64,000 bases of DNA. Source: Halobellus rarus (GTDB taxonomy: Archaea; Halobacteriota; Halobacteria; Halobacteriales; Haloferacaceae). Position numbers and translations under genes: made by a program. Positions 1 to 64,000 of the stretch are shown here, piece after piece. The stretch spans positions 1 to 64,000 of the forward strand of contig NZ_JANHDI010000006.1 of the NCBI RefSeq assembly GCF_024494595.1. The letters run 5' to 3'. The notes below the pieces were generated by a model. The model saw nothing but the letters and a program-made list of their open reading frames with translations, was not told the origin of the DNA and did no database searches. The stretch's first letter is position 1. Every line of letters starts with the position of its first letter.

Positions 1-610
1 CCCGCACGGCCTGCCGGTCAGCCGCGTCGGCGTGAACCCACTGTCGGACCGGACCGCCGATGCCGACGGCGGCGATGCCGAACCAGACGGTCACGCCGAG
101 GAGGAGCGGGAGGACAAGCACGGCCACGGCGGCTGCCAGCCCGACACCGACTAGACCCAGCCACGGGTCTCCGAGAGCGGCCATATCAGCGATATAGCTC
201 CCGACGACGGCGAACCCGAGTCCGCCGAGGGCGAGGAGACCCCCGCCGAGAACGATGCCCACAACGACTGTGAGCGCCGCCAGTCCGACACCGAGTCTCG
301 CAAGCTGCGTGTAGGCGTATACGACGACGAAGGAGAGTAGCCCGTAAGCGAAAACGCCGTAGATCACTGATAACGGGAGGTTCGACGCCGACGCCTCGAC
401 GGCGTCGGAGACGCGGCCCCCCCAGCGGTAGAGAACGAACCCACCGAAGAACGTGCTGGCGAGAAACGCGATTAGCGCCCTGACTGTCGCCGGTGCCTCG
501 GTGACGGCCGCCGGATCCAGCGACTGCAGCGGGATCTGAACCGGAATCCCGGCGGGTATCCCTACACCGACGACGGCGGTGACCTGCGAAATCACGCTAC
601 GTTGTAGCAC
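1..610 (-). CDS. Hypothetical multi-pass membrane protein, C-terminus beyond the left edge
   Basis: An uninterrupted minus-strand frame runs off the left edge; about 203 residues are visible. The proposed start is GTG at 610, with a second in-frame GTG at 595. After a short polar stretch the translation is dominated by hydrophobic segments (for example around VLYRWGG, SVIYGVFAYGLLSFVVVYAY and two Gly/Ala/Leu/Val-rich helices), so at least four membrane helices are likely. The visible part ends in a hydrophilic stretch after GGPVRQWVHADAADRQ. I do not recognise the family with confidence. It could be the membrane domain of a longer polymer-forming or DUF-type haloarchaeal protein. It is read in the same direction as folCP. 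Confidence 0.6.
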   Translation of the reverse strand, partial: MLQRSVISQVTAVVGVGIPAGIPVQIPLQSLDPAAVTEAPATVRALIAFLASTFFGGFVLYRWGGRVSDAVEASASNLPLSVIYGVFAYGLLSFVVVYAYTQLARLGVGLAALTVVVGIVLGGGLLALGGLGFAVVGSYIADMAALGDPWLGLVGVGLAAAVAVLVLPLLLGVTVWFGIAAVGIGGPVRQWVHADAADRQAVR

Positions 611-685
611 GACCCGTGGTGAAAGTGTGTCGGTACAGACCGGGAGTGAGACCGACCGAACGCGGCCTTCGACGAAACGGGCGGA

Positions 686-3166
686 TCAGGAGTCGGGATC
701 GATCCGGCCGTCGACAGCGCGGATGGCCGAGGCGTTCTCTCGGACGTCGTGGACGCGGACCACGTCGGCACCGCGGTCCGCCGCGAGCGCGGTCCCGGCG
801 ATCGTGGGCGTGAGTCGACCGTCGTCGGCGTAGTCGATCGCCTTGTACATCGATTTCCGGGAGTGACCGATGAGCACGGGGCAGCCGAGCGCTCTGAACT
901 CCCCGGCGCGGTCGATGAGTGCGTACGACTCGGCGGGCGATTTTCCGAACCCACAGCCCGGATCGATGACGATCTGATCGCGGTCGATCCCCGCGCGTTC
1001 GGCCCGGAGGAGTTGTTCCCCGAGTTCGTCGATGACGTCCTCGACGACGTCGTCGTAGATGGGCGAACTGTCGGGGTCGACCGGGATCGAGAGGCTGTGC
1101 ATCAGGACGAGCGACGCGTCGTGGTCGGCGACGACGAACGGCATCTCCGGGTCGGTGAGACCGGAGACGTCGTTGACGATGTCCGCACCCGCGTCGAGCG
1201 CCGCGTCGGCGACCGACGCCTTCCACGTGTCGACGGAGATCGGGACGTCGAGGTCCGAGAGGGCCTCGATCACCGGGACGACGCGGTCGATCTCCTCCTC
1301 GGCGGGCACCGGGTCCGCGCCGGGACGGGTGCTCTCACCGCCGACGTCGATGATGTCTGCGCCGGAGTCGACCAGCGCCTCCGCGCGTTCGACGGCCGCG
1401 TCGAGCGCCTCGTACTCGCCGCCGTCGTGGAAGCTATCGGGAGTGACGTTGAGAATGCCCATTACCGCGGTCTCCTCCCCGGCGAGGGGCCCGAGCCCGG
1501 ATTCGCGAGAGGGATCGATCGGGTCCAGTTGCCCGTCGAGTTGGGCCGCGACGCGCCTGAGTCCGAGCCCTTCGTTCGAGAGCGCAGTCGCGAGCGACCG
1601 CAGCTGACCGGTCGTCCCCGCGATCACCGTGGCGACCAGTTTCTCCGGGCTCCCGGCCGTCGACCGTCGACAGTCGCCGCCGACGTCCGAGAGAAGTTCG
1701 TCGATCCGCTCGGCCTGTTCGGGTCTGAGATACGTTCTGAACACCCGACGATCGACGGCGGAAACGGGGCCGTCTCGCGGCGCATCGGCCGCGGAATCGG
1801 TCTCCGCCGCGTCAGTATCGGACTCGAAGTCGGCACCGACGAACGACGAGGCGACGTGTGACCCACGCGTGCGGGCGGTCGGGGCGAGCCGACGGGTCCA
1901 TCGGTCCCGAGCCTCCGCGACGGTGTACAGCGACCCCGACACGAGGACGAAGTCGTCGGGATCGGCCGCCTCGATGGCCCGCTCGGTCGCCTCCGGGACC
2001 GACGCGACCGTCTCGACCGATCCGGCGTACGCGGAGAGCGTCTCCGCGAGCGCGTCCGGGTGCTCGGCGCGATCGAGGTCGGGGCGAGTCGCGTACGCCG
2101 TCGCGACTTCCGGCAGCGACTCCACCATCTCTCCGTACGCCTTGTCGGCCATCGCGCCGAACACGAGGTGGAGGTCCTCGTAGTCGTAGCGGGCGAGCAG
2201 GTCCGAGAGCGTCGCCGCCGCCCCCGGATTGTGCGAACCGTCGAGGACGACCATCGGCTCGGTCGACAGTATCTCGAACCGGCCGGGCCAGACGACCGAC
2301 CGGAGCCCGTCGGCGATGGCGTCGGTGTCCACGTCGGCGATCTGACGCGCCAGGGTCGCGGCCACGCCCGCGTTGCAGGCCTGATGCGAGCCGAGGAGCG
2401 GCAGGTTCGTTTCGAGCGACCAGCCGGGACCGGCGATCGACACCTCGCTCTCGACTGCCGAACGCATCCCGGTCTCGACGGCGACGACGTCGGGTGCGTC
2501 CGCTCCGTCGCCGCGTTCTGGGCCGACGGAGACCACGTCGGTCACCTCTCGGATCGCCGCGAGCGCCGCCCCGTCCGCGCCGGTCACGAGCGGGGCGGCC
2601 TTCGGCGCGACCTGCGCTTTGTCGCGTGCGATCTCCTCGACGGTTTCACCCAGGAGTTCGGTGTGTTCGAGGCTGACGCTCGTGACGGCGCTGGCCACCG
2701 GATCGACCGCGCTCGTCGCGTCGTACCGGCCGCCGATCCCCACTTCCAGGATCGCCACGTCGACGTCCATCTCGCTGAAGTGCCGGAGCGCGACGGCCGT
2801 GAGGACCTCGAAGTGGGTCGGTTCGTCGTCGTCGTCCCGAAGGCGGTCGATGCAGGGCGTGAGTTCGTCGGTGTACTTCGAGATCAGCGATTTCGGGACC
2901 TTCCGTCCGTCGACGCGTACCTGCTCGCGGAAGTCGTTCAGTCCGGGCGAGGTGAAGAGCCCGACACTCAGGCCCGCGCGACGGAGCACGCTATCGAGCA
3001 TCCGTGCCGTGCTCCCCTTCCCGTTCGATCCGGCGATCTGGACGCACTCGACGTCGTCCTGCGGGTCGTCGAAGTGCGAGAGCATCCGGGCGGTCGTCTC
3101 GATGCCGAGTTTCGGCCGGCGCCGTTGAAACGAGGTGAGGTAGTCGGCGGCCACGTGGTATTCCAT
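686..3166 (-). CDS. folCP: Bifunctional folylpolyglutamate synthase / dihydropteroate synthase
   Basis: This 826-residue protein fuses two folate enzymes. Residues 1 to about 430 are a Mur-ligase-type FolC domain with the ATP loop GSNGKGST at 46-53. Residues 569-826 are a dihydropteroate synthase TIM barrel beginning MGILNVTPDSF, with GGESTRPGA, a conserved NDVSG and the late GHSRKS segment. A less conserved acidic linker joins them. The reactions are condensation of pABA with the pterin pyrophosphate and glutamylation of the (dihydro)pteroate/folate product. The fusion is known from Haloferax, where folCP was shown to be functional. The ATG at 3166 gives a normal FolC N-terminus. The divergent neighbour fhs uses the folate product. 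Confidence 0.95.
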   Translation of the reverse strand: MEYHVAADYLTSFQRRRPKLGIETTARMLSHFDDPQDDVECVQIAGSNGKGSTARMLDSVLRRAGLSVGLFTSPGLNDFREQVRVDGRKVPKSLISKYTDELTPCIDRLRDDDDEPTHFEVLTAVALRHFSEMDVDVAILEVGIGGRYDATSAVDPVASAVTSVSLEHTELLGETVEEIARDKAQVAPKAAPLVTGADGAALAAIREVTDVVSVGPERGDGADAPDVVAVETGMRSAVESEVSIAGPGWSLETNLPLLGSHQACNAGVAATLARQIADVDTDAIADGLRSVVWPGRFEILSTEPMVVLDGSHNPGAAATLSDLLARYDYEDLHLVFGAMADKAYGEMVESLPEVATAYATRPDLDRAEHPDALAETLSAYAGSVETVASVPEATERAIEAADPDDFVLVSGSLYTVAEARDRWTRRLAPTARTRGSHVASSFVGADFESDTDAAETDSAADAPRDGPVSAVDRRVFRTYLRPEQAERIDELLSDVGGDCRRSTAGSPEKLVATVIAGTTGQLRSLATALSNEGLGLRRVAAQLDGQLDPIDPSRESGLGPLAGEETAVMGILNVTPDSFHDGGEYEALDAAVERAEALVDSGADIIDVGGESTRPGADPVPAEEEIDRVVPVIEALSDLDVPISVDTWKASVADAALDAGADIVNDVSGLTDPEMPFVVADHDASLVLMHSLSIPVDPDSSPIYDDVVEDVIDELGEQLLRAERAGIDRDQIVIDPGCGFGKSPAESYALIDRAGEFRALGCPVLIGHSRKSMYKAIDYADDGRLTPTIAGTALAADRGADVVRVHDVRENASAIRAVDGRIDPDS

Positions 3167-3531
3167 ACCAACGTATCGTCGTCGGTTGCCTGATTAACTT
3201 ATCGCAGCGGAGACGATCACGGTAATAGTACGAATTATGATACGATCAGTGTGGAGTCGATGATACCGAGCATATCGGACGAGGTCTCGGATTCGGCGAC
3301 TCTCGTCCCTCCGGACGATAGCGCAAGGCGATCACGAGAATCCGGTTTCATCCGCCTGTACACGGGATCGGACCAGTGTTTGTGAACACGCTTAAACAGT
3401 GAGAGCCTCGGTTCAGTCCGAGCATACCGGTCGGTTTTTTCGCTCTCTATCGCCGAGGGAAACACGTCTTCTCCGATTTCTGTAACTTTTTTCCGATACC
3501 CTTACGTGAGGTGCGCGGGACACCAGTTAGT
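3167..3531. promoter_or_regulatory. Divergent intergenic region between folCP and fhs
   Basis: This is about 365 bases without a convincing gene. It is less GC-rich than its neighbours and should hold two divergent promoters. For fhs, the stretch around 3494-3503 (GATACCCTTA) lies about 30 bases before the ATG at 3532, which fits a TATA box for a nearly leaderless mRNA. A 76-codon minus-strand frame at 3235-3465 has no recognisable features and is not called. Confidence 0.45.
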
Positions 3532-5253
3532 ATGACGTCCGAAGACGACGGCGGTTTCCCCACAGACTACGAGATCGCGAAAGACGCGGAGAAAGAACCG
3601 ATCAAAGACGTGCTCGAGCCGTGGGGCATCGACAACGACGACATCGAACTGTACGGCGACTACAAGGCGAAACTGTCCCACGACGGCGTCGACCGTCTCC
3701 GGGACAACGCCGAGAACAAAGAGGGTAACCTCGTACTCGTGACGGGGATGACACCGACGCCGATGGGCGAGGGCAAGACGGTCACGACCGTCGGCCTCGG
3801 TCAGACGCTGAACCACGTCGGCGAGGACGCGATGATCGCGATCCGCGAACCGTCCCTCGGGCCGGTCTTCGGCGTCAAGGGCGGCGCGGCCGGCGGCGGC
3901 TACTCGCAGGTGCTCCCGATGGAGGACATCAACCTCCACTTCACCGGTGACCTCCACGCGCTCACCTCCGCGCACAACCTCATCGCGGCGATGCTCGACG
4001 CGAAGATCTCTCAGGACGAGGAGTTCGACGTCGACATCAACGACGTCGCGTGGCCGCGCGCGATGGACATGAACGAGCGCGCACTCCGCGACATCGTCGT
4101 CGGTCTCGGCGGCAAGTCCGGCGGGACGCCGCGCGAGAGTCGCTTCCTCCTGACGGCGGCCTCCGAGCTGATGGCCGTCCTCTGCCTCGCCGAGGACCTC
4201 GGCGATCTCAAAGAGCGCATCGCGAGCATCATCGTCGCCTACGACACGGACGGCGACCCGATCACCGTCGACGACGTCGACGCGACCGGCCCGGCCGCGA
4301 TGCTCCTGAAGGACGCGATCAAGCCGAACCTGGTCCAGACCATCGAAGGCACGCCCGCGTTCGTCCACGGCGGCCCCTTCGCGAACATCGCCCACGGGAC
4401 CAACTCCCTGATCGCCGACAAGACGGCGTTCGGGATGGGCGATTACCTCGTCACCGAGGCCGGCTTCGGCTCCGACCTCGGCGCGGAGAAGTTCATGAAC
4501 ATCGTCTGCCGCCTCGGCGACATGACGCCGAACGCGGTCGTGCTCGTCTCCACGGTGCGCGCGCTGAAGTACCACGGGATGGGGATGTGGCCCGCCGACC
4601 TCGAAGAGGTCAAGGAGGCCGGCGTCGACGAGCTTGAAGCCGGCTTCGCGAACCTCGACAAGCACGTCCGGAACCTGCAGAAGTTCGGCGTCCCGGTCGT
4701 CGTGGCGCTCAACCGCTTCCCCGACGACACCGACGAGGAAGTCCAGGCCGTCCTCGACCACTGTCGCGAGGACCTCGGCGTGCGCATCGCCGAGTCGAAC
4801 GTCTTCGCCGAGGGCAGCGAGGGCGGCGTCGACCTCGCCGAGAACGTCGTCGAGGCCGTCGACGAGGGCGACGAGGACGACTTCGACCACCTCTACCCGG
4901 ACGACGCGCCGATCAAAGAGAAAATCGAGACCGTCGCGACCGAGGTCTACGGTGCCGAAGGTGTCAACTTCACCGGCGACGCCGAGGACGACATCGAACG
5001 GCTGAACGATCTCGGCTTCGACGACGCCCCGGTCTGTCTCTCGAAGACGTTCCACTCGCTCAGCGACGACCCCTCGAAGAAGGGCGCGCCGTCGGGCTGG
5101 GAACTCGAAGTCCGCGAGCTGTACCCGTCCGCGGGCGCGGGCTTCATCGTCGCGCTGACGGGCGACGTGCTCGACATGCCGGGGCTGCCGGCGACCCCCG
5201 CCGCGGCCGGGATGGACATCGACGAGGACGGCAACATCAGCGGCCTGTTCTAG
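3532..5253 (+). CDS. fhs: Formate--tetrahydrofolate ligase
   Basis: This 573-residue protein makes 10-formyl-tetrahydrofolate from formate, THF and ATP in the cytoplasm. The nucleotide-binding segment TPTPMGEGKTVTTVG is at residues 74-88, followed by the family hallmark REPSLGPVFGVKGGAAGGG. The conserved HGGPFANIAHG stretch and the C-terminal end (LPATPAAAGMDID) are intact, and the length is normal for the family. I prefer the ATG at 3532 to the in-frame GTG at 3511, because a TATA-like element lies about 30 bases upstream of it. A strong hairpin and T-run follow the stop. It sits beside folCP, with a formate dehydrogenase gene 2 kb downstream. Confidence 0.96.
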   Translation: MTSEDDGGFPTDYEIAKDAEKEPIKDVLEPWGIDNDDIELYGDYKAKLSHDGVDRLRDNAENKEGNLVLVTGMTPTPMGEGKTVTTVGLGQTLNHVGEDAMIAIREPSLGPVFGVKGGAAGGGYSQVLPMEDINLHFTGDLHALTSAHNLIAAMLDAKISQDEEFDVDINDVAWPRAMDMNERALRDIVVGLGGKSGGTPRESRFLLTAASELMAVLCLAEDLGDLKERIASIIVAYDTDGDPITVDDVDATGPAAMLLKDAIKPNLVQTIEGTPAFVHGGPFANIAHGTNSLIADKTAFGMGDYLVTEAGFGSDLGAEKFMNIVCRLGDMTPNAVVLVSTVRALKYHGMGMWPADLEEVKEAGVDELEAGFANLDKHVRNLQKFGVPVVVALNRFPDDTDEEVQAVLDHCREDLGVRIAESNVFAEGSEGGVDLAENVVEAVDEGDEDDFDHLYPDDAPIKEKIETVATEVYGAEGVNFTGDAEDDIERLNDLGFDDAPVCLSKTFHSLSDDPSKKGAPSGWELEVRELYPSAGAGFIVALTGDVLDMPGLPATPAAAGMDIDEDGNISGLF

Positions 5254-5256
5254 GCT

Positions 5257-5296
5257 CGCTGTCGGCGGTTTCGACGGCGACAGCGGTATATTTTTT
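5257..5296 (+). terminator. Hairpin plus T-run behind fhs
   Basis: CGCTGTCG at 5257-5264 pairs perfectly with CGACAGCG at 5278-5285. Six T residues follow at 5291-5296, directly downstream of the fhs stop. Archaeal termination mainly needs the U-tract, which the FttA factor encoded at 25.9 kb recognises. The hairpin makes this the clearest terminator in the window. Confidence 0.7.
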
Positions 5297-5333
5297 GCGA
5301 GAACCGAGAATTACTGACAACCGCTAGGTCGTC

Positions 5334-5894
5334 CTATGAGTCCTCGGCCAGGACCCACAGCGCCCGGTACAGATCCCAGAGTGAACAGCCACACCGCTCG
5401 GCGACCGCCCGGTACGTTTCGAGATAGCGCTCGTAGTCCTCGACCGCCGGCGGCGACGGATACGCGGCGTCGAGTTCACCGTACTCGCGGAGGGTCGACC
5501 ACTGCCGTTCGTCGATCACGACGTAGTTCTCGGGGTGGAGGAACTGACAGAACGCCGAGGCGATCGGCACGTCGACGCCCGCGAGTCCGGTAAGGTGCGC
5601 GAGCTTCTCGGCCGCGCTGTCGGCGTCGACCGCCGCTTCGATGGCCGCGTGGACGTCCTCGTAGTCGTTGTCGTCGTAGGCGTCCTCCAGCGCGCGGCGC
5701 TCGGCGTTCGGCATCCCACCCAGGAACCGGCGGCCGTACCACTGGACGATCCACTCGGGGTCGCGCCAGCCGTAGTCCCCGCTCGCGAGCATATCCGGCA
5801 GCATCTCCAGGTGCTCTTCTTCGGCGTGTGCGAGCGGCTGAATCTCCGGGTATTTCTGAAGTTTCTCCTCGACGAGGTCCGCAGTGAGAGCCAT
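5334..5894 (-). CDS. HhH-GPD-like helical protein (possible DNA glycosylase relative)
   Basis: The protein has 186 residues from the ATG at 5894; the frame is open further upstream, but the acidic haloarchaeal composition begins at this Met. The central part, around LTGLAGVDVPIASAFCQFLHPENYVVIDERQW, resembles the helix-hairpin-helix plus xDxR-type core of HhH-GPD base-excision proteins, in which a GVP-ASA hairpin precedes a P-x-Y-x-V-I-D-x-R segment. The C-terminal helices contain CGCSLWDLYRALWVL. I see no iron-sulfur cysteine motif. Many such proteins are annotated only as hypothetical, so glycosylase activity is inference. It converges with fhs. Confidence 0.7.
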   Translation of the reverse strand: MALTADLVEEKLQKYPEIQPLAHAEEEHLEMLPDMLASGDYGWRDPEWIVQWYGRRFLGGMPNAERRALEDAYDDNDYEDVHAAIEAAVDADSAAEKLAHLTGLAGVDVPIASAFCQFLHPENYVVIDERQWSTLREYGELDAAYPSPPAVEDYERYLETYRAVAERCGCSLWDLYRALWVLAEDS

Positions 5895-6163
5895 ACAGAT
5901 CGTTGCCCCGCCAGGGACCTCATACTGTCGGACGCGAACCTGTGTCGTCTCCAGTCTCTGACGGTCTGTGTGCTCTCCGCGCCGGCGCACCGACACCAGT
6001 GGAGTCGATGGCAGTCCGTTCGTCGCCGTCGTGTGTCGGAAGCCCGTTCCGATTCCGCGCACTGCACTTCCGTGTCTTATCACTCTCAAACGTCTTCGCT
6101 CGAAATCCCAGATTCTGAGAACGCACGGGCGCTTTACTATCGTTACTGAGGAACGTCCTGTCG

Positions 6164-7105
6164 ATGTCACCAGAAATCGCACGGCTCGGACACGTCGCAC
6201 TGGAGACGCCGGATCTGGACGAATCGCTGGCCTTCTTCGGCGACACGGTGGGTCTGGAGGTCGTCGAACGAACCGAGGGGACGGCGTACCTCCGCGCCGT
6301 CGAGGAGTGGGATCACCACTCGCTCAGCCTGACCGAGGCCGACGAGTCCGGGATCGACCACATCGGGTGGCAAACGGAGGAGCCGGAACACGTGGCCGCG
6401 TTCGCCGAGACGTTCGAAGACCGGGGAATGGACGTCACCTGGGTCGAAGCGGGCGCGGAGGCGGGCCAGGGCGGGGCGATCCGCTTCGAGGTGCCGAACG
6501 GTCACCGATTCGAGCTCTACGGCGAGATGGCGAAGCCCGACGCCCCCGCGGAACGGCGCTCGCGGCTGAAGAACCGCCAGTACGATCCGACAGACAACGG
6601 CCCGGTCGCGCCGAACCGGATCGATCACCTCCAGATCTGGGACGGGGACGCCCTCCAATGTGCCGAGTGGATACAGGACGAACTGGGCTATCAGGTCCAG
6701 GAGTACTACGATCTGGCGGACGGGTCGCGCTGGGGGACGTTCCTGAGTGCCTGCGGCGTCAAGATCGATCTCGCGATTGTCCAGTCGGAGAACGAAGACG
6801 ACGACGCCGCGGTCCACCACGTCGCCTACGAGGTCGATTCGGCGAACGACCTGTTCGAGGCCCACAACGTGATGAACGAGAACCGCGTCCCGGTCGACGG
6901 CATCGGTCAGCACGGCATCTCCCGCGGCGAGTTCATGTACGCCCGCGATCCCGCGAGCGGACACCGGATCGAGTTCAACACGGGGAGTTACCTCACGCTC
7001 GATCCCCACTGGGAACCCGTCGCCTGGGAAGAAAACGACATCAGCGACGGCGACGACCACCAGTGGATCGGCGGCATCGACTCGCTGAAGCGCGTCACGT
7101 ACTGA
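6164..7105 (+). CDS. Two-domain VOC protein, catechol 2,3-dioxygenase-like
   Basis: This 313-residue protein has two vicinal-oxygen-chelate modules. The first starts ARLGHVALETPDLDESLAFF. The second starts NRIDHLQIWDGD at about residue 150. The second module keeps the expected metal triad: His in IDHLQIW, His in VHHVAYEV and Glu in HRIEFNTG. This matches Fe(II)/Mn(II) extradiol ring-cleavage dioxygenases, so meta-cleavage of a catechol-type substrate is likely. The true substrate is unknown because no other ring-degradation genes are nearby. It is monocistronic, divergent from the HhH-GPD-like gene. Confidence 0.85.
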   Translation: MSPEIARLGHVALETPDLDESLAFFGDTVGLEVVERTEGTAYLRAVEEWDHHSLSLTEADESGIDHIGWQTEEPEHVAAFAETFEDRGMDVTWVEAGAEAGQGGAIRFEVPNGHRFELYGEMAKPDAPAERRSRLKNRQYDPTDNGPVAPNRIDHLQIWDGDALQCAEWIQDELGYQVQEYYDLADGSRWGTFLSACGVKIDLAIVQSENEDDDAAVHHVAYEVDSANDLFEAHNVMNENRVPVDGIGQHGISRGEFMYARDPASGHRIEFNTGSYLTLDPHWEPVAWEENDISDGDDHQWIGGIDSLKRVTY

Positions 7106-7434
7106 CGAGACGCCCGTCTCCAACGCTCGCACCGATCGAACGACGGGTGGTCGGTGGCAAATACGCCCGTCGCGCGATCAGCCCGATGACCGCAAACGCT
7201 CACCGGGGCTCCGCAGATCATCGACGTGATCTGATACGTTGTGTCGTCGGGGGCGTGTCGCGTCCGATCGCTCTCGCTCTCTTCGCCGGTGCCCCATTCG
7301 ACCTCTGTATCCGGACAAAACGGCTATTCTGGGCTTTCGTCCGGGTATCTCGGCGTGAGTGTGTGAGAAAGATTCATACTCGTGGCCGGGCAGGATTACA
7401 AACGAGATGAATAATCACGCGGAGGGAGCACGTT
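7106..7434. other. Intergenic region upstream of the formate dehydrogenase gene
   Basis: These 329 bases hold no supportable gene. The last part is the fdh leader: a GGAGG at 7421-7425 lies nine bases before the ATG at 7435 and is a good Shine-Dalgarno sequence, supporting that start. TATA-like AT-rich stretches occur around 7370-7400. Confidence 0.4.
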
Positions 7435-9549
7435 ATGTCGAGTGACGAACAGGACCCGGTGAAGACGATCTGCCCGTACTGCGGCGTCGGCTGCGGGATC
7501 CAGGTACAGCCCGGCGAGGACCCCGGGGATATGCGGTTCATGCCGTGGGGCGACGCGCCGGTCAACGACGGGCGCGTCTGCATCAAAGGCGGCGCGGCGA
7601 CACAGGTCGTCGACCACGAGGACCGTCTCACCGACCCGCTGATCAAGGAGGACGGCGAGTTCCGCGAGGCCTCCTGGGAGGAGGCCTACGAGCGGATCGT
7701 CTCCGAGATGGAGGAGATCCGCGAGGAGTTCGGCCCCGACGCGATGGGGTTCTTCGGCTCCTCGAAGACGATGAACGAGGAGAACTACCTCCTCCAGAAG
7801 CTCGCGCGGCGCTACGGCACCAACAACGTCGACAACTGCACGCGGATGTGCCACGCGTCGACGGTGTGGGCGCTGCGCACGAGCCTCGGCGCGGGCGCGA
7901 TGACGAACAGTATGGAGGACCTCGAGGCGGAGGCCGACGTGCTGTGGATCCAGGGGGCGAACCCCGCCGAACAGCACCCGATCGCCAACAGCAACTACTT
8001 CCGACAGGCCGTCCTCGACGGCGCGACGGTCATCCAGGTCGATCCCCACGCCAACAAGACGACGACCTCCTTCGACATCGAGGAGACCGAGCGTCACCAG
8101 CACCTCCAGGTCGAACCCGGCGCGGACATCCCGCTTCTCAACATCGTCCTGAAGACGGTGTTGGAGAACGACTGGGTCGACGAGGAGTTCGTCGAAGAGC
8201 GCACCGAGGGCATCGAGGACCTCCGAGAGACCCTCGAAGACTTCGACAAGGAGGCCGCCGCCGAGGAGGCCGGCGTCCCGCTCGAAGACATCGAACTCGC
8301 CGCCGAGAAGTACGCCACGGCCGACAACGCCGCCATCTTCACCGGGATGGGGATGAGCCAGCACACCTGCGGCGTCGACAACGTCCAGAACGAGATCAAC
8401 CTCGCGCTCATCACCGGCAACCTCGGCCGGCCGGGGACGGGCGTGAACCCGCTCCGCGGACAGAACAACGTCCAGGGGACGAGCGACGTCGGCGCGATGC
8501 CGAACGTCCTGCCCGGCTACCAGCTCGTCGACGACGACGAGGCGAGAGAGAGCGTCGAGGACGTCTGGGGGTTCGAGATCCCGGACGAGCCCGGCCTGAC
8601 GAACGTCGAGATCACCCACAGCATCGGCGAGCAGATCCAGGGGATGTACGTGATGGGCGAGAACCCCGTCATGTCCGAACCCAACGCCAACCACGTCTCC
8701 GATCTCCTCGACGAGCTCGGCTTCCTGGTGGTGCAGGACATCTTCATGACCGAGACGGCCGAGTACGCCGACGTCGTGCTGCCGGCGACGACGTGGGCCG
8801 AGCGCGGCGGCACCGTCACCAACACCGACCGGCGCGTCCAGCGGATGCGCGGCGTCCAGAAGGTCCACGAGAACACCGAGCACGACCTCGACATCCTCTG
8901 TGAGGTCGGCACGCGGCTCTTCGGCGAGGGCTTCGACTTCGACACGCCCGAGGAAGCGTTCGAGGAGCTCCGTCAGGTCTGCCCCAGCTACCACGGGATG
9001 ACCTACGACGCGCTCGGCGAGGAGGGCATCCACTGGCCCTGCTACGAGGAGGGCGACGAGGGCGATCAGTACCTCTACGAGGACGGCTTCGAGACCGAGA
9101 GCGGCCTCGGTCAGATCGAGGGCGTCACCCACCAGCCGCCGAAGGAGGTGCCCGACGAGGAGTACCCGCTCATCCTCACGACCGCGCGCCTCGAAGAGCA
9201 CTACAACACCGGGACGATGAGCCGGCGCTCGCCGCGGCTCAACAAGCAGTACCCCGAGAACTTCGTCGACGTCCACCCGAACGACGCCGAGCGCTACGGC
9301 ATCGAGGACGGCGAGAAGATCACCCTGAAGTCCCGACGCGGCGAGATCGAGGTCGAGGCCCACGTCACCGACGACATCAAGGAGGGCGTCGTCTGGACGA
9401 CGCCGCACTTCGCGGCCGCCTCCGCGAACCTGCTCACGAACGACGTGCTCGACGAGCGGGCGAAGATCCCCGAGTACAAGGCGTCAGCCGCTGAGATAGA
9501 GGTCGGCGTCGAGCCGTCCGACGCGGGCGACGCGCCGGCCGACGACTGA
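7435..9549 (+). CDS. fdhF: Formate dehydrogenase, molybdopterin catalytic subunit (FdhF type)
   Basis: This 704-residue member of the DMSO-reductase superfamily oxidises formate to CO2 at a Mo/W-bis-MGD centre. The N-terminal [4Fe-4S] motif uses Cys13, Cys16, Cys20 and Cys49. NCTRMCH at 134-140 matches the formate dehydrogenase active site, with Cys139 in place of the selenocysteine of E. coli FdhF and the catalytic His140 behind it. The C-terminal molybdopterin-dinucleotide-binding domain is present from roughly residue 570. There is no N-terminal ferredoxin-like domain and no electron-transfer subunit gene next door, so ferredoxin or another soluble carrier is the likely partner. It converges on an AOR-like gene. 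Confidence 0.9.
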   Translation: MSSDEQDPVKTICPYCGVGCGIQVQPGEDPGDMRFMPWGDAPVNDGRVCIKGGAATQVVDHEDRLTDPLIKEDGEFREASWEEAYERIVSEMEEIREEFGPDAMGFFGSSKTMNEENYLLQKLARRYGTNNVDNCTRMCHASTVWALRTSLGAGAMTNSMEDLEAEADVLWIQGANPAEQHPIANSNYFRQAVLDGATVIQVDPHANKTTTSFDIEETERHQHLQVEPGADIPLLNIVLKTVLENDWVDEEFVEERTEGIEDLRETLEDFDKEAAAEEAGVPLEDIELAAEKYATADNAAIFTGMGMSQHTCGVDNVQNEINLALITGNLGRPGTGVNPLRGQNNVQGTSDVGAMPNVLPGYQLVDDDEARESVEDVWGFEIPDEPGLTNVEITHSIGEQIQGMYVMGENPVMSEPNANHVSDLLDELGFLVVQDIFMTETAEYADVVLPATTWAERGGTVTNTDRRVQRMRGVQKVHENTEHDLDILCEVGTRLFGEGFDFDTPEEAFEELRQVCPSYHGMTYDALGEEGIHWPCYEEGDEGDQYLYEDGFETESGLGQIEGVTHQPPKEVPDEEYPLILTTARLEEHYNTGTMSRRSPRLNKQYPENFVDVHPNDAERYGIEDGEKITLKSRRGEIEVEAHVTDDIKEGVVWTTPHFAAASANLLTNDVLDERAKIPEYKASAAEIEVGVEPSDAGDAPADD

Positions 9550-9652
9550 TCGCTCGCCGGAGCCGTCGTTCGAAAGAGACGTTCGACCGTCGGAGCCGGT
9601 TCGGGAGAGATCGACCGGACGGTCGGACTGAACGCTCGGTGTATGCTATTTT

Positions 9653-11476
9653 TCAGTCGCTACAGCGCACGGCAGACTCGCGAGCGACGGGCGTGTCGTC
9701 GTCGACGACGTCGAGGAGGTTCAACCGATCGAGGAGGTCGCGGGTCGGAATCCCCGCCTCGTTCCACCCGCGTGCGGCGTAGTACCGGCGGCGCAGACCG
9801 TCGAACCAGTCGGTGTCGATGGCGTCGCCCGACGACGGTCCGCCGGCGAGCGGCCGTTCGAACACGGACGGGAGCGTCTCGTCCGACGCGTCGAACCCCT
9901 CGCGGACGTTGAACAGGCGGGTCAGCGTCCAGGTCCGCTCGCCGACGCGGAGCAGTTCGGCAGCGTCCGTCGGTGCCGTGGCGTCGGCCGTCGACAGCCA
10001 CTCCGCGCCGAGGTCGTCCTCCAGCACCGCACCCGCGAAGTCGTCGGCGATCAGGCTCCAGAGGACCGAGGTGATCGTCTGTTCGCGCATCACGAGTCGA
10101 ACCCGATCGGTGTCGTCCCAGGAATCCCCTTCGAACACCTCCGTCTCGGCCGGGAGCGAGCGCCTGTGGCACGCGCCGCGGTCGCTCGTCGCGTACGCGA
10201 GTGCCATCGCCGGCGACCCCCGGGGGTCGTACGCCGGGAGTTCCATCGACTTGATCGTCGGCACGAGCTCCGCGCCACCGAGTCGGTCGGCGGCGGCCTC
10301 GACGCCGTCGGCGAGGGCGGCCGCGACGCCGTCTTCCCGGCGAGCGATCGACGCGATGAGCTCTCGGGCAGCCGACTCGTCCCCGAAGTCGGGGTCCGAA
10401 CCGAGGGAGTCCGGTGCGTCCACGATGCCGGCCTCGACGGCCCTCACGGTCCAGGCGACGGCGTTTCCGGCGCTGATGACGTCGATGCCGAGCCGGTCAC
10501 AGACCTGACCGAGGGCGGCGACCGCGTCGAAGTCGTCGATTCCGAGGCCCGCACCGAGGGACATCTGCGTGGCTCCGCGCGGCACCGACTCGCCGGTCTC
10601 CGTCCGGACGCGGAACCCGCCGGGGATCTCGGAGTTTCCGTCGGTCTCTCGCTCGACCGCGGCGTCGCGGGCGGCGTCGATGCCGATGTCCGCCGCGCCG
10701 TCGAAGGAGCCCTCCTGCCAGCCACGGGTCGAGAGGACGCCCACCTCGTCGGCGAAGTCGACGGTTTCGAGCGTCGCGCTCGCGGCGTGCCAGCGGCCGA
10801 CGTCGTGTTCGCGGTACCGACGTTCGTACTCGTCCCGGAGCGCCGCGACCGCCGGAGACGGGTCGGGTCGCGGTCCGCGGGCGACGACCGCCTTCAGCCG
10901 TTTCGACCCCATCACCGCGCCCGCGCCGCCGCGGCCGGCGTGGTGGTCGCCGCCGTCGGACGCGATTGTCGCGTAGCGCACTCGGTTCTCGCCCGCCGGC
11001 CCGACGCACGCGACAGGATCTGCCAACGCGTCGCAGGTCTCGACGACGTCCCGACCCCAGAGGTCCCTCGCGGACGAGAGCGTCGCCGTCCCGTCGTCGA
11101 GTTCCAGTACCGTCGGTTCCTCGGCCCGACCCGTGATCGCCACGCCGAGCGCGCCGTCGAGTGCGCCGACGAGGGCGGCGGCGAACTCGCCGCCGCTGTA
11201 GGAATCGAGAAACGCGCCCGTCAGCGGCGACCGGGTGATCGCCGCGAACTGGGGCTCGCCCGGGAGCAAACCGCTGAGTGGGCCGAGCGTGAACAGGAGG
11301 TAGTTGTCCGGACCGAGCGGATCAGTTCCCGGTTCAAGGCGGTCGTACAGGTACCGTGCCCCCAGACCTTTGCCCCCGACGTACTCTGAGAGCCACCGGT
11401 CCGGCAGTCGCTCGCGTTCGACGGAGCCGGCGCTCAGATCGACGTGAAGCAAGTCCGTGGGGGCCCCGTCAGTCAT
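9653..11476 (-). CDS. Aldehyde:ferredoxin oxidoreductase family protein lacking the Fe-S cysteines
   Basis: This 607-residue protein belongs to the tungstopterin AOR family: the N-terminal beta domain (VGGKGLGARYLYDRL, NYLLFTLGPLSGLLPG), the AGRGGAGAVMGSKRLKAVV stretch and CDRLGIDVISAG are all recognisable. The start is the ATG at 11476; the frame extends upstream, but the conserved N-terminus begins here. AOR enzymes carry a CxxCxxxC motif before the last of these segments and a fourth Cys near the end. Here the first region reads EIPGGFRVRTETGESVPRG and has no cysteine, and the C-terminal Cys is also absent (VLWSLIADDF). The protein may bind the pterin without the [4Fe-4S] cluster, or be an inactive or altered paralogue. 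It converges with fdhF. Confidence 0.85.
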   Translation of the reverse strand: MTDGAPTDLLHVDLSAGSVERERLPDRWLSEYVGGKGLGARYLYDRLEPGTDPLGPDNYLLFTLGPLSGLLPGEPQFAAITRSPLTGAFLDSYSGGEFAAALVGALDGALGVAITGRAEEPTVLELDDGTATLSSARDLWGRDVVETCDALADPVACVGPAGENRVRYATIASDGGDHHAGRGGAGAVMGSKRLKAVVARGPRPDPSPAVAALRDEYERRYREHDVGRWHAASATLETVDFADEVGVLSTRGWQEGSFDGAADIGIDAARDAAVERETDGNSEIPGGFRVRTETGESVPRGATQMSLGAGLGIDDFDAVAALGQVCDRLGIDVISAGNAVAWTVRAVEAGIVDAPDSLGSDPDFGDESAARELIASIARREDGVAAALADGVEAAADRLGGAELVPTIKSMELPAYDPRGSPAMALAYATSDRGACHRRSLPAETEVFEGDSWDDTDRVRLVMREQTITSVLWSLIADDFAGAVLEDDLGAEWLSTADATAPTDAAELLRVGERTWTLTRLFNVREGFDASDETLPSVFERPLAGGPSSGDAIDTDWFDGLRRRYYAARGWNEAGIPTRDLLDRLNLLDVVDDDTPVARESAVRCSD

Positions 11477-11590
11477 ACGGTACAGGGTAGCGCCCCGAGA
11501 ATCATTAAGGGTTTGTTCCGCTCTCATACCGGCCGTCTCGGACGGAATGGGAATCCGCCCGGTTTCTTCGGCTATCGATCTCGGACCGCG

Positions 11591-11971
11591 TTACTCAGTC
11601 GTCGCGATCGCCTCGATCTCGACGGCCGCACCCTTCGGGATAGCCCCGGCGCCAACGGCGCTGCGTGCCGGTGGCTCCGCATCGAAGAACTCGCTGTAGG
11701 CCTCGTTGAACTCGTCGAAGTCGTCGATGTCGTCGAGGAAGACCGTCGTCTTCAGGACGTCGGACAGCGAGAGGCCCTCGGATTCGAGGATCGCCTCGAC
11801 GTTCCGGAGACACTGTCGCGTCTGGTCGGCGACGGACTCGTCGTCGAGGAGTTCGCCGTCGGTCGTCAGCGGGAGCTGTCCGGCCGTGATCAGGAGGCTG
11901 CCGTTCGTCGTCGCCTGGCTGTACGCGCCGACCGCCGCAGGTGCATCGTCGGTGCTGATGGTTCGCTTCAT
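11591..11971 (-). CDS. ridA: RidA family reactive intermediate deaminase
   Basis: This 126-residue protein is full length for RidA/YjgF/UK114. The family hydrolyses reactive enamine/imine intermediates released by PLP enzymes such as threonine dehydratase. Hallmarks visible are the N-terminal AYSQATTNGSLLITAGQ, the central DVLKTTVFLDDIDDFDEFN and PPARSAVGAGAIPKGAAVEIEAIA, which carries the substrate-binding Arg. It should form a trimer in the cytoplasm. It is transcribed in the same direction as the AOR homologue but with its own upstream gap. Confidence 0.93.
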   Translation of the reverse strand: MKRTISTDDAPAAVGAYSQATTNGSLLITAGQLPLTTDGELLDDESVADQTRQCLRNVEAILESEGLSLSDVLKTTVFLDDIDDFDEFNEAYSEFFDAEPPARSAVGAGAIPKGAAVEIEAIATTE

Positions 11972-12068
11972 ACGATAGGGGATACTTCCGACGGCATCTT
12001 AAAAGTCAGTAGCTCTGATATCGCGGGCTCAACGTGTCGGTGTATCGAATAGTTGTGTGTCTCGCCGG

Positions 12069-12479
12069 TCACTGGTTGATGACGACGATGGCGACGAGCG
12101 CCAGGCCGATCCCCGCGACCTTCTGGAGCGAGAGCGGTTCGCCGAGCGCGGCGACGCTGATCACGGCGGCCGTCACGAAGTACATCCCGCCGATCGTCGA
12201 GACGACGGCCGTAGAACCGACAGTGACGCCGACGAACGTCGAGATCACGCCGATGGCGGCCGCGACGCCGGCGACGGCCGAGTAGAGTAGTCCGCGGTTC
12301 GTCACCGCGAGGGACGCATCGGAGACGATGACGTAGAGGCCGGTCACGACCGTCGCGGTCAGGTAAGAGACGAACGCCGCCGTTTCCGGATCGATGCTGT
12401 TGGAGGCGACGTTTCCGAACGTGATCCAGAACCCCCACGCGAGCATCGTTCCGAGACCGAAGAGGATTGCCGGATTCAT
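12069..12479 (-). CDS. Half-size EamA/DMT-type membrane transporter
   Basis: The 136 residues fold into about five hydrophobic segments, beginning MNPAILFGLGTMLAWGFWITFG and ending with an EamA-like helix pair, ALGEPLSLQKVAGIGLALVAIVVI. This is a single EamA repeat, half the length of the usual ten-helix DMT exporters, so it would need to dimerise. The substrate is unknown. The end lies about 100 bases downstream of ridA on the same strand order (EamA gene upstream), so a transcript covering both is possible. Confidence 0.8.
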   Translation of the reverse strand: MNPAILFGLGTMLAWGFWITFGNVASNSIDPETAAFVSYLTATVVTGLYVIVSDASLAVTNRGLLYSAVAGVAAAIGVISTFVGVTVGSTAVVSTIGGMYFVTAAVISVAALGEPLSLQKVAGIGLALVAIVVINQ

Positions 12480-12744
12480 TCGTCACCTCTCGATGTCGGC
12501 CGCGGCTCTCGGGGACAGTCGCGCTTCGACGGTCGATCTCCGTCCGGTGGGCCGGGTCGCAGCCGGTCGATTCCGGGTGACCGAAGGCGTCCAGAACGGT
12601 TCTGCGTTCGCCACGGCTCCGCCGTGAGACGAATCCAGAGCATACACGGCCGTAGAATCACCGGGGTGTTGAGACTGCCGACGTTCCCCAACAGATCAGC
12701 TGTCTAACAGTACAGTTTTATTTCGGCTCCGACTATCATCGGTA

Positions 12745-13980
12745 GTGGTTGACTCACAGGGAGAGTCGGAGAGGCGCCCGTTCGAGGAGGTCTTCTATCC
12801 GACGGACCGGGTCCCGTTGGTAGAGTGGCGGGAGTTCTCCGGCGCGAAGTCGACCGTCGCGGTGATGGCCGCGATCACCGTCCTCGCGTTCGTGACCGGG
12901 CTCTCGAACCTGAGCCAACCGCAGCCTGTAGTGGAGGGGCCGCTCGCCGCCGTCCTCCCGCTTTCGCGGACGTTCGTGCGATTTGCGGGTGTGTTGTTCG
13001 CCTTCCCTCTCGGACTCGTCACGGTCGGGTTGCAGCGACGAAAGCGAGTCGCCTGGGTGGCCGCGATGGCGTTACTGCCTGGTCTGACACTCCTCCCGCT
13101 AACCACGGGTCGGACGACCGAGATACCGCTGCTTCTGCTCGTCTTCGCCGCGGTGCCGCTGCTCGCGACGAACCGGGACGTGTTCAGTCAGTCGCTCGAT
13201 CTGTCCTCGCTGCAGATCGCGGCGCTGACGTCGATTCTCGGGGTCGGCCTGTACGGAACGGTGGGGGCCTACGGACTCCGAGATCAGTTCCTGGAACTCG
13301 ACGGGTGGGGCGACGCGTTCTACTACGTGATCGTCACCATCGCGACGGTCGGCTACGGCGACATCACTCCGGTCACGACCGAGGCGAAACTGTTCTCGCT
13401 CTCGGTGATCCTCCTGGGAACCGGCGCGTTCACCGTCGCGGTGGGCGCGCTGATCGGCCCGGCGATCGAATCGCGGATGGCGGCGGCGTTCGGAACCATG
13501 ACAGTATCAGAACTCTCACTCCTCGAGGATCACGTGGTGGTCCTCGGGTACGGCGACGTGACCGAATCGTTCCTCGACCTGATGGACGAGGAAACGGACC
13601 TCGTAGTGGTGACGGAGAACGCCGACGCCGCCTCGCGTTTGGCCGGTGGGGGGATCGAGGTACTGACCGATGACCCCACAGACGAGTCAGCGCTGCGAGA
13701 CGCGCGGGTGGACGTCGCGAGCGGCGTCGCGGTCGCCGGCGACGACGACGCGGAGAACGTTCTCGCGGTGCTCGCCGCCCGGAACGTGAACCCCGACGTG
13801 CGGATCGTCGCCGTTGCCAACGAGGAAACCCACGTCAGGAAACTGGATGCGGTCGGCGCAGACGAGATCATCGATCTGCGCGCGATCGGTGGGCGACTGC
13901 TCGGAGAGTCGCTTCTCAGTGGCGATGAGACCGATTCCGAGCGTTCCCGATCCGATCGAAGTGAGCAAGCGGAGTCGTGA
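12745..13980 (+). CDS. Potassium channel with cytoplasmic RCK/TrkA-N domain
   Basis: This 411-residue protein has four or five hydrophobic helices, then the K+ selectivity filter TVGYGD at residues 201-206 between two pore helices, followed by a single regulatory TrkA_N/RCK Rossmann domain starting DHVVVLGYGDVTESFLD. The conserved GYGDVT is the nucleotide-binding loop. I saw no clear TrkA_C module after it. The GTG start at 12745 is supported by a TATA-like TTTTATTT at about 12714-12721, giving a leaderless mRNA. The role is regulated K+ flux, important for salt-in osmoadaptation. A BCCT transporter gene follows about 100 bases downstream on the same strand. Confidence 0.9.
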   Translation: MVDSQGESERRPFEEVFYPTDRVPLVEWREFSGAKSTVAVMAAITVLAFVTGLSNLSQPQPVVEGPLAAVLPLSRTFVRFAGVLFAFPLGLVTVGLQRRKRVAWVAAMALLPGLTLLPLTTGRTTEIPLLLLVFAAVPLLATNRDVFSQSLDLSSLQIAALTSILGVGLYGTVGAYGLRDQFLELDGWGDAFYYVIVTIATVGYGDITPVTTEAKLFSLSVILLGTGAFTVAVGALIGPAIESRMAAAFGTMTVSELSLLEDHVVVLGYGDVTESFLDLMDEETDLVVVTENADAASRLAGGGIEVLTDDPTDESALRDARVDVASGVAVAGDDDAENVLAVLAARNVNPDVRIVAVANEETHVRKLDAVGADEIIDLRAIGGRLLGESLLSGDETDSERSRSDRSEQAES

Positions 13981-14082
13981 TCAGCGACCGAACGGTCACC
14001 AACAAGCAGCGGCGAAACAGTCGGCAAAAAGCAGCGGCCGCACAGTCAACAGAATAATATCGGCCCGTGCTAACGAATACCT

Positions 14083-15948
14083 ATGAGTGGGAGTGCCGAA
14101 TCCGAACCGGCGAGGATGCTCTCGGACGCGCTCCTCGTCGCGTTCGTGGGGTCCGGAACCATCGTCCTCGTCGGGTTCTTTTTCCCGTCGTTCGTGGGCG
14201 ATGCACTCGGCGGACGGGCCTGGCTCGGCCTCTCATTGCTGTTTTTCGGCTCCGGGCTGGGCTATCTCGCGGCGCTTCCGTACGAGGGCGTCGAAGCCAA
14301 CGAGACGTACGCGGCATCACTACTCCGCGTCCGCCGCGGCTCTCTGCGGTCGCTCCTGTCGAACCTCGTCTCGCTCCAGAATCCGATCACACTTGGGGTG
14401 CCGGTACTCGTCTTCGCGCTCTACTTCGTCCTGCAAATCCTCTTTCCCGAGACCACGGTGGAGTTGGTCAACGGCCTCAGTGACAGCGTGCTGCGGGGGA
14501 TGGGCCCTGTCTTGCTCGGTGCGGTGTTACTGGCCGTGGCCTACTGTGCAGTGCTGCTTTTGAGTTCCTGGGGCGACGTCAAACTCGGCGGCGACGACGT
14601 CGAACCCACCTACACCTACCCGACGTACTTCTCGCTCGTGTTCACCGCGGGCATCGCCGCCGGCATCGTGTTCTGGGGGCCTGCAGAGGCCCTCTTTCAC
14701 TACCGGCAACCGCCGCCGTACTTCGATGTCCCGGCGCAATCTGACGCGGCGGTCGGCGCAGCGCTCGTGTATGCGCTCTTTCACTGGGGGCTCTCGGCGT
14801 GGAGCGCCTACGCGGTTCTCGGGATTCCCATCGCGTACTTCGTCTTCGAGCGAGGAGCGCCACTCCGCGTTTCGTCGATTTTGACTCCGTTCCTGGGTGC
14901 CGACAGCCTGGACTCGCCGTGGAGCCGACTCGTCGACACGCTGGCGGTCTTCGCGACCATCGGCGGCATCGCGACGTCGATAGCGCTCGTCTCACAGCAG
15001 TTCCTGACGGGCGTGGAGTTTCAGTGGGGTGTGCCGCCCGGCGGCGTCGGACCCGTTCTCTTCGTGGGCGGACTGGCGGCCGTGTTCGTCCTCTCGGCGG
15101 TGTCGGGATTACATCGCGGGATCCGTCGGATCGCGGGACTCAACGTCGTCCTGTTCGGACTGTTCGGCGTTCTCCTCTTCGCCGTCGGTCCGCGGGGGTT
15201 CGTCGTGGATCGGGGGACCGAGGCCGTCGGAGCGTACCTGCTCCACTTCGTCCCGATGAGCCTCTTCTCGTCGGGGTCGTGGGTGACCGAGTGGACCGTC
15301 TGGAACTGGGCGTGGTGGTTCTCGTGGGCGCCGTTCGCCGGCCTCTTTCTCGCCGCGCTCTCGCGCGGGCGGCGCATCAGGACGATCGTTTTGACCAGCG
15401 TCGGGGCCACCTCGGCCGCGACGGGCGCGTGGTTCCTCGTTTTCGGCGGCACGTCGCTCTCGATGCAGCGTTCCGGAACCACGGACGTCCTGGCCGCGAT
15501 CGAGGCACGCGGCGGCAGCGAGGCCGTCGCCGGGTATCCCATCCTCTCGGCGCTACCGTTAGGTGATCTCCTGTTGTTCCTCTTTTTGGCGCTCATCGTC
15601 GTCTTTATCGTCACCTCTGCTGATACGTCCACACTGATCGCGGCGCTCCTCGCGTCTCGGCGCGGTATCGCTCCCTCTCGCGGGACGATAGCGCTCTGGG
15701 GAGGCGTGCAGGCGAGCGTCGCACTCGCGGTGATCCTCGTCGGCGGTGGCGAGACTCTACAGGCACTCGCGGTACTCACCGGTGCGCCGTTCGCCGTGTT
15801 AGCCGTCGTCGCGATGATCGGGCTCTCACTCGCGCTCTACCGCGAGGAACGCGGGCAGGGGCACACGTCGCTCGTTCGTCTCGTACTGGATCGACTGCCC
15901 GACATTCAGACCCACCACGACATCGAACCGCCGGACCGCGAGAAGTAG
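14083..15948 (+). CDS. BCCT family betaine/choline/carnitine-type transporter
   Basis: This 621-residue protein has about twelve membrane helices. The family signature is clear in NWAWWFSWAPFAGLFLAALSRGRRIRT, the conserved helix-8 and loop region of BCCT carriers, and in the WGPAEALFHYRQPPP segment that precedes the substrate-binding core. It most likely imports a quaternary-ammonium osmolyte such as glycine betaine with Na+ or H+. The position behind a K+ channel suggests osmotic adaptation. The substrate is inferred from the family only. It converges with trpG, with 30 bases between the stops. Confidence 0.92.
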   Translation: MSGSAESEPARMLSDALLVAFVGSGTIVLVGFFFPSFVGDALGGRAWLGLSLLFFGSGLGYLAALPYEGVEANETYAASLLRVRRGSLRSLLSNLVSLQNPITLGVPVLVFALYFVLQILFPETTVELVNGLSDSVLRGMGPVLLGAVLLAVAYCAVLLLSSWGDVKLGGDDVEPTYTYPTYFSLVFTAGIAAGIVFWGPAEALFHYRQPPPYFDVPAQSDAAVGAALVYALFHWGLSAWSAYAVLGIPIAYFVFERGAPLRVSSILTPFLGADSLDSPWSRLVDTLAVFATIGGIATSIALVSQQFLTGVEFQWGVPPGGVGPVLFVGGLAAVFVLSAVSGLHRGIRRIAGLNVVLFGLFGVLLFAVGPRGFVVDRGTEAVGAYLLHFVPMSLFSSGSWVTEWTVWNWAWWFSWAPFAGLFLAALSRGRRIRTIVLTSVGATSAATGAWFLVFGGTSLSMQRSGTTDVLAAIEARGGSEAVAGYPILSALPLGDLLLFLFLALIVVFIVTSADTSTLIAALLASRRGIAPSRGTIALWGGVQASVALAVILVGGGETLQALAVLTGAPFAVLAVVAMIGLSLALYREERGQGHTSLVRLVLDRLPDIQTHHDIEPPDREK

Positions 15949-15978
15949 CGGAATTCCGGACAGTGAGGGGTCGCAAAC

Positions 15979-16572
15979 TCACGCGTCCGCCGCGGGCACT
16001 CCGGGACCGGCGATCGACCGGCAGAAGTTCTCGACGATCCGTTTCCCGGCGTCGGTGAGGATGCTCTCGGGGTGGAACTGGACCCCGTAGTGAGGCTTGT
16101 CGACGTGTTCGACACCCATCACGACGCCCTGTTCGTCGTCGGTCACAGCCGTCTCGATGAGCACGTCCGGAACGTGGCCGGGTTCGACGGCCAGCGAGTG
16201 GTACCGGCCGACCTCGAAGGTGTCCTCGACGCCGTCGTACAGTCCGCTTCCGTCGTGACGGACGAGGGAGGGCTTACCGTGGACGACTTCCGGGGCGTGA
16301 CCGACCGGCGCGCCGTGGGCGGCACAGAGCGCCTGGTGCCCGAGACAGACACCGAGGGCGGGGAGATCAGTCTCGGCGAAGACGTCCATAGAGATACCCG
16401 CCTCCTGTGGCGTTCCCGGTCCGGGAGAGACCACGATTCCGTCGGGGTCGAGGTCGCGAACGCCGCCGACGTCGATGGCGTCGTTCCGCCGAACGACGAC
16501 GTCGTCGAACTCCCCGACGTACTGGACGAGGTTGTACGCGAAGGAGTCGTAGTTGTCGACGATGAGGATCAA
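15979..16572 (-). CDS. trpG: Anthranilate/aminodeoxychorismate synthase glutaminase subunit
   Basis: This 197-residue class I glutamine amidotransferase delivers ammonia to the partner chorismate enzyme. The nucleophile is the Cys in [10 protein letters not shown]; the His-Glu pair of the triad is in [11 protein letters not shown]; and the YHSLAVEP segment typical of TrpG/PabA is present. The start codon overlaps the stop of the upstream synthase gene by four bases, so the two are translationally coupled and probably form the heterodimer. TrpG and PabA cannot be told apart from sequence alone. Confidence 0.92.
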
Positions 16573-18323
16573 CGCTGGTCCTCCGCTTCGACGGCTCGCG
16601 GTTCATCTTCGACGCTCCGCCGTTCATCTTCGACGGTTCGTGGTTCGTCCCGCTCGTTCTCGACGTCGACGCCCTCGGTGTGTTCGACCGCGAACGATGC
16701 TCGTTCGCCGAGGGCCTCGTCGACCGCGTTGATAAGGGCCCGCGCCTTGTCGAGCGTCTCCTGGTACTCCTCGGCGGGAATCGAGTCGTGGACGATACCG
16801 GCACCGACGCGGAGTCGATACTCCTCGCCGCGACGGACCAGCGTCCGAATGACGATGTTGAGCGTCGCCCGGTCGTCGAACCCGAAAATGCCGATGCTCC
16901 CCGTGTAGGGGCCCCGCCGCGTCCGCTCGACCTCGTCGATTATCTCCATCGTCCGCGGCTTCGGCGCGCCGGTGATCGTCCCGCCCGGGAACACGGCGGC
17001 GACGGCGTCGGCGACTGTCGTGCCCTCGCGCCGGGTCCCCTCGACGAGCGACACCAGGTGCATCACCTCCGAGTAGCGGTCGACGCGTCGGTACTCGGAG
17101 ACGTCGACTGTCCCGTACTCGCTGACCTTTCCCAGGTCGTTGCGTTCCAAGTCGACGAGCATCGCGTGTTCGGCCCGTTCCTTCTCGTCGGCGAGCAGGT
17201 CCGCCTCGAGTTCAGCATCCGCCTCGGGCGTGTCACCGCGCGGGCGCGTTCCCGCGATGGGTTCGGTGAGCAGGCGGTCGCCTTCGACCTCCAAGAGCAG
17301 TTCGGGACTCGCACTCACCAGGTCGATACCGGGGAATTCCAAGAGCCCGGAGTACGGTGCGGGGTTGACGCGTCGAACGGCGTCGAACGCCCGGACCGGG
17401 TGGACGGCCGCCGGGGCGACGAGTCGGTGAGAGACGTTCGTCTGGAAAGTGTCGCCGTCTCGGATGTACTGCTTGATCGTTCGGACGCGCTCGGCGAACT
17501 CGTCTTCTCCGCACTCGCTCTCGAACGTCGCACGGTCGGCGTCGATCGGCGGGGGCGGCGTCGAGATCGGATCTGAGACGGCGGACTCCGCCAGCGACGT
17601 TGCCCGATCGAGGGCCGTTCGGTAGGTCGCTTCGGGAGATTCGTCCACGACTGGGCAGACCGTAATTCGGAGTTCGACCCCGCCGTCCGGCTGCACGGAG
17701 TCGAGCGTGCCGACACGATCGTCGTTTTCCGGAGTACGATCGTCGTTTTCCGGAGTACGATCGTCGTTTTCCGGAGTACGATCGTCGCCTCTCGTCGCGC
17801 GGTCGTCGCAGTTCGTTCTCGGTTCTTCCCACGCCACCACGGCGTCAAACACGCCGAGTTGTAGCTGGGGCAGGCCGTCGTTCGCCGTCGTATCGGGCAG
17901 GGATTCGAGTTCGCGTGCGACGTCGTAAGAGAGCCACCCGAACGCGCCGCAGGGGTACGGAACGTCGCAGTTCCCACGGACGAGCCGCTCGCGGTCGAGC
18001 AGCGAGTCGATGGCCTCGAGCGTCGGTGTGGCGGTTTCGGATCCTCCTGTCGACGTATCTCTCGTAGACGCGTTCTGATCTACTGCCGAGTTCGGAACGG
18101 ACACGTGTTCGACCGGGTCGACGGCGAAGTATCCCCATCCGGACTGCCCGCCTGTCGTTTCGAGATACACGCCGCCCTCGTCTTCCGTTCGGACACGTCG
18201 ATACGCCTCGAAGGGGTCCCGAACGACGGTTCGAACCTCGACGGGGATTCGTACCCCCGTCGGTTCCGACGCCGCAGTCTCAACGAATTCGTCTCGCTGG
18301 GTTATGACCGTGATTTCGCTCAT
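16569..18323 (-). CDS. trpE: Anthranilate synthase component I (or aminodeoxychorismate synthase)
   Basis: This 584-residue chorismate-utilising enzyme starts at the ATG at 18323. The N-terminal domain runs to about residue 250 and the catalytic domain from about residue 270. [13 protein letters not shown] carries the PIAGT active-site form; classical PabB has PIKGT with the covalent Lys, so anthranilate synthase is favoured. [20 protein letters not shown] and [16 protein letters not shown] close the active site. Between the domains lies an unusual acidic insertion built of three TPENDDR copies, encoded by a 21-bp tandem repeat. No other trp gene is adjacent, and haloarchaea carry more than one such synthase pair, so a pABA role feeding FolCP remains open. 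Confidence 0.85.
17715..17787. repeat. 21-bp in-frame tandem repeat inside trpE
   Basis: The unit ACGATCGTCGTTTTCCGGAG plus T occurs three times in perfect succession, then as a 10-base partial copy. On the coding strand it adds the heptapeptide TPENDDR three times. Exact identity of the copies points to recent slippage or duplication within a surface linker. Confidence 0.9.
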
Positions 18324-18767
18324 CTGATACGAGTTGCTCCCGCCGAAACCACTCAGGGCTCAGCGCTATCGATCACAACTGGGTCGGGAGCGGGCAAAAA
18401 CCTTGCGCGAATGGGAATACTGCCGCCTCGAGGCGACAGCTATAGCCCGTTTACTGGTATTCAGTGGTTGTCGGAGGAGACGCGAAGTGAACAAATTCGA
18501 TATTTGACAGTATCGAGTTATGAATCATAGTACTTGCTTCATCGATCGTGATCGGGCGGCCTACAGCCGTGGATGATCCATTCGTGTTACCGACGTCGTC
18601 GTACGTAACGAGTGATTTCGCGTCCGGTGTCTCGTAACGGCAGGGCTCGCGTCCGGTCGAAAACTTCCGTGTGACCGAACGAGTGGGGATACCCGACAGC
18701 CGAATGACTGGATTCGATGATGACTGGATTCGATGGCTCTTTCGGAAGTCCATACCCACCACTGCAT
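18324..18767. other. Intergenic region between trpE and a VOC gene
   Basis: These 444 bases contain no gene I can support. The trpE promoter should lie near 18330-18420. A 15-base direct duplication (ATGACTGGATTCGAT, next copy beginning three bases later in GATGATGACTGG) spans about 18703-18734, just before the VOC gene. Minus-strand frames here lack family features and have poor codon bias. Confidence 0.35.
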
Positions 18768-19199
18768 ATGCCCGAATTCACCGCTCACCACGTCGGCATA
18801 ACCGTCTCTGATCTCGACCGATCCGTTTCGTTCTACCGCGATAAACTGGGGCTGGATCTCCTGACTCGGTTCGAGGTGGGCGGTGACGGTTTCGCGACCG
18901 GCGTAGGCCTCCCGGAGGCTCACGCTGAATTCGCCCATCTCGACGCCGGAGGGACACGACTCGAATTGGTTACGTACGACTCGACGTCCCAAGCGGCGTC
19001 CGAAATCGGATCGGAATCACGAATCGACACAGTTGGGACGACACACGTCGGTCTCACCGTCCAAGACGTCGAGGACTGTTACTCCGAGCTCCCCGACGAC
19101 GTCGAGACTCTGAGCGAACCACAGACGACGGAGACCGGGACGACGATCTTCTTCGTACGTGACCCCGAGGGGAACCTGGTTGAAGTGCTTTCGACCTGA
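18768..19199 (+). CDS. VOC family protein, methylmalonyl-CoA epimerase-like
   Basis: This 143-residue single-module glyoxalase/VOC protein starts at the ATG at 18768 (MPEFTAHHVGITVSDLD); the 17 codons upstream are low quality. It shows HHVGITVSDLDRSVSFYRDKLGL in the first half and TTHVGLTVQDVEDC and FFVRDPEGNLVEVLS in the second, with His and Glu metal ligands at the expected places. The family includes methylmalonyl-CoA epimerase, glyoxalase I and ring-cleavage enzymes. Without neighbours in a pathway the substrate is uncertain. Confidence 0.83.
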   Translation: MPEFTAHHVGITVSDLDRSVSFYRDKLGLDLLTRFEVGGDGFATGVGLPEAHAEFAHLDAGGTRLELVTYDSTSQAASEIGSESRIDTVGTTHVGLTVQDVEDCYSELPDDVETLSEPQTTETGTTIFFVRDPEGNLVEVLST

Positions 19200-19414
19200 T
19201 TGGGTCGTTCGACCCAAATCCCGACCGCTGTCCGATCCACTCCGCGGAGACCGACGGTCGCATCGTTCATAAAAGAACACGATTAAATTCGATATATTGT
19301 CCCTACTCTGGAACTGAATTCAGGATATACCCTCGAAATAGGAGTGAAGAATAAAAATACCAGGACGAGTACTAACAAACCCTCATACGGCACCCTATCG
19401 TATACGTAATTACG

Positions 19415-19582
19415 ATGGCTACAGTCGACAACCGCAAGCAGGATCGCACCGAACCCAAAGAGACCGATTTCTATCTCCCCGCCGCATCCATTTCGGCGAC
19501 TCTCGACCGAATTGGGTCGATCGTCGGACGGACTATCGGAAGACACGGACGCGTGCTGATTCCCGACACGTACAACAAGTAA
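19415..19582 (+). CDS. Small hypothetical protein, 55 aa
   Basis: The frame begins MATVDNRKQDRTEPKETDF and ends VLIPDTYNK. Third codon positions are mostly G or C, as in the real genes around it. An AT-rich stretch, ATCGTATACGTAATT, lies about 10-25 bases before the ATG and may be the core promoter of a leaderless transcript. The middle (ASISATLDRIGSIVGRTIGRHG) could form an amphipathic helix. I do not recognise the family. A longer minus-strand frame overlaps it but looks less gene-like. The position at the edge of the origin region is notable. Confidence 0.5.
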   Translation: MATVDNRKQDRTEPKETDFYLPAASISATLDRIGSIVGRTIGRHGRVLIPDTYNK

Positions 19583-19710
19583 GCGCGCACGTCAGGCAGG
19601 CGCGTCGATGGCGAAAATATCGGCATCGCTGTTTTCGCCGGTGGATGTTTTGTTCCGTTGTCAAAGTGATCAGGGAGCATTCAGTGAGACGCCCCCGGAT
19701 ACGTCGACGA

Positions 19711-20442
19711 CCCCTCCCCCTCCACTATGTCCGCTGTTCCAGGCCGCGGACGCGACACTTCGGAGATACGTGGCGGTTGGCCCCTCCGGTTCACCAAGTC
19801 GCGATGTGTGTCATCTTACCTCGACCACGAGTTTTGATTCCGGAGGGAACCCCGGACTCGTTCGGACGGAACACCCACACCACCTCGTCCGCTGTTCACA
19901 GGTCAACAGTCGAATACGGATAGTATAGCCGCTCTCTTACGGATAGTTCTGGGAAGTGGGAACTAAGCCACTCCACGATGTCCGCTGTTACCAGCCGCGC
20001 AGACGATTTCGGGGAACGTACAGGAACGGGTCGGTCAAATCCTGAAGGAACGAGTCGATCAAAATCCTGAGATGTGCCAATCGGATAGAGCCCGTCCAGG
20101 ACGAATTCACCCAGATACGAGTTCGGACCGTGGAGATTTCACGGTGAAAGTTCGAGGTCGGCTCCTTCCCCCTCCCCCTCCACTTTGTCCGGAGTTCTTG
20201 GTTAATACGAAGACCGATCGTTTTCGAGTGGTTCGAGAGGACGAACCAAGCTGGCTGAAGAGTATTGCAAAAATGGCTGTTTCAGAGGGGTTGATAACGC
20301 GGAATAGTACGTCGAAGAAGGAAACTAGCTGGTGGTATTTCGTGCGTCACTCCGAAGGTGATAGCTGAGATATTCGAGAACGAGAACCGTAGAGACCGAC
20401 ACCACAATGTCCGCAGTTCTTGACACTACGATGTCTGCAGTT
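19711..20442 (+). repeat. Six forward ORB-like repeats, left origin cluster
   Basis: Copies, aligned to CCACTATGTCCGCTGTT, are at 19722-19738 (exact), 19880-19896 (CCACCTCGTCCGCTGTT), 19973-19989 (CCACGATGTCCGCTGTT), 20180-20196 (CCACTTTGTCCGGAGTT), 20402-20418 (CCACAATGTCCGCAGTT) and 20426-20442 (CTACGATGTCTGCAGTT). The first and fourth are preceded by C-rich runs such as CCCCTCCCCC, that is, a G-string on the other strand. All point the same way. A weaker copy may start at about 20457. Confidence 0.85.
20198..20368 (+). pseudogene. Possible remnant of a small helical protein gene
   Basis: An open frame continues from upstream repeat sequence and ends at 20368. Its last 57 codons encode a Trp-rich, basic segment containing EDEPSWLKSIAKMAVSEGL and TSWWYFVRHSE, which looks like the C-terminal helix-turn-strand of a winged-helix domain. 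Base composition is lower in GC than the surrounding genes. No plausible start exists outside the ORB-like repeat. It may be a decayed replication-linked gene, or chance. Confidence 0.2.
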
Positions 20443-20551
20443 CCAACACAACGTAACGATATTCGCAGTCCTTGACGCCGCTCTTGCTAGCTCAGTAAAA
20501 CAGCCGTCGGAAGCGGCCCGACTCTCGGAGCCAGATGATCGATACACGAAA

Positions 20552-20573
20552 CTGGTTTGTTAATCCAAACCAG
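20552..20573. repeat. Inverted repeat at the border of the AT-rich origin segment
   Basis: CTGGTTTG at 20552-20559 and CAAACCAG at 20566-20573 are perfect 8-base arms with a 6-base loop. They stand at the left edge of the AT-rich stretch that runs to about 20660 and may mark the unwinding element. Confidence 0.6.
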
Positions 20574-20685
20574 CTTTACTTTAATTTTAGTTTGTTCTAC
20601 GGACCAATTAGCGCATATCGTTGATAAATCTTTCTATCGGGAGGGTTGGTCAATTTAGTGCACACCCCCCACCGTATATGGCGAC

Positions 20686-20765
20686 AACAGCGGACATAGT
20701 GGAGGGGGGGTGTGGGATGCTCTATTTATAATAGAGCAGAACAGCGGACACTGCGGACACGGTGG
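20686..20765 (-). repeat. Inverted ORB-like repeats at the orc1 promoter
   Basis: Reverse copies occur at 20686-20702 (AACAGCGGACATAGTGG, an exact inverse of the consensus, followed by a GGGGGGG string) and 20740-20756 (AACAGCGGACACTGCGG), with an overlapping third copy at 20751-20765 (CTGCGGACACGGTGG). Between them CTCTATT-TAT-AATAGAG at 20720-20736 is a perfect 7-base inverted repeat. The last copies lie 34-59 bases before the orc1 start, so Orc1 binding could also repress its own gene. Confidence 0.85.
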
Positions 20766-20798
20766 TTTTATTAGTCACCTGTCCGATGGCATAGTCGT

Positions 20799-22058
20799 AT
20801 GGTCCTCTTCGAGCGGGACAACGAGATCTATCGTGATCGCGACGCCTTGCGGGAGGACTACCAGCCCGAGGAGCTCGTCGGCCGCGACGAAGAACTCCAA
20901 ACGTATCAGGCAGCGCTTCAACCCGTCATAAACGGGGAACAGCCGAACAACATCTTCCTGTACGGCAAAACAGGCGTCGGAAAGACGGCGGCGACGAGGT
21001 ACCTGCTCGCACACCTTCGTGAAGACGCCGCACAGTACGACGACATCGATCTCACGGTGATTTTCCTCAACTGCGACGGCCTGACGAGTTCCTACCAGAT
21101 CGCGACTCGTCTCGTCAACGATCTCCGCTCGGAAGCTAATCAGATCTCGACGACGGGCTACCCGCTGGCCTCCGTTTATGAGATGCTGTGGGAGGACCTC
21201 GACACCTGTGGGGGAACCGTCCTCGTCGTCCTCGACGAGATCGATCACGTGAACGACGACAGCATCCTCTATCAACTCCCGCGAGCGCGTGCCAACGACG
21301 ATTTGCAGGATGCGAAGATCGGACTCATCGGCATCTCTAACGACTTTTCGTTCAGAGACGATCTCTCACCGAAGGTCAAAAGCTCCCTGTGTGAACAGGA
21401 GATCCATTTCCCCGCGTACAACGCAGAGAATCTCCGTGCGATCCTCGAACAGCGTGGCGAGGTTGCGTTCCACGACGACGTTCTCAGCGACGAAGTGATC
21501 CCACTGTGTGCGGCCTACGGTGCGAAGGACGCCGGCGACGCGAGACAGTCGATCGACCTCCTGATGAAGGCCGGCGACCTCGCTCGCGACGAAGAGACCG
21601 ATACCGTGACCGAAGAACACGTCCGGCGCGGTCGACGCGCACTGGAGCGAGGGCGCATCAAGGAGGGGATCAACGGCCTCACAGAACACGGTCACCTCGT
21701 TCTGTACGCGCTGTTGACCCTCGACCTCGAAGGGGAGGCTCCGGTCCGCTCTCGCGACGTCCGCCCGCGCTACACGCGATTCGCGGAACTCGCCAACCGC
21801 GATCCGCTCGTCCCACGGCGGATGCGCGATCACCTGAGCGAGCTGGCGATGCTCGGCATCGTCTCCGTCACAGAACGCAACGAAGGCCGTCGTGGCGGGA
21901 CTTACCGGGAGTACGCGCTCGATATGGACGTCGAACTCATCCTCTCTGCGATGGTCGAAACAGTCGAGCTCGTCGGTGTCCACGATTCCATCTCCCCGTA
22001 CGTGGACAGCGATGACGACGATGCGGCCCCAACGCTCCAGGATTTCTCCAATGTCTGA
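20799..22058 (+). CDS. orc1: Orc1/Cdc6 replication initiator
   Basis: This 419-residue AAA+ protein recognises origins and helps load the MCM helicase. Walker A GKTGVGKT is at 56-63; Walker B VLVVLDEID at 141-149; the sensor-1 Asn is in GISND at about 178-182; and sensor-2 Arg is in GDARQSIDLL. A winged-helix domain from about residue 300 (EHGHLVLYALLTL ... GRRGGTYREYALD) makes the DNA contacts. The gene is embedded in a set of repeats that are likely its own binding sites, the usual cis arrangement in haloarchaea. Start: the ATG at 20799, with a TTTATTAG element about 30 bases before it. Confidence 0.96.
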   Translation: MVLFERDNEIYRDRDALREDYQPEELVGRDEELQTYQAALQPVINGEQPNNIFLYGKTGVGKTAATRYLLAHLREDAAQYDDIDLTVIFLNCDGLTSSYQIATRLVNDLRSEANQISTTGYPLASVYEMLWEDLDTCGGTVLVVLDEIDHVNDDSILYQLPRARANDDLQDAKIGLIGISNDFSFRDDLSPKVKSSLCEQEIHFPAYNAENLRAILEQRGEVAFHDDVLSDEVIPLCAAYGAKDAGDARQSIDLLMKAGDLARDEETDTVTEEHVRRGRRALERGRIKEGINGLTEHGHLVLYALLTLDLEGEAPVRSRDVRPRYTRFAELANRDPLVPRRMRDHLSELAMLGIVSVTERNEGRRGGTYREYALDMDVELILSAMVETVELVGVHDSISPYVDSDDDDAAPTLQDFSNV

Positions 22059-22580
22059 TAGCGACTACTGAACGCACGACGGTCATCGCGGCCGCTCGAC
22101 TCGCTGCTTCTACGATTCTGACTCCTGCTTTCGCGATTTTCTCGACCCGTCTCTCTCCGAGTGGTTCGCTTAATACGTCTCTGCCCGGAATACTCGCCGC
22201 GCCCATTTTCTGCGGTCACTCGACGCATCCCTGCAAACATCTGCCCCACACCACTATGTCCGCTGCTCGCCGCACGAGGTGGCCACTTGCGGCGCTGTTC
22301 TCACCTTTCCGCCAACTACTCTCTTTTTCCGTCGCTATCTAGCCCTGACACACCACCGTGTCCGCTGTTCGATGCTATGTCCGCGGTTGCTCCGGACATC
22401 GTGGTGTCCAGTAGCTCTTCCTGACACCACTACGTCCGCTGTTTTGTGTTTTAATTTGTCGTTAGATTGCATTCCACCGCTACTCGCCCGCTGGATTTCG
22501 CCCTCACACACAGCGTCGGTGTGCCGGTGGTCCCGATCAGGTGTCTTATAACGAAATACCCCCACGGTTGTTCTATCCAT
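22059..22580. other. Probable origin, right part (between orc1 and the mutase gene)
   Basis: These 522 bases hold five ORB-like copies in 22251-22443, then an AT-richer stretch (GTTTTGTGTTTTAATTTG at about 22441-22458) and the mutase promoter, with CTTATAAC near 22543. Open frames that cross the repeats have no protein features. Confidence 0.7.
22251..22443. repeat. ORB-like repeats downstream of orc1
   Basis: Forward copies: 22251-22267 (CCACTATGTCCGCTGCT), 22353-22369 (CCACCGTGTCCGCTGTT), 22372-22388 (TGCTATGTCCGCGGTT core) and 22427-22443 (CCACTACGTCCGCTGTT). A reverse copy is at 22389-22408 (GGACATCGTGGTGTC core), back to back with the third. Several are preceded by ACA, giving ACACCACTATG, so the true element is probably longer than 17 bases. 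Confidence 0.85.
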
Positions 22581-24176
22581 ATGTTTGGGACGAGCGGCAT
22601 TCGCGGACCGGTCGGAGACGTCGTCACGGCTCGACTCACCCTCGACGTCGGCCAGGCGGTGGGTGTAGATACCGATACGGTGGTCGTTGGACGCGACGCT
22701 CGGAACACTGGTGACGTCCTCGCCGATGCCGTCTCGGTCGGTCTCCGCGAGTTCGGCACCGACGTGATACGACTCGGCGTGGTTTCGACACCTACGCTGG
22801 CGAGGAGCGTGCGGTGGCTCGGTGCCGACGCCGGCATCGGGATCACTGCCTCACACAACCCGGCCCCGGACAACGGAATCAAACTGTGGAACCCGTCGGG
22901 ACAGGCGTTCACTCCGGCACAGACCGATACGATCGAACGTCGACTTTCGACCGGCGAGGTCGACGACCCTTCGAGCGATATCGACGACAGCCCCACCGAC
23001 GACAGCCCCACCGACGACAGCCCCACCGACGACAGCCTCACCGACGACAGCCTCACCGACGATATCGACGACAGCACCCCCGACGACACCAGTGGTGCCG
23101 TCTTGTCCGAAGACGTCGGGGCCGCATCTTGGGACGCGTTCGGAACCGAGCGGATCGAAGAAGGCGTCTCCTCGCGACACCTCGATCGTCTCGTCGCGTC
23201 CTTCTCCGACACCGAAGCGCCATCTCCAACGAACCGCACCGATGACTCGTCGGGCGAGGCGGAGGGGGAATCCGCGCCGAAACCGTTCGACGACCTATCG
23301 ATCGTCGTCGACCTCGGCAACGGAACCGGTCGCGTCACCGTCGACGCGCTCTACGAACTCGGTGCGACGGTACACACGCTCGATGCCCAGTGCGACGGAC
23401 GATTTCCGGCGCGAAAGAGCGAACCGAACGCCGAAACCCTCACTGCCCTCCAGGCCGCCGTTCCCGCACTCGACGCCGATTTCGGCATCGCCCACGACGG
23501 CGACGCCGATCGGATGGTCGCGGTCTCCGGTGGGGGCGAGTACGTTCCCGGTGATCTCCTGCTCGCGCTGTTCGCTCGCGATGCCGTCGAGACGAACGGC
23601 CTCGACGACGGCGGTGATTCCGACTCCCGCACTTCGTCCCCCCGCGTCGCCGTTCCGGTCGACACGAGTCTGGTTGTCGCCGATACGGTCTCCGAAGCCG
23701 GCGGGTCGGTGGAGTACACGCCCGTCGGAGACGTCCACGTCGCGGACGCCGCGTCGCAGGAGGGATTCGTCTTCGGCGGTGAACCCTCCGGAGCGTGGAT
23801 ATGGCCGGCGGAGACACTCGCCCCCGACGGGCATTACGCGGCGCTCCAGCTCGCGACCCTCGTGGCACAAAACGGCTCGCTCGGGACACTCCTCGATTCC
23901 ATCCCGGCGGAAGAGTACGTCACACGCCGCGCGAACGTCGCGGTCGAGAACAAATCCGAGGCGATGGCCGCGATCCAGCGCGTCCTCCGTGAGCGCTACG
24001 ACGACATCGATACCATCGACGGCCTTCGGGTCGACACGGGAGACGGGTGGTTCCTCGTCAGGCCCAGCGGCACCGAACCGCTCGTTCGGGTGACTGCCGA
24101 AGCGCGTGATGAGTCGCTCACTGACGATCTCCTCGACTCGGCACTCGACGTAGTAGACGCCGAAGTACACCCGTGA
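22581..24176 (+). CDS. Phosphohexomutase (phosphoglucomutase/phosphomannomutase/GlmM family)
   Basis: This 531-residue alpha-D-phosphohexomutase starts at the ATG at 22581, giving the canonical MFGTSGIRGPVGD. The phosphoserine loop is GITASHNPAPDNG with Ser91; the Mg2+ loop is DGDADRM; and the C-terminal phosphate-binding loop is PSGTEPLVRV. It interconverts hexose or hexosamine 1- and 6-phosphates for glycan precursors; the exact sugar is not decidable. After residue 133 an acidic insertion built of DDSPT/DDSLT units (15-bp tandem repeat) lengthens the protein beyond the usual roughly 450. The 3' end carries a 28-bp tandem duplication across the stop codon. It lies inside the origin repeat field. 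Confidence 0.9.
   Translation: MFGTSGIRGPVGDVVTARLTLDVGQAVGVDTDTVVVGRDARNTGDVLADAVSVGLREFGTDVIRLGVVSTPTLARSVRWLGADAGIGITASHNPAPDNGIKLWNPSGQAFTPAQTDTIERRLSTGEVDDPSSDIDDSPTDDSPTDDSPTDDSLTDDSLTDDIDDSTPDDTSGAVLSEDVGAASWDAFGTERIEEGVSSRHLDRLVASFSDTEAPSPTNRTDDSSGEAEGESAPKPFDDLSIVVDLGNGTGRVTVDALYELGATVHTLDAQCDGRFPARKSEPNAETLTALQAAVPALDADFGIAHDGDADRMVAVSGGGEYVPGDLLLALFARDAVETNGLDDGGDSDSRTSSPRVAVPVDTSLVVADTVSEAGGSVEYTPVGDVHVADAASQEGFVFGGEPSGAWIWPAETLAPDGHYAALQLATLVAQNGSLGTLLDSIPAEEYVTRRANVAVENKSEAMAAIQRVLRERYDDIDTIDGLRVDTGDGWFLVRPSGTEPLVRVTAEARDESLTDDLLDSALDVVDAEVHP
22983..23057. repeat. 15-bp in-frame tandem repeat inside the mutase gene
   Basis: The unit GACGACAGCCCCACC (DDSPT) recurs five times, the last two with one base change (DDSLT). 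It codes for a Ser/Thr/Asp linker between conserved parts of the enzyme. Confidence 0.9.
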
Positions 24177-24217
24177 CGTAGTAGACGCCGAAGTACACCC
24201 GTGACGTAGTAGACGTC
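24147..24217. repeat. 28-bp tandem repeat across the mutase stop codon
   Basis: The unit starting GACGTAGTAGACGCCGAAGT and ending ACACCCGT is present in two perfect adjacent copies (24147-24174, 24175-24202) and a partial third that diverges after GACGTAGTAGACG. The first copy encodes the enzyme's last residues; the stop TGA falls at the junction. Confidence 0.9.
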
Positions 24218-24278
24218 TGAGTATATGTAAGTGTGAATCCGAATAAACACGAAAATCAGAACTTTGAATCGCTCTCTT

Positions 24279-24300
24279 ATTACCGCGGACATAGTGGTGT
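24279..24300 (-). repeat. Outlying inverted ORB-like repeat
   Basis: ACCGCGGACATAGTGG at 24282-24297 is the inverse of CCACTATGTCCGCGGT, followed by TGTC as in the other copies. It lies 1.8 kb from the nearest other copy, on the far side of the mutase gene, so the origin field spans at least 19.7-24.3 kb. Confidence 0.75.
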
Positions 24301-24328
24301 CTCCCGGTTCGGGACTCAGTTCGCGATA

Positions 24329-24391
24329 GCCACGATAACTATCGTGGCGTTCGCAAGCCTTCACTCACTCCATCGCACGCCATCGTGCGAT
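24329..24391. repeat. Two consecutive perfect hairpins
   Basis: GCCACGATA at 24329-24337 pairs with TATCGTGGC at 24340-24348 (2-base loop). ATCGCACG at 24372-24379 pairs with CGTGCGAT at 24384-24391 (4-base loop). Neither is followed by a T-run. They separate the origin field from the alcohol dehydrogenase gene and may be protein-binding palindromes or RNA structures. Confidence 0.6.
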
Positions 24392-24454
24392 CAGTGGCAA
24401 ACCCTACTATAATCACGAATCTTTACCACGTATCCAGGCGTACAGACCACCGTA

Positions 24455-25567
24455 ATGGAAATCGATGCTGCCGTCGTCAACGAGGAGGGTGGCCCGTTCA
24501 CGATCGAGACCGTTGAACTGGATGACCCCCAGGCGAACGAAGTCCTGGTCCGGGTCGTCGGTGCCGGGGTCTGTCACACCGATATGATCGTCCGCGATCA
24601 GCTGTACCCGACTCCCCTCCCGGCCGTGCTTGGCCACGAGGGATCCGGCATCGTCGAATCCGTCGGCGAGAACGTCACCGACGTCGAGCCGGGTGACAGA
24701 GTGGTCCTCAGTTTCGATTACGACGACGACTGTCACAGCTGCCACGCCGGACATCCGGCGTACTGCGAGGACTTCTTCGCGCACAACTTCGGCGGACGCC
24801 GTCCGGAAGACGGGACGTCCCCGCTCTCGCGCGGTGACGAGGACCTCAGCGGCCGCTTCTTCGGTCAGTCCTCCTTCGCGACGCACGCCATCGCCACCGA
24901 GCGAAACGTCGTGGCCGTCGAGGACGACGTCCCGCTCGAACTGCTCGGTCCGCTCGGCTGCGGCGTCCAGACCGGCGCGGGCGCGGTGATAAACACGCTC
25001 GACCCGCAGGCCGGCTCGTCGATCGCCATCTTCGGAGCCGGTTCGGTCGGACTCTCGGCCGTGCTCGGGGCGGACATCAAAGGCTGCACGGACATCGTCT
25101 CGGTGGATCTCAAGGAGAATCGGTTGGCGAAGGCCGACGAACTCGGCGCGACGGCGACTGTCAACCCCGGCGACGTCGACGACGTGGTCGAGGCCGTACG
25201 GGAGGTCACGGACGGTGGCGTCGACTACGCCGTCGAATCGACGGGCGTCGCTGACGTCGCCGAACAGGCGGTCGAGACGCTCACGCAGCGGGGCACGCTC
25301 GCCGTCGTCGGCGCGCCCGCGCTCGGCACGCGGGCGAGTTACGACGTCAACGATCTCATCCTCAACGGACGGTCGATCACCGGCGTCGTCGAGGGAGACA
25401 GCAATCCGAAGGAGTTCATCCCCGACCTGATCGAACTGTACCGACAGGGGAAGTTCCCGTTCGACGAGTTCGTCACCTACTACGACTTCGAGGACATCGA
25501 ACAGGCCGTGGCTGACTCCGAAGGCGGGGATACGATCAAGCCGATCCTGCGCGTCAGTGAGCCGTAA
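24455..25567 (+). CDS. adh: Zinc-dependent alcohol dehydrogenase, aryl-alcohol type
   Basis: This 370-residue medium-chain dehydrogenase/reductase oxidises alcohols with NAD(P)+. Catalytic zinc ligands are visible as Cys in GVCHTD, His-Glu in GHEGSG and Cys in [13 protein letters not shown], a segment typical of aryl-alcohol/AdhE-like class III-related enzymes. The Rossmann motif is [13 protein letters not shown]. The structural-zinc lobe reads [15 protein letters not shown], where the first of the four usual cysteines is replaced by Asp. Start: the ATG at 24455. It is monocistronic, between the origin region and fttA. The substrate is unknown. Confidence 0.9.
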
Positions 25568-25950
25568 CGGACTGCGCGCTCGCGAGTCGTGATAGACTGT
25601 GCCCTCGCGCTCTGTGCTGAACTGCGGGCAACGAGCGTCACGGAACGCGCTCCTCGGTTCGTGTACTGACGCGGTGTGCTCGCACCACGTCGTCTTCCGG
25701 CCGCCGATACGTTTTCTCTCCGCCGCCGTTCGGCCTCGTTATTCGGGTCCAATTCAGCGGGGAGGTGAGCACTATCCGACTCGGTCTCGGCTCTGACAGC
25801 GAAAAACGTTTATATACACTACGGATTAGACACAGACGAACGATTTCGTCCGTTCGGTCGGGTCGCCCTTCGACGCCGACCCATCAACCACGACTCCGGT
25901 GGTGCGGGCCACGGATTTTGTGGCTCCTGCCCACGGCTTTCAAGATATGT
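25568..25950 (+). promoter_or_regulatory. fttA promoter and long structured leader
   Basis: A strong BRE/TATA (GAAAAACG then TTTATATA at 25809-25816) predicts transcription from about 25840. That leaves about 110 bases of 5' leader before the ATG at 25951, unusual in haloarchaea where leaderless mRNAs are common. The leader contains complementary GTGG/CCAC and GGGC/GCCC stretches and the T-rich ATTTTGTGG at about 25914. Bases 25568-25800 show nothing gene-like. Confidence 0.5.
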
Positions 25951-27870
25951 ATGAGCACTAACGACACGACGGATCCGATCGAAGCGGTCAGAACGAAACT
26001 CGAAGACGAGATTCCCGACGACTTGGTCGTCTCGCGCGTCGCTTACGAGGGCCCCGAACTGGTCATCTACACCGAGACGCCGCGGGAGTTCGCCGAGCGC
26101 GACGGCCTGATCCGTCGCCTCGCCAGCACGCTCCGCAAGCGGATCACGGTCCGTCCGGCCGCGGGAACCCAACTGAACCCCGCCGAAGCGAAGCCGAAGA
26201 TCCTCGATCTGATCCCCGAGGACGCCGGAATCACGAACCTCCAGTTCTACCCGGCGACAGGTGAGGTTCTCATCGAAGCCGAGAAGCCCGGCCTCGTCAT
26301 CGGCCGTCGGGCGAGCACGCTCCGGGAGATCACCCAGGAAGTCGGGTGGACGCCGGACGTTCTCCGGACCCCGCCGATGGAGTCTTCCACCGTCGACAAC
26401 GTTCGGAACTTCCTGATGCAGGAGCGCGACGACCGCCGGGACTTTCTCGAACGCGTCGGCCAGCGGATCCACCGCGAACAGACCGACGAGACCGACTGGG
26501 TCCGCGTGACCACGCTGGGCTGCTGTCGAGAGGTCGGACGCGCGAGCTTCGTCCTCAGTACGCCCGAGACCCGAATCCTCATCGACTGCGGCGACAAACC
26601 CGGTGCAGAGGGCGAGGTCCCCTACCTCCAGGTCCCGGAAGCGAACCCGATCGCCGATCTGGACGCTGTCGTCCTGACGCACGCCCACCTCGACCACAGT
26701 GCGCTCCTGCCGCTGCTCTTCAAGTACGGCTACGACGGCCCGGTCTACACGACCGAACCGACGCGGGACCTGATGGGGCTGCTCCAACTCGACTACCTCG
26801 ACGTCGCCGCCAAGGAGGGGCGGACGCCGCCCTACGAGTCCGAGATGGTGCGCGAGGAGCTCAAACACACGATCACGCTGGACTACGGCGACGTCACCGA
26901 CATCGCGCCCGACATCAAGCTCACCTTCCACAACGCCGGTCACATCCTCGGCAGCGCCGTTTCGCACTTCCATATCGGTGACGGCTTCCACAACGTCGTC
27001 TTCTCCGGCGACGTCCACTACGACGACACGCGTCTGTTCAACGGCGCGTCGAACGACTTCCCGCGGGTCGAATCGCTCGTGATGGAGTCGACGTACGGCC
27101 GTCGCGACGACTACCAGACCGACCAGGCGGACTCCGAGCGGAAGCTGATCGAACTCATTCAGGAGACCTACGACCGCGACGGGAAAGTCGTCATACCCGC
27201 CTTCGCGGTCGGCCGCTCCCAGGAACTGATGCTCGTCCTCGAAGAGGCGATGCGGGAGGGCAAGCTCCCGACGATGCCGATCTACCTCGACGGGATGATC
27301 CGCGAGGCGACCGCGATCCACACCGCCTATCCCGAGTTCCTCCGCGACGGACTCAGAGACCGCATCCTCCACGAGGACGAGAACCCCTTCCTCGCCGAAC
27401 AGTTCCAACAGGTCGACGGCGGCCAGGAGATGCGCGAGGAGGTCGCCGGCGGCGAGCCCTGTATCATCCTCTCGACGTCGGGGATGGTCACCGGTGGCCC
27501 GATCATGTCGTGGCTCGAACTCCTCGGCAGCGACGAGGAGAATCAGCTCATCTTCGTCGGGTACCAGGCGCAGGGGACGCTGGGGAGGCGCATCCAGAGC
27601 GGGCGACGCGAGATCCCGTTCAGCGACCGCGGCGGCCGGTCCGAACAGTTGACGCTCCGCTTCGACGTCGAATCCGTGAGCGGTTTCTCGGGGCACGCCG
27701 ACCGCAACGGCCTCGAGAACTTCGTCGGGACGATGAACCCGCGGCCCGAGGAGATCATCTGCGTCCACGGCGACGAGGCCTCGACGGACCAACTCTCTTC
27801 GGGTCTCTATCAGAAGTTCGACGTGCGGACGTACGCGCCGCGCAACCTCGAAACGTTCCGATTCGACTGA
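25951..27870 (+). CDS. fttA: Transcription termination factor FttA (aCPSF1), beta-CASP ribonuclease
   Basis: This 639-residue protein is the archaeal CPSF73 homologue that cleaves nascent RNA at U-tracts and releases RNA polymerase. Two KH domains occupy roughly residues 1-145 (LVIGRRASTLREITQEVGW). The metallo-beta-lactamase domain follows with LTHAHLDHSALLP (HxHxDH), a GHILGSA His and FSGDVHYDD. The inserted beta-CASP domain carries IPAFAVGRSQELM, and GFSGHADRNGL supplies the last ligand. Length matches aCPSF1. Start: the ATG at 25951 (MSTNDTTDPIEAV); upstream codons are leader. Essential and conserved across archaea. Confidence 0.96.
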   Translation: MSTNDTTDPIEAVRTKLEDEIPDDLVVSRVAYEGPELVIYTETPREFAERDGLIRRLASTLRKRITVRPAAGTQLNPAEAKPKILDLIPEDAGITNLQFYPATGEVLIEAEKPGLVIGRRASTLREITQEVGWTPDVLRTPPMESSTVDNVRNFLMQERDDRRDFLERVGQRIHREQTDETDWVRVTTLGCCREVGRASFVLSTPETRILIDCGDKPGAEGEVPYLQVPEANPIADLDAVVLTHAHLDHSALLPLLFKYGYDGPVYTTEPTRDLMGLLQLDYLDVAAKEGRTPPYESEMVREELKHTITLDYGDVTDIAPDIKLTFHNAGHILGSAVSHFHIGDGFHNVVFSGDVHYDDTRLFNGASNDFPRVESLVMESTYGRRDDYQTDQADSERKLIELIQETYDRDGKVVIPAFAVGRSQELMLVLEEAMREGKLPTMPIYLDGMIREATAIHTAYPEFLRDGLRDRILHEDENPFLAEQFQQVDGGQEMREEVAGGEPCIILSTSGMVTGGPIMSWLELLGSDEENQLIFVGYQAQGTLGRRIQSGRREIPFSDRGGRSEQLTLRFDVESVSGFSGHADRNGLENFVGTMNPRPEEIICVHGDEASTDQLSSGLYQKFDVRTYAPRNLETFRFD

Positions 27871-28027
27871 CTGCACTTCGAGCGGGCCGTCTCTCTCAGC
27901 CGCTTCGCGTTCTCGCCGGTCGGACCCGTCAGGCTGTCGTGAGGCGCTCGAGGAGGCGTCGTCGAATGTCGTCGGTCGCGGTCGCTGTCAGGCGATCAAT
28001 CGTGCGAAAAAATCCCCGTTCTCTCCG

Positions 28028-28429
28028 TCAGCCTTCGACGGCCATTTCGGCGTCCGGACGCTCGTACTTGTCCTCGAACTCTTGGATCAGCTGCCCCATC
28101 TTCGCGTACCAGTCGTTGAGCATCCGTTGCATACTGTCTGAGATCTTCTCCGGGTCCGTCGGCGAGTAGACGTGGTAGTAGCCTCCCTGTTCGTAGTTTA
28201 CCTGCTCTTTCTGGATGAACCCCGACTGCAGCAGTCGCTGGATCGAACGGTACGCCGTCGACCGCTCCCGTTCGACGATTTCGGCGACCTCGTCGACGGT
28301 CAGCGGCTCTCCCGCCCGCACCAAGACCTGGAAGCACTGCTTGTCGAGTTGCTTGAGGCCGTGGAAACACTCCAGTAGCCCCTCACACTCCATATCCTGC
28401 TTCAGTTGTTCGGACATCGAATCTGGCAT
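28028..28429 (-). CDS. Winged-helix (TrmB-like) transcriptional regulator
   Basis: This 133-residue DNA-binding protein has a TrmB/MarR-type winged helix at about residues 25-75: LDKQCFQVLVRAGEPLTVDEVAEIVERERSTAYRSIQRLLQSGFI. The rest is a helical dimerisation arm (SDSMQRMLNDWYAKMGQLIQEFEDKY). Possible starts are the ATGs at 28429 and 28417. A TATA-like TTTTAATC (minus strand, about 28456-28464) fits the first. An inverted repeat sits between the TATA and the start and suggests autoregulation. The next gene upstream on the same strand is a TauE/SafE exporter, so control of sulfur genes is likely by inference. Confidence 0.82.
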   Translation of the reverse strand: MPDSMSEQLKQDMECEGLLECFHGLKQLDKQCFQVLVRAGEPLTVDEVAEIVERERSTAYRSIQRLLQSGFIQKEQVNYEQGGYYHVYSPTDPEKISDSMQRMLNDWYAKMGQLIQEFEDKYERPDAEMAVEG

Positions 28430-28437
28430 CTGTTACC

Positions 28438-28455
28438 GCACGGTAGGAACCGTAC
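28438..28455 (-). promoter_or_regulatory. Putative operator of the winged-helix regulator
   Basis: GCACGGT at 28438-28444 and ACCGTAC at 28449-28455 form an inverted repeat with one mismatch and a 4-base spacer. It lies just downstream of the TATA-like element, where a bound protein would block initiation. Confidence 0.5.
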
Positions 28456-28519
28456 GATTAAAAGGCTTGTGTGGAGTTCGTACAATCTTGCGCTACAACA
28501 ATCGAACGTGACAGCGGGG

Positions 28520-29557
28520 TTAGTCGGCGGTCGGCGACTGCCGTGCCGATTCGCTCCGCAGTTCGACGAGGCTGCTGTAGACGACCATCCCGCTGACCAG
28601 TAGCGCCGACCCGAGGATCAACACCAGACTGACCATATCGAGGACGGGCATATTCAGGTAGTTGCCGACCTCACGAACTGCGACGGCGACCGACCCGCCC
28701 AAGAGCATCAGCCCGAAGTAGACCTTGATTTCGCTCTCGTCGACGATGCTCGTCGCGGCCGATCCGAGACGGGCACCGAACGCGCTCCCGGCCAGGAGCG
28801 GCAGCACGATAGAGAGGTCGACGCCGCCGTCCATCGCGTAGGTGAAACTCCCGATCCCGCCCGAGAAGACGATCTCGAACAGGTCGGTTCCCACGGCGAT
28901 GGGCACGGGCACGCCGATCAGGTAGAACAGCGCGGGCATCCGGATGAACCCGCCACCGACCCCGAGGAAACCGGACAGGAGACCCGTCGCGAACGCGACG
29001 CTCAGGATCATCCACAGGGAGACGCGGATCCCGCCGCGGAGGCTGATCATCGGCGGGACGTTGTACGACTGGATCTTCTTCGCGATGTCCGGGATGTCGT
29101 CCGCGTCGATTTCGGCGTCGGCTTCGGCCTCGTGGTCGACACCACCACCGCCGTCGCCCTTCATCGCCTCGTACGTCACGAACAGACCGATGCCGCCGAG
29201 GAGGACCACGTAGGTGACGCTGATTATGCTCCCGGCGAGTCCGAGGGTCTCGAGGTGCAGGACGATCTCCTTCCCGACCTCGATGCCCGCGGTGGTCCCG
29301 GCGATCATCAGCACGCCGAGTTTGTAGTCCACCTGCCCCATATCACGGTGCTTCAGCGTCGCGATGACGGACGTCCCGAAGACGAACGCGAGGCCGCTCC
29401 CGACCGCGACGCGGGACGGGTAGCCCATCACCAGGAGCGCCGGCGTGACGAGGAACGAGCCACCCATCCCGAAGAATCCGAACAGGATGCCGATGAGAAG
29501 GCCGAACCCGATGAACAGGGCCAGGATGCCGATTCCGACCCCCATGACCTCCATCAT
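28520..29557 (-). CDS. TauE/SafE family sulfite/sulfonate-type exporter
   Basis: This 345-residue membrane protein has eight or nine helices arranged as two similar halves, each with a glycine-rich first helix: FFGMGGSFLVTPALLVMGYPSRVAVGSGLAF and FLGVGGGFIRMPALFYLIGVPVPIAVGTDLF. The two halves are joined by a charged loop (DGGGGVDHEAEADAEIDADDIPDIAKKIQSY). The family moves sulfite, sulfoacetate or other organosulfur anions. Its start overlaps the stop of a 57-aa membrane-protein gene. The regulator follows downstream and a rhodanese-MBL gene lies 2 kb upstream. Confidence 0.9.
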   Translation of the reverse strand: MMEVMGVGIGILALFIGFGLLIGILFGFFGMGGSFLVTPALLVMGYPSRVAVGSGLAFVFGTSVIATLKHRDMGQVDYKLGVLMIAGTTAGIEVGKEIVLHLETLGLAGSIISVTYVVLLGGIGLFVTYEAMKGDGGGGVDHEAEADAEIDADDIPDIAKKIQSYNVPPMISLRGGIRVSLWMILSVAFATGLLSGFLGVGGGFIRMPALFYLIGVPVPIAVGTDLFEIVFSGGIGSFTYAMDGGVDLSIVLPLLAGSAFGARLGSAATSIVDESEIKVYFGLMLLGGSVAVAVREVGNYLNMPVLDMVSLVLILGSALLVSGMVVYSSLVELRSESARQSPTAD

Positions 29558-29727
29558 TCGCTGGATTCCACCCCGATTAACCGCCGGACCGTCGGTTCGA
29601 GCGCGTTCGTGAGCGCACCGTAGCCGATGTAGAGGATTATCGCCTCCACGAGTACGGCCCCGACGAGACTGAGCGCCTGCGTCGTTCCCCCTCCCGATGC
29701 TCCTAACACTGCTCCGATATCTGCCAT
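29554..29727 (-). CDS. Small single-helix membrane protein coupled to the TauE/SafE gene
   Basis: This 57-residue protein starts MADIGAVLGASGGGTTQALS, then has one hydrophobic helix (LSLVGAVLVEAIILYIGYGAL) and a short C-terminal tail, TVRRLIGVESSE. Its stop TGA overlaps the ATG of the exporter gene (ATGA), so the two are translationally coupled. Similar tiny one-helix proteins occur beside haloarchaeal TauE genes; I believe they carry a DUF name (possibly DUF7512) but cannot verify it. A small accessory subunit of the exporter is the simplest inference. Confidence 0.75.
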   Translation of the reverse strand: MADIGAVLGASGGGTTQALSLVGAVLVEAIILYIGYGALTNALEPTVRRLIGVESSE

Positions 29728-30235
29728 CTGTGTTCTCCGTTCGAGTTGTGTGGTTGTGTACTTTCCATACTATTCTACTCGACTCCAGATATCCGTTTGT
29801 GCTTAATAACGCTTTTGGGACGACAGTACAATACTATATTCGGCGCACATCGATAAGTTATGGAGAACGGATCGACCGGATCGAGCCCGTCGCCTTCGAG
29901 ACTTCTCGTCCGGATTCGGTTCCGATCACGTTCTCGCCCCGGCTTCGCGACGTCGAACGCGCGCTTTGGACTCCACGTCGCGGTCGTTCGACTCGAAACG
30001 GAAACACGACCCTCGACACTTCTCCCGGTTCGTTTATCACCGCCGCTCGCGCTCCGGCAGGTCCACCGGCTCTCACTCACACGATCGGACGACCGTCAAC
30101 GCACTCAGTTGTGATCCTGCTACGACTGTGGACGTAATCAACACGTATGTGTCGTAGATACCGGACAGAAATTCCGTTTTACGGCTGATGCTGCCATCTC
30201 ATCGAACGACTGACCGTGTCAGTGTTGTCGGGCGG
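29728..30235. other. Intergenic region upstream of the TauE operon
   Basis: These 508 bases show no supportable gene. AT-rich stretches at about 29800-29860 (GCTTAATAACGC, AATACTATATTCGG) may hold the promoter of the small-protein/TauE operon. Overlapping frames on both strands have arginine-rich compositions typical of non-coding GC-rich DNA. Confidence 0.4.
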
Positions 30236-31411
30236 TCACATCAGTGCCATCGCCGTGACGTAAGCCACGACGAACGCGAGGAGAAGTGAGCCAATCCACG
30301 CCCCCACAGTGACGAGAATCTTCCGCGTGTCGACGACGTCGCTCCCGCCGACAGCCGCCCCGCTCCCGACGATCCCGCTGACGATCACTTCGTTGAACGA
30401 GACGGGCACGCCGAGCAACACCGCCGTCTGTGCGATCAGGAACGACGGCACTAACGTCGCGATCGAACGACGCGGTCCGAGCGAGGAGTAATCCTGTGAG
30501 AGTGACTTGATCATCCGTGGAGCGCCGGTCCAGGACCCGACGAGAATCCCGAGTCCCCCGCCGAACAGGACGGCGAACGTCGAGACGGCGTCGATCTGAT
30601 CGGCCAGAGGGAGCAACGGTCCCACGGCCAGACCGACCTGGCTTCCACCGGCGGAAAACGCGACGAGCGATCCGAGTGCGAGCAGAACCCGTCGCAGTCC
30701 TCCCTCGTGGTCGCGAGCCACGTCCCAGTAAACGATGCCTGCGATGGCGACCCCGACGAGCAGTGTCGTTCCGCCCACCGCGACGGACGGGTCGAACGGA
30801 ACCGTACGAGCCACCGCTCTCGAAACGGAGCCCGGGCCGCCGTTCACGCCGAGTCTCGGGAAATCGAGGTTCGCGACTACGGCCCCGACGACTCCCGCGA
30901 GTAGCGGGACGCTGAAGCGCTCCGGAACGTCTTCACGCGGGAGCACGCTGGCGATGAGATAGGCGATTCCCCCGCCGACGAACGGCGTCGCGACCCACAC
31001 GAGGCCGATCTGTTGGTACTTCGCCCACGCGGGCGCGCCTCCGAGCGCGAGACCGACGCCGACGACGGAACCGGTGACCGTGAACGCCGTCGCGATCGGG
31101 TACCCAGTGTAGATTCCGATCGCCATCAGTCCGGCCCCGATCAGCAGGACCAGAATCACTCCCGTCGCGGGGAGTGAGACCCCCTCGACGAGGCCGCGCC
31201 CGACGGCCTCCGAGACGTTCGCTCCCTGCAGTACGGCGCCGAGGAAGCCGAAGATCCCGACGACGAACGCGGCACGCATCGTCGAGATCGCGTTGGCACC
31301 GACGGCGGGAGCGAACGGCGTCGCACCGCTCGAACCCGCGCCGACGACCCACGCCATAAACAGGCTCGCGACGCTGGCGACGACGAACAACGCGATGACT
31401 GTGGTATCCAT
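30236..31411 (-). CDS. PiT family anion permease (phosphate or sulfate)
   Basis: This 391-residue membrane protein has about ten to twelve helices and the two inverted PiT halves. The first signature has drifted: where phosphate permeases read GANDVANA it has GAGSSGATPFAPAVGAN; the second half keeps a PVSFNEVIVSGIVGSGAAVGG loop. PiT proteins carry phosphate, but the family also includes the sulfate permease CysP. Placement between a TauE operon and a rhodanese-MBL gene makes a sulfur oxyanion at least as likely as phosphate. Start: the ATG at 31411. Confidence 0.85.
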   Translation of the reverse strand: MDTTVIALFVVASVASLFMAWVVGAGSSGATPFAPAVGANAISTMRAAFVVGIFGFLGAVLQGANVSEAVGRGLVEGVSLPATGVILVLLIGAGLMAIGIYTGYPIATAFTVTGSVVGVGLALGGAPAWAKYQQIGLVWVATPFVGGGIAYLIASVLPREDVPERFSVPLLAGVVGAVVANLDFPRLGVNGGPGSVSRAVARTVPFDPSVAVGGTTLLVGVAIAGIVYWDVARDHEGGLRRVLLALGSLVAFSAGGSQVGLAVGPLLPLADQIDAVSTFAVLFGGGLGILVGSWTGAPRMIKSLSQDYSSLGPRRSIATLVPSFLIAQTAVLLGVPVSFNEVIVSGIVGSGAAVGGSDVVDTRKILVTVGAWIGSLLLAFVVAYVTAMALM

Positions 31412-31613
31412 ATGAATGCGGGGGAGGGATCAGGGACTGGCGACGTGGCTCGATCCGGTCGCCGACGGGGTGCCTCTGGAACTGTCGGCGACGCGGGGGA
31501 TCCCCGCCGGCCGTTCGGCGGGCGCATCCCGGTTCTCTCTGTCAGACGTGACCCTGTGTCGATATTCGGCACCGACGGTGTCGGTACCGCTCACGAACCC
31601 ACGTCCGACAGCC

Positions 31614-32816
31614 TCAGTCACCGGCGAGGGATTCCTGGCTGGCCGCGCAGTTGTTCGGGCCGAGTTCCAGCGTGAACGCCTCCTCGTCGTCGACGGCGTT
31701 CTGTCCGAGGTTCGTCGCGATGATCTCCTCGTAGTTCGCCGGCCGCGGCGGCATATCGGATAGAATCAACTCCGCGAACTCGTCTTCCTCCATCGTCAGC
31801 GCGTCCATCTCCGCTTTCAGCTCGCCGATCGGCGCCGTGTACGTGCCGTCCTCAGCCGGCACCGCCGCGTCGCTGAAGTGCGCGCCGCCGACGAGCGTGT
31901 CGTCGGGCAGGGAGAGCACGCGCTCTTGGAGGGACTCGTAGAGCATCCGTGCGGCGTCGGGCGCGCCCTCGTCGCCCTCTTCGAGGTCCGGGCGGGCGAC
32001 GCTCTCGATGAACAGCCCGTCGCCCGTCGCCAGCAGGCTCTCGTCGAGTAGGTACGACGTCATGCCCGTCGTGTGCCCCGGCGTGGCCACGGTCTCGACC
32101 GTCGCTTCTCCGACACTGAACGTGTCGCCGTCCTCGGCCGTCGTCACCTCGTCGGCGTAGGTGACGCCGCGGTCGACCGCTGCGGCGGGGATGACGCCCT
32201 CGACGCCTTCCGCGTCGAGGTCGCGAACGCCGGAGATGTGGTCGGCGTGGATGTGGGTGTCGAACGCGTAGGTGAGCTCGGCATCGAGTTCGGAGGCGTC
32301 CTCGAGGTAGCGGTCGGTGAACGCGCGCAGGGGGTCGACGGCGGCGGCCTCGCCGCCGTCGACCAGCAGGTAGCCGAGACAGCCCGAGGAGGGCCGCTGG
32401 TACTGGTAGAGGTCTCCAGCGCCGTCGTACTCCGAGACTTCGACGCGCTCGTAGATCTCGGCCCAGCCGTTCATACCGTCTTCGAGGTGATTGACGTCGT
32501 AGCCGCGGGCCTTGAGCGCGCCGGCGACGAACTCGCTGGCGCCGCCCTTCGCGCACAGAACCGTGATCTCGCGGTCGTCGGGGACCTGTTCGAGGACGTC
32601 GTCGTCGATGTCGTCTTCCAGAAAGTGGAAGTACGGGAGGTTGATGGTGGTGACGGTGTCGTCGTCGATGTGCCACTCCTCGTAGTCGGACTGCATCCGG
32701 GTGTCGAGGAGGGTGACGTCCTCGCCGGCGTCGATGCGGTCCTTCAGCGCTTCGGGGGAGACGGAGTCGACCTCCGCCTCGGGCGTCGGCAAGTCTTCCG
32801 GGTTCATGTTGTACAC
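31614..32816 (-). CDS. Rhodanese - metallo-beta-lactamase fusion, persulfide dioxygenase-like
   Basis: Residues 20 to about 130 are a rhodanese domain with the active Cys in TVLCAKGGAS. From about residue 145 follows an ETHE1/Blh-type MBL domain: THIHADHISG (HxHxDH), PGHTTGM, ATGDGLFIESVARPDL and a late HFSD. A tail ends ELGPNNCAASQESLAGD. Such proteins oxidise or transfer persulfide sulfur, producing sulfite. Rhodanese comes first here, the reverse of common persulfide dioxygenase-rhodanese fusions. The start is at 32816 or the in-frame ATG at 32807. An inverted repeat overlaps the start region. A paralogue lies at 60.4 kb. Confidence 0.9.
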   Translation of the reverse strand: MYNMNPEDLPTPEAEVDSVSPEALKDRIDAGEDVTLLDTRMQSDYEEWHIDDDTVTTINLPYFHFLEDDIDDDVLEQVPDDREITVLCAKGGASEFVAGALKARGYDVNHLEDGMNGWAEIYERVEVSEYDGAGDLYQYQRPSSGCLGYLLVDGGEAAAVDPLRAFTDRYLEDASELDAELTYAFDTHIHADHISGVRDLDAEGVEGVIPAAAVDRGVTYADEVTTAEDGDTFSVGEATVETVATPGHTTGMTSYLLDESLLATGDGLFIESVARPDLEEGDEGAPDAARMLYESLQERVLSLPDDTLVGGAHFSDAAVPAEDGTYTAPIGELKAEMDALTMEEDEFAELILSDMPPRPANYEEIIATNLGQNAVDDEEAFTLELGPNNCAASQESLAGD

Positions 32817-32832
32817 CCAATCCTACTGGGTG
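32814..32832 (-). promoter_or_regulatory. Inverted repeat at the start of the rhodanese-MBL gene
   Basis: CACCCA at 32814-32819 and TGGGTG at 32827-32832 are perfect arms around seven bases. A T-rich TATA candidate (minus strand, about 32840-32850) lies just upstream. The site would overlap the transcription start and could bind a repressor such as the winged-helix protein at 28 kb, although the two operators are not identical. Confidence 0.45.
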
Positions 32833-33037
32833 GGAACACAAAAAAGTTTGCAAAGTAATTCAACTATAGCACAATACAACCTCGCTCAGCGATTCGAGTC
32901 TACTACCCACACAAATTACTGAAATTGCGCTAAACGGCCTATTCACCGGTTATAGGTGGTAAATATCTATAAAACCGAGATCGGAGTGCACAGTCGGCCC
33001 GCACATAGAAAATATACAGCAGATCTATATTGTACAA

Positions 33038-33058
33038 TCCACACAACTATTGTGTGGA
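33038..33058 (-). terminator. Hairpin behind the metal ABC operon
   Basis: TCCACACAA at 33038-33046 pairs with TTGTGTGGA at 33050-33058 (9-base arms, 3-base loop), 31 bases beyond the stop of the permease gene. A 10-base palindrome, ATTGTACAAT, abuts it at 33029-33038. A terminator is likely; a regulatory site is possible. Confidence 0.5.
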
Positions 33059-33088
33059 CGGATCCCTCCCGATGGCGCCGTACGAACC

Positions 33089-34114
33089 TCACGACTCGCG
33101 CGAACCGACCGCCCCGGCGTCGTCCGTCTCGATCGCTTCGAGTTCCGGCGTCGCTCGCGCGCCGACGAGAGTCTGGAGTTTTCCGAGGACGACGGCGACG
33201 ACGTAGATCGCGACGGCGACGAGAACGATGACCGGGCCGCCGGTCGCCCGCCCGTAGAAGGCGAACCCGATCCCGAGGAGCACCGCGAGTTCGGCGAGGA
33301 TCACGGAGACGAATATCGATTCCGTGAAACTCCGGGAGATCTGCGTCGCCCCGGCCACGGGGACGACGAGCATTGCGGCGACGAGGATGACGCCCATGAT
33401 CTGCATCGCGCCGACGACGACGAGCGCGGTGAGCATCACCATTATCCGATTGTACCAGTTCACCGAGATTCCCGACACGGCCGCCGCCGTCTCGTCGAAG
33501 GTCACGTAGAGGAGTTGGTTTCGCGTGACGACCACCGTCGCGACGATGGCGACGAACAGCGCGAGGAGGATGACCGCGTTCGTCGGCGACACCGTCGACA
33601 GGTTCCCGAAGAGGTACTGATCGATCCCCACCGAGAGCCCGCCGGCGTTGATGCTGATGAGCGTCGATCCGAGCGCGAAGCCGGTCGAGAGGACGATCGC
33701 CATCGACACGTCGTTGTACGCGTCGGTCGCCTCCGAGATGAGTTCGATTGCCAGCGCCGCGATCACGGCGACGACGACGGCGGTCAGATACGGCGAGACG
33801 CCGAGGTCGATGACCGCGTTGAGGAACAGTCCGACGGCGACGCCGGCGAAGGCGGTGTGCGCGAGCGCGTCGCCGATGAGCGCGAGTTGTCGGTGCACGA
33901 GAAAGGTTCCGATGACCGGCGCGACGATCCCGATACAGAGCCCGACCAGTATCGCCCTGTACATGAATCTGTAGTCGGGGCTGAGCATTTCGAGGCCGGT
34001 GAGGTGGTGGACGCGGACCATCACCCAGTACCAGCCGTCGAGCACCCAGTACAGCGGTGTGAGAAGGGTTTCGAGCACGCCCGTCTGTAGCAGCACGAGG
34101 AGGCCGTCGATCAT
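33089..34114 (-). CDS. znuB: Metal (Zn/Mn) ABC transporter permease
   Basis: This 341-residue ABC-3 family permease has about nine helices. Recognisable parts are GTFLVHRQLALIGDALAHTAFAGVAVG, the EAA-like region typical of ZnuB/MntB, and LVVVGAMQIMGVILVAAMLVVPVAGATQIS. It forms the membrane channel for a divalent cation taken up with the ATPase and binding protein encoded immediately upstream. Its ATG overlaps the ATPase stop by four bases. Zn versus Mn cannot be settled from the permease. Confidence 0.9.
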   Translation of the reverse strand: MIDGLLVLLQTGVLETLLTPLYWVLDGWYWVMVRVHHLTGLEMLSPDYRFMYRAILVGLCIGIVAPVIGTFLVHRQLALIGDALAHTAFAGVAVGLFLNAVIDLGVSPYLTAVVVAVIAALAIELISEATDAYNDVSMAIVLSTGFALGSTLISINAGGLSVGIDQYLFGNLSTVSPTNAVILLALFVAIVATVVVTRNQLLYVTFDETAAAVSGISVNWYNRIMVMLTALVVVGAMQIMGVILVAAMLVVPVAGATQISRSFTESIFVSVILAELAVLLGIGFAFYGRATGGPVIVLVAVAIYVVAVVLGKLQTLVGARATPELEAIETDDAGAVGSRES

Positions 34115-34854
34115 CCCGAATCACCCGCGGGGCTCGCGGCGGTGCCGAAGGCCCTCGCGAGGGCGTCGCCCGCGACGAACTCTTCGGTTTTCCCGTCGAA
34201 GTAGATCTCGCGGTTGAGACAGATCACGCGCTCGGCGTGGTCGGTGACGGCGCTCAGGTCGTGCTCGATGAGGACCACGGTGATCCCGTCGTCGTTCAGC
34301 GCTTCGAGCAGTTCGTAGAACGCGTCGACCGACTCGGCGTCGACGCCGACGGTCGGCTCGTCGAGGACGAGCAGGTCGGCTTCGCCGGCGAGCGCCCGGG
34401 CGATGAACGCGCGCTGCCGTTGGCCGCCGGAGAGTTGCGTGACGCGCCTGTCGGCGAACGCGCTCATCCCGACCGTTTCGAGCGCCTCGTCGACGATCGC
34501 CCAGTCGTCGTCGGAGAGCCGACGGAACCCGACGTGGGGGAACCGACCCATCTTCACCACCTCGCGGACGGTGATCGGCATCTCCTTCGACGCGCTGGCG
34601 TGCTGTGCGACGTACCCGATTCGAGAGCCGTCGTCGAAGCTGTGTGCGGGCTCCCCGAACAACTGAACTTCGCCCGTATCGGGTCGGAGTAGTCCGAGCA
34701 TCAGTTTCATCAGCGTCGACTTCCCCGAGCCGTTCGGTCCGACGATGGCGGCGTACTCGCCCGAGTCTATCCGGAGTGAGACGTCTTCGAGGACCGGCGT
34801 GGCGGTGTATCCGAACTCGACGTCGCGGAGTTCCGCGACCGGTTCGGCCGTCAT
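34111..34854 (-). CDS. znuC: Metal (Zn/Mn) ABC transporter ATP-binding protein
   Basis: This 247-residue ABC ATPase starts at the ATG at 34854. Walker A is GPNGSGKST, the signature LSGGQRQRAFIARAL, Walker B DLLVLDEPT, and the switch His is in LIEHDLSAV. The frame stays open upstream through the antisense of the binding-protein gene, but that part is arginine-rich shadow. Both ends overlap the neighbours by four bases, giving a tightly coupled three-gene operon. Closest to the ZnuC/MntA subfamily. Confidence 0.93.
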   Translation of the reverse strand: MTAEPVAELRDVEFGYTATPVLEDVSLRIDSGEYAAIVGPNGSGKSTLMKLMLGLLRPDTGEVQLFGEPAHSFDDGSRIGYVAQHASASKEMPITVREVVKMGRFPHVGFRRLSDDDWAIVDEALETVGMSAFADRRVTQLSGGQRQRAFIARALAGEADLLVLDEPTVGVDAESVDAFYELLEALNDDGITVVLIEHDLSAVTDHAERVICLNREIYFDGKTEEFVAGDALARAFGTAASPAGDSG

Positions 34855-35939
34855 TCGAAGTTCCTCCACTCCTCGGCCCAGCCCTCCGGTCCCGCCTCCT
34901 CGGGTCGCCTGTTCCCCAGCACGACCTCGAACGTGGGCATATTGATGTTGTAGGCGATCTCCTCGTAGCCCCACCCCTCGTCGACCCACTCCTCGCGCAC
35001 CCCGGCGTACGGCGTGACCGGGAAGTACGCCTCGACGGCGGTTTCCCGGAGCAGCTGTTGGGCCGGTCGGCGGGTCTCGAAGACCGCCGCGCCGATGTAC
35101 TCGATCCCGTACTCGTCGATCGTCTCCTTCGCGTCGGTGATGTCGGACGGCTTGATGTCGTCGCTGGCGGCCAGGTTCGTGACGAGCGGCCGCATCTCGA
35201 CGTCGTAGGCGACGCCGACGTACTGAAACGCGTTGTGGGCGGCCAACTGGACGACGTCGCGCTCGGCGGACTCGAATATCTCCCGGTAGTCGGCGTCGAT
35301 TCGGTCGAGGACCTCGCTCTTGTAGGCTTCTGCGTTGTCTCGGAGCGTCTCCTCGTGGTCGGGCGCGAGGGCGACGAGCCCGTCCGTGATGGTGTCGACG
35401 GACTGCTTGGCCCGCTGGGGGTCGAGCCAGAAGTGGGGATCCTTGCCTCTGTTCTCGCCGATTCCTTCCTCTTCGGGGTCGAGGCTCGCGGCCAGGTCGA
35501 CCAGTTCGATACCCTCCCGGGCGTTGATCAGTTCGGTGTCGACGCCGTCGGCTTCGAGCGTCGCGATCGCTCGGTCCGCCCACGGCTGGAAGTCCTCGCC
35601 GACGTGAACGAACGCGTCCGCGTCGACGATCTCCTGGGTGATTCTGGCGTTCGGTTCCCACCCGTGGCCGTGGAGACCGATCGGCACGAGGTTGCGGACC
35701 TCGACCGGCGTATCCGCGGCGACCGTCCGGGCGAAGTCGTAGAAACTGAAGAACGACGCGACGACGACCGGGTGATCCGAACTGCTCTCCGCTCCGGCCC
35801 CCGTCGTCGTTTCTGCGGAGTCGCTGGTCGCACTTCCCAAACAACCGGCGAGCGAGGCGGCGAGAGCGCTCGATCCGGCGAGGATCGCCCGCCGCCGGGA
35901 GAGGGTTGGGTGATGACCTGACTGCACCGTCTCGTTCAT
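34851..35939 (-). CDS. znuA: Metal ABC transporter substrate-binding lipoprotein
   Basis: This 362-residue cluster 9 solute-binding protein has a twin-arginine signal (SRRRAILAGSSALAASLAGC) with a lipobox Cys at about residue 33, so it is exported folded and lipid-anchored. Likely metal ligands are His in GLHGHGWEP, His in DPHFWLDP, His in QLAAHNAFQYVG and an acidic residue near the C-terminus. The long His-rich loop of classical ZnuA is absent, which leaves Mn or Zn open. It is the first gene of the operon, behind a 14-bp palindrome. Confidence 0.92.
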   Translation of the reverse strand: MNETVQSGHHPTLSRRRAILAGSSALAASLAGCLGSATSDSAETTTGAGAESSSDHPVVVASFFSFYDFARTVAADTPVEVRNLVPIGLHGHGWEPNARITQEIVDADAFVHVGEDFQPWADRAIATLEADGVDTELINAREGIELVDLAASLDPEEEGIGENRGKDPHFWLDPQRAKQSVDTITDGLVALAPDHEETLRDNAEAYKSEVLDRIDADYREIFESAERDVVQLAAHNAFQYVGVAYDVEMRPLVTNLAASDDIKPSDITDAKETIDEYGIEYIGAAVFETRRPAQQLLRETAVEAYFPVTPYAGVREEWVDEGWGYEEIAYNINMPTFEVVLGNRRPEEAGPEGWAEEWRNFE

Positions 35940-35995
35940 ACTCGACTGTGTATGGGCGAGGCTAATACATTACTCTTTCCTCTCTAAATTAAATT

Positions 35996-36009
35996 TTAGA
36001 CTAGTCTAA
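35996..36009 (-). promoter_or_regulatory. Perfect 14-bp palindrome upstream of the metal ABC operon
   Basis: TTAGACTAGTCTAA is fully self-complementary and lies 57 bases before the binding-protein start in an AT-rich promoter stretch. Its form (TTAG-x6-CTAA) resembles operators of DtxR/MntR/SirR metalloregulators. Metal-dependent repression is the likely role. Confidence 0.7.
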
Positions 36010-36080
36010 TTCAGTATGAAAGCACGGCCGTTCACGAATCGCGCCACGGCTGTCGTGCTCGAAAAAAGCGTCGAGACGGC

Positions 36081-36890
36081 CTACACTTTGCTCGCAGCGC
36101 GCAGGAACGAGTAGACTTCGAGCGGGTCGTCGCTCTCGTAGCCGATCGTTCGACTCGTCTGGCGTTCGATACCCGGCCACAACGCGGCCTTTTCCGCAGT
36201 ATCGGCCTGATGGTACCGGACCGTCGCCGAAATCGCGCCGCCGGTGTCAAGTTCCAGCGGGTACTCGCCGATCGGTTCCGAGACCGCGCTCGCGGCGGTC
36301 TCCGCGATTTCCTCTCTCACCTGATCGGGGTGATAGCAGGTCGCCGCGCGCATACTTCGAGCCTCTTTGGTCACGACGTACTCGGTCTCCGGCAGGACGT
36401 CTTCGAGTTCGTCGCGGAGGCAGTCGTCGCCCGTCACCAGCGCGGTCGGCGTTCCGAAGGCGGCCATCCCCATCGCGTTGAGTTCGACCTCGCCGACGGG
36501 GTCGCCGTTGAGCGTGACGTCGGCCATCGACGAGGAGGAGAACGTGTGTTCGAGCACGCCGCCGAACCCGGGCCGGGTGTGCGCGCCGATCTGGAAGCCG
36601 ACGTCGGTGTCCTCGTCGACGCCGGAGATCATCCCGTACGGGCGTGGCCCCCCACGGACCAGTTTCGCGTCGGGGTGCAGTTCCTCGATGACGATGTTCC
36701 GCTTGCCGCCGTGGGAGTCGTTCACCACGACGTCGGCGTCGCGTTCGCTCAAGACGCCCTCGATGGCGGCGTTGACGTCTTCGGTCATCGCGAGGCGAAC
36801 CCGCTCTGTCTCCTCGTCCTCCTGCGCCCAGTCGACGAATCCCGAGACTCCTTCGATGTCTGCACAGATGAATACGGTCGGCGCTGTCAT
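36081..36890 (-). CDS. D-aminopeptidase, M55 (DppA) family
   Basis: This 269-residue zinc peptidase starts at the ATG at 36890 (MTAPTVFICADIEGVSGFVDW). Zinc ligands of DppA are visible: Asp and Glu in ADIEG, His in NDSHGG, His in GAHTRPG and Glu in GVLEHTFS. The family cleaves N-terminal D-residues from short peptides in the cytoplasm and forms a decameric ring in Bacillus DppA. The frame extends to 37001, but that stretch has no family similarity. It stands alone, with no dipeptide transporter nearby. Confidence 0.88.
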   Translation of the reverse strand: MTAPTVFICADIEGVSGFVDWAQEDEETERVRLAMTEDVNAAIEGVLSERDADVVVNDSHGGKRNIVIEELHPDAKLVRGGPRPYGMISGVDEDTDVGFQIGAHTRPGFGGVLEHTFSSSSMADVTLNGDPVGEVELNAMGMAAFGTPTALVTGDDCLRDELEDVLPETEYVVTKEARSMRAATCYHPDQVREEIAETAASAVSEPIGEYPLELDTGGAISATVRYHQADTAEKAALWPGIERQTSRTIGYESDDPLEVYSFLRAASKV

Positions 36891-37066
36891 CGTTCGACCG
36901 TCTCTCCCAGTGCCCGATAAATGTACTCTCCCTGTAGTGACACTGCGGCTCTCTTGCCCGTCTCGATTCGCTCCCAACGGGTTCGATCCGACGCGAACCA
37001 ACGGTTCCGATCAAGTGGGGGGATCCGCCTACTTTAAGACCGTTCTCTTCCCAGGGTCGATAGCTC

Positions 37067-37498
37067 GTGGCGTCTGATCCCCTCCTCCAAGTTGCCTTCG
37101 CCGCCTGCGGCGTTTTCACCGTCGCCCTCGGACTCGTTCATTTCGCGATGCCGTGGTTACTGGACTTCGACGGCGCGATACCGACCGACGGTGAGCCGTT
37201 GCGACCGCTGAATCTGCTGGCATTCTCGTATCAGACGAAACGTTCGGATATCCGCGGTATCGCCCAGATTATGAATCATGCCGTCTCCTACGCGCTGGTG
37301 ACGATCGGAGTGCTCGATCTCCTCGCCGCGCGGTGGCTCTCGACGTGGTTCGCGCCGTATCTGTTGGGATGGATTGCCGGCTGGTGGTTCCTCCGGGCGG
37401 CGACACAGCACAATATGGGATCGCGACTCGGGGACCGGCTGGTCGCGATCTGGTTCTCGCTGTTGGGGCTGTTTCACCTCGCCGTCGCCGTTCTGTGA
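37067..37498 (+). CDS. Hypothetical four-helix membrane protein
   Basis: This 143-residue protein has four predicted membrane helices: LLQVAFAACGVFTVALGLVHF, an internal helix after HAVSYALVTIGVLDL, APYLLGWIAGWWFL and LVAIWFSLLGLFHLAVAVL. The GTG start at 37067 is preceded by ACTTTAAG about 35 bases upstream. I cannot assign a function; the layout resembles small DUF membrane proteins of haloarchaea. It converges with the DCC gene. Confidence 0.7.
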   Translation: MASDPLLQVAFAACGVFTVALGLVHFAMPWLLDFDGAIPTDGEPLRPLNLLAFSYQTKRSDIRGIAQIMNHAVSYALVTIGVLDLLAARWLSTWFAPYLLGWIAGWWFLRAATQHNMGSRLGDRLVAIWFSLLGLFHLAVAVL

Positions 37499-37561
37499 GT
37501 TGGCGATGCTCTCGCGGGGCCGCGTGCGTTCGGAACTCCCGTCGCGATCCGACTACGGGTG

Positions 37562-37993
37562 CTACTCGAGGAACCGGTCGCTGACGTCCTCGTCGGGTAT
37601 CATACACTGATCCCTTTGCCCGAACCACTCGTAGCGATGCTCGGCGACGACGTCGTAGGCGCGGTCCCGGACGCCCGTCGGAATCACCCGGGCGACGGTC
37701 GCAACCCGGTAGGGCCAGCCGAGGAGCGAGGCGATCCGAAGCACCGCCCCCGATTTCGTGTACACCCGGTCGCCGTCGACGAGAGCGATCGAGTCGAACC
37801 CCTCCGTCGGGAGGCCGTGCCGTTCGAGGAGTCTCCGTCCGGCATCGGACTGTAACGACGCGAATCGCAACCGACCCGCAGGGTCTCGGGGGAGCAGGAA
37901 CCGCACGACCCCGTTACAGAGGTTGCAGACGCCGTCGAACAGTACGACGGGGGTTTCCGGTACCTCCGCCCCGTCGTCCGTTTCGGACCTCAT
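37562..37993 (-). CDS. DCC family thiol-disulfide oxidoreductase-like protein (DUF393)
   Basis: This 143-residue protein has the defining DxxCxxC motif in LFDGVCNLCNGVVRFLL near residue 19, followed by the conserved GLPTEGFDSIALVDGDRVYTKSGAVLRI and a C-terminal CMIPDEDVSDRFLE. The family has a thioredoxin-like fold and presumably redox activity. The start codon is one base beyond the stop of the DUF2071 gene, so the two form an operon. Confidence 0.88.
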   Translation of the reverse strand: MRSETDDGAEVPETPVVLFDGVCNLCNGVVRFLLPRDPAGRLRFASLQSDAGRRLLERHGLPTEGFDSIALVDGDRVYTKSGAVLRIASLLGWPYRVATVARVIPTGVRDRAYDVVAEHRYEWFGQRDQCMIPDEDVSDRFLE

Positions 37994-37994
37994 C

Positions 37995-38696
37995 TCACCG
38001 ACGTCCCTCCAGTTCGTTACTCCGGGAGGCGACGACGTCTACTCCGGGGCTGTAGTAGTACACCGGGGCCGAATCCGGCCGGGCAAACCCGCCCGCCCGC
38101 AGCAGGGTATCGGTCTCGACGCTCGCTTCCGCCGGATACAGCGTCCAGGGTTCGTGACGCACGTCCGTGTATCGAATCGATCCGTTCGGTGCCTCAGTGT
38201 AGAAGCGATACCGTTCGACGAGGAACTCCGCGAGTGGGTCCGACGGTGCGTCGAACGGCTCACCGGTCGGCCGGTACGTCGCTTCGTACTGTCCCGGGCG
38301 GGCACCGGGATGTCGTCGCCGACTGGAAAACCGGACGCGTCCGTCCGTCTGCTCCAGTGAGATCCGAGCGTAGTAGTACGGGAGGTGATGGAACAGGCGC
38401 GCGCCGACAACGCTTGCCAATCCCTGCGCGTCCAGGCTGAAGAAGTAGACGCTCGGAACGTCGTCGTGAGTGACGTACGTCCTGACGTTGACCTCCGGTA
38501 ACCGGATGCCGACCTGCTTCGGCAGTCGCTCGGGTCTGACGGCGACGTTGGTGAACGGCACGACCGAGAGCCACGCCGACCCGTCGTGTCGGTCCGCTTC
38601 GAGCGCCGCCGGGAGATGTGAATCCATCAGCTCCGGATCCACGGGCCAGCTCTCGAAGAGGAGGTGCCGCCATCCCATCGCTAACCGTACGACCAT
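37995..38696 (-). CDS. YqjF/DUF2071 family protein
   Basis: This 233-residue protein matches the DUF2071 (acetoacetate decarboxylase-like fold) family: GWRHLLFESWPVDPELMDSHLP near the start, DGSAWLSVVPFTN, PEVNVRTYVTHDDVPSVYFFSLDA and YRFYTEAPNGSIRYTDVRHEPW. The biochemical role of the family is unknown. Start: the ATG at 38696. It is co-transcribed with the DCC gene; the pairing of YqjF with a small redox protein may be functional. Confidence 0.87.
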   Translation of the reverse strand: MVVRLAMGWRHLLFESWPVDPELMDSHLPAALEADRHDGSAWLSVVPFTNVAVRPERLPKQVGIRLPEVNVRTYVTHDDVPSVYFFSLDAQGLASVVGARLFHHLPYYYARISLEQTDGRVRFSSRRRHPGARPGQYEATYRPTGEPFDAPSDPLAEFLVERYRFYTEAPNGSIRYTDVRHEPWTLYPAEASVETDTLLRAGGFARPDSAPVYYYSPGVDVVASRSNELEGRR

Positions 38697-38843
38697 ACCG
38701 ACCGTTGACCCGTCTTAGACAAGAGTCTCTCGCTGTCTTGGGTCTCATAGGGTGTCTCGTGACTGTTCGTCGGTAGTGAAACTACCGAACAGCAACATCG
38801 AATTGGAACGGACAGTGACACACACGCTACCGGCCGTCCGGAA

Positions 38844-40343
38844 TCAGTCGCCGTCCGCCGCGGAATCGAGCACGGGGTCGTCGAGGTCGACTCGCGATTC
38901 GGTGAGGTCGCTCTCGCGCCACGTTCCGCGGCGGTACCACGCGTACGCGATCGCCGCACCCACGACGTTCGAGACGGCGAACGAGAGCCAGATCCCGGTC
39001 TCGCCGAGCGGTGCCGCCGCGAACCACGCGATCGGGAAGCGGACCACGCCGAGCATCAGCACGGAGATGGCGGCGGCGGTGAGCGTCTTTCCCGCCCCGC
39101 GGAAACTGCCGGTGTAGGCCCGCATAACCCCGATGAACCCGAACGTCAACGCGACGTATCGGAGGAACTGCGTCGTGATCTCGACGACTTCGGCGTCCGT
39201 CGTGAACAGGTCCGCGATCGGCGCGGCGGTGAACCACACGACGATCCCCGCCGCGGTGAGGACGCCGAAAAGCACCGTCGCTGCGAGCCCGGTGGCCCGC
39301 TCGGCGCGATCGGGCTTGTCGGCCCCCATATTCTGGCCGGTCATCGTCTCGACACCGTGGGCGACGGCGATCGCGGGGAGGAAGATGACCGAGAACACGC
39401 GCGTTCCGATGCCGTAGGCGGCGACGACCGTGTCGGGGAAGAGCGCGACGATGACCAAGAGGAGGTTCATCGACAGCGCGCGACCCGTCCCCTCCACCGA
39501 CGCGGGCAGGCCAATCCGACCCAGGCGGCGGAGGTACGAAAGATCGGGTGCCATATCGCGGAGGTGGATCTGGACCCCGCGCTCTCCCCGAAACATAATC
39601 GCGAGGCCGACAACCAGCGCGAGCGCGCGCGAGAACACGGTGGCGATAGCCGCGCCGGTGATCCCCGAACCGGTGTAGTCGGTCGCCGCCAGCAGCGACG
39701 CTTCCAGTCCGCGAGCGCCCAGCATTCCGAACAGCGGGTTCCCCTCGAAGCCGAAGATGAGGAACGGGTCGAGGACGATGTTGAGTACCACCGAACCGAA
39801 CATCACCATCATCGGCGTGATCGTGTCGCCGTACCCGCGCATCAGGGCGATGAAGACGAAGAAACCGAACATAAAGAACAGTCCGAGCGAGATGACCTCC
39901 ATATAATTCGTCGCCAGCGGTAGGACGTCCGGGGAAGCCCCCAGCATCCCGAGGAACCACTCGACGAGGGAGAACCCGACGACTCCGAGGGTGAGCGAGG
40001 CGATGGCGGCGAACGTTACGGTCTGAGAGGCGGCGTACTCGGCCTCCCGCTCCTCGTTCGCGCCCGTGTACTGGGCGACGAGGACGCTCCCCGCCACCGA
40101 GATTCCCATCCCGAGCGAGATGAGGAGAAACACCATCGGGAACGCGAAGCTGATCGCCGCGAGCGCGTCCGTGCTGTACTGACCCAGCCAGAACGTGTCG
40201 GCGAGGTTGTACGCCGTCTGAAAGAGGTTCGTGACGACAATCGGCATCGACAGGAAGAACAGCGGCTTCCCGATGCTCCCCGACGTGAGGTCGAACTCCT
40301 CGGGGCCTTTGAACAGCGAATCGATGCGGCTCCGGACCCCCAT
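38844..40343 (-). CDS. MATE family efflux transporter
   Basis: This 499-residue protein has twelve helices in two MATE repeats. The first helix stretch SIGKPLFFLSMPIVVTNLFQTAYNLADTFWLGQ and the matching YLRRLGRIGLPASVEGTGRAL of the second repeat are typical. GTRVFSVIFLPAIAVAHGVETMTGQNMGA is the conserved helix-8 region. It exports organic cations or drugs with Na+ or H+. A TetR-type regulator gene is divergent, with a palindromic operator 136 bases before the start, so induction by a ligand is likely. Confidence 0.92.
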   Translation of the reverse strand: MGVRSRIDSLFKGPEEFDLTSGSIGKPLFFLSMPIVVTNLFQTAYNLADTFWLGQYSTDALAAISFAFPMVFLLISLGMGISVAGSVLVAQYTGANEEREAEYAASQTVTFAAIASLTLGVVGFSLVEWFLGMLGASPDVLPLATNYMEVISLGLFFMFGFFVFIALMRGYGDTITPMMVMFGSVVLNIVLDPFLIFGFEGNPLFGMLGARGLEASLLAATDYTGSGITGAAIATVFSRALALVVGLAIMFRGERGVQIHLRDMAPDLSYLRRLGRIGLPASVEGTGRALSMNLLLVIVALFPDTVVAAYGIGTRVFSVIFLPAIAVAHGVETMTGQNMGADKPDRAERATGLAATVLFGVLTAAGIVVWFTAAPIADLFTTDAEVVEITTQFLRYVALTFGFIGVMRAYTGSFRGAGKTLTAAAISVLMLGVVRFPIAWFAAAPLGETGIWLSFAVSNVVGAAIAYAWYRRGTWRESDLTESRVDLDDPVLDSAADGD

Positions 40344-40478
40344 CAGCGCGTGCCCTCCATCGACTCGTCGGCGATATATCCTGTCGGGAGGTTCGCGTAC
40401 CCGTACCGACAGCGCGCGCTGTGCGTCGCCTCCGATATGTCGGCCACCCGGCCGTCGTCCATCTCGTTGATACCAAAC

Positions 40479-40496
40479 TTACTAACTAGTCAGTAA
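40479..40496. promoter_or_regulatory. Near-perfect 18-bp palindrome, TetR operator
   Basis: TTACTAACTAGTCAGTAA is palindromic except for one symmetric pair of positions (TTACT-x-ACTAGT-x-AGTAA). It sits between the divergent MATE and TetR genes, 136 and 143 bases from their starts. This is the usual site for a TetR dimer that controls both promoters. Confidence 0.75.
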
Positions 40497-40638
40497 AAAG
40501 CGTTCCGTGGTACGCTATGACGGAACGAAACGACAGACAGAACTGGGAGACCGGTATGACGTTATCGGAAGAAAACGTCGTTTCGGAACCCGGAACAGGG
40601 CAAAACCGTTATCCAACAGTAGGTAGGACTCTCACGTA

Positions 40639-41229
40639 ATGGTTGACCCGTCGGATCGTGAGTTCTCGGAGCCGAACGAGGCGATTATGCAGGCCACCTA
40701 TCGCGCCCTTCGCGAATACGGGTACGCCGATCTCACGATCAAACGGATCGCCGAAGAATACGGCAAGTCCACCGCTGCGATCCACTACTACTACGACACG
40801 AAAGAGGACCTCCTCGCGGCCTTCCTCGATTACCTGCTCGAACGGTTCGTCGATTCGATCCACGAGGTGGAGACGACCGACCCCGAGAAACGGTTGGAAC
40901 TGCTGCTCGACGAACTGCTCGTCAAACCCCAGGAGAACCCCGATCTCTCGATCGCTCTGCTAGAGATGCGGAGTCAGGCACCTTACAAGAAGGCGTTCAG
41001 TCAACGGTTCCAGCAGAACGACGAGTACATCCGGTATATGCTCAAGGCGGTCATCAACCACGGTATCGACGAGGGAGTCTTCGAAGACGTCGACGCCGAC
41101 CACGCCACCCGCGCGCTGATGACGATCGTCGACGGCGGTCGGACGCGAGCGGTCGTGTTGGACGAACCGGGGGGTCTCGAGACGGCCCGGCGGACTGCGA
41201 GCGAGTACGTCGACGCGATGCTCCGGTGA
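40639..41229 (+). CDS. TetR family transcriptional regulator
   Basis: This 196-residue repressor has an N-terminal three-helix DNA-binding domain at about residues 13-60: IMQATYRALREYGYADLTIKRIAEEYGKSTAAIHYYYDTKEDLLAAFLDYL. A variable ligand-binding helical domain follows. It is divergent from the MATE exporter and very likely represses it. A related palindromic half-palindrome at 41484 suggests a second target. Confidence 0.9.
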   Translation: MVDPSDREFSEPNEAIMQATYRALREYGYADLTIKRIAEEYGKSTAAIHYYYDTKEDLLAAFLDYLLERFVDSIHEVETTDPEKRLELLLDELLVKPQENPDLSIALLEMRSQAPYKKAFSQRFQQNDEYIRYMLKAVINHGIDEGVFEDVDADHATRALMTIVDGGRTRAVVLDEPGGLETARRTASEYVDAMLR

Positions 41230-43807
<2,578 letters not shown>

Positions 43808-44038
43808 GCTGAGCCGGGAGGCTTCGAGATCGCCGTCCTCACCAACCTGTTCACCGCCTTCGTGGTCGCGTTCTTCGGCGCACTCGCGATCGCATTAGCG
43901 ATCGGGATCGGACTCGCCGTCGGCCTCGGCCGACAGGACTACGTCGCCGAGAACATCGACGAGTGGGTCGACTCCTCGCGTGCTGCTATCGAACCGGTCG
44001 ATTCAACCTCGGAGGATGGTCCGCCCGGGACCGAATAA
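43808..44038 (+). pseudogene. C-terminal fragment of a TM-helix/mechanosensitive-channel-type protein
   Basis: Directly after the katG TGA, in the same frame, the sequence reads GGFEIAVLTNLFTAFVVAFF, then ALAIALAIGIGLAVGLGRQDYVAENIDEWVD and an acidic tail to a TAA at 44036-44038. The membrane helix followed by GLG-x-QDYVAENIDEW resembles the end of haloarchaeal TM-helix-repeat (CmpX/MscS-like) channel proteins. No start codon precedes the conserved part; the first GTG is at 43862, inside the helix. It looks like the 3' remnant of a gene whose front was deleted at the katG end. Confidence 0.6.
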
Positions 44039-44343
44039 TATCTCGTCCGATAGATACTCCGGGTTCGGTATCGCCGCGTACAGCCTGACGTCGGGGCCGT
44101 TCGGTCTGGTCCCGCTTCGGTTCTCTCGGTGTGGTTTCGCCGTATCCGATCTGTTCAGGCTCAGCGGTACCGAACGTCTCACGAAGTTCTCCCGATGGCC
44201 ACGATCGGGTCCGCCTGAGGTCGATCTCCCGTCGGTGAACGAATTACGAGTCGGTGACGATCTCCGCTGAAACTTCGAGTCTCTCTGAACTGAATATATC
44301 AGTATATGATTCATCCCGATTGTGGAGCCGCCACAGATCTCGG
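44039..44343. other. Gap between the fragment and the partition cassette
   Basis: These 305 bases hold no gene I can support. A loosely symmetric AT-rich stretch (GAATATATCAGTATATGATTC) lies around 44290-44310. Frames in both directions lack family features. Confidence 0.35.
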
Positions 44344-44727
44344 CTACTCGAACGTCATCCCGTATCCCCACTCCTCTAGCTGTGCCTCTATCTCCTCGCG
44401 GTGCTCGAGTCCGACCATCACGAGCGCCTCCCGAAGGTCGGTCAGAGAGACGTCGTCGTCGAAGTGGTCCTCGAGGTCCCGGAGCATCTCTCGCTCCGCC
44501 GTCTTCGTCTCCGGTTGGAGAAAGAGCGGCACACGGTTTCGACCCTCTTGGACGCCGTCGCGTCGAAACTTGTAGGGGATCTGCATCGGTTTTTGGGTTG
44601 TCTGCTCCTCCGTCTCGGCGGGGGAATCGTCACTCTGTGCGTCTTCGGCGACTGGTTCGGTCGTCTCGTCGTCGACGGAATCGTCTGCGAAGGGGTTCTC
44701 GCCGGCTCCCTGTTTCATCCCCGTCAT
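44344..44727 (-). CDS. ParA-partner partition protein (haloarchaeal plasmid type)
   Basis: This 127-residue acidic protein starts MTGMKQGAGENPFADDSVDDE. It has a disordered Asp/Glu/Thr-rich first half and a conserved-looking second half (MQIPYKFRRDGVQEGRNRVPLFLQPET ... DLREALVMVGLEHREEIEAQLEEWGYGMTFE). Small acidic proteins of this form usually follow parA on haloarchaeal plasmids and probably supply the DNA- or ParA-binding role of ParB. Its start overlaps the parA stop by four bases. The function is inferred from position. Confidence 0.7.
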   Translation of the reverse strand: MTGMKQGAGENPFADDSVDDETTEPVAEDAQSDDSPAETEEQTTQKPMQIPYKFRRDGVQEGRNRVPLFLQPETKTAEREMLRDLEDHFDDDVSLTDLREALVMVGLEHREEIEAQLEEWGYGMTFE

Positions 44728-45611
44728 GCCGTCATCACCTCGTGGTCGACGTCCCCCGGTTCAGGGGGATTCGGGGCCTCGAGTCCGACCTCCCGCTCCA
44801 AGTACCTGGCCAATCGGTCGAACTGTGCCAGCGTCTCCAGTTCGTAATCGCGGCGGCGGTTTCGGTGTTCGCGGACGTATTCGAACGCCGAGCACTGCTG
44901 CATCCAACATCCCTCCATCAGCGACGCTCGCTCGCCGACGATTTCCGGGATCGGATAGTCGATCGCCTCGAGGATCGAGCGCTGGTCTCGCGTGTTCTTG
45001 AATCCCATCGGGATCGCGGCGAGGACCCCCACCTCGACGTCGAGTTGCTCCTCGAATCCCGCGACGAGCTCCTCTAAGCCTTCGACGGCAGCCTGGCCTT
45101 TCGCACTCGGTTCGATCGGGATGACGAGCGATCTGGTCGCGTTGATCGCGTTGTACAGGTGCGGTCCCTCCGTCGCCGGCGGGTCACAGATCAACACGTC
45201 GTACTCGTCGGGCACGCCCGCCTCCCGGAGCACGCGCAGGAGTTGGGCGTGGACCCCAAACGCCTCTCCCATCGCCTCGGCCTGCTCTTTCTCTCGCTGG
45301 AGATACTCCGCGAGGTCCGAGAGCATATTGTGTTCGGGGATGATGTCGACGCCCTCGACGGTCCGGACCAGGTCCCCGAAGTCGCCCTTCGGCCGTCGGA
45401 TCATGTGGCGGACGAGAGTGTCGACCGATTCGGTTCGCCGATCGTCGACGCCGAACAGGCGCGAGAGGTCGCCGTCCTGCGGGTCGAGCGGGACAACCAG
45501 GGGTTTCAGCCCCGCTCTCGCGTGGGCGACCGCGAGGTTCGCGGCCGTCGTGGTTTTTCCGACCCCACCGGCCTCGCTGTAGGTCGAGTATGCGAGCATC
45601 GTCGTGTTCAA
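44724..45611 (-). CDS. parA: ParA family partition ATPase
   Basis: This 295-residue deviant-Walker ATPase drives segregation of a replicon. The P-loop is SEAGGVGKTTTAANLA (GGVGKTT at 15-21), the switch region LVVPLDPQDGDLSRLFGV and the Walker B-like segment VLICDPPATEGPHLYNAI. The start is the ATG at 45611, or the in-frame ATG at 45599 (MLAYSTYSEAGG). It forms a two-gene operon with the small partner, preceded by a field of short repeats that may be the centromere. This cassette is typical of plasmids or integrated plasmids. Confidence 0.9.
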   Translation of the reverse strand: MNTTMLAYSTYSEAGGVGKTTTAANLAVAHARAGLKPLVVPLDPQDGDLSRLFGVDDRRTESVDTLVRHMIRRPKGDFGDLVRTVEGVDIIPEHNMLSDLAEYLQREKEQAEAMGEAFGVHAQLLRVLREAGVPDEYDVLICDPPATEGPHLYNAINATRSLVIPIEPSAKGQAAVEGLEELVAGFEEQLDVEVGVLAAIPMGFKNTRDQRSILEAIDYPIPEIVGERASLMEGCWMQQCSAFEYVREHRNRRRDYELETLAQFDRLARYLEREVGLEAPNPPEPGDVDHEVMTA

Positions 45612-46131
45612 CGGAGCCCTCCATCTTGAATGTTCGCCGGCCCAGTTCTTGGATTCACAAAACGGGTGAATCCAAATAGTGTGTGTAATGAATACAATTA
45701 ATTAACAGAACAAATGAACATAGATAATGAATACAACTAATGGATATCTTCAATGAACAAAGGAAATGAACGCATACAATGGATTTCAACCATTGATACA
45801 AATCGTTTTCGTCACTGATGGGTGTACACTTTGGTTGCTATGACACTAAATTCGGAACACGACCGGACCAACCCCTCGACACGACTTGTTCGTGAACAAC
45901 ACTAATGAACACTATTGGTGAATACATATGATGAATAATTGTACTGAACAAATTTGCGGCTTTTTCGTCGGGGGATTCACCCTCTCCGGTGGGACCCTAC
46001 CGCGGCGTTTGCAACGGACTGCGAACCGGCTCGCACACTGTCTGGGGAATCGAGTGATCGACGACCCGTAGTTTCTTTTTCTCCCAGCGAGACGTCCTCG
46101 ACGAGTCGCCCTGAATCGACTCAGTCCCACG
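45612..46131. repeat. AT-rich iteron field upstream of parA (putative centromere)
   Basis: In this 520-base gap, short copies of AATGAAYA recur: AATGAATACAA at 45686 and 45725, AATGAACA at 45712, 45751 and 45903, AATGAACG at 45764, with related TGAACAA/TGAATA at 45892, 45918, 45931 and 45944. Spacing is 13-26 bases in the first group. The stretch is far lower in GC than its surroundings. Repeats of this kind in front of parA suit a parS site and operator. The AIM24 promoter should be near the right end. Confidence 0.65.
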
Positions 46132-46785
46132 ATGAACGTCCAACAGTTCAAATCCGAGCACGTACCCACGACGTCCGACGAATCGTTCCAACTGGAGAAC
46201 AGCTATACCCTCGACGTGGCAGTCGACGGATCGGTGACGGCGAAGGCCGGGTCGATGATCGCGTACACCGGCGATCTGTCGTTCACCGGACGGTCCTCTG
46301 CAGAGGGCGGGATCACCGGCTTCATCAAGGAGGCGGCGACCGGCGAAGGGACGCCCGTGATGGAAGTCGAGGGCAGTGGACACGTGTACCTCGCCGATCA
46401 CCAGAAGAAGGTCCAGGTGCTCGAACTCGCTGCCGAGGACTCGATCACGGTCAACGGCGAGGACATTTTGGCCTTCGAATCGGACGTCTCCTACGAGATC
46501 AGTACGATCGACAGCCTCGCGGGCTCGTTCGCGGGCGGGTTCACGAACGTCTTCCTGCAGGGTCCCGGCTACGTGGCGCTCACCACCCACGGGGACCCGC
46601 TCGTGTTGGAACCGCCGGTGGCGACCGACCCGAGCGCGACCGTCGCCTGGAGCGGAACGAGTCCGAACGTCAGCGTGAACCGGAGCCTCTCGGATATGGT
46701 CGGCCAGGAGTCGGGCGAGCGCTACCAGATGGACTTCGAGGGAACGGAGGGCTTCGTCGTCGTGCAACCCTACGAGGAACTGTAG
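46132..46785 (+). CDS. AIM24 family protein (TIGR00266)
   Basis: This 217-residue beta-rich protein belongs to the AIM24/DUF124 family: the repeats NSYTLDVAVDGSVTAKAGSMIAYTGDLSF, GHVYLADHQKKVQVLEL and NVFLQGPGYVALTTHG are characteristic. The family has a double-psi-like beta fold and no established enzyme activity. Start: the ATG at 46132. It is divergent from parA, with the iteron field between. Confidence 0.88.
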   Translation: MNVQQFKSEHVPTTSDESFQLENSYTLDVAVDGSVTAKAGSMIAYTGDLSFTGRSSAEGGITGFIKEAATGEGTPVMEVEGSGHVYLADHQKKVQVLELAAEDSITVNGEDILAFESDVSYEISTIDSLAGSFAGGFTNVFLQGPGYVALTTHGDPLVLEPPVATDPSATVAWSGTSPNVSVNRSLSDMVGQESGERYQMDFEGTEGFVVVQPYEEL

Positions 46786-46845
46786 CACGGTACGACGACC
46801 GGTCGCCCCCGTACCCGATACGGAGAGTTATGAGGGGATTTCACC

Positions 46846-47580
46846 TCATCCCTCTTCCTCGTTGAGAGTGGATTCGCGTTGCACGACAAAAACGGGGCCG
46901 AGGAACCGGTCGGCAACCTGATCGGCAGGCATACCGAAGACGAACGTCGATAACGACGGATCAGTTTCACCCATAACGACGGTATCGAACGTGTCGGCCG
47001 TCTCGATGATCGCATCGAGTGCTTCCTGATCACGGTCGATACGCGTCTCGATTCTCGAGGCGTCTATGCCCTGCTCCTCCAGCCGATTCACCATCCCCTC
47101 CAGGAGTGTCCCGACGTCCTCGTCCGTCTCGTCCGGCCCGGCGACGTGGTACAGCGTCACCGACGCGTCCGTCTCCCCGAACAGACCTGCGACGACGCGC
47201 GCCAGGCGGTCGACCCCCACGGCACCACGAACGGCGACGAGCACGTCCTCGACCGGCCCGGTGGCGTTCGGAACGAGCACGGCCCTACAGTCGTGCTCGG
47301 TCGTCATCCGGTCGATCGTCTTCTGGCCGTCGTGGGTGAACACGAGTCGCCGCTCGACGGTGGCGCCCGCCGCCTCGAATATCGTCTCGTACTCGTCGAG
47401 CCGCTCCCCGGCTCGGTCCTCGAACTGCATCTGCGCCTGTCCGGGCGCCGTCTGCTCCGGGATGACGTGATATCCCAACAGGACGACGTGGGCGTGCGCG
47501 AGGAGTTCGGGAACCCCCTCGGGGACCGATTCGCCTTCGAGCACGCGAATCGGGACGAGTATCGATGGTCGGTCCGTCAT
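46846..47580 (-). CDS. Universal stress protein (two Usp-like modules)
   Basis: This 244-residue protein starts at the ATG at 47580 (MTDRPSILVPIRVLEGESVPEG). It has a first Usp-like unit to about residue 130, containing VFTHDGQKTIDRMTTEHDCRAVLVPN, and a second unit from GAVGVDRLARVVAGLFGETDASVTLYHVAG to VFGMPADQVADRFLGPVFVVQ. It begins two bases after the stop of an APC permease gene, so they are co-translated; in some haloarchaea such domains are fused to the permease. A close paralogue is at 53.2 kb. Confidence 0.88.
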   Translation of the reverse strand: MTDRPSILVPIRVLEGESVPEGVPELLAHAHVVLLGYHVIPEQTAPGQAQMQFEDRAGERLDEYETIFEAAGATVERRLVFTHDGQKTIDRMTTEHDCRAVLVPNATGPVEDVLVAVRGAVGVDRLARVVAGLFGETDASVTLYHVAGPDETDEDVGTLLEGMVNRLEEQGIDASRIETRIDRDQEALDAIIETADTFDTVVMGETDPSLSTFVFGMPADQVADRFLGPVFVVQRESTLNEEEG

Positions 47581-47582
47581 GG

Positions 47583-49013
47583 TTAGATATCCCCCTTGAG
47601 TGTGACGTCCCCAGCGTAATAACGGTACCACAGGTACGACACGAGCATGACCAGGATGCCGATCCCTATCGACGCGGGCTGCATGAAGGCGATCAGTCCG
47701 AAGCTCGCCAGCGCACCCACGGCTGGAACCACTGGATAGCCCGGGACCCGGTAACTGGGCGAGTACCACTCCGGATTCCGCCGCCGCAACACGATCAGGG
47801 CGACGCACATCAGCCCGTACATGATCAGGTGGAGGAACGAGGCGACCTCCGCGAGCAGTTCGACCTGGCCGGTCGCGACGAGAACCAGAATCGGGCCACC
47901 GGCGGCGAGGAGCGCGACGTGTGGCGTGCCGTACCTGAGGTTCACCTCGCTCGCTTTCCGTGGGAGCAGGGCGTCGCGGCTCAGAGCGTACACCGCCCGC
48001 GAGGCGCTGAGAATCGACGCGTTCGCACTCGAGAAGGTCGCCAACAGCCCGGCACCCAGGATCGCGACCGCGCCGGGTAGCCCGAGGAAGTCCCGGGCCA
48101 CTTCCACCATCGCCGTCTCCCCGAACTGTCCCAACCGGTCGGCACCGAAGGCGCTGGTCGCGACGAAGATCGTCACGACGTAAAAGACGGTGACGATCAG
48201 GACCGACCCGACCATCGCCAGCGGGAGGTTCCGTCCCGGCTGTTTGATCTCGCCGGCAACGGTCGCGACCTGGGCGAACCCCAGATACGACGTGAACACG
48301 AGCGCCGCGGTCGTCAACACCGGAAAGTAGCCCCTGGAAAAGAACTGCTCCGGAACGGATCCCCCACCGAACACGCCCACGGCGTCGAGGACGCCGTACG
48401 AGAGAAAGCCCGTGAGCACCACGAGGAGAACCCCCACCACCACGTTCTGGATCTTCGCGGTGTTCTCGGTGCCGCCGATACTCAATGCCGTCAGTGCGGC
48501 GCCGAACAACAGTCCGATCCCGATGACGGGACTGAACGGGAGCGCGACACCGAGTTCGGCGAAGACGGCGCTCGCGTAGTGGCCGAGCCCGACGAGATAG
48601 AACGCGGAGGCGAACATTAGGCCCAGCCACAGCCCCAGGCCGACGATCGCCCCGTAGGCCGTCCCCATTCCCCGCGAGATGAAGTAGTAGCCGCCCCCGC
48701 TCCGGGGCATCGCCGTGGCGAGTTCGGAGGTCGGCAGCGCCACGAGCAACGCGATCAGTCCCCCGATTGCAAACGAAAGGGTGGCAGCCAGCCCCGCGTT
48801 ATCCGCCGCCAGTCCCGGGAAGACGAAGATCCCCGCCCCGATCATCGTCCCGATCCCGATCGCCAGCCCGCCGACCAGCCCGATGGTCCGTTCGAGCTCG
48901 ACGTCGTCGTCGTGGACGGTTGTGTCGTCAGTGACGGCTTCTGGCTCCTCGACGGGTGTCTCGCCGGCAACGTTTTGACCCCCTGGCTCGACGTCGACGG
49001 GCCGTTCGGTCAT
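47583..49013 (-). CDS. APC family amino acid permease
   Basis: This 476-residue protein has twelve helices. The first shows the APC hallmark [24 protein letters not shown]; later parts include [25 protein letters not shown] and [25 protein letters not shown]. It should import amino acids or related cations by cation symport or exchange. The acidic N-terminus of about 40 residues is cytoplasmic. It is the first gene of an operon with the stress protein, which probably acts as its regulatory subunit. Confidence 0.92.
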
Positions 49014-49329
49014 ACGACAAGGGTAGTTTCAGCTGTCAAATAAAACCGCCGACCGGTTTCACGGCCTCCTTTACGGGCGAGACAGCTCGAACCCCCAATC
49101 AATCACCCGATCGGCGAGGAGGACATCGAGGAACTGATCGCCGAGAGCCTGTTCGATCCGGCGGCGACGAGCCGAATCGTCATTCTCTGGATCCTCACGC
49201 CGTCGCTCTCGGTCGTCGGCTCGTACCTCCTCTCCGGCCTCCTGCTGTGAGCCGACCTCCCGACCGGTTCTCCACGTGAGCTGGAGAACTCCCGGACGCC
49301 CGGCCCATCGTCAGCCGGCCGAAGACCAG
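49014..49329. other. Gap holding a decayed permease end
   Basis: These 316 bases lie between divergent-to-convergent genes. The first 60 bases hold the APC promoter. The remainder contains the PiT-like remnant described separately and then a short spacer to the K+ channel stop. Confidence 0.5.
49083..49250 (+). pseudogene. C-terminal remnant of a PiT-type phosphate permease
   Basis: From about 49104 the frame reads HPIGEEDIEELIAESLFDPA, then ATSRIVILWILTPSLSVVGS and YLLSGLLL to a TGA at 49248-49250. A charged linker, then one helix starting with W-I-L-T-P-S, is the typical end of haloarchaeal PiT phosphate permeases. There is no start codon and no upstream part of the gene, so it is a deletion remnant. 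Confidence 0.6.
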
Positions 49330-50955
49330 TTACACGAACTCGGCCTGGAACCGGGTGATGTTTTCGTCGGTCCCGGCGACCACGAGTTCGTCCCCGGATT
49401 CAACCACGAACGAGGCCTCGGGATTGGTGATCACGCTCCCGTTCCGTTCGGCGGCGACGACGGTACATCCGGTCCGGTTACGGATGTCCGCGTCAGCGAG
49501 CGATTCGCCAGCAGCACCCGGAGCCGTCGTCCGGATGAGTCTCAGCTGCGTCCCGGTGGAGAGGATCTCCTCACCGAGCACGATCGACGCGAGCATCCGC
49601 CCGCTCACGGCCGCGAACGACAGCACGTAGTCCGCGCCGGCGCGATACAGCTTCGACACGCTTTCGTGCTCGTTCGCTCGGGCGATGATCTCAATCCCGG
49701 GATTTAGTTCACGAATCGCAAACGTCGCGAAGATCGCCGTCGTATCGTCCGGCAACGCGAGCACGACGGTACCGGCGTCCGTGATTCCCGCCTCGCGGAG
49801 GACGTCTCGGTCCGTCGCATCGCCGACCACGTCGATGGACGGGCGGTCCGCGAGGTCGATGGTCGTGTACGCGACCCCGGCACTGGTGAGTGCGCTCGTG
49901 ACGGCCCGTCCGACGATACCCGTCCCCGCGACGACGACGTCTCCCCGCCGGTGACGTCCCTCCGAAAGGGTCATCTCCTTCAGTCGGTCGAGTTCCACCT
50001 CTCTGCCGGTCGCAACGAGAACACTTCGGGCATCGAACCGGGCATCCGGTGGGGGTGGACTCTGGAAATCCCCCCGGATCCACACCCCAATGATAGCTGC
50101 TCCCGTCCGTTCGAAGACGCCGCTGTCCGCGATGGTCTGGCCGATCAGTTCGCTCCCGTTCTGGAGGGGGAACTCCGCGATGTCGAAGCCCTCGTCGATC
50201 TCGACGGCCTCGGTGGCCTCCGGATCGAATGTGCCGACGGCTTTGCTCGCGAGTTGCCCCCCCATAATTCGCCTGGGCGAGAGCACGTGGTCGGCCCCCG
50301 CGTACCGGTGATAGTCCGCGGTGGTCGGGTCCTCGGTCAGGCTGATCGTCCGTACGTCAGGATTGGCCTCCAGCGCGGAGAGGAGGACGCTCGGGTTCGT
50401 CTCGTCGTCGACGTTCGCGATCAGCGCGTCGGCGTGCTCCAGCCGGGCCGAGCGGAGTGTCGCGTCTGACTCGGGGTCTCCGAAGATCACGGTGTAACCC
50501 GAGGTGTACAGGTCGTTCGCGACTTCCCGGTCGTCCTCGATGATGACGTACTCGACGCCTCGCTCGGTGAGTTCGTCGATGAGGACCTCTTCACGAGGCC
50601 CGTAGTTACAGAGCACGACGTGATCATCGATCCCACGAACCGACGAGGGGGCGTTGGATCGGAACGCGTCCTCGAAGAGGGGCACGACGAGTACCGGGAG
50701 CGCAGCGAAGATGAGCACGAGCCCCGAGAGAGCCATCAGAGAGACGAGGTAGTTCATCTGGGGGCTCGACCAGGGGGCGTCCCCCCCGTAGCCCACAGTG
50801 GTGACCGTCTGGACGACGACTTCGATCGATCGATACAGCGGCTGCGGCCGCCCCTCCCACGTGGCCATCCCGTAGTTGTAGAGGACCACGAACCCGGAGA
50901 GCACGCTGACGACGATAACGAGGTAATAGATACTGAGACGTGTTCGCCGGTTCAT
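49330..50955 (-). CDS. Potassium channel with two RCK (TrkA_N/TrkA_C) units
   Basis: This 541-residue protein starts at the ATG at 50955 (MNRRTRLSIYYL); an alternative start is at 50967. Two membrane helices enclose the filter TVGYGGD at residues 53-59. The first TrkA_N domain begins DDHVVLCNYGPREEVLID and the second RRGDVVVAGTGIVGRAVTSAL. Each is followed by a TrkA_C module, the last ending ESGDELVVAGTDENITRFQAEFV. TrkA_C (RCK_C) domains bind small ligands, in several organisms cyclic di-AMP. It mediates gated K+ flux and fits the neighbouring stress genes. Confidence 0.9.
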   Translation of the reverse strand: MNRRTRLSIYYLVIVVSVLSGFVVLYNYGMATWEGRPQPLYRSIEVVVQTVTTVGYGGDAPWSSPQMNYLVSLMALSGLVLIFAALPVLVVPLFEDAFRSNAPSSVRGIDDHVVLCNYGPREEVLIDELTERGVEYVIIEDDREVANDLYTSGYTVIFGDPESDATLRSARLEHADALIANVDDETNPSVLLSALEANPDVRTISLTEDPTTADYHRYAGADHVLSPRRIMGGQLASKAVGTFDPEATEAVEIDEGFDIAEFPLQNGSELIGQTIADSGVFERTGAAIIGVWIRGDFQSPPPPDARFDARSVLVATGREVELDRLKEMTLSEGRHRRGDVVVAGTGIVGRAVTSALTSAGVAYTTIDLADRPSIDVVGDATDRDVLREAGITDAGTVVLALPDDTTAIFATFAIRELNPGIEIIARANEHESVSKLYRAGADYVLSFAAVSGRMLASIVLGEEILSTGTQLRLIRTTAPGAAGESLADADIRNRTGCTVVAAERNGSVITNPEASFVVESGDELVVAGTDENITRFQAEFV

Positions 50956-51251
50956 ACTAACCAGCATTAGGTGTCAAAACCATAATATTCACTCCAGAGT
51001 GACGAGTCCTCGGATAGCGCCAGACACCGGCAGAGATCACACCGGTCGCGGAACCAGTGAGAGATTTCGGTCGAGAGGGGCACCCTTACCCGTGGACTGC
51101 TAAACTCGGGATCGCCCGCTCGGAATTAATGAGTACCTGATATCTCTCCCAACGTGTGGGATATAGCGCGCGGGTGCAGCAGAAACAATACAACCCGTAA
51201 ATCCGAACGAGCGACCTGCCGTTTTATTCAGCTCACGTCCGTACTCATCGT

Positions 51252-51671
51252 ATGATCTCACGAATTCTCGTACCGATGGACGACTCGGAGATGGCTCAGC
51301 GAGCGCTCGAGTACGCCCTCGAGAACCATCCTGACGCGGAGATCACCGTCTTGCACGTCGTGGGCGGACCGTCACCGTGGGGGGGCGAAGCCACGGGACT
51401 CGCTCTCGAGGTGGATCTCGAAGGGGCCGCCGAGGAGCGCGCGAAGGAGGTCTCCGATGGTGCCCGGGAACTCGCTGCCGAGTACGATGTCGACATCACC
51501 ACCGAGGTTCAACTGGGGCATCCGGCCCGGGCGATTTTGAACCGGGCCGATGACTTCGATGCGATCGTAATCGGAAGCCACGGCGGCTCGTTGGCCGATC
51601 GGCTGGTCGTCGGGAACGTCGCCCAGAAAGTGTTCCGCCGGTCGCCCATTCCCGTAATCGTTGCTCGGTGA
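51252..51671 (+). CDS. UspA family universal stress protein
   Basis: This 139-residue single-domain Usp starts MISRILVPMDDSEMAQRALEYAL and ends VIGSHGGSLADRLVVGNVAQKVFRRSPIPVIVAR, matching the ATP-binding type (GxxG-x9-G), although Asn replaces the last Ser/Thr. It is a cytoplasmic dimer with a role in stress survival. A TTTTATTC element at about 51222-51229 is placed for a leaderless mRNA. It stands alone between the K+ channel and the DHH phosphodiesterase gene. Confidence 0.92.
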   Translation: MISRILVPMDDSEMAQRALEYALENHPDAEITVLHVVGGPSPWGGEATGLALEVDLEGAAEERAKEVSDGARELAAEYDVDITTEVQLGHPARAILNRADDFDAIVIGSHGGSLADRLVVGNVAQKVFRRSPIPVIVAR

Positions 51672-51856
51672 GTGGCTTTCACTGACAACGCTGGAAAGAC
51701 GGGACCGGACACAGCTAACGGTGTATGAGTGGCAGTATTACACCATCTGCTCTAACTCGATCCAACTCTGTAGACCGTCCCGTATGAATGACATACGTAT
51801 CAGCTGCGCTTACATATCCTGTACTGTAACTGTATAGAGATCGTAGATGTGGGGAG

Positions 51857-52876
51857 ATGAGCCACGCACAACAACTTCACCAACTTCTCGGGGAGGGCAG
51901 CAAGATCAACATCGTCTGCCACAATAACCCAGACCCGGACTGCCTCGCGAGCGCACTCGCATTGGGCCGGATCGCGGCTGCGGCTGGGATCGACGAACAG
52001 CAGATCCTCTACAGCGGCGATATCTCCCACCAGCAGAACCGGGCATTCGTCAATCTCCTCGATATCGACCTCCGACCGTTCGAACCCACGGTCGTCCAGA
52101 ACCGCCAACCGGACTCGTTACTCGCATTCGTCGATCACTCCACCCCGGGCGAGAACAACACGGTTCCCCCGGAGACGAACGTAGATATCGTGATCGACCA
52201 TCATCCCGCCGAGGAGATTGACGCCCGGTTCGTCGATCATCGTGAGGAGCTGGGTGCCGCTGCGACGATTCTTACGGAGTACGTGCGCGCTCTCGACGTC
52301 GATCTGGACGCGGATCTTGCGACGGCACTCCTGTTCGCCATCCGTTCGGATACTCTCGACTTTCTCCGCGGAGCGACCAACGAGGAGTATGATGCGGCTG
52401 GGTACCTTCACGAGTACGCGGATCAAGAGATGATCCGGCAACTGTCAACCCCGTCAGTTTCTGGGGGGACTCTTGACGCCATCTCCACCGCGATCGACAA
52501 TCGACGAATAAACGGCGCGGTACTCGTCTCTCACGTCGGTCGGACGACCGAGCGAGATGCGCTTCCCCAAGCCGTCGATTATCTTGTGAGATTAGAGGGC
52601 GTTCAAACCGCCATCGTCTTCGGACTCGTCAACGACGCTATTCACCTCAGCGCTCGGTCACCAGACGCGCGGGTGAACGTCGGTAATATACTGAACGAGG
52701 CGTTCGACGATGTCGGGAGTGGCGGTGGTCATCACGACGTCGCGGGCGGTGAAATCCCGCTCGGTATCTTTGCTGACTACACGTCCGACGACGCCCAGTT
52801 GCTCGATATGATCGAACAGATCATCACCGCACGCCTTTTCGCGGAACTCAATCTCTCCGAAGAGGCAGCGGAGTAA
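51857..52876 (+). CDS. DHH-DHHA1 phosphoesterase (NrnA-like)
   Basis: This 339-residue protein has the DHH motifs in order: HNNPDPDCLASALAL at 22-36, a second Asp in AFVDHSTPG and DHHPAEEIDARFVDHR. The DHHA1 domain carries GSGGGHHDVAGG near the end. The family hydrolyses nanoRNA, pAp or cyclic di-AMP products with Mn2+. Without GGDEF or membrane domains it resembles NrnA or a stand-alone c-di-AMP/pApA phosphodiesterase. Start: the ATG at 51857, behind a GGGGAG. The next gene is a Usp on the opposite strand. Confidence 0.9.
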   Translation: MSHAQQLHQLLGEGSKINIVCHNNPDPDCLASALALGRIAAAAGIDEQQILYSGDISHQQNRAFVNLLDIDLRPFEPTVVQNRQPDSLLAFVDHSTPGENNTVPPETNVDIVIDHHPAEEIDARFVDHREELGAAATILTEYVRALDVDLDADLATALLFAIRSDTLDFLRGATNEEYDAAGYLHEYADQEMIRQLSTPSVSGGTLDAISTAIDNRRINGAVLVSHVGRTTERDALPQAVDYLVRLEGVQTAIVFGLVNDAIHLSARSPDARVNVGNILNEAFDDVGSGGGHHDVAGGEIPLGIFADYTSDDAQLLDMIEQIITARLFAELNLSEEAAE

Positions 52877-53151
52877 CACGTACCACCACGCGTCCCGGCA
52901 CGGGTGTTATCGTGGTCGGTGACACGCTGCTGACTCTATGTCTGTATGCGGGATACCTCGCTGAATGCTCTGTATCGGTCACCGCGCTTCTGACAGGGTT
53001 TGATGACCTGATCCGGCTACTGCTGCACGCACCGCGCGAATGCAGTACGAACTGCGGGCAGCTATCACGAGAGGCGGTAGATGCAGAAGAACAAGGTACT
53101 GCGCGGCTACTCGGCCTCCCACGCTCTTTCACGCGCGGTTTGCCGGAGCAC

Positions 53152-53895
53152 TCACTCGGTGTCAGTCTCCTCGGCATCGTCCAGTTCCCCGTGCTGGATC
53201 ACGAACACCGGGCCCAGGAACTGCTTGGCGACCTGGTCTGCGGTCATCCCGAACAGGAAGGTCGTCACTGATGGGTCGGATTCCCCCATCACGACCGCGT
53301 CGTAGTTGTCGGAAGTATCGACGATCATCTCTTGCGGAGAGCCCTCCCGCGAGATTTGGATATCGATCGCGTCCGAGGAGACCCCATCCTCTGAGAGCCG
53401 AGTCGCAACCCCGTCGAGCAGCGTCTCCATGTCCGCGTCAGTTTCGTCCTCGCCAGCGACGTGATAGAGTGTCACGTCGACGTCGACCGTCGCGAACAGC
53501 CCCGCAACCAAGCGAGCAAACCGGTCGACGCCGATGACCCCGCGGATCGCGACGAGTACGTTCTCCACCGGTCTCGTCGCGTTTGGAATCAGTACCGCGA
53601 GGCAGTCACGCTCGTCTGTCACCCGATCGATCGTCGTCTGCCCGTCGTGAGTGAACACGAGCTGGGATTCGACCGTCGCCCCCGCGTGTTCGAGTATCGC
53701 CGAGAAATCGTCGAGACGGCGGTTGGCCTGATCTTCGAACTGATATCGCGCCTGATCGGTCGCGGTCTGGTCCGGCACGACGTGGTAGCCAAGCAGGACG
53801 ACGTGTGCGTTCGTAAGGAGTTCGGGAATACCCTCCGGAATTGATTCCCCCTCGAGAACACGTAACGGGACTAAGATGCTAGGTTTGTCGGGCAT
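53152..53895 (-). CDS. Universal stress protein, paralogue of the one at 46.8 kb
   Basis: This 247-residue protein starts at the ATG at 53895 (MPDKPSILVPLRVLEGESIPEG). Its sequence runs parallel to the 244-residue stress protein at 46846-47580 over its full length, sharing for example AGATVE, LVFTHDGQ and LGPVFVIQ. There is no permease next to this copy; the nearest transporter is the DASS gene upstream on the same strand. It probably arose by duplication and supplies a regulatory Usp in trans. Confidence 0.88.
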   Translation of the reverse strand: MPDKPSILVPLRVLEGESIPEGIPELLTNAHVVLLGYHVVPDQTATDQARYQFEDQANRRLDDFSAILEHAGATVESQLVFTHDGQTTIDRVTDERDCLAVLIPNATRPVENVLVAIRGVIGVDRFARLVAGLFATVDVDVTLYHVAGEDETDADMETLLDGVATRLSEDGVSSDAIDIQISREGSPQEMIVDTSDNYDAVVMGESDPSVTTFLFGMTADQVAKQFLGPVFVIQHGELDDAEETDTE

Positions 53896-54316
53896 TGTCT
53901 GAACTTCCAGTCGAGTCTGAACTGGCTGGTCGAAAATCGATTCGCGCTGACAATAAAGCCAGTGCATAACCGTCTAGTACGGGTATTCAGACGAGCGTAA
54001 TCCGGGTCTGAAACCTTCTATGTAGTCGGTTGGAGGTACACTGTGCAGGTAAACGCTCGACAGGAATCGAGGTGCCTCTTCAACTGTGCGAGATCCCCGA
54101 GGAGGCTCGCCGGCTACCCATCAGAATGACGACACACCTTTTCAACCCGGTCGGCATCGCCATATGTTTCACCGGTCTGTTCGCCTGGTTGAGCGAGTCG
54201 GAGCCGACTCCGTGTCGACGTCGATACTCCTCGGCGCGTGTGCACCGGGCATCCATCGCCGGCGCAGACAACGCAGATACTGTCTCGACGCCTTTTGGCT
54301 CCCGGATCCGTCGGCA
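53896..54316. other. Gap between the stress protein and DASS transporter genes
   Basis: These 421 bases contain no gene I can support. Short frames on both strands have no domain features. The stress protein promoter should lie near 53900-53980. Confidence 0.35.
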
Positions 54317-56320
54317 CTACAGTCCCCAGAAGTACGCGATGCCAGCCGTCGTGACGACGGTCAGGATGAGTTGGAGCGGCGCGCCGACGCGCGCGAAGTC
54401 GGTGAACTTGTACCCGCCTGGGCCGTAGACCATGAGGTTCGTCTGGTAGCCGACAGGGGTCAGTAGCGGCGTGCTGGCCGCGAAGGTCACGGCCATTGCG
54501 AACGCGAAGGGGTTGGCGCCGAGTTGGCTCGCGACTCCGACTCCGATCGGTAACATCAACACGACGCTGGCGGAGTTGCTGACCATCTCCGTGATGATCG
54601 CGGTGCCGAGGTAGAACAGCCCCAGGACCGCGATCACCGGAAGGAGGACGCTGACGGAAACGATGAGGTCGGCGATGAGGTCCGCCGTGCCCGAGGCCTC
54701 GACTGCGATGCCGAGCGGGATGACCCCCGCCACCATAAAGATCACTTCCCAGTCGATGGCTTCGTATGCGTCCTCGGGCGTGAGGATGCCCGTGAAGAAC
54801 ATCGCCGCGACGCCCGTTAGCGCACTCACCATGAGCGTGAGGACGTCGAGTGCCGCGAGTCCGAGGGCGCCGGCGAGGATCCCCAGCGCGATGGGAATCT
54901 TCGATCGGTCGAACTCCTCCCACCTGTCCTCGCCCGCGATGGCGACGTTCGTGTCCCGCGCGATGCGATCGAGCACTTGGTCGGACGCCTGGACGAGGAT
55001 GACGTCGCCGGCCTGCAACCGCACCTCCCGGAGGCGCTGGCGGATCACCTCGTCGCCGCGCCGGAGCGCCAGGACTGTCACGTCGTAGTCGCGCTCGAAG
55101 TCTGTGACACCGCTGCGCCGACTCGACCAGGGCCCTGGCAATAGCACGACTTCGGTAAGCTCGATCTCCTCGTCGGAGGTCTCCTCCGTCTCGTCGCCGT
55201 CCTCCTCCGTGTCTTCGCTCGACGCCTCGTCCTCGGCGGGAGAGCCACTGTGCTCTGTGTCAAGCGACTCCCAGCCGTGACGCTGTGGTGAGAAGCCGGG
55301 CGGGAGGGGCGCATCGTCCTCTGTGGCCGCCTCCATGACCTCTGGTAACAGCTGCAGGTGACCCTGCTCGATGACCTCCTGGAGGGTTTCCTGGTCGGCC
55401 CTGACGGAGAGGACGTCGCCGGCCTGGATACGTTCCGAGCCGAGTCCGTGAGCGAGCGTCCGGTTGCCGCGAACGATCTGGAACACGTCGAGATCGAGGT
55501 CCTCCTCGCCCAGTTCCCCGACCCGGGAACCGACGAGCGGCGAGTCCTCCATGACGACGACGTCGGTGAGGTAGTCGGTCATACCGAACGCGTCGGTGGG
55601 CGACCCCGCCGGCTCGATCCGTGCCGGTGTGAGGTATCGACCGACGGTGAGCAGGTACACGATCCCCACGAGCAGGACGATTGCACCCAGGTGCGTGAAC
55701 TCGAGCAGCGCGAACGGCTGTGCGTCGGGACCGCCCACTTGGACCCACACCTCGCTCGCCAGGAGGTTCGTTATCGTCCCGACGACGGTGAGCATACCGC
55801 CGAGCATCGACGCGAACGACAGTGGTATCAGAAGCTTCGAGGGCGACGTCTTCGTCTGTCGAGCGAGGTTCATTATCGCGGGTATCAACACGGCGACGAC
55901 CGAGACGTTGCTGACGACCCCGCCCGGCGGCCCGGAGAGCGTGACCGTGGCGAGCAACTGCCGGAACTCGTTGTCCCCGGCGAACGCGATCAGCTTCCGC
56001 GTGAGGATCTGGATGACGCCGGTCCGTCGGACGCCTTCGCTCAGGACGAACATCGCCAGGACGGTGAGCGTCGCGGGGTTCGAGAACCCCGAGACGGCCT
56101 GCTCCGGCGACACGCCGGTCCACTCGCCGAGGAGGACGAGCGCGACCACCAGGCCGACCGCGGTGGCGTCGATCGGAACCGGCTGGGTGACGAAGAGGAC
56201 GAAGACGACGGCGATGATCACCAGTACAACGGCCACGTCGAGCGAGACCGGCAACTCCACCGGGAGTCCCTGGAGGAGTGTCGGCGTCGCCAGTGCGAGA
56301 GTGTGCAGTCCGTTCGTCAC
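54317..56320 (-). CDS. SLC13/DASS-type transporter with TrkA_C domains
   Basis: This 667-residue protein has two hydrophobic blocks, each of five or six helices, around a central cytoplasmic part with two TrkA_C modules (VVMEDSPLVGSRVGELG and VVLLPGPWSSRRSGV onwards). An acidic stretch, roughly residues 365-395, is rich in Glu, Asp, Ser and Thr. The ends ATVTLSGPPGGVVSNVSVVAV and NSASVVLMLPIGVGVASQLGANPFAFAMAV are family motifs. It likely carries dicarboxylate or sulfate with Na+. The GTG start at 56320 is supported by ATATATAG (56351-56358), about 30 bases upstream. Confidence 0.87.
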   Translation of the reverse strand: MTNGLHTLALATPTLLQGLPVELPVSLDVAVVLVIIAVVFVLFVTQPVPIDATAVGLVVALVLLGEWTGVSPEQAVSGFSNPATLTVLAMFVLSEGVRRTGVIQILTRKLIAFAGDNEFRQLLATVTLSGPPGGVVSNVSVVAVLIPAIMNLARQTKTSPSKLLIPLSFASMLGGMLTVVGTITNLLASEVWVQVGGPDAQPFALLEFTHLGAIVLLVGIVYLLTVGRYLTPARIEPAGSPTDAFGMTDYLTDVVVMEDSPLVGSRVGELGEEDLDLDVFQIVRGNRTLAHGLGSERIQAGDVLSVRADQETLQEVIEQGHLQLLPEVMEAATEDDAPLPPGFSPQRHGWESLDTEHSGSPAEDEASSEDTEEDGDETEETSDEEIELTEVVLLPGPWSSRRSGVTDFERDYDVTVLALRRGDEVIRQRLREVRLQAGDVILVQASDQVLDRIARDTNVAIAGEDRWEEFDRSKIPIALGILAGALGLAALDVLTLMVSALTGVAAMFFTGILTPEDAYEAIDWEVIFMVAGVIPLGIAVEASGTADLIADLIVSVSVLLPVIAVLGLFYLGTAIITEMVSNSASVVLMLPIGVGVASQLGANPFAFAMAVTFAASTPLLTPVGYQTNLMVYGPGGYKFTDFARVGAPLQLILTVVTTAGIAYFWGL

Positions 56321-56648
56321 GACTCGATTACGTGTGGATCCTCGTGGCGCATATATAGAAGTACGGTTCGCCGCTCTGTCGCCGAACGCCGGTGGCGTCC
56401 ATCGATACGGTGGGGCACGTGGCGTGGGAACTGCTCTGTGACTGTTCGTCGAAACTCCCCGTAGAGATGTGTGCGATTCGACTCTGCTCCCGGTTGACGG
56501 GAGCGAACGCGCAGCCAAACCCGCCCCTCATTCAGATCGATAGACCCAGAAACGAATGGGCGTTCTGTGAGGGGGTATATTCGATATTCAGCGACCAGTT
56601 CTATCGATCTCTGGGGCTTTCAAAAGCGCCGATCGGTTTTGCGCTGCG
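56321..56648. promoter_or_regulatory. DASS promoter region and gap to thrC
   Basis: These 328 bases have no gene. The minus-strand TATA box of the DASS gene is at about 56350-56358. The rest shows nothing recognisable. Confidence 0.45.
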
Positions 56649-57860
56649 TCAGTGTGCAGCAAGTACGGCGTCGAGTAACTCCGGCAGCTCCGTCCGACTC
56701 GTCTGCTCGGTGTCGACCGACTCATTTCCGGTCCCGAGCTCTTTGAATCCCGTCCCGGTCGGCACGACCACCGCGGACTCATCAGAAGCGACCTCGCCGC
56801 GCTCGGACAGACGCGTGAGCCCCGCTAACGGTGTCGCGGCCGCCGGCTCGACACAGAACCCACCATCGACAGCGAACCGCCGTTGAGCGCTCTGAATCTC
56901 TGCATCGCTAACTGACACGACGGCCCCGTCGGTTTCACGGACCGCCGCGAGCGCACGAGTGCCACTTGGGGGATCCGGATTTCCGATCGAGTGGGCGATT
57001 GTCTCCCCTGTTTCGTCGGGCGAGAGGGCCGTTGGCTCCGTCGCCCCCGTTTCGAATGCTTGCGTTATCGGATCGGCGGTGGCGGTCTGGACAAGATACA
57101 GCCGCGGGGGCTCCTCCAGCAGCCCGAGTGTCTCGAGATCACGGAGCCCACGCCAGACCCCCGACGCAAACCCCCCAGAACTCGTCGGCAGCACGATCGC
57201 ATCAGGTGTGTCCGGGGCGAGTGATTCGTAGATCTCGAACACGACCGTTTTGTACCCGCTGATGCGAGCCGGCGCATCGCTGACGAGAACCGAAATCGGG
57301 AGCGATTCCGAGAGTGCTATCCCATCGGCGTACAGGGCCCCGTAGTCGCCGCTGACTTGCACAATCGTCGGCTCATACTGCGCGATAAGCTCCAGGCGGG
57401 CCGACGGGATCTCGTCGGGGACCAACACGATACACGCTCGGCCGAGGCTGGTTGCGTGGGCGGCGGTGCTGACCGCCATATTTCCGTACGAGATCGTACC
57501 GATGACATCGGTGCCTGTCTCAATGGCGTGTGGAACCGCCACAGCACTGCCGCGATCCTTATACGCCCCGGTCGGGTTTTCGCTCTCGTCTTTGACGTAC
57601 ACTCGGCACCCGGCAGCGTCGTCGAGTGCGTGACTTCTGATGAGCGGCGTCCGTCCCGCGGCTTGCGCGACGCCGGTGGGTTGCTCGACCGGAAGCAGCG
57701 CTTCGTAGCGCCACATACTCTCGATATCCGGACAGTCTGACCAGGCAAAATCGGTACTGGGCGTGTCGAACCAGAGTGGTTCACCGCACGCACATCGGAC
57801 TCGCGTTTCGTCGTCGTAGCGTTCCCCACACCGGAAACAGACCAAAGAAGAACTCATCAC
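56649..57860 (-). CDS. thrC: Threonine synthase
   Basis: This 403-residue PLP enzyme converts O-phosphohomoserine to threonine. An N-terminal zinc ribbon (CFRCGERY ... RCACGEPLW) is common in archaeal ThrC. The PLP lysine is in ENPTGAYKDRGSAVA, the phosphate-contacting loop is around TISYGNMAVSTAAHA, and PTSSGGFASGVWRGL lies later. The start is at 57860, or the next ATG at 57857. Its composition is slightly less GC-biased than its neighbours. It is not linked to other threonine genes, so a second copy elsewhere, or a related PLP enzyme activity, is possible. Confidence 0.85.
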   Translation of the reverse strand: MMSSSLVCFRCGERYDDETRVRCACGEPLWFDTPSTDFAWSDCPDIESMWRYEALLPVEQPTGVAQAAGRTPLIRSHALDDAAGCRVYVKDESENPTGAYKDRGSAVAVPHAIETGTDVIGTISYGNMAVSTAAHATSLGRACIVLVPDEIPSARLELIAQYEPTIVQVSGDYGALYADGIALSESLPISVLVSDAPARISGYKTVVFEIYESLAPDTPDAIVLPTSSGGFASGVWRGLRDLETLGLLEEPPRLYLVQTATADPITQAFETGATEPTALSPDETGETIAHSIGNPDPPSGTRALAAVRETDGAVVSVSDAEIQSAQRRFAVDGGFCVEPAAATPLAGLTRLSERGEVASDESAVVVPTGTGFKELGTGNESVDTEQTSRTELPELLDAVLAAH

Positions 57861-58064
57861 GTGTTTTTACAGCACTCACTCCGAGATATATCTTCTTTGC
57901 TCGAAGAGTCTCATCGAGGCGATTTCAGCCGAATGGGGCGAACAAAGCCAGAAAACGGACGGAAACCCGGAATTCTGTGATTGTGCTGCCGTGTCGCTCC
58001 CCCTAATATTTCTCCCACTCAGGATGATAGCATAGTTTTAATGACACAGTCAGGTTCGAAATCT

Positions 58065-58334
58065 TCAGCACTGTTCACCGTTCCCGCCGGATCCTTGGTC
58101 GAAGAGCGCATAGACGAGGTAGAGCGGGACGGCGATGAGGAGCCCCATCCAGAGGAGTCCCCAGAGCCCCATCGCTCCGCCGAAGAGGCCCCAGCCGCTC
58201 CCGCCCATCATACCGCCGCCGTAGCTCCCACTACCGTGGGCAGCAGCCATTCCAGTCGCCGCGACCAGCAGCGGGACGGCGAGGATCACGAGTCGACGAG
58301 CCGTGCGTCCGATGTGAGTGGTGAGTTGCGTCAT
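58065..58334 (-). CDS. Small Gly/Met-rich exported or membrane protein
   Basis: This 89-residue protein has an N-terminal hydrophobic segment (RLVILAVPLLVAATGMAAAHG) that looks like a signal peptide, then GSGSYGGGMMGGSGWGLFGG and a second hydrophobic helix, LWGLLWMGLLIAVPLYLVYAL. It ends with a Cys. Such small SHOCT-less proteins often accompany copper genes. It follows a Met/His-rich protein gene on the same strand, and a multicopper oxidase gene lies just upstream. The function is not known. Confidence 0.7.
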   Translation of the reverse strand: MTQLTTHIGRTARRLVILAVPLLVAATGMAAAHGSGSYGGGMMGGSGWGLFGGAMGLWGLLWMGLLIAVPLYLVYALFDQGSGGNGEQC

Positions 58335-58391
58335 TGTCTTGCGTTGGTGAACCGCGGTGTTCTGTCGAAGCGATCGAAACGGTCAGGGCCG

Positions 58392-58712
58392 TCAGCAGTG
58401 GCCCTGCCCGTACATCCCGCCGTGGTACCTGTCGTCAGCCCCGTCGTGATATTCCTCGTCAGCCATATCCCGAGCCATCTCGTCGACGGTCACGCCCGTA
58501 TGCGACCCCATCCACTCGACGCTACCAGGGCCCATGTGTTCGGTCATCTGTGCCTCCATCCAAGTGGCCCATTCATCTGCGGTGGTATCGTCCGCGGGCG
58601 CGTCGTCAGCGGCCGTTTCGTCGCCGTGTGCGCTGACCACGGGGGCGGCGAACGCGAGTCCGACAATCGCGAGGGCCACGAGCAGCCAGCGGCCGAGTGT
58701 GAAGTTGGTCAT
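58392..58712 (-). CDS. Small exported His/Met-rich protein, possible copper binder
   Basis: This 106-residue protein has a signal-like N-terminus (LGRWLLVALAIVGLAFAAPVVSAHG), an Asp/Thr-rich spacer, a helical part with many Met and Glu (EWATWMEAQMTEHMGPGSVEWMG) and a C-terminal tail, EYHDGADDRYHGGMYGQGHC. The His, Met and Cys of the tail could bind Cu. Operon order with the 89-residue protein and proximity to a multicopper oxidase support a metal role by inference. Confidence 0.7.
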   Translation of the reverse strand: MTNFTLGRWLLVALAIVGLAFAAPVVSAHGDETAADDAPADDTTADEWATWMEAQMTEHMGPGSVEWMGSHTGVTVDEMARDMADEEYHDGADDRYHGGMYGQGHC

Positions 58713-58941
58713 CGTCTTTCTCCTCGGTTACTCGTAGGACTGCTCGGGAGTTATCCACGTGGGTGTGAATTCACACAGGAGAACGTTCGAGAACGTTTAT
58801 AATGCGATCTAAACGTTTTTCAGGAGTAGAATCGTTCATCCGGCTCGAATTCGTCGGATTGGCACGCAACCTTCCTCCCGAGACAGCACCGAGACCACAC
58901 GAACGACGGTATGAGCGATCCGAAACAGGTCCTCGACCGAG

Positions 58942-60369
58942 TCACTCGACGTATCTCACGACACGCGCCATCCCGGCATCGAGATGGTACAGGTTGTGAC
59001 AGTGGAACAACCACCGACCGGGGTTGTCGGCGTGGAAGTCGATCGTTACCTGCCCTCTCCGTCCGGGGACGATGACCGTGTCTCTGATCGCGTCGCCGAC
59101 TTGGAAGAAGTGACCGTGAAGGTGCATCGGGTGAACGACCGGGCTCTGATTGGTCATCCGAATTCGGACGTGTTCCCCGGGCCGAATCCGGAGCGGGTCG
59201 GCGTCCGGGTAGGCCTGCCCGTCTATCGTCCACGTGTAGGACTGGCCTCTGCCGCGTGAGAGCGTCAGATCGAACGTTCGATCCGGCTCCCCACTCACCC
59301 CGTCGAGCGAGGAGATCGCCTGCAAGTCCCCGTACTGCAGCCGGTTACTGGCCGACGACGGGCGCTGTGGGCCCTCCCCGTCCGCTGACTCGTACTCGAC
59401 GACGGCTCTAGCTGGTGGTTCGTTTCCATCGAGCGCATCCGCTTGAAGGGCCCACGTGCCCGGGTTCGTCGCCTCGATCACGACGTCGTAGCGCTCACCG
59501 GCCCCGAAGACGAACGAGTCCACGTCGACGGGTTCGACAGGGCGCCCATCGGCGTGGGTCACCGTCATCTCGTGGCCGGCGATGCGGACACCGAAGACGG
59601 TCGCGCTGGCGGCGTTCACGAACCGGAGGCGCACCCGCTCCCCTTCTGCCACTTCGAACCTCGGTGGATCCTCTGGAAGCCGACCGTTGATCAGGAGACC
59701 CTCGTACGACGGCCGAACGTCTCCCATCATCCCGCCTCCCCCACCCATTCCACCGCCGCCCATTCCCCCGTCCGAGGGAAGTTTCGGCTCCCCGGGGAGG
59801 TAATCGTCGATCACGACGACGTACTCGCGGTCGTACTCGACGTGTGGGTCACGTTCTTCCACGATCAGTGGGCCGAGCAATCCACGGTCGAGCTGGAGCC
59901 CGACGTGACTGTGGTAGAAGTACGTCCCTGCGGGTTCGGCGCGGAACGTGTACGTGAACGTATCGCCGGAAGCGACCGGGTCTTGCGTTACGTTCGGCAC
60001 GCCATCCATCGGATTTGCGACAGGAACTCCGTGCCAGTGAATCGTCGTCTCCGCTCGGAGGTCGTTGGTCAGGTCGACGCTGAGTACGTCCCCTTCCTGG
60101 ACGCGTAGCTCCGGTCCCGGAAATTGACCCTCGTACATCCAGTTGGTCGTCGACGTCTCGGGTGCCGGTCGGATGGTTCCGGACGCCGCGGTGAGGCTGA
60201 CGGAGGTATCTGGCTCGACCGAGACGGTCGAGCGCGGCGTCACCTCGCGATCCCCACCACCGTCGGTACCCGGTAGCTGACCGGCACAGCCCGCGAGCGC
60301 GCCGAGAGTGGTCGCCCCCGTCAGCTGGAGGAGACTGCGACGGGAGAGCGGGCGCTGGTTACGCGGCAC
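58942..60369 (-). CDS. Multicopper oxidase (laccase/CopA-like), Tat lipoprotein
   Basis: This 475-residue protein carries a Tat motif (RPLSRRSLLQL, Arg10-Arg11) and a lipobox Cys28. The copper sites are complete: TTIHWHGVPV and FYHSHVGLQ in the first cupredoxin domain, HPMHLHGHFF and FHCHNLYHLDAGM in the last. A Met/Gly-rich loop (GGMGGGGMGGGGGMMG, about residue 215) may bind extra copper, as in CueO. It oxidises Cu(I), Fe(II) or phenols outside the membrane. Its start overlaps the end of the rhodanese-MBL gene by 11 bases. Confidence 0.93.
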   Translation of the reverse strand: MPRNQRPLSRRSLLQLTGATTLGALAGCAGQLPGTDGGGDREVTPRSTVSVEPDTSVSLTAASGTIRPAPETSTTNWMYEGQFPGPELRVQEGDVLSVDLTNDLRAETTIHWHGVPVANPMDGVPNVTQDPVASGDTFTYTFRAEPAGTYFYHSHVGLQLDRGLLGPLIVEERDPHVEYDREYVVVIDDYLPGEPKLPSDGGMGGGGMGGGGGMMGDVRPSYEGLLINGRLPEDPPRFEVAEGERVRLRFVNAASATVFGVRIAGHEMTVTHADGRPVEPVDVDSFVFGAGERYDVVIEATNPGTWALQADALDGNEPPARAVVEYESADGEGPQRPSSASNRLQYGDLQAISSLDGVSGEPDRTFDLTLSRGRGQSYTWTIDGQAYPDADPLRIRPGEHVRIRMTNQSPVVHPMHLHGHFFQVGDAIRDTVIVPGRRGQVTIDFHADNPGRWLFHCHNLYHLDAGMARVVRYVE

Positions 60370-61507
60370 AGTTGTTCGGCCCCAGTTCGAGCTCAGTCGC
60401 CTCGTTCTCGTCGTCGACCATGTCTTTGCCGGTGTTGATAGCGATGACTGACTCGTAGTTCGGGGGCTTCTCCGGGGCGTCCTCGGTCAGGCGCTCGACG
60501 AACGCTTCGCGGTCCAGCCCGAGGAAGTCGAGTTCTTCGCGGAGATCCCCGAGCCGAGCTTCGAGGGGTTCGCCCGGCGAGCCGTTCTCGTAGCGGCCGT
60601 CGCTCGTGACGGTGAGGTGGCCCGGCAGGATCGTCGTGTCGTCCGGGAGGTCGAGAACCGTCTCGTGGAGCGAGTCGTACAGCAGTTCCGCCCCGCGCGA
60701 GGCGTCCTCCTCGCCGAACTGGAGTTCCGTCCGTCCGACGGAGTCGACGAACAGCGTGTCGCCCGTCAACAGGAGTTCGCCGTCGACGAGGTAGTTCACC
60801 ATCTCCGAAGTGTGGCCGGGCGTGTGCAGCACCTCGATCTCGACGTCGCCGACGTCGACGACGTCTCCATCCGATAGCGGCTCGTACTCGTACTCGACAC
60901 CGCGCTCGCTGGCGGCGTCGCCGAGGTGGTAGGGCACGCCGACCTCTTCGGCGAGCGCCGAACCGCCCGAGATGTGGTCGGCGTGGACGTGCGTATCGAG
61001 CACACGCGAAATGGAGAGGCCAGCGTCCTGGGCGGCGACTTTGAACTGGTCGGTCTGTCTGGTCGCATCGACCACGGCGGCCTCCTCCGCCTCCTTCGAG
61101 CCGACGACGTAGCCGAGACAGCCCTTCGCTCGGCGCTGGACCTGCCGCACGACGAGGTCGTCGCCGGACGTCTCGATGGGGACGACCTCGTAGAGTTTGC
61201 TCCACCCCTCCATCCCGCTAGTGACGACCGAGACGTCGTCGTAGCCGTGTTCTTCGAGGTCGAACGCGAACGGCGTCGACGATATACCGCTCCCGCAGAT
61301 CGCGACGACCGGCCCCCCGTCGACCAGTGCGTTCACCTCGTTCAGTTGGTCCTCGCTCAACCCCTCGTCGGGGTCGTACGGAACGTTCTCCGCGTCGCGC
61401 ACGTGCCAGGCCTCGTAGCTGTCTTCGGGACGCACGTCGATGAGCGTGAACTGTTCGTCGGCGTCGAGCTGCTCCGCGAGTCGTTCCGCAGTGATGTTCT
61501 TGACCAT
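60359..61507 (-). CDS. Rhodanese - metallo-beta-lactamase fusion, second copy
   Basis: This 382-residue paralogue of the 31.6-kb gene has the same order. The rhodanese domain comes first with active Cys in VVAICGSGISS, then the MBL domain with THVHADHISG, PGHTSEM, LTGDTLFVDSVGRTELQ and LPGHLT. The two proteins share the C-terminal tail ELGPNNCAA; this one ends there. SVGRTELQ resembles the Arg-containing loop of ETHE1, supporting persulfide dioxygenase chemistry. It is followed at once by the multicopper oxidase gene; a SoxB-like gene lies upstream. Confidence 0.9.
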   Translation of the reverse strand: MVKNITAERLAEQLDADEQFTLIDVRPEDSYEAWHVRDAENVPYDPDEGLSEDQLNEVNALVDGGPVVAICGSGISSTPFAFDLEEHGYDDVSVVTSGMEGWSKLYEVVPIETSGDDLVVRQVQRRAKGCLGYVVGSKEAEEAAVVDATRQTDQFKVAAQDAGLSISRVLDTHVHADHISGGSALAEEVGVPYHLGDAASERGVEYEYEPLSDGDVVDVGDVEIEVLHTPGHTSEMVNYLVDGELLLTGDTLFVDSVGRTELQFGEEDASRGAELLYDSLHETVLDLPDDTTILPGHLTVTSDGRYENGSPGEPLEARLGDLREELDFLGLDREAFVERLTEDAPEKPPNYESVIAINTGKDMVDDENEATELELGPNNCAA

Positions 61508-61580
61508 CGTATCTCACCTGTGTCGTGTGGTGTCCTTCGAGATCGTCGCTCGACGCAGCTGTCGCGTGCGCCGTCGCCCC

Positions 61581-63365
61581 CTAGCGCGTTCGATTACGCC
61601 CTTCTTCGGGGAAAGCGTTCCCGCGCGGAATCAGAGCCGTCTCGCAGTACGCCTCGCCGTCCGCGTAGTCGACGCCCGGCTGGATGAACGGATACGGTCC
61701 GTCCGCGGGCGTGTTCTGGGCTCGACCGCCGTCGTCGGCGGTCTCGATCAGCCCCATCACCTCGTAGTCGACCGGCGAATGCTCTTCGAGGTATCCGACG
61801 ATGACGTCGACCGGTATCGTCCCGTCCTCGACCTCGACGTCCCTGAACGGGAACCCGCAGTTGCCGAGGTCGCGTTCGGGATCACCGGGCCGGCGGAACG
61901 TCGCCACCGAGTACGTCTCCTCCGGGTCGATCGTCTCGCCGTCGATTCGCATCTCGACGAGGCGACGGCCGCGCTTGGCCGTCGGGTCGACGGTCACCTC
62001 GACGTTCGAGGAGAAGTTCCGGACTCGACCGTCCTCCTGGTCGTAGGGGTACGGCGTGAAGTTGTCCTCGAGGAACTCCTCCATGTGGCTCGTGAGTTGC
62101 TGGCCGTAGGCGACACCGCGGGCGACGGGCGCCGTCATCGGGAAGAACGTGTATAGCTCTCCGAGCGTGACCTCTCCGGGTGGGATGGCAGTCCCGTACC
62201 GGAACCCGTGCGAGACGGCGAGGTCCGTGTCGAAGTGCGCCTGCAGTGCGTCGTTGAACAGCGTGTTCCACGCGCTCTCGAGGAACGACTGCCGGTAGAG
62301 CGGTTCTTCTGTCCGGCCGACGACCGTATCCAGCGGACGGTCGAGCGTGCCGGCCCCCCGCTCGAACCCCGGGTCGTCCTCGAAGAAGGGCGCACGCGCG
62401 GCTTCGACTGTCTCCGCCGCATCGGCGTCCGGTTCCGGCGTGTGCTCGCCGTCCTCGGTCAGACAGTAGAGGTGGTGACGGAACTGTATCTCCCCGTCCC
62501 GAACGCGGAGGTCCACGCGGCCGAGTGCCTCGCCCATCCCGGACTCGACGACGACCGTCTCTGTCTCCTCGATAACGACCGGGTCGTAGGTGTACTCGTG
62601 GGTGTGCGCGCTGAACATCACGTCCACGCTCGCACAGTCCTTGGCGGCTTGGACCATCCACGGGAGGCCGATCTCGGTGACCGCGACCACGACGTCCGCG
62701 CCGTCCTCGCGGGCGGCCTGTGCGGACGCTTCGAGGAGTGCGGGGTGCTTGCCGAAGCGGTACTTCCCCTCGGAGAACGCGGGTGCCATCCGATCGACGT
62801 AGACGTTCGTCATCCCGACGACGCCCACGGAGAGTCCGCCGACCTCGAGGAGACGGTACGCGTCGTACAACCGCTCGTCGGTCTCCCAGTCGTAGAGGTT
62901 GTTCGCGAGAACCGGGGCGTCGAGACCGTCCATCAGTTCCACGAAGTTGCCGTCCTCGGCGGCCTCGTTCGAGTAGTCCCAGTTCCCCGGGACGTAGATG
63001 TCGGGCGCGACGTGTTCGTTGATGGGATCGAGCATCGCTCGCCCGTCGGTGTAGGTGGTTACGGCGGAGCCGTGGAACGTGTCCCCACTCATAAGCGTAC
63101 AGACGTCGTGGTCCCCGCGGAGTTCGGCTAGTTTGGCCGCGAGCAGGGAAACCCCGCCGCCGCGCTCGACGACGCGGTCGTCGTCTCCGAAGTCGAAGTC
63201 CGGCGCCGACGTCGGGTTGTCGTAGTAGACCTGGTAGCGTTGCGTCAGCTGCCCGTGGAGGTCGCTGACGTGAGCGAAGACTGCGTCGGTGTCATCATCG
63301 CCGTCTCCGACAGGGGCGCCGCCGAGGGACCGCCACTCGCCGATATCCGTTTTATGCTCGTTCAT
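61581..63365 (-). CDS. 5'-nucleotidase/SoxB-like metallophosphoesterase
   Basis: This 594-residue protein starts at the ATG at 63365 (MNEHKTDIGEW). The N-terminal calcineurin-type domain has HVSDLHGQL, LMSGDTFHGS, VPGNWDYS and SAHTHEYTY as metal-ligand motifs. The C-terminal 5'-nucleotidase domain contains ESAWNTLFNDALQ, AVSHGFRYGT and LYTFFPM. GNW in place of the usual GNHE, and DTFHGSAVTTYTDG, resemble the Sox sulfur-oxidation enzyme SoxB more than UshA. There is no signal peptide, so it is cytoplasmic. The neighbouring sulfur genes fit a sulfate-thioester role, but this is inference. Confidence 0.8.
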   Translation of the reverse strand: MNEHKTDIGEWRSLGGAPVGDGDDDTDAVFAHVSDLHGQLTQRYQVYYDNPTSAPDFDFGDDDRVVERGGGVSLLAAKLAELRGDHDVCTLMSGDTFHGSAVTTYTDGRAMLDPINEHVAPDIYVPGNWDYSNEAAEDGNFVELMDGLDAPVLANNLYDWETDERLYDAYRLLEVGGLSVGVVGMTNVYVDRMAPAFSEGKYRFGKHPALLEASAQAAREDGADVVVAVTEIGLPWMVQAAKDCASVDVMFSAHTHEYTYDPVVIEETETVVVESGMGEALGRVDLRVRDGEIQFRHHLYCLTEDGEHTPEPDADAAETVEAARAPFFEDDPGFERGAGTLDRPLDTVVGRTEEPLYRQSFLESAWNTLFNDALQAHFDTDLAVSHGFRYGTAIPPGEVTLGELYTFFPMTAPVARGVAYGQQLTSHMEEFLEDNFTPYPYDQEDGRVRNFSSNVEVTVDPTAKRGRRLVEMRIDGETIDPEETYSVATFRRPGDPERDLGNCGFPFRDVEVEDGTIPVDVIVGYLEEHSPVDYEVMGLIETADDGGRAQNTPADGPYPFIQPGVDYADGEAYCETALIPRGNAFPEEGRNRTR

Positions 63366-63652
63366 CGTGATGTGACTGTCGTTACAGACATCGAACGTTC
63401 GGAATGTCCGGGTATAGTTATTCAGACGATACACAAATATCGAAGCGCGCGAGCCCAGCGATCACAACTTACTGTCAATGTCACAGAGGCCGGCCCCGGC
63501 GGCGGCGTCAGTGTGGAGCACGGAACGTGTGAACCGGTTTTTGTCTCAGATACGAACTGCATTTAAGCTTCACTTACTGCTTCAGGGTTGAGAATTACAA
63601 TACAAGGTACAGTCGAAGTATTGCGCATTCAGATGCGTACTCTACCGGGGGA

Positions 63653-64000
63653 ATGGAGGCGGTATCGATGACGAGCGACTGGGTGACGACGGGGTTGTCC
63701 GCGGTCGTCATCCTCGTCGCGGCCGCCGTTCACGGTATCGCCGGGTTCGGCTTCGCGCAGGTGTCGATGGGCATACTGCCGCTGTTTCGGTCGCCCTCGA
63801 GCGCGTCGATCATCTTCACGGCAACGGCGGTGGTGGCCAACGCCCGCGTCTGGTGGAGCGTCCGGGACGCGTTCGACTGGCGCATTTGGATCGTTCCCGT
63901 CGGCGGACTCGTCGTCGGGATGCCGCTCGGTATCTACGTGTTCAGTGGGCTCGACGCGGCACAGATGCGCGTCGCCATCGGGGGGGTTCTCGTGTTAGCG
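63653..64000 (+). CDS. TauE/SafE family exporter, N-terminal part (runs off the right edge)
   Basis: 116 residues are visible from the ATG at 63653; a second in-frame ATG is at 63668. They begin MEAVSMTSDWVTTGL, then give a helix with the family start AAVHGIAGFGFAQVSMGILPLF and two further helices. It is divergent from the SoxB-like gene with 287 bases between, so the second sulfur block again has an exporter, as the first does. Confidence 0.85.
   Translation, partial: MEAVSMTSDWVTTGLSAVVILVAAAVHGIAGFGFAQVSMGILPLFRSPSSASIIFTATAVVANARVWWSVRDAFDWRIWIVPVGGLVVGMPLGIYVFSGLDAAQMRVAIGGVLVLA

Follow-up and report, generated by a model that had tools for sequence, protein, structure and literature searches.

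What does a member of the aldehyde:ferredoxin oxidoreductase (AOR) family do once every ligand of its iron-sulfur cluster has gone? All known members of the family bind a tungsten or molybdenum bis-pterin cofactor (PMC12096430), and Class I WORs are defined as carrying one [4Fe-4S] cluster (PMC13328260). The window analysed here, a stretch of 64,000 nucleotides from Halobellus rarus, contains a gene (9653..11476, minus strand, with its ATG at 11476 and its stop at 9653) whose 607-residue product, P0001, has lost these ligands and is here called the Cys-free AOR. The protein is covered end to end by AFOR_N (2.8e-63) and AFOR_C (9e-89), PF02730 and PF01314 scoring 213.7 and 298.7 bits against cut-offs of 29.8 and 27; AFOR domains were its only Pfam matches, and the FdhD-NarQ domain (PF02634) was not among them. 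An AF2 model (pLDDT 83.5, pTM 0.89) displays the whole AOR fold, matching the Pyrococcus furiosus AOR (PfAOR; 1AOR) with Z 43.5, TM 0.88 and rmsd 2.4 over 573 aligned residues at 31% identity, and searches of the PDB and with Foldseek returned AOR-family structures only, the nearest solved ones all being tungsten enzymes of the family. Confidence in the model is low at residues 260-302, the site of the cluster loop and of the catalytic E311-Y312-E313 motif.

The original prediction, made from this one sequence, counted only five cysteines, none of them arranged as CxxCxxxC, and concluded that both the three-cysteine region and the C-terminal ligand region had been replaced and that the normal electron path was missing. 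These points held up, both in P0001 and across 83 full-length haloarchaeal members of its clade from many genera (canonical positions are numbered below after PfAOR). The cysteines of P0001 lie at residues 148, 157, 326, 436 and 605; only 157, 326 and 436 are conserved in the clade, none of them in the rebuilt loop 276-303, and neither CxxCxxxC, CxxC nor any C-x(1-3)-C occurs anywhere in P0001 or in the 83 relatives. The canonical C288, C291 and C295 align with a gap, a Ser and a Gly, and C494 with D478, an Asp in 83/83; the [4Fe-4S] ligand set of WorL Class I (CxxCxxxC plus the fourth Cys) was found in 0/83 clade members, all four cluster cysteines having gone.

This loss is genuine and widely shared. 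A scan of 84,980 genomes placed the relatives of P0001 at 65 loci, all haloarchaeal, and a class-wide search found matches in 164 of 292 genomes and 46 of 77 genera; a small number of these matches belong to a Cys-bearing sister clade or to other paralogues. In the tree the Cys-free members form one clade with support of 100/100, which settles whether a conserved Cys-lacking clade exists, a matter that the original prediction had left for checking. The sister clade (L100-L103; Halorubrum and relatives) is small, shares 42-44% identity with P0001 and keeps its four cysteines and E311-Y312-E313 intact, so the loss of the cluster is derived, and a single loss in the ancestor of the clade is the simplest reading. 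Pairwise dN/dS values of 0.07-0.24 indicate that the Cys-free AOR is under purifying selection and, together with the 83/83 conservation, rule out a pseudogene or a sequencing error, the latter also because paralogues in the same genome (three further AFOR_C genes, with CHSCPVAC, CSQCAFAC and CSVCAFAC) and the sister clade retain the motif. Individual copies appear to be frameshifted or split at L084, L090, L095 and G026:C1:1890836-1892598. In the record titled Halobellus captivus ZY8 (L086), both the copy and its neighbourhood are Halorubrum-like and differ from those of strain ZY21 (L036), which raises the possibility of a mistaken species label.

The rebuilding reaches into the active site. 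Residues 276-303 (RETDGNSEIPGG...VPRGAT; 10568..10651, minus strand) take the place of CxxCxxxC and the E311-Y312-E313 region; within them R276, G286, F288, V298, R300 and G301 are fixed in the clade (R300 in 82/83), and the catalytic triplet has become R300-G301-(A/G/S)302, with Ala, Gly or Ser at the Glu313 position in 83/83. Further along, the segment LWSLIADDF (residues 472-480; 10037..10063, minus strand) has the invariant D478 for the fourth Cys and an invariant W473 for D489. Six of these replacements, namely G286 (C295), R300 (E311), G301 (Y312), A/G/S302 (E313), W473 (D489) and D478 (C494), are both fixed and unique to the clade, and 24 positions are fixed differently from both the sister and canonical AORs, many at 227-323 and also at 472-478. 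Of the second-shell set Thr243/Glu313/Tyr427/His448 of WorL Class I, the Glu alone is replaced: T243 (T235 in P0001, codon at 10772..10774), Y427 (Y416, codon at 10229..10231) and the active-site H448 (H437, in RGACHRR at residues 433-439; 10160..10180), all on the minus strand, are each kept in 83/83, and R186, D343 and C447 are kept in the clade as well. The earlier claim that the pterin-domain motifs survive can therefore be upheld only in part, since the second DxxGLC motif has been lost along with E311-Y312-E313.

The cofactor pocket, assessed from alignments, differs from that of PfAOR at R182 (H178), A183 (H179), N93 (Y93) and D489 (W473). Pocket residues Y93, H178, H179 and R439, along with a DF motif, are common to the Cys-free clade and its sister, which differs in having the four cysteines and E311-Y312-E313; because these odd residues also occur in a cluster-bearing protein, decay of the pterin pocket was rejected as an explanation. 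The AOR shell is kept, but neither the wire nor the acid/base needed for aldehyde oxidation remains. As far as the alignments can tell, the pterin site is probably kept too, and the pocket shared with the sister suggests that P0001 may bind a W or Mo bis-pterin with a bridging Mg.

Within the window, the gene converges with fdhA (7435..9549, plus strand), encoding a formate dehydrogenase (FDH) alpha subunit of 704 residues (TIGR01591, 744.8 bits against a cut-off of 666) with the Cys-His active-site motif NCTRMCHAS. A RidA-family gene (PF01042; 11591..11971, minus strand) lies directly upstream on the same strand as the Cys-free AOR, across a gap of 114 bp, and is its neighbour in Halobellus loci too; the two genes possibly form one transcript. 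A formate-tetrahydrofolate ligase (3511..5253, plus strand; Pfam FTHFS, 6.5e-248; cluster c15) is likewise a conserved Halobellus neighbour.

Clustering the ORFs of 66 loci (with MoaA, FdhB and NrfD named from sequence motifs, not by family scan) extended this picture, as at least one of YqeC, FDH-alpha, MobA, MoaA, the MOT1 molybdate transporter, the NarJ/TorD chaperone, FdhB and NrfD was found within 6 kb in 54 of them. yqeC itself lies within 6 kb in 34/66 loci, upstream in the same orientation in some and divergent or downstream in others, and since its orientation and position vary in this way the linkage has survived rearrangement. In other loci mobA, moaA or fdhA lies near the Cys-free AOR. 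Locus L116 has the order AOR, YqeC, MobA and, close by, FDH and a NuoF-like gene, and in H. rarus YqeC and MobA are adjacent to each other on the same contig, 82 kb from the Cys-free AOR. One genus (g28) has a second yqeC copy beside the Cys-free AOR, missing where the Cys-free AOR is missing. The sister gene L103 (5084-6931, minus strand) is clustered with two aldehyde dehydrogenases, an FAD oxidoreductase and an ABC transporter, and is likely to be an amine or polyamine catabolic aldehyde oxidase. A DUF7124 gene (L114 4233-5201; cluster c9) directly follows the Cys-free AOR in several genera.

The co-occurrence with formate dehydrogenase that the original prediction had proposed to look for proved nearly exact. 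Among 148 genomes of the host family, the Cys-free AOR and an FDH of class A, B or N are found together in 103, the gene alone in 1, the FDH alone in 2 and neither in 42 (classes A, B, C and D having been assigned post hoc, on the basis of score and ORF length, once the data had been seen; Fisher 2.5e-33, a value that, like the other p-values given here, overstates the association because the genomes are related). The sole gene-only genome is 62% complete, and the FDH-only exceptions are two class-B genomes (G052 and G093). Nine genera include carriers and non-carriers alike, and gene and FDH match perfectly in eight of these. The architectures of classes A, B and N are a 700-aa protein alone, a 1100-aa protein with a NuoF-like partner and a Tat-exported protein (motif RRSFLK) with cytochrome b561; because the linked classes differ so, what is constant is the FDH catalytic subunit, not the electron acceptor. 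The Cys-free AOR is carried by 37/37 class N genomes, in 25 of them within 10 kb, and the apparent absence of FDH-alpha from three carriers (G014, G030 and G077) was rejected, all three having this exported class. The Cys-His motif is also present in classes C and D, which show no tie to the Cys-free AOR. In a further FDH class, of about 690-790 aa, a separate yqeC directly adjoins the FDH gene and the Cys-free AOR is missing (G065, G124, G102, G127, G133 and others).

The association with yqeC is similar (103 genomes with both, 1 with the gene only, 15 with YqeC only and 29 with neither; p 1.2e-18), the one carrier of 104 that lacks yqeC being a genome that is 79% complete. Genomes without a bis-MGD enzyme (PF01568) have the Cys-free AOR in 0/11 cases (p 6e-7); canonical AORs are present in 3/11.

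How halobacterial FDHs mature without FdhD is a published open question (PMC10609526). In agreement with a remark in that paper, FdhD (PF02634) was found in 0/148 host-family genomes, the same search recovering it in eight controls (E. coli, B. subtilis, M. jannaschii and five others), and FDH-alpha genes are present in at least 122 of the 148, with the Cys-His active-site motif where checked. YqeC, named as a selenium-cofactor protein, is found in 118/148 genomes and a genuine SelD in 1 only (G039, beside YqeC), which rules out a selenium link through YqeC; its role in haloarchaea is probably selenium-independent. In C. difficile, deletion of yqeC gave no phenotype (PMC11448449).

The reading that we favour, at a probability of roughly 0.45, is that a repurposed AOR shell works alongside YqeC and a MobA-like transferase, building, holding or delivering the bis-pterin cofactor of haloarchaeal FDHs that do without FdhD. 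A two-domain shell that is normally a clamp for W/Mo bis-pterin, stripped of its [4Fe-4S] wire and catalytic acid, would still bind pterin and would act on FDH, either as a scaffold on which metal-bis-MPT awaits guanylylation by MobA or as a carrier and sulfuration platform that substitutes for FdhD. Its link with an exported FDH suggests that this action would take place in the cytoplasm before export; class N being Tat-exported, maturation before export fits a cytoplasmic partner better than the supply of substrate does. The pocket residues in common with the Cys-bearing sister argue for this role, as does the joint loss of cluster and catalytic acid. Against it, YqeC's own role is unproven, and the retention of T243, Y427 and H448 hints at some remaining catalysis. 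More tentatively still, the AOR fold may now serve as a non-redox carrier or scaffold for metal-pterin and, together with YqeC and MobA, do the work of FdhD in bis-MGD assembly, which would make it a new class of Mo/W cofactor maturase derived from an enzyme. A universal replacement for FdhD is ruled out, because FDHs of classes C and D, with their Cys-His motif, exist without the Cys-free AOR and without FdhD alike.

The original prediction, a non-redox or differently wired tungstoenzyme, survives as one of several readings, although YqeC, MobA, the three FDH classes and the absence of FdhD favour FDH maturation over it. In its strongest form, which is the main rival and which we regard as unlikely but worth serious attention, the protein would be a cluster-free Mo/W-bis-pterin enzyme that is matured by YqeC and serves formate or C1 metabolism with a chemistry of its own, either non-redox or a self-contained transfer of oxygen or hydride. 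Tungsten chemistry of a non-redox kind has a precedent in acetylene hydratase (PMC12096430), and the invariant Arg in place of the E311/E313 pair could bind a carboxylate or other oxyanion. The conservation of this residue and of T243, Y427 and H448 speaks for such an enzyme, as does the formate-tetrahydrofolate ligase nearby in Halobellus; the second yqeC of g28 comes and goes with the gene as if the AOR were a client of YqeC. A substrate-side role nevertheless leaves unexplained both the tight tie to a Tat-exported FDH and the missing tie to classes C and D, and the usual catalytic Glu is lost.

The substitutions at R182, A183, N93 and D489 and the loss of the second DxxGLC alter the cofactor pocket, and might point instead to a pseudoenzyme without pterin that serves FDH as a structural chaperone or regulator. 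We find this rather improbable: H178, H179 and Y93 are no sign of cofactor loss, because the sister with cluster and Glu has them, the His, Tyr and Thr of the active site never vary, and pterin chemistry is what the neighbouring yqeC and mobA genes suggest. Least probable by far is an aldehyde oxidoreductase whose electrons leave by another route. Its fold and most of its second-shell residues are those of AOR, and molybdo-enzymes without an Fe-S cluster exist, for example TorA/DorA, but Glu313 and all four cluster cysteines are gone throughout the clade and the gene has no aldehyde-pathway neighbours, unlike the sister L103.

Set against known systems, the Cys-free AOR shares its fold and T243, Y427 and H448 with PfAOR and the Class I WORs, from which it differs in having no cluster ligand, no E313 and no second DxxGLC. 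The four-Cys rule is also broken by P. furiosus WOR4, which showed no aldehyde activity (PMC12096430), but it has lost a single Cys (to Gly) and retains an Fe3S4 cluster, whereas the Cys-free clade loses all four. Other named exceptions are ASOR (three Cys and an Asp) and BamB/YdhV, with an extra Cys on the metal (PMC12096430, PMC13328260). BamB/YdhV resemble the Cys-free AOR in fold (BamB 4z3w, Z 36.2) and in a non-standard second shell, and their chemistry is non-aldehyde or unknown; P0001 has no counterpart of their Cys ligand to the metal, no cysteine lying near the rebuilt site. The likeness to FdhD, a sulfurtransferase and cofactor chaperone of FDH, is confined to the proposed role, an FDH-dedicated handling of the bis-pterin cofactor: fold and sequence are unrelated, and FdhD has CxxC sulfur-transfer cysteines where the Cys-free AOR has none.

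In a 2025 review and a 2026 classification (PMC12096430, PMC13328260), the widest departure from the four-Cys rule is one changed Cys (WOR4, ASOR), and no description of an AOR clade lacking all four was found in the literature searched, outside which lay subscription papers and supplements. The near-exact match to certain FDHs supplies a named candidate gene for FDH maturation without FdhD in halobacteria (PMC10609526), and the Cys-free AOR gives YqeC a selenium-free context.
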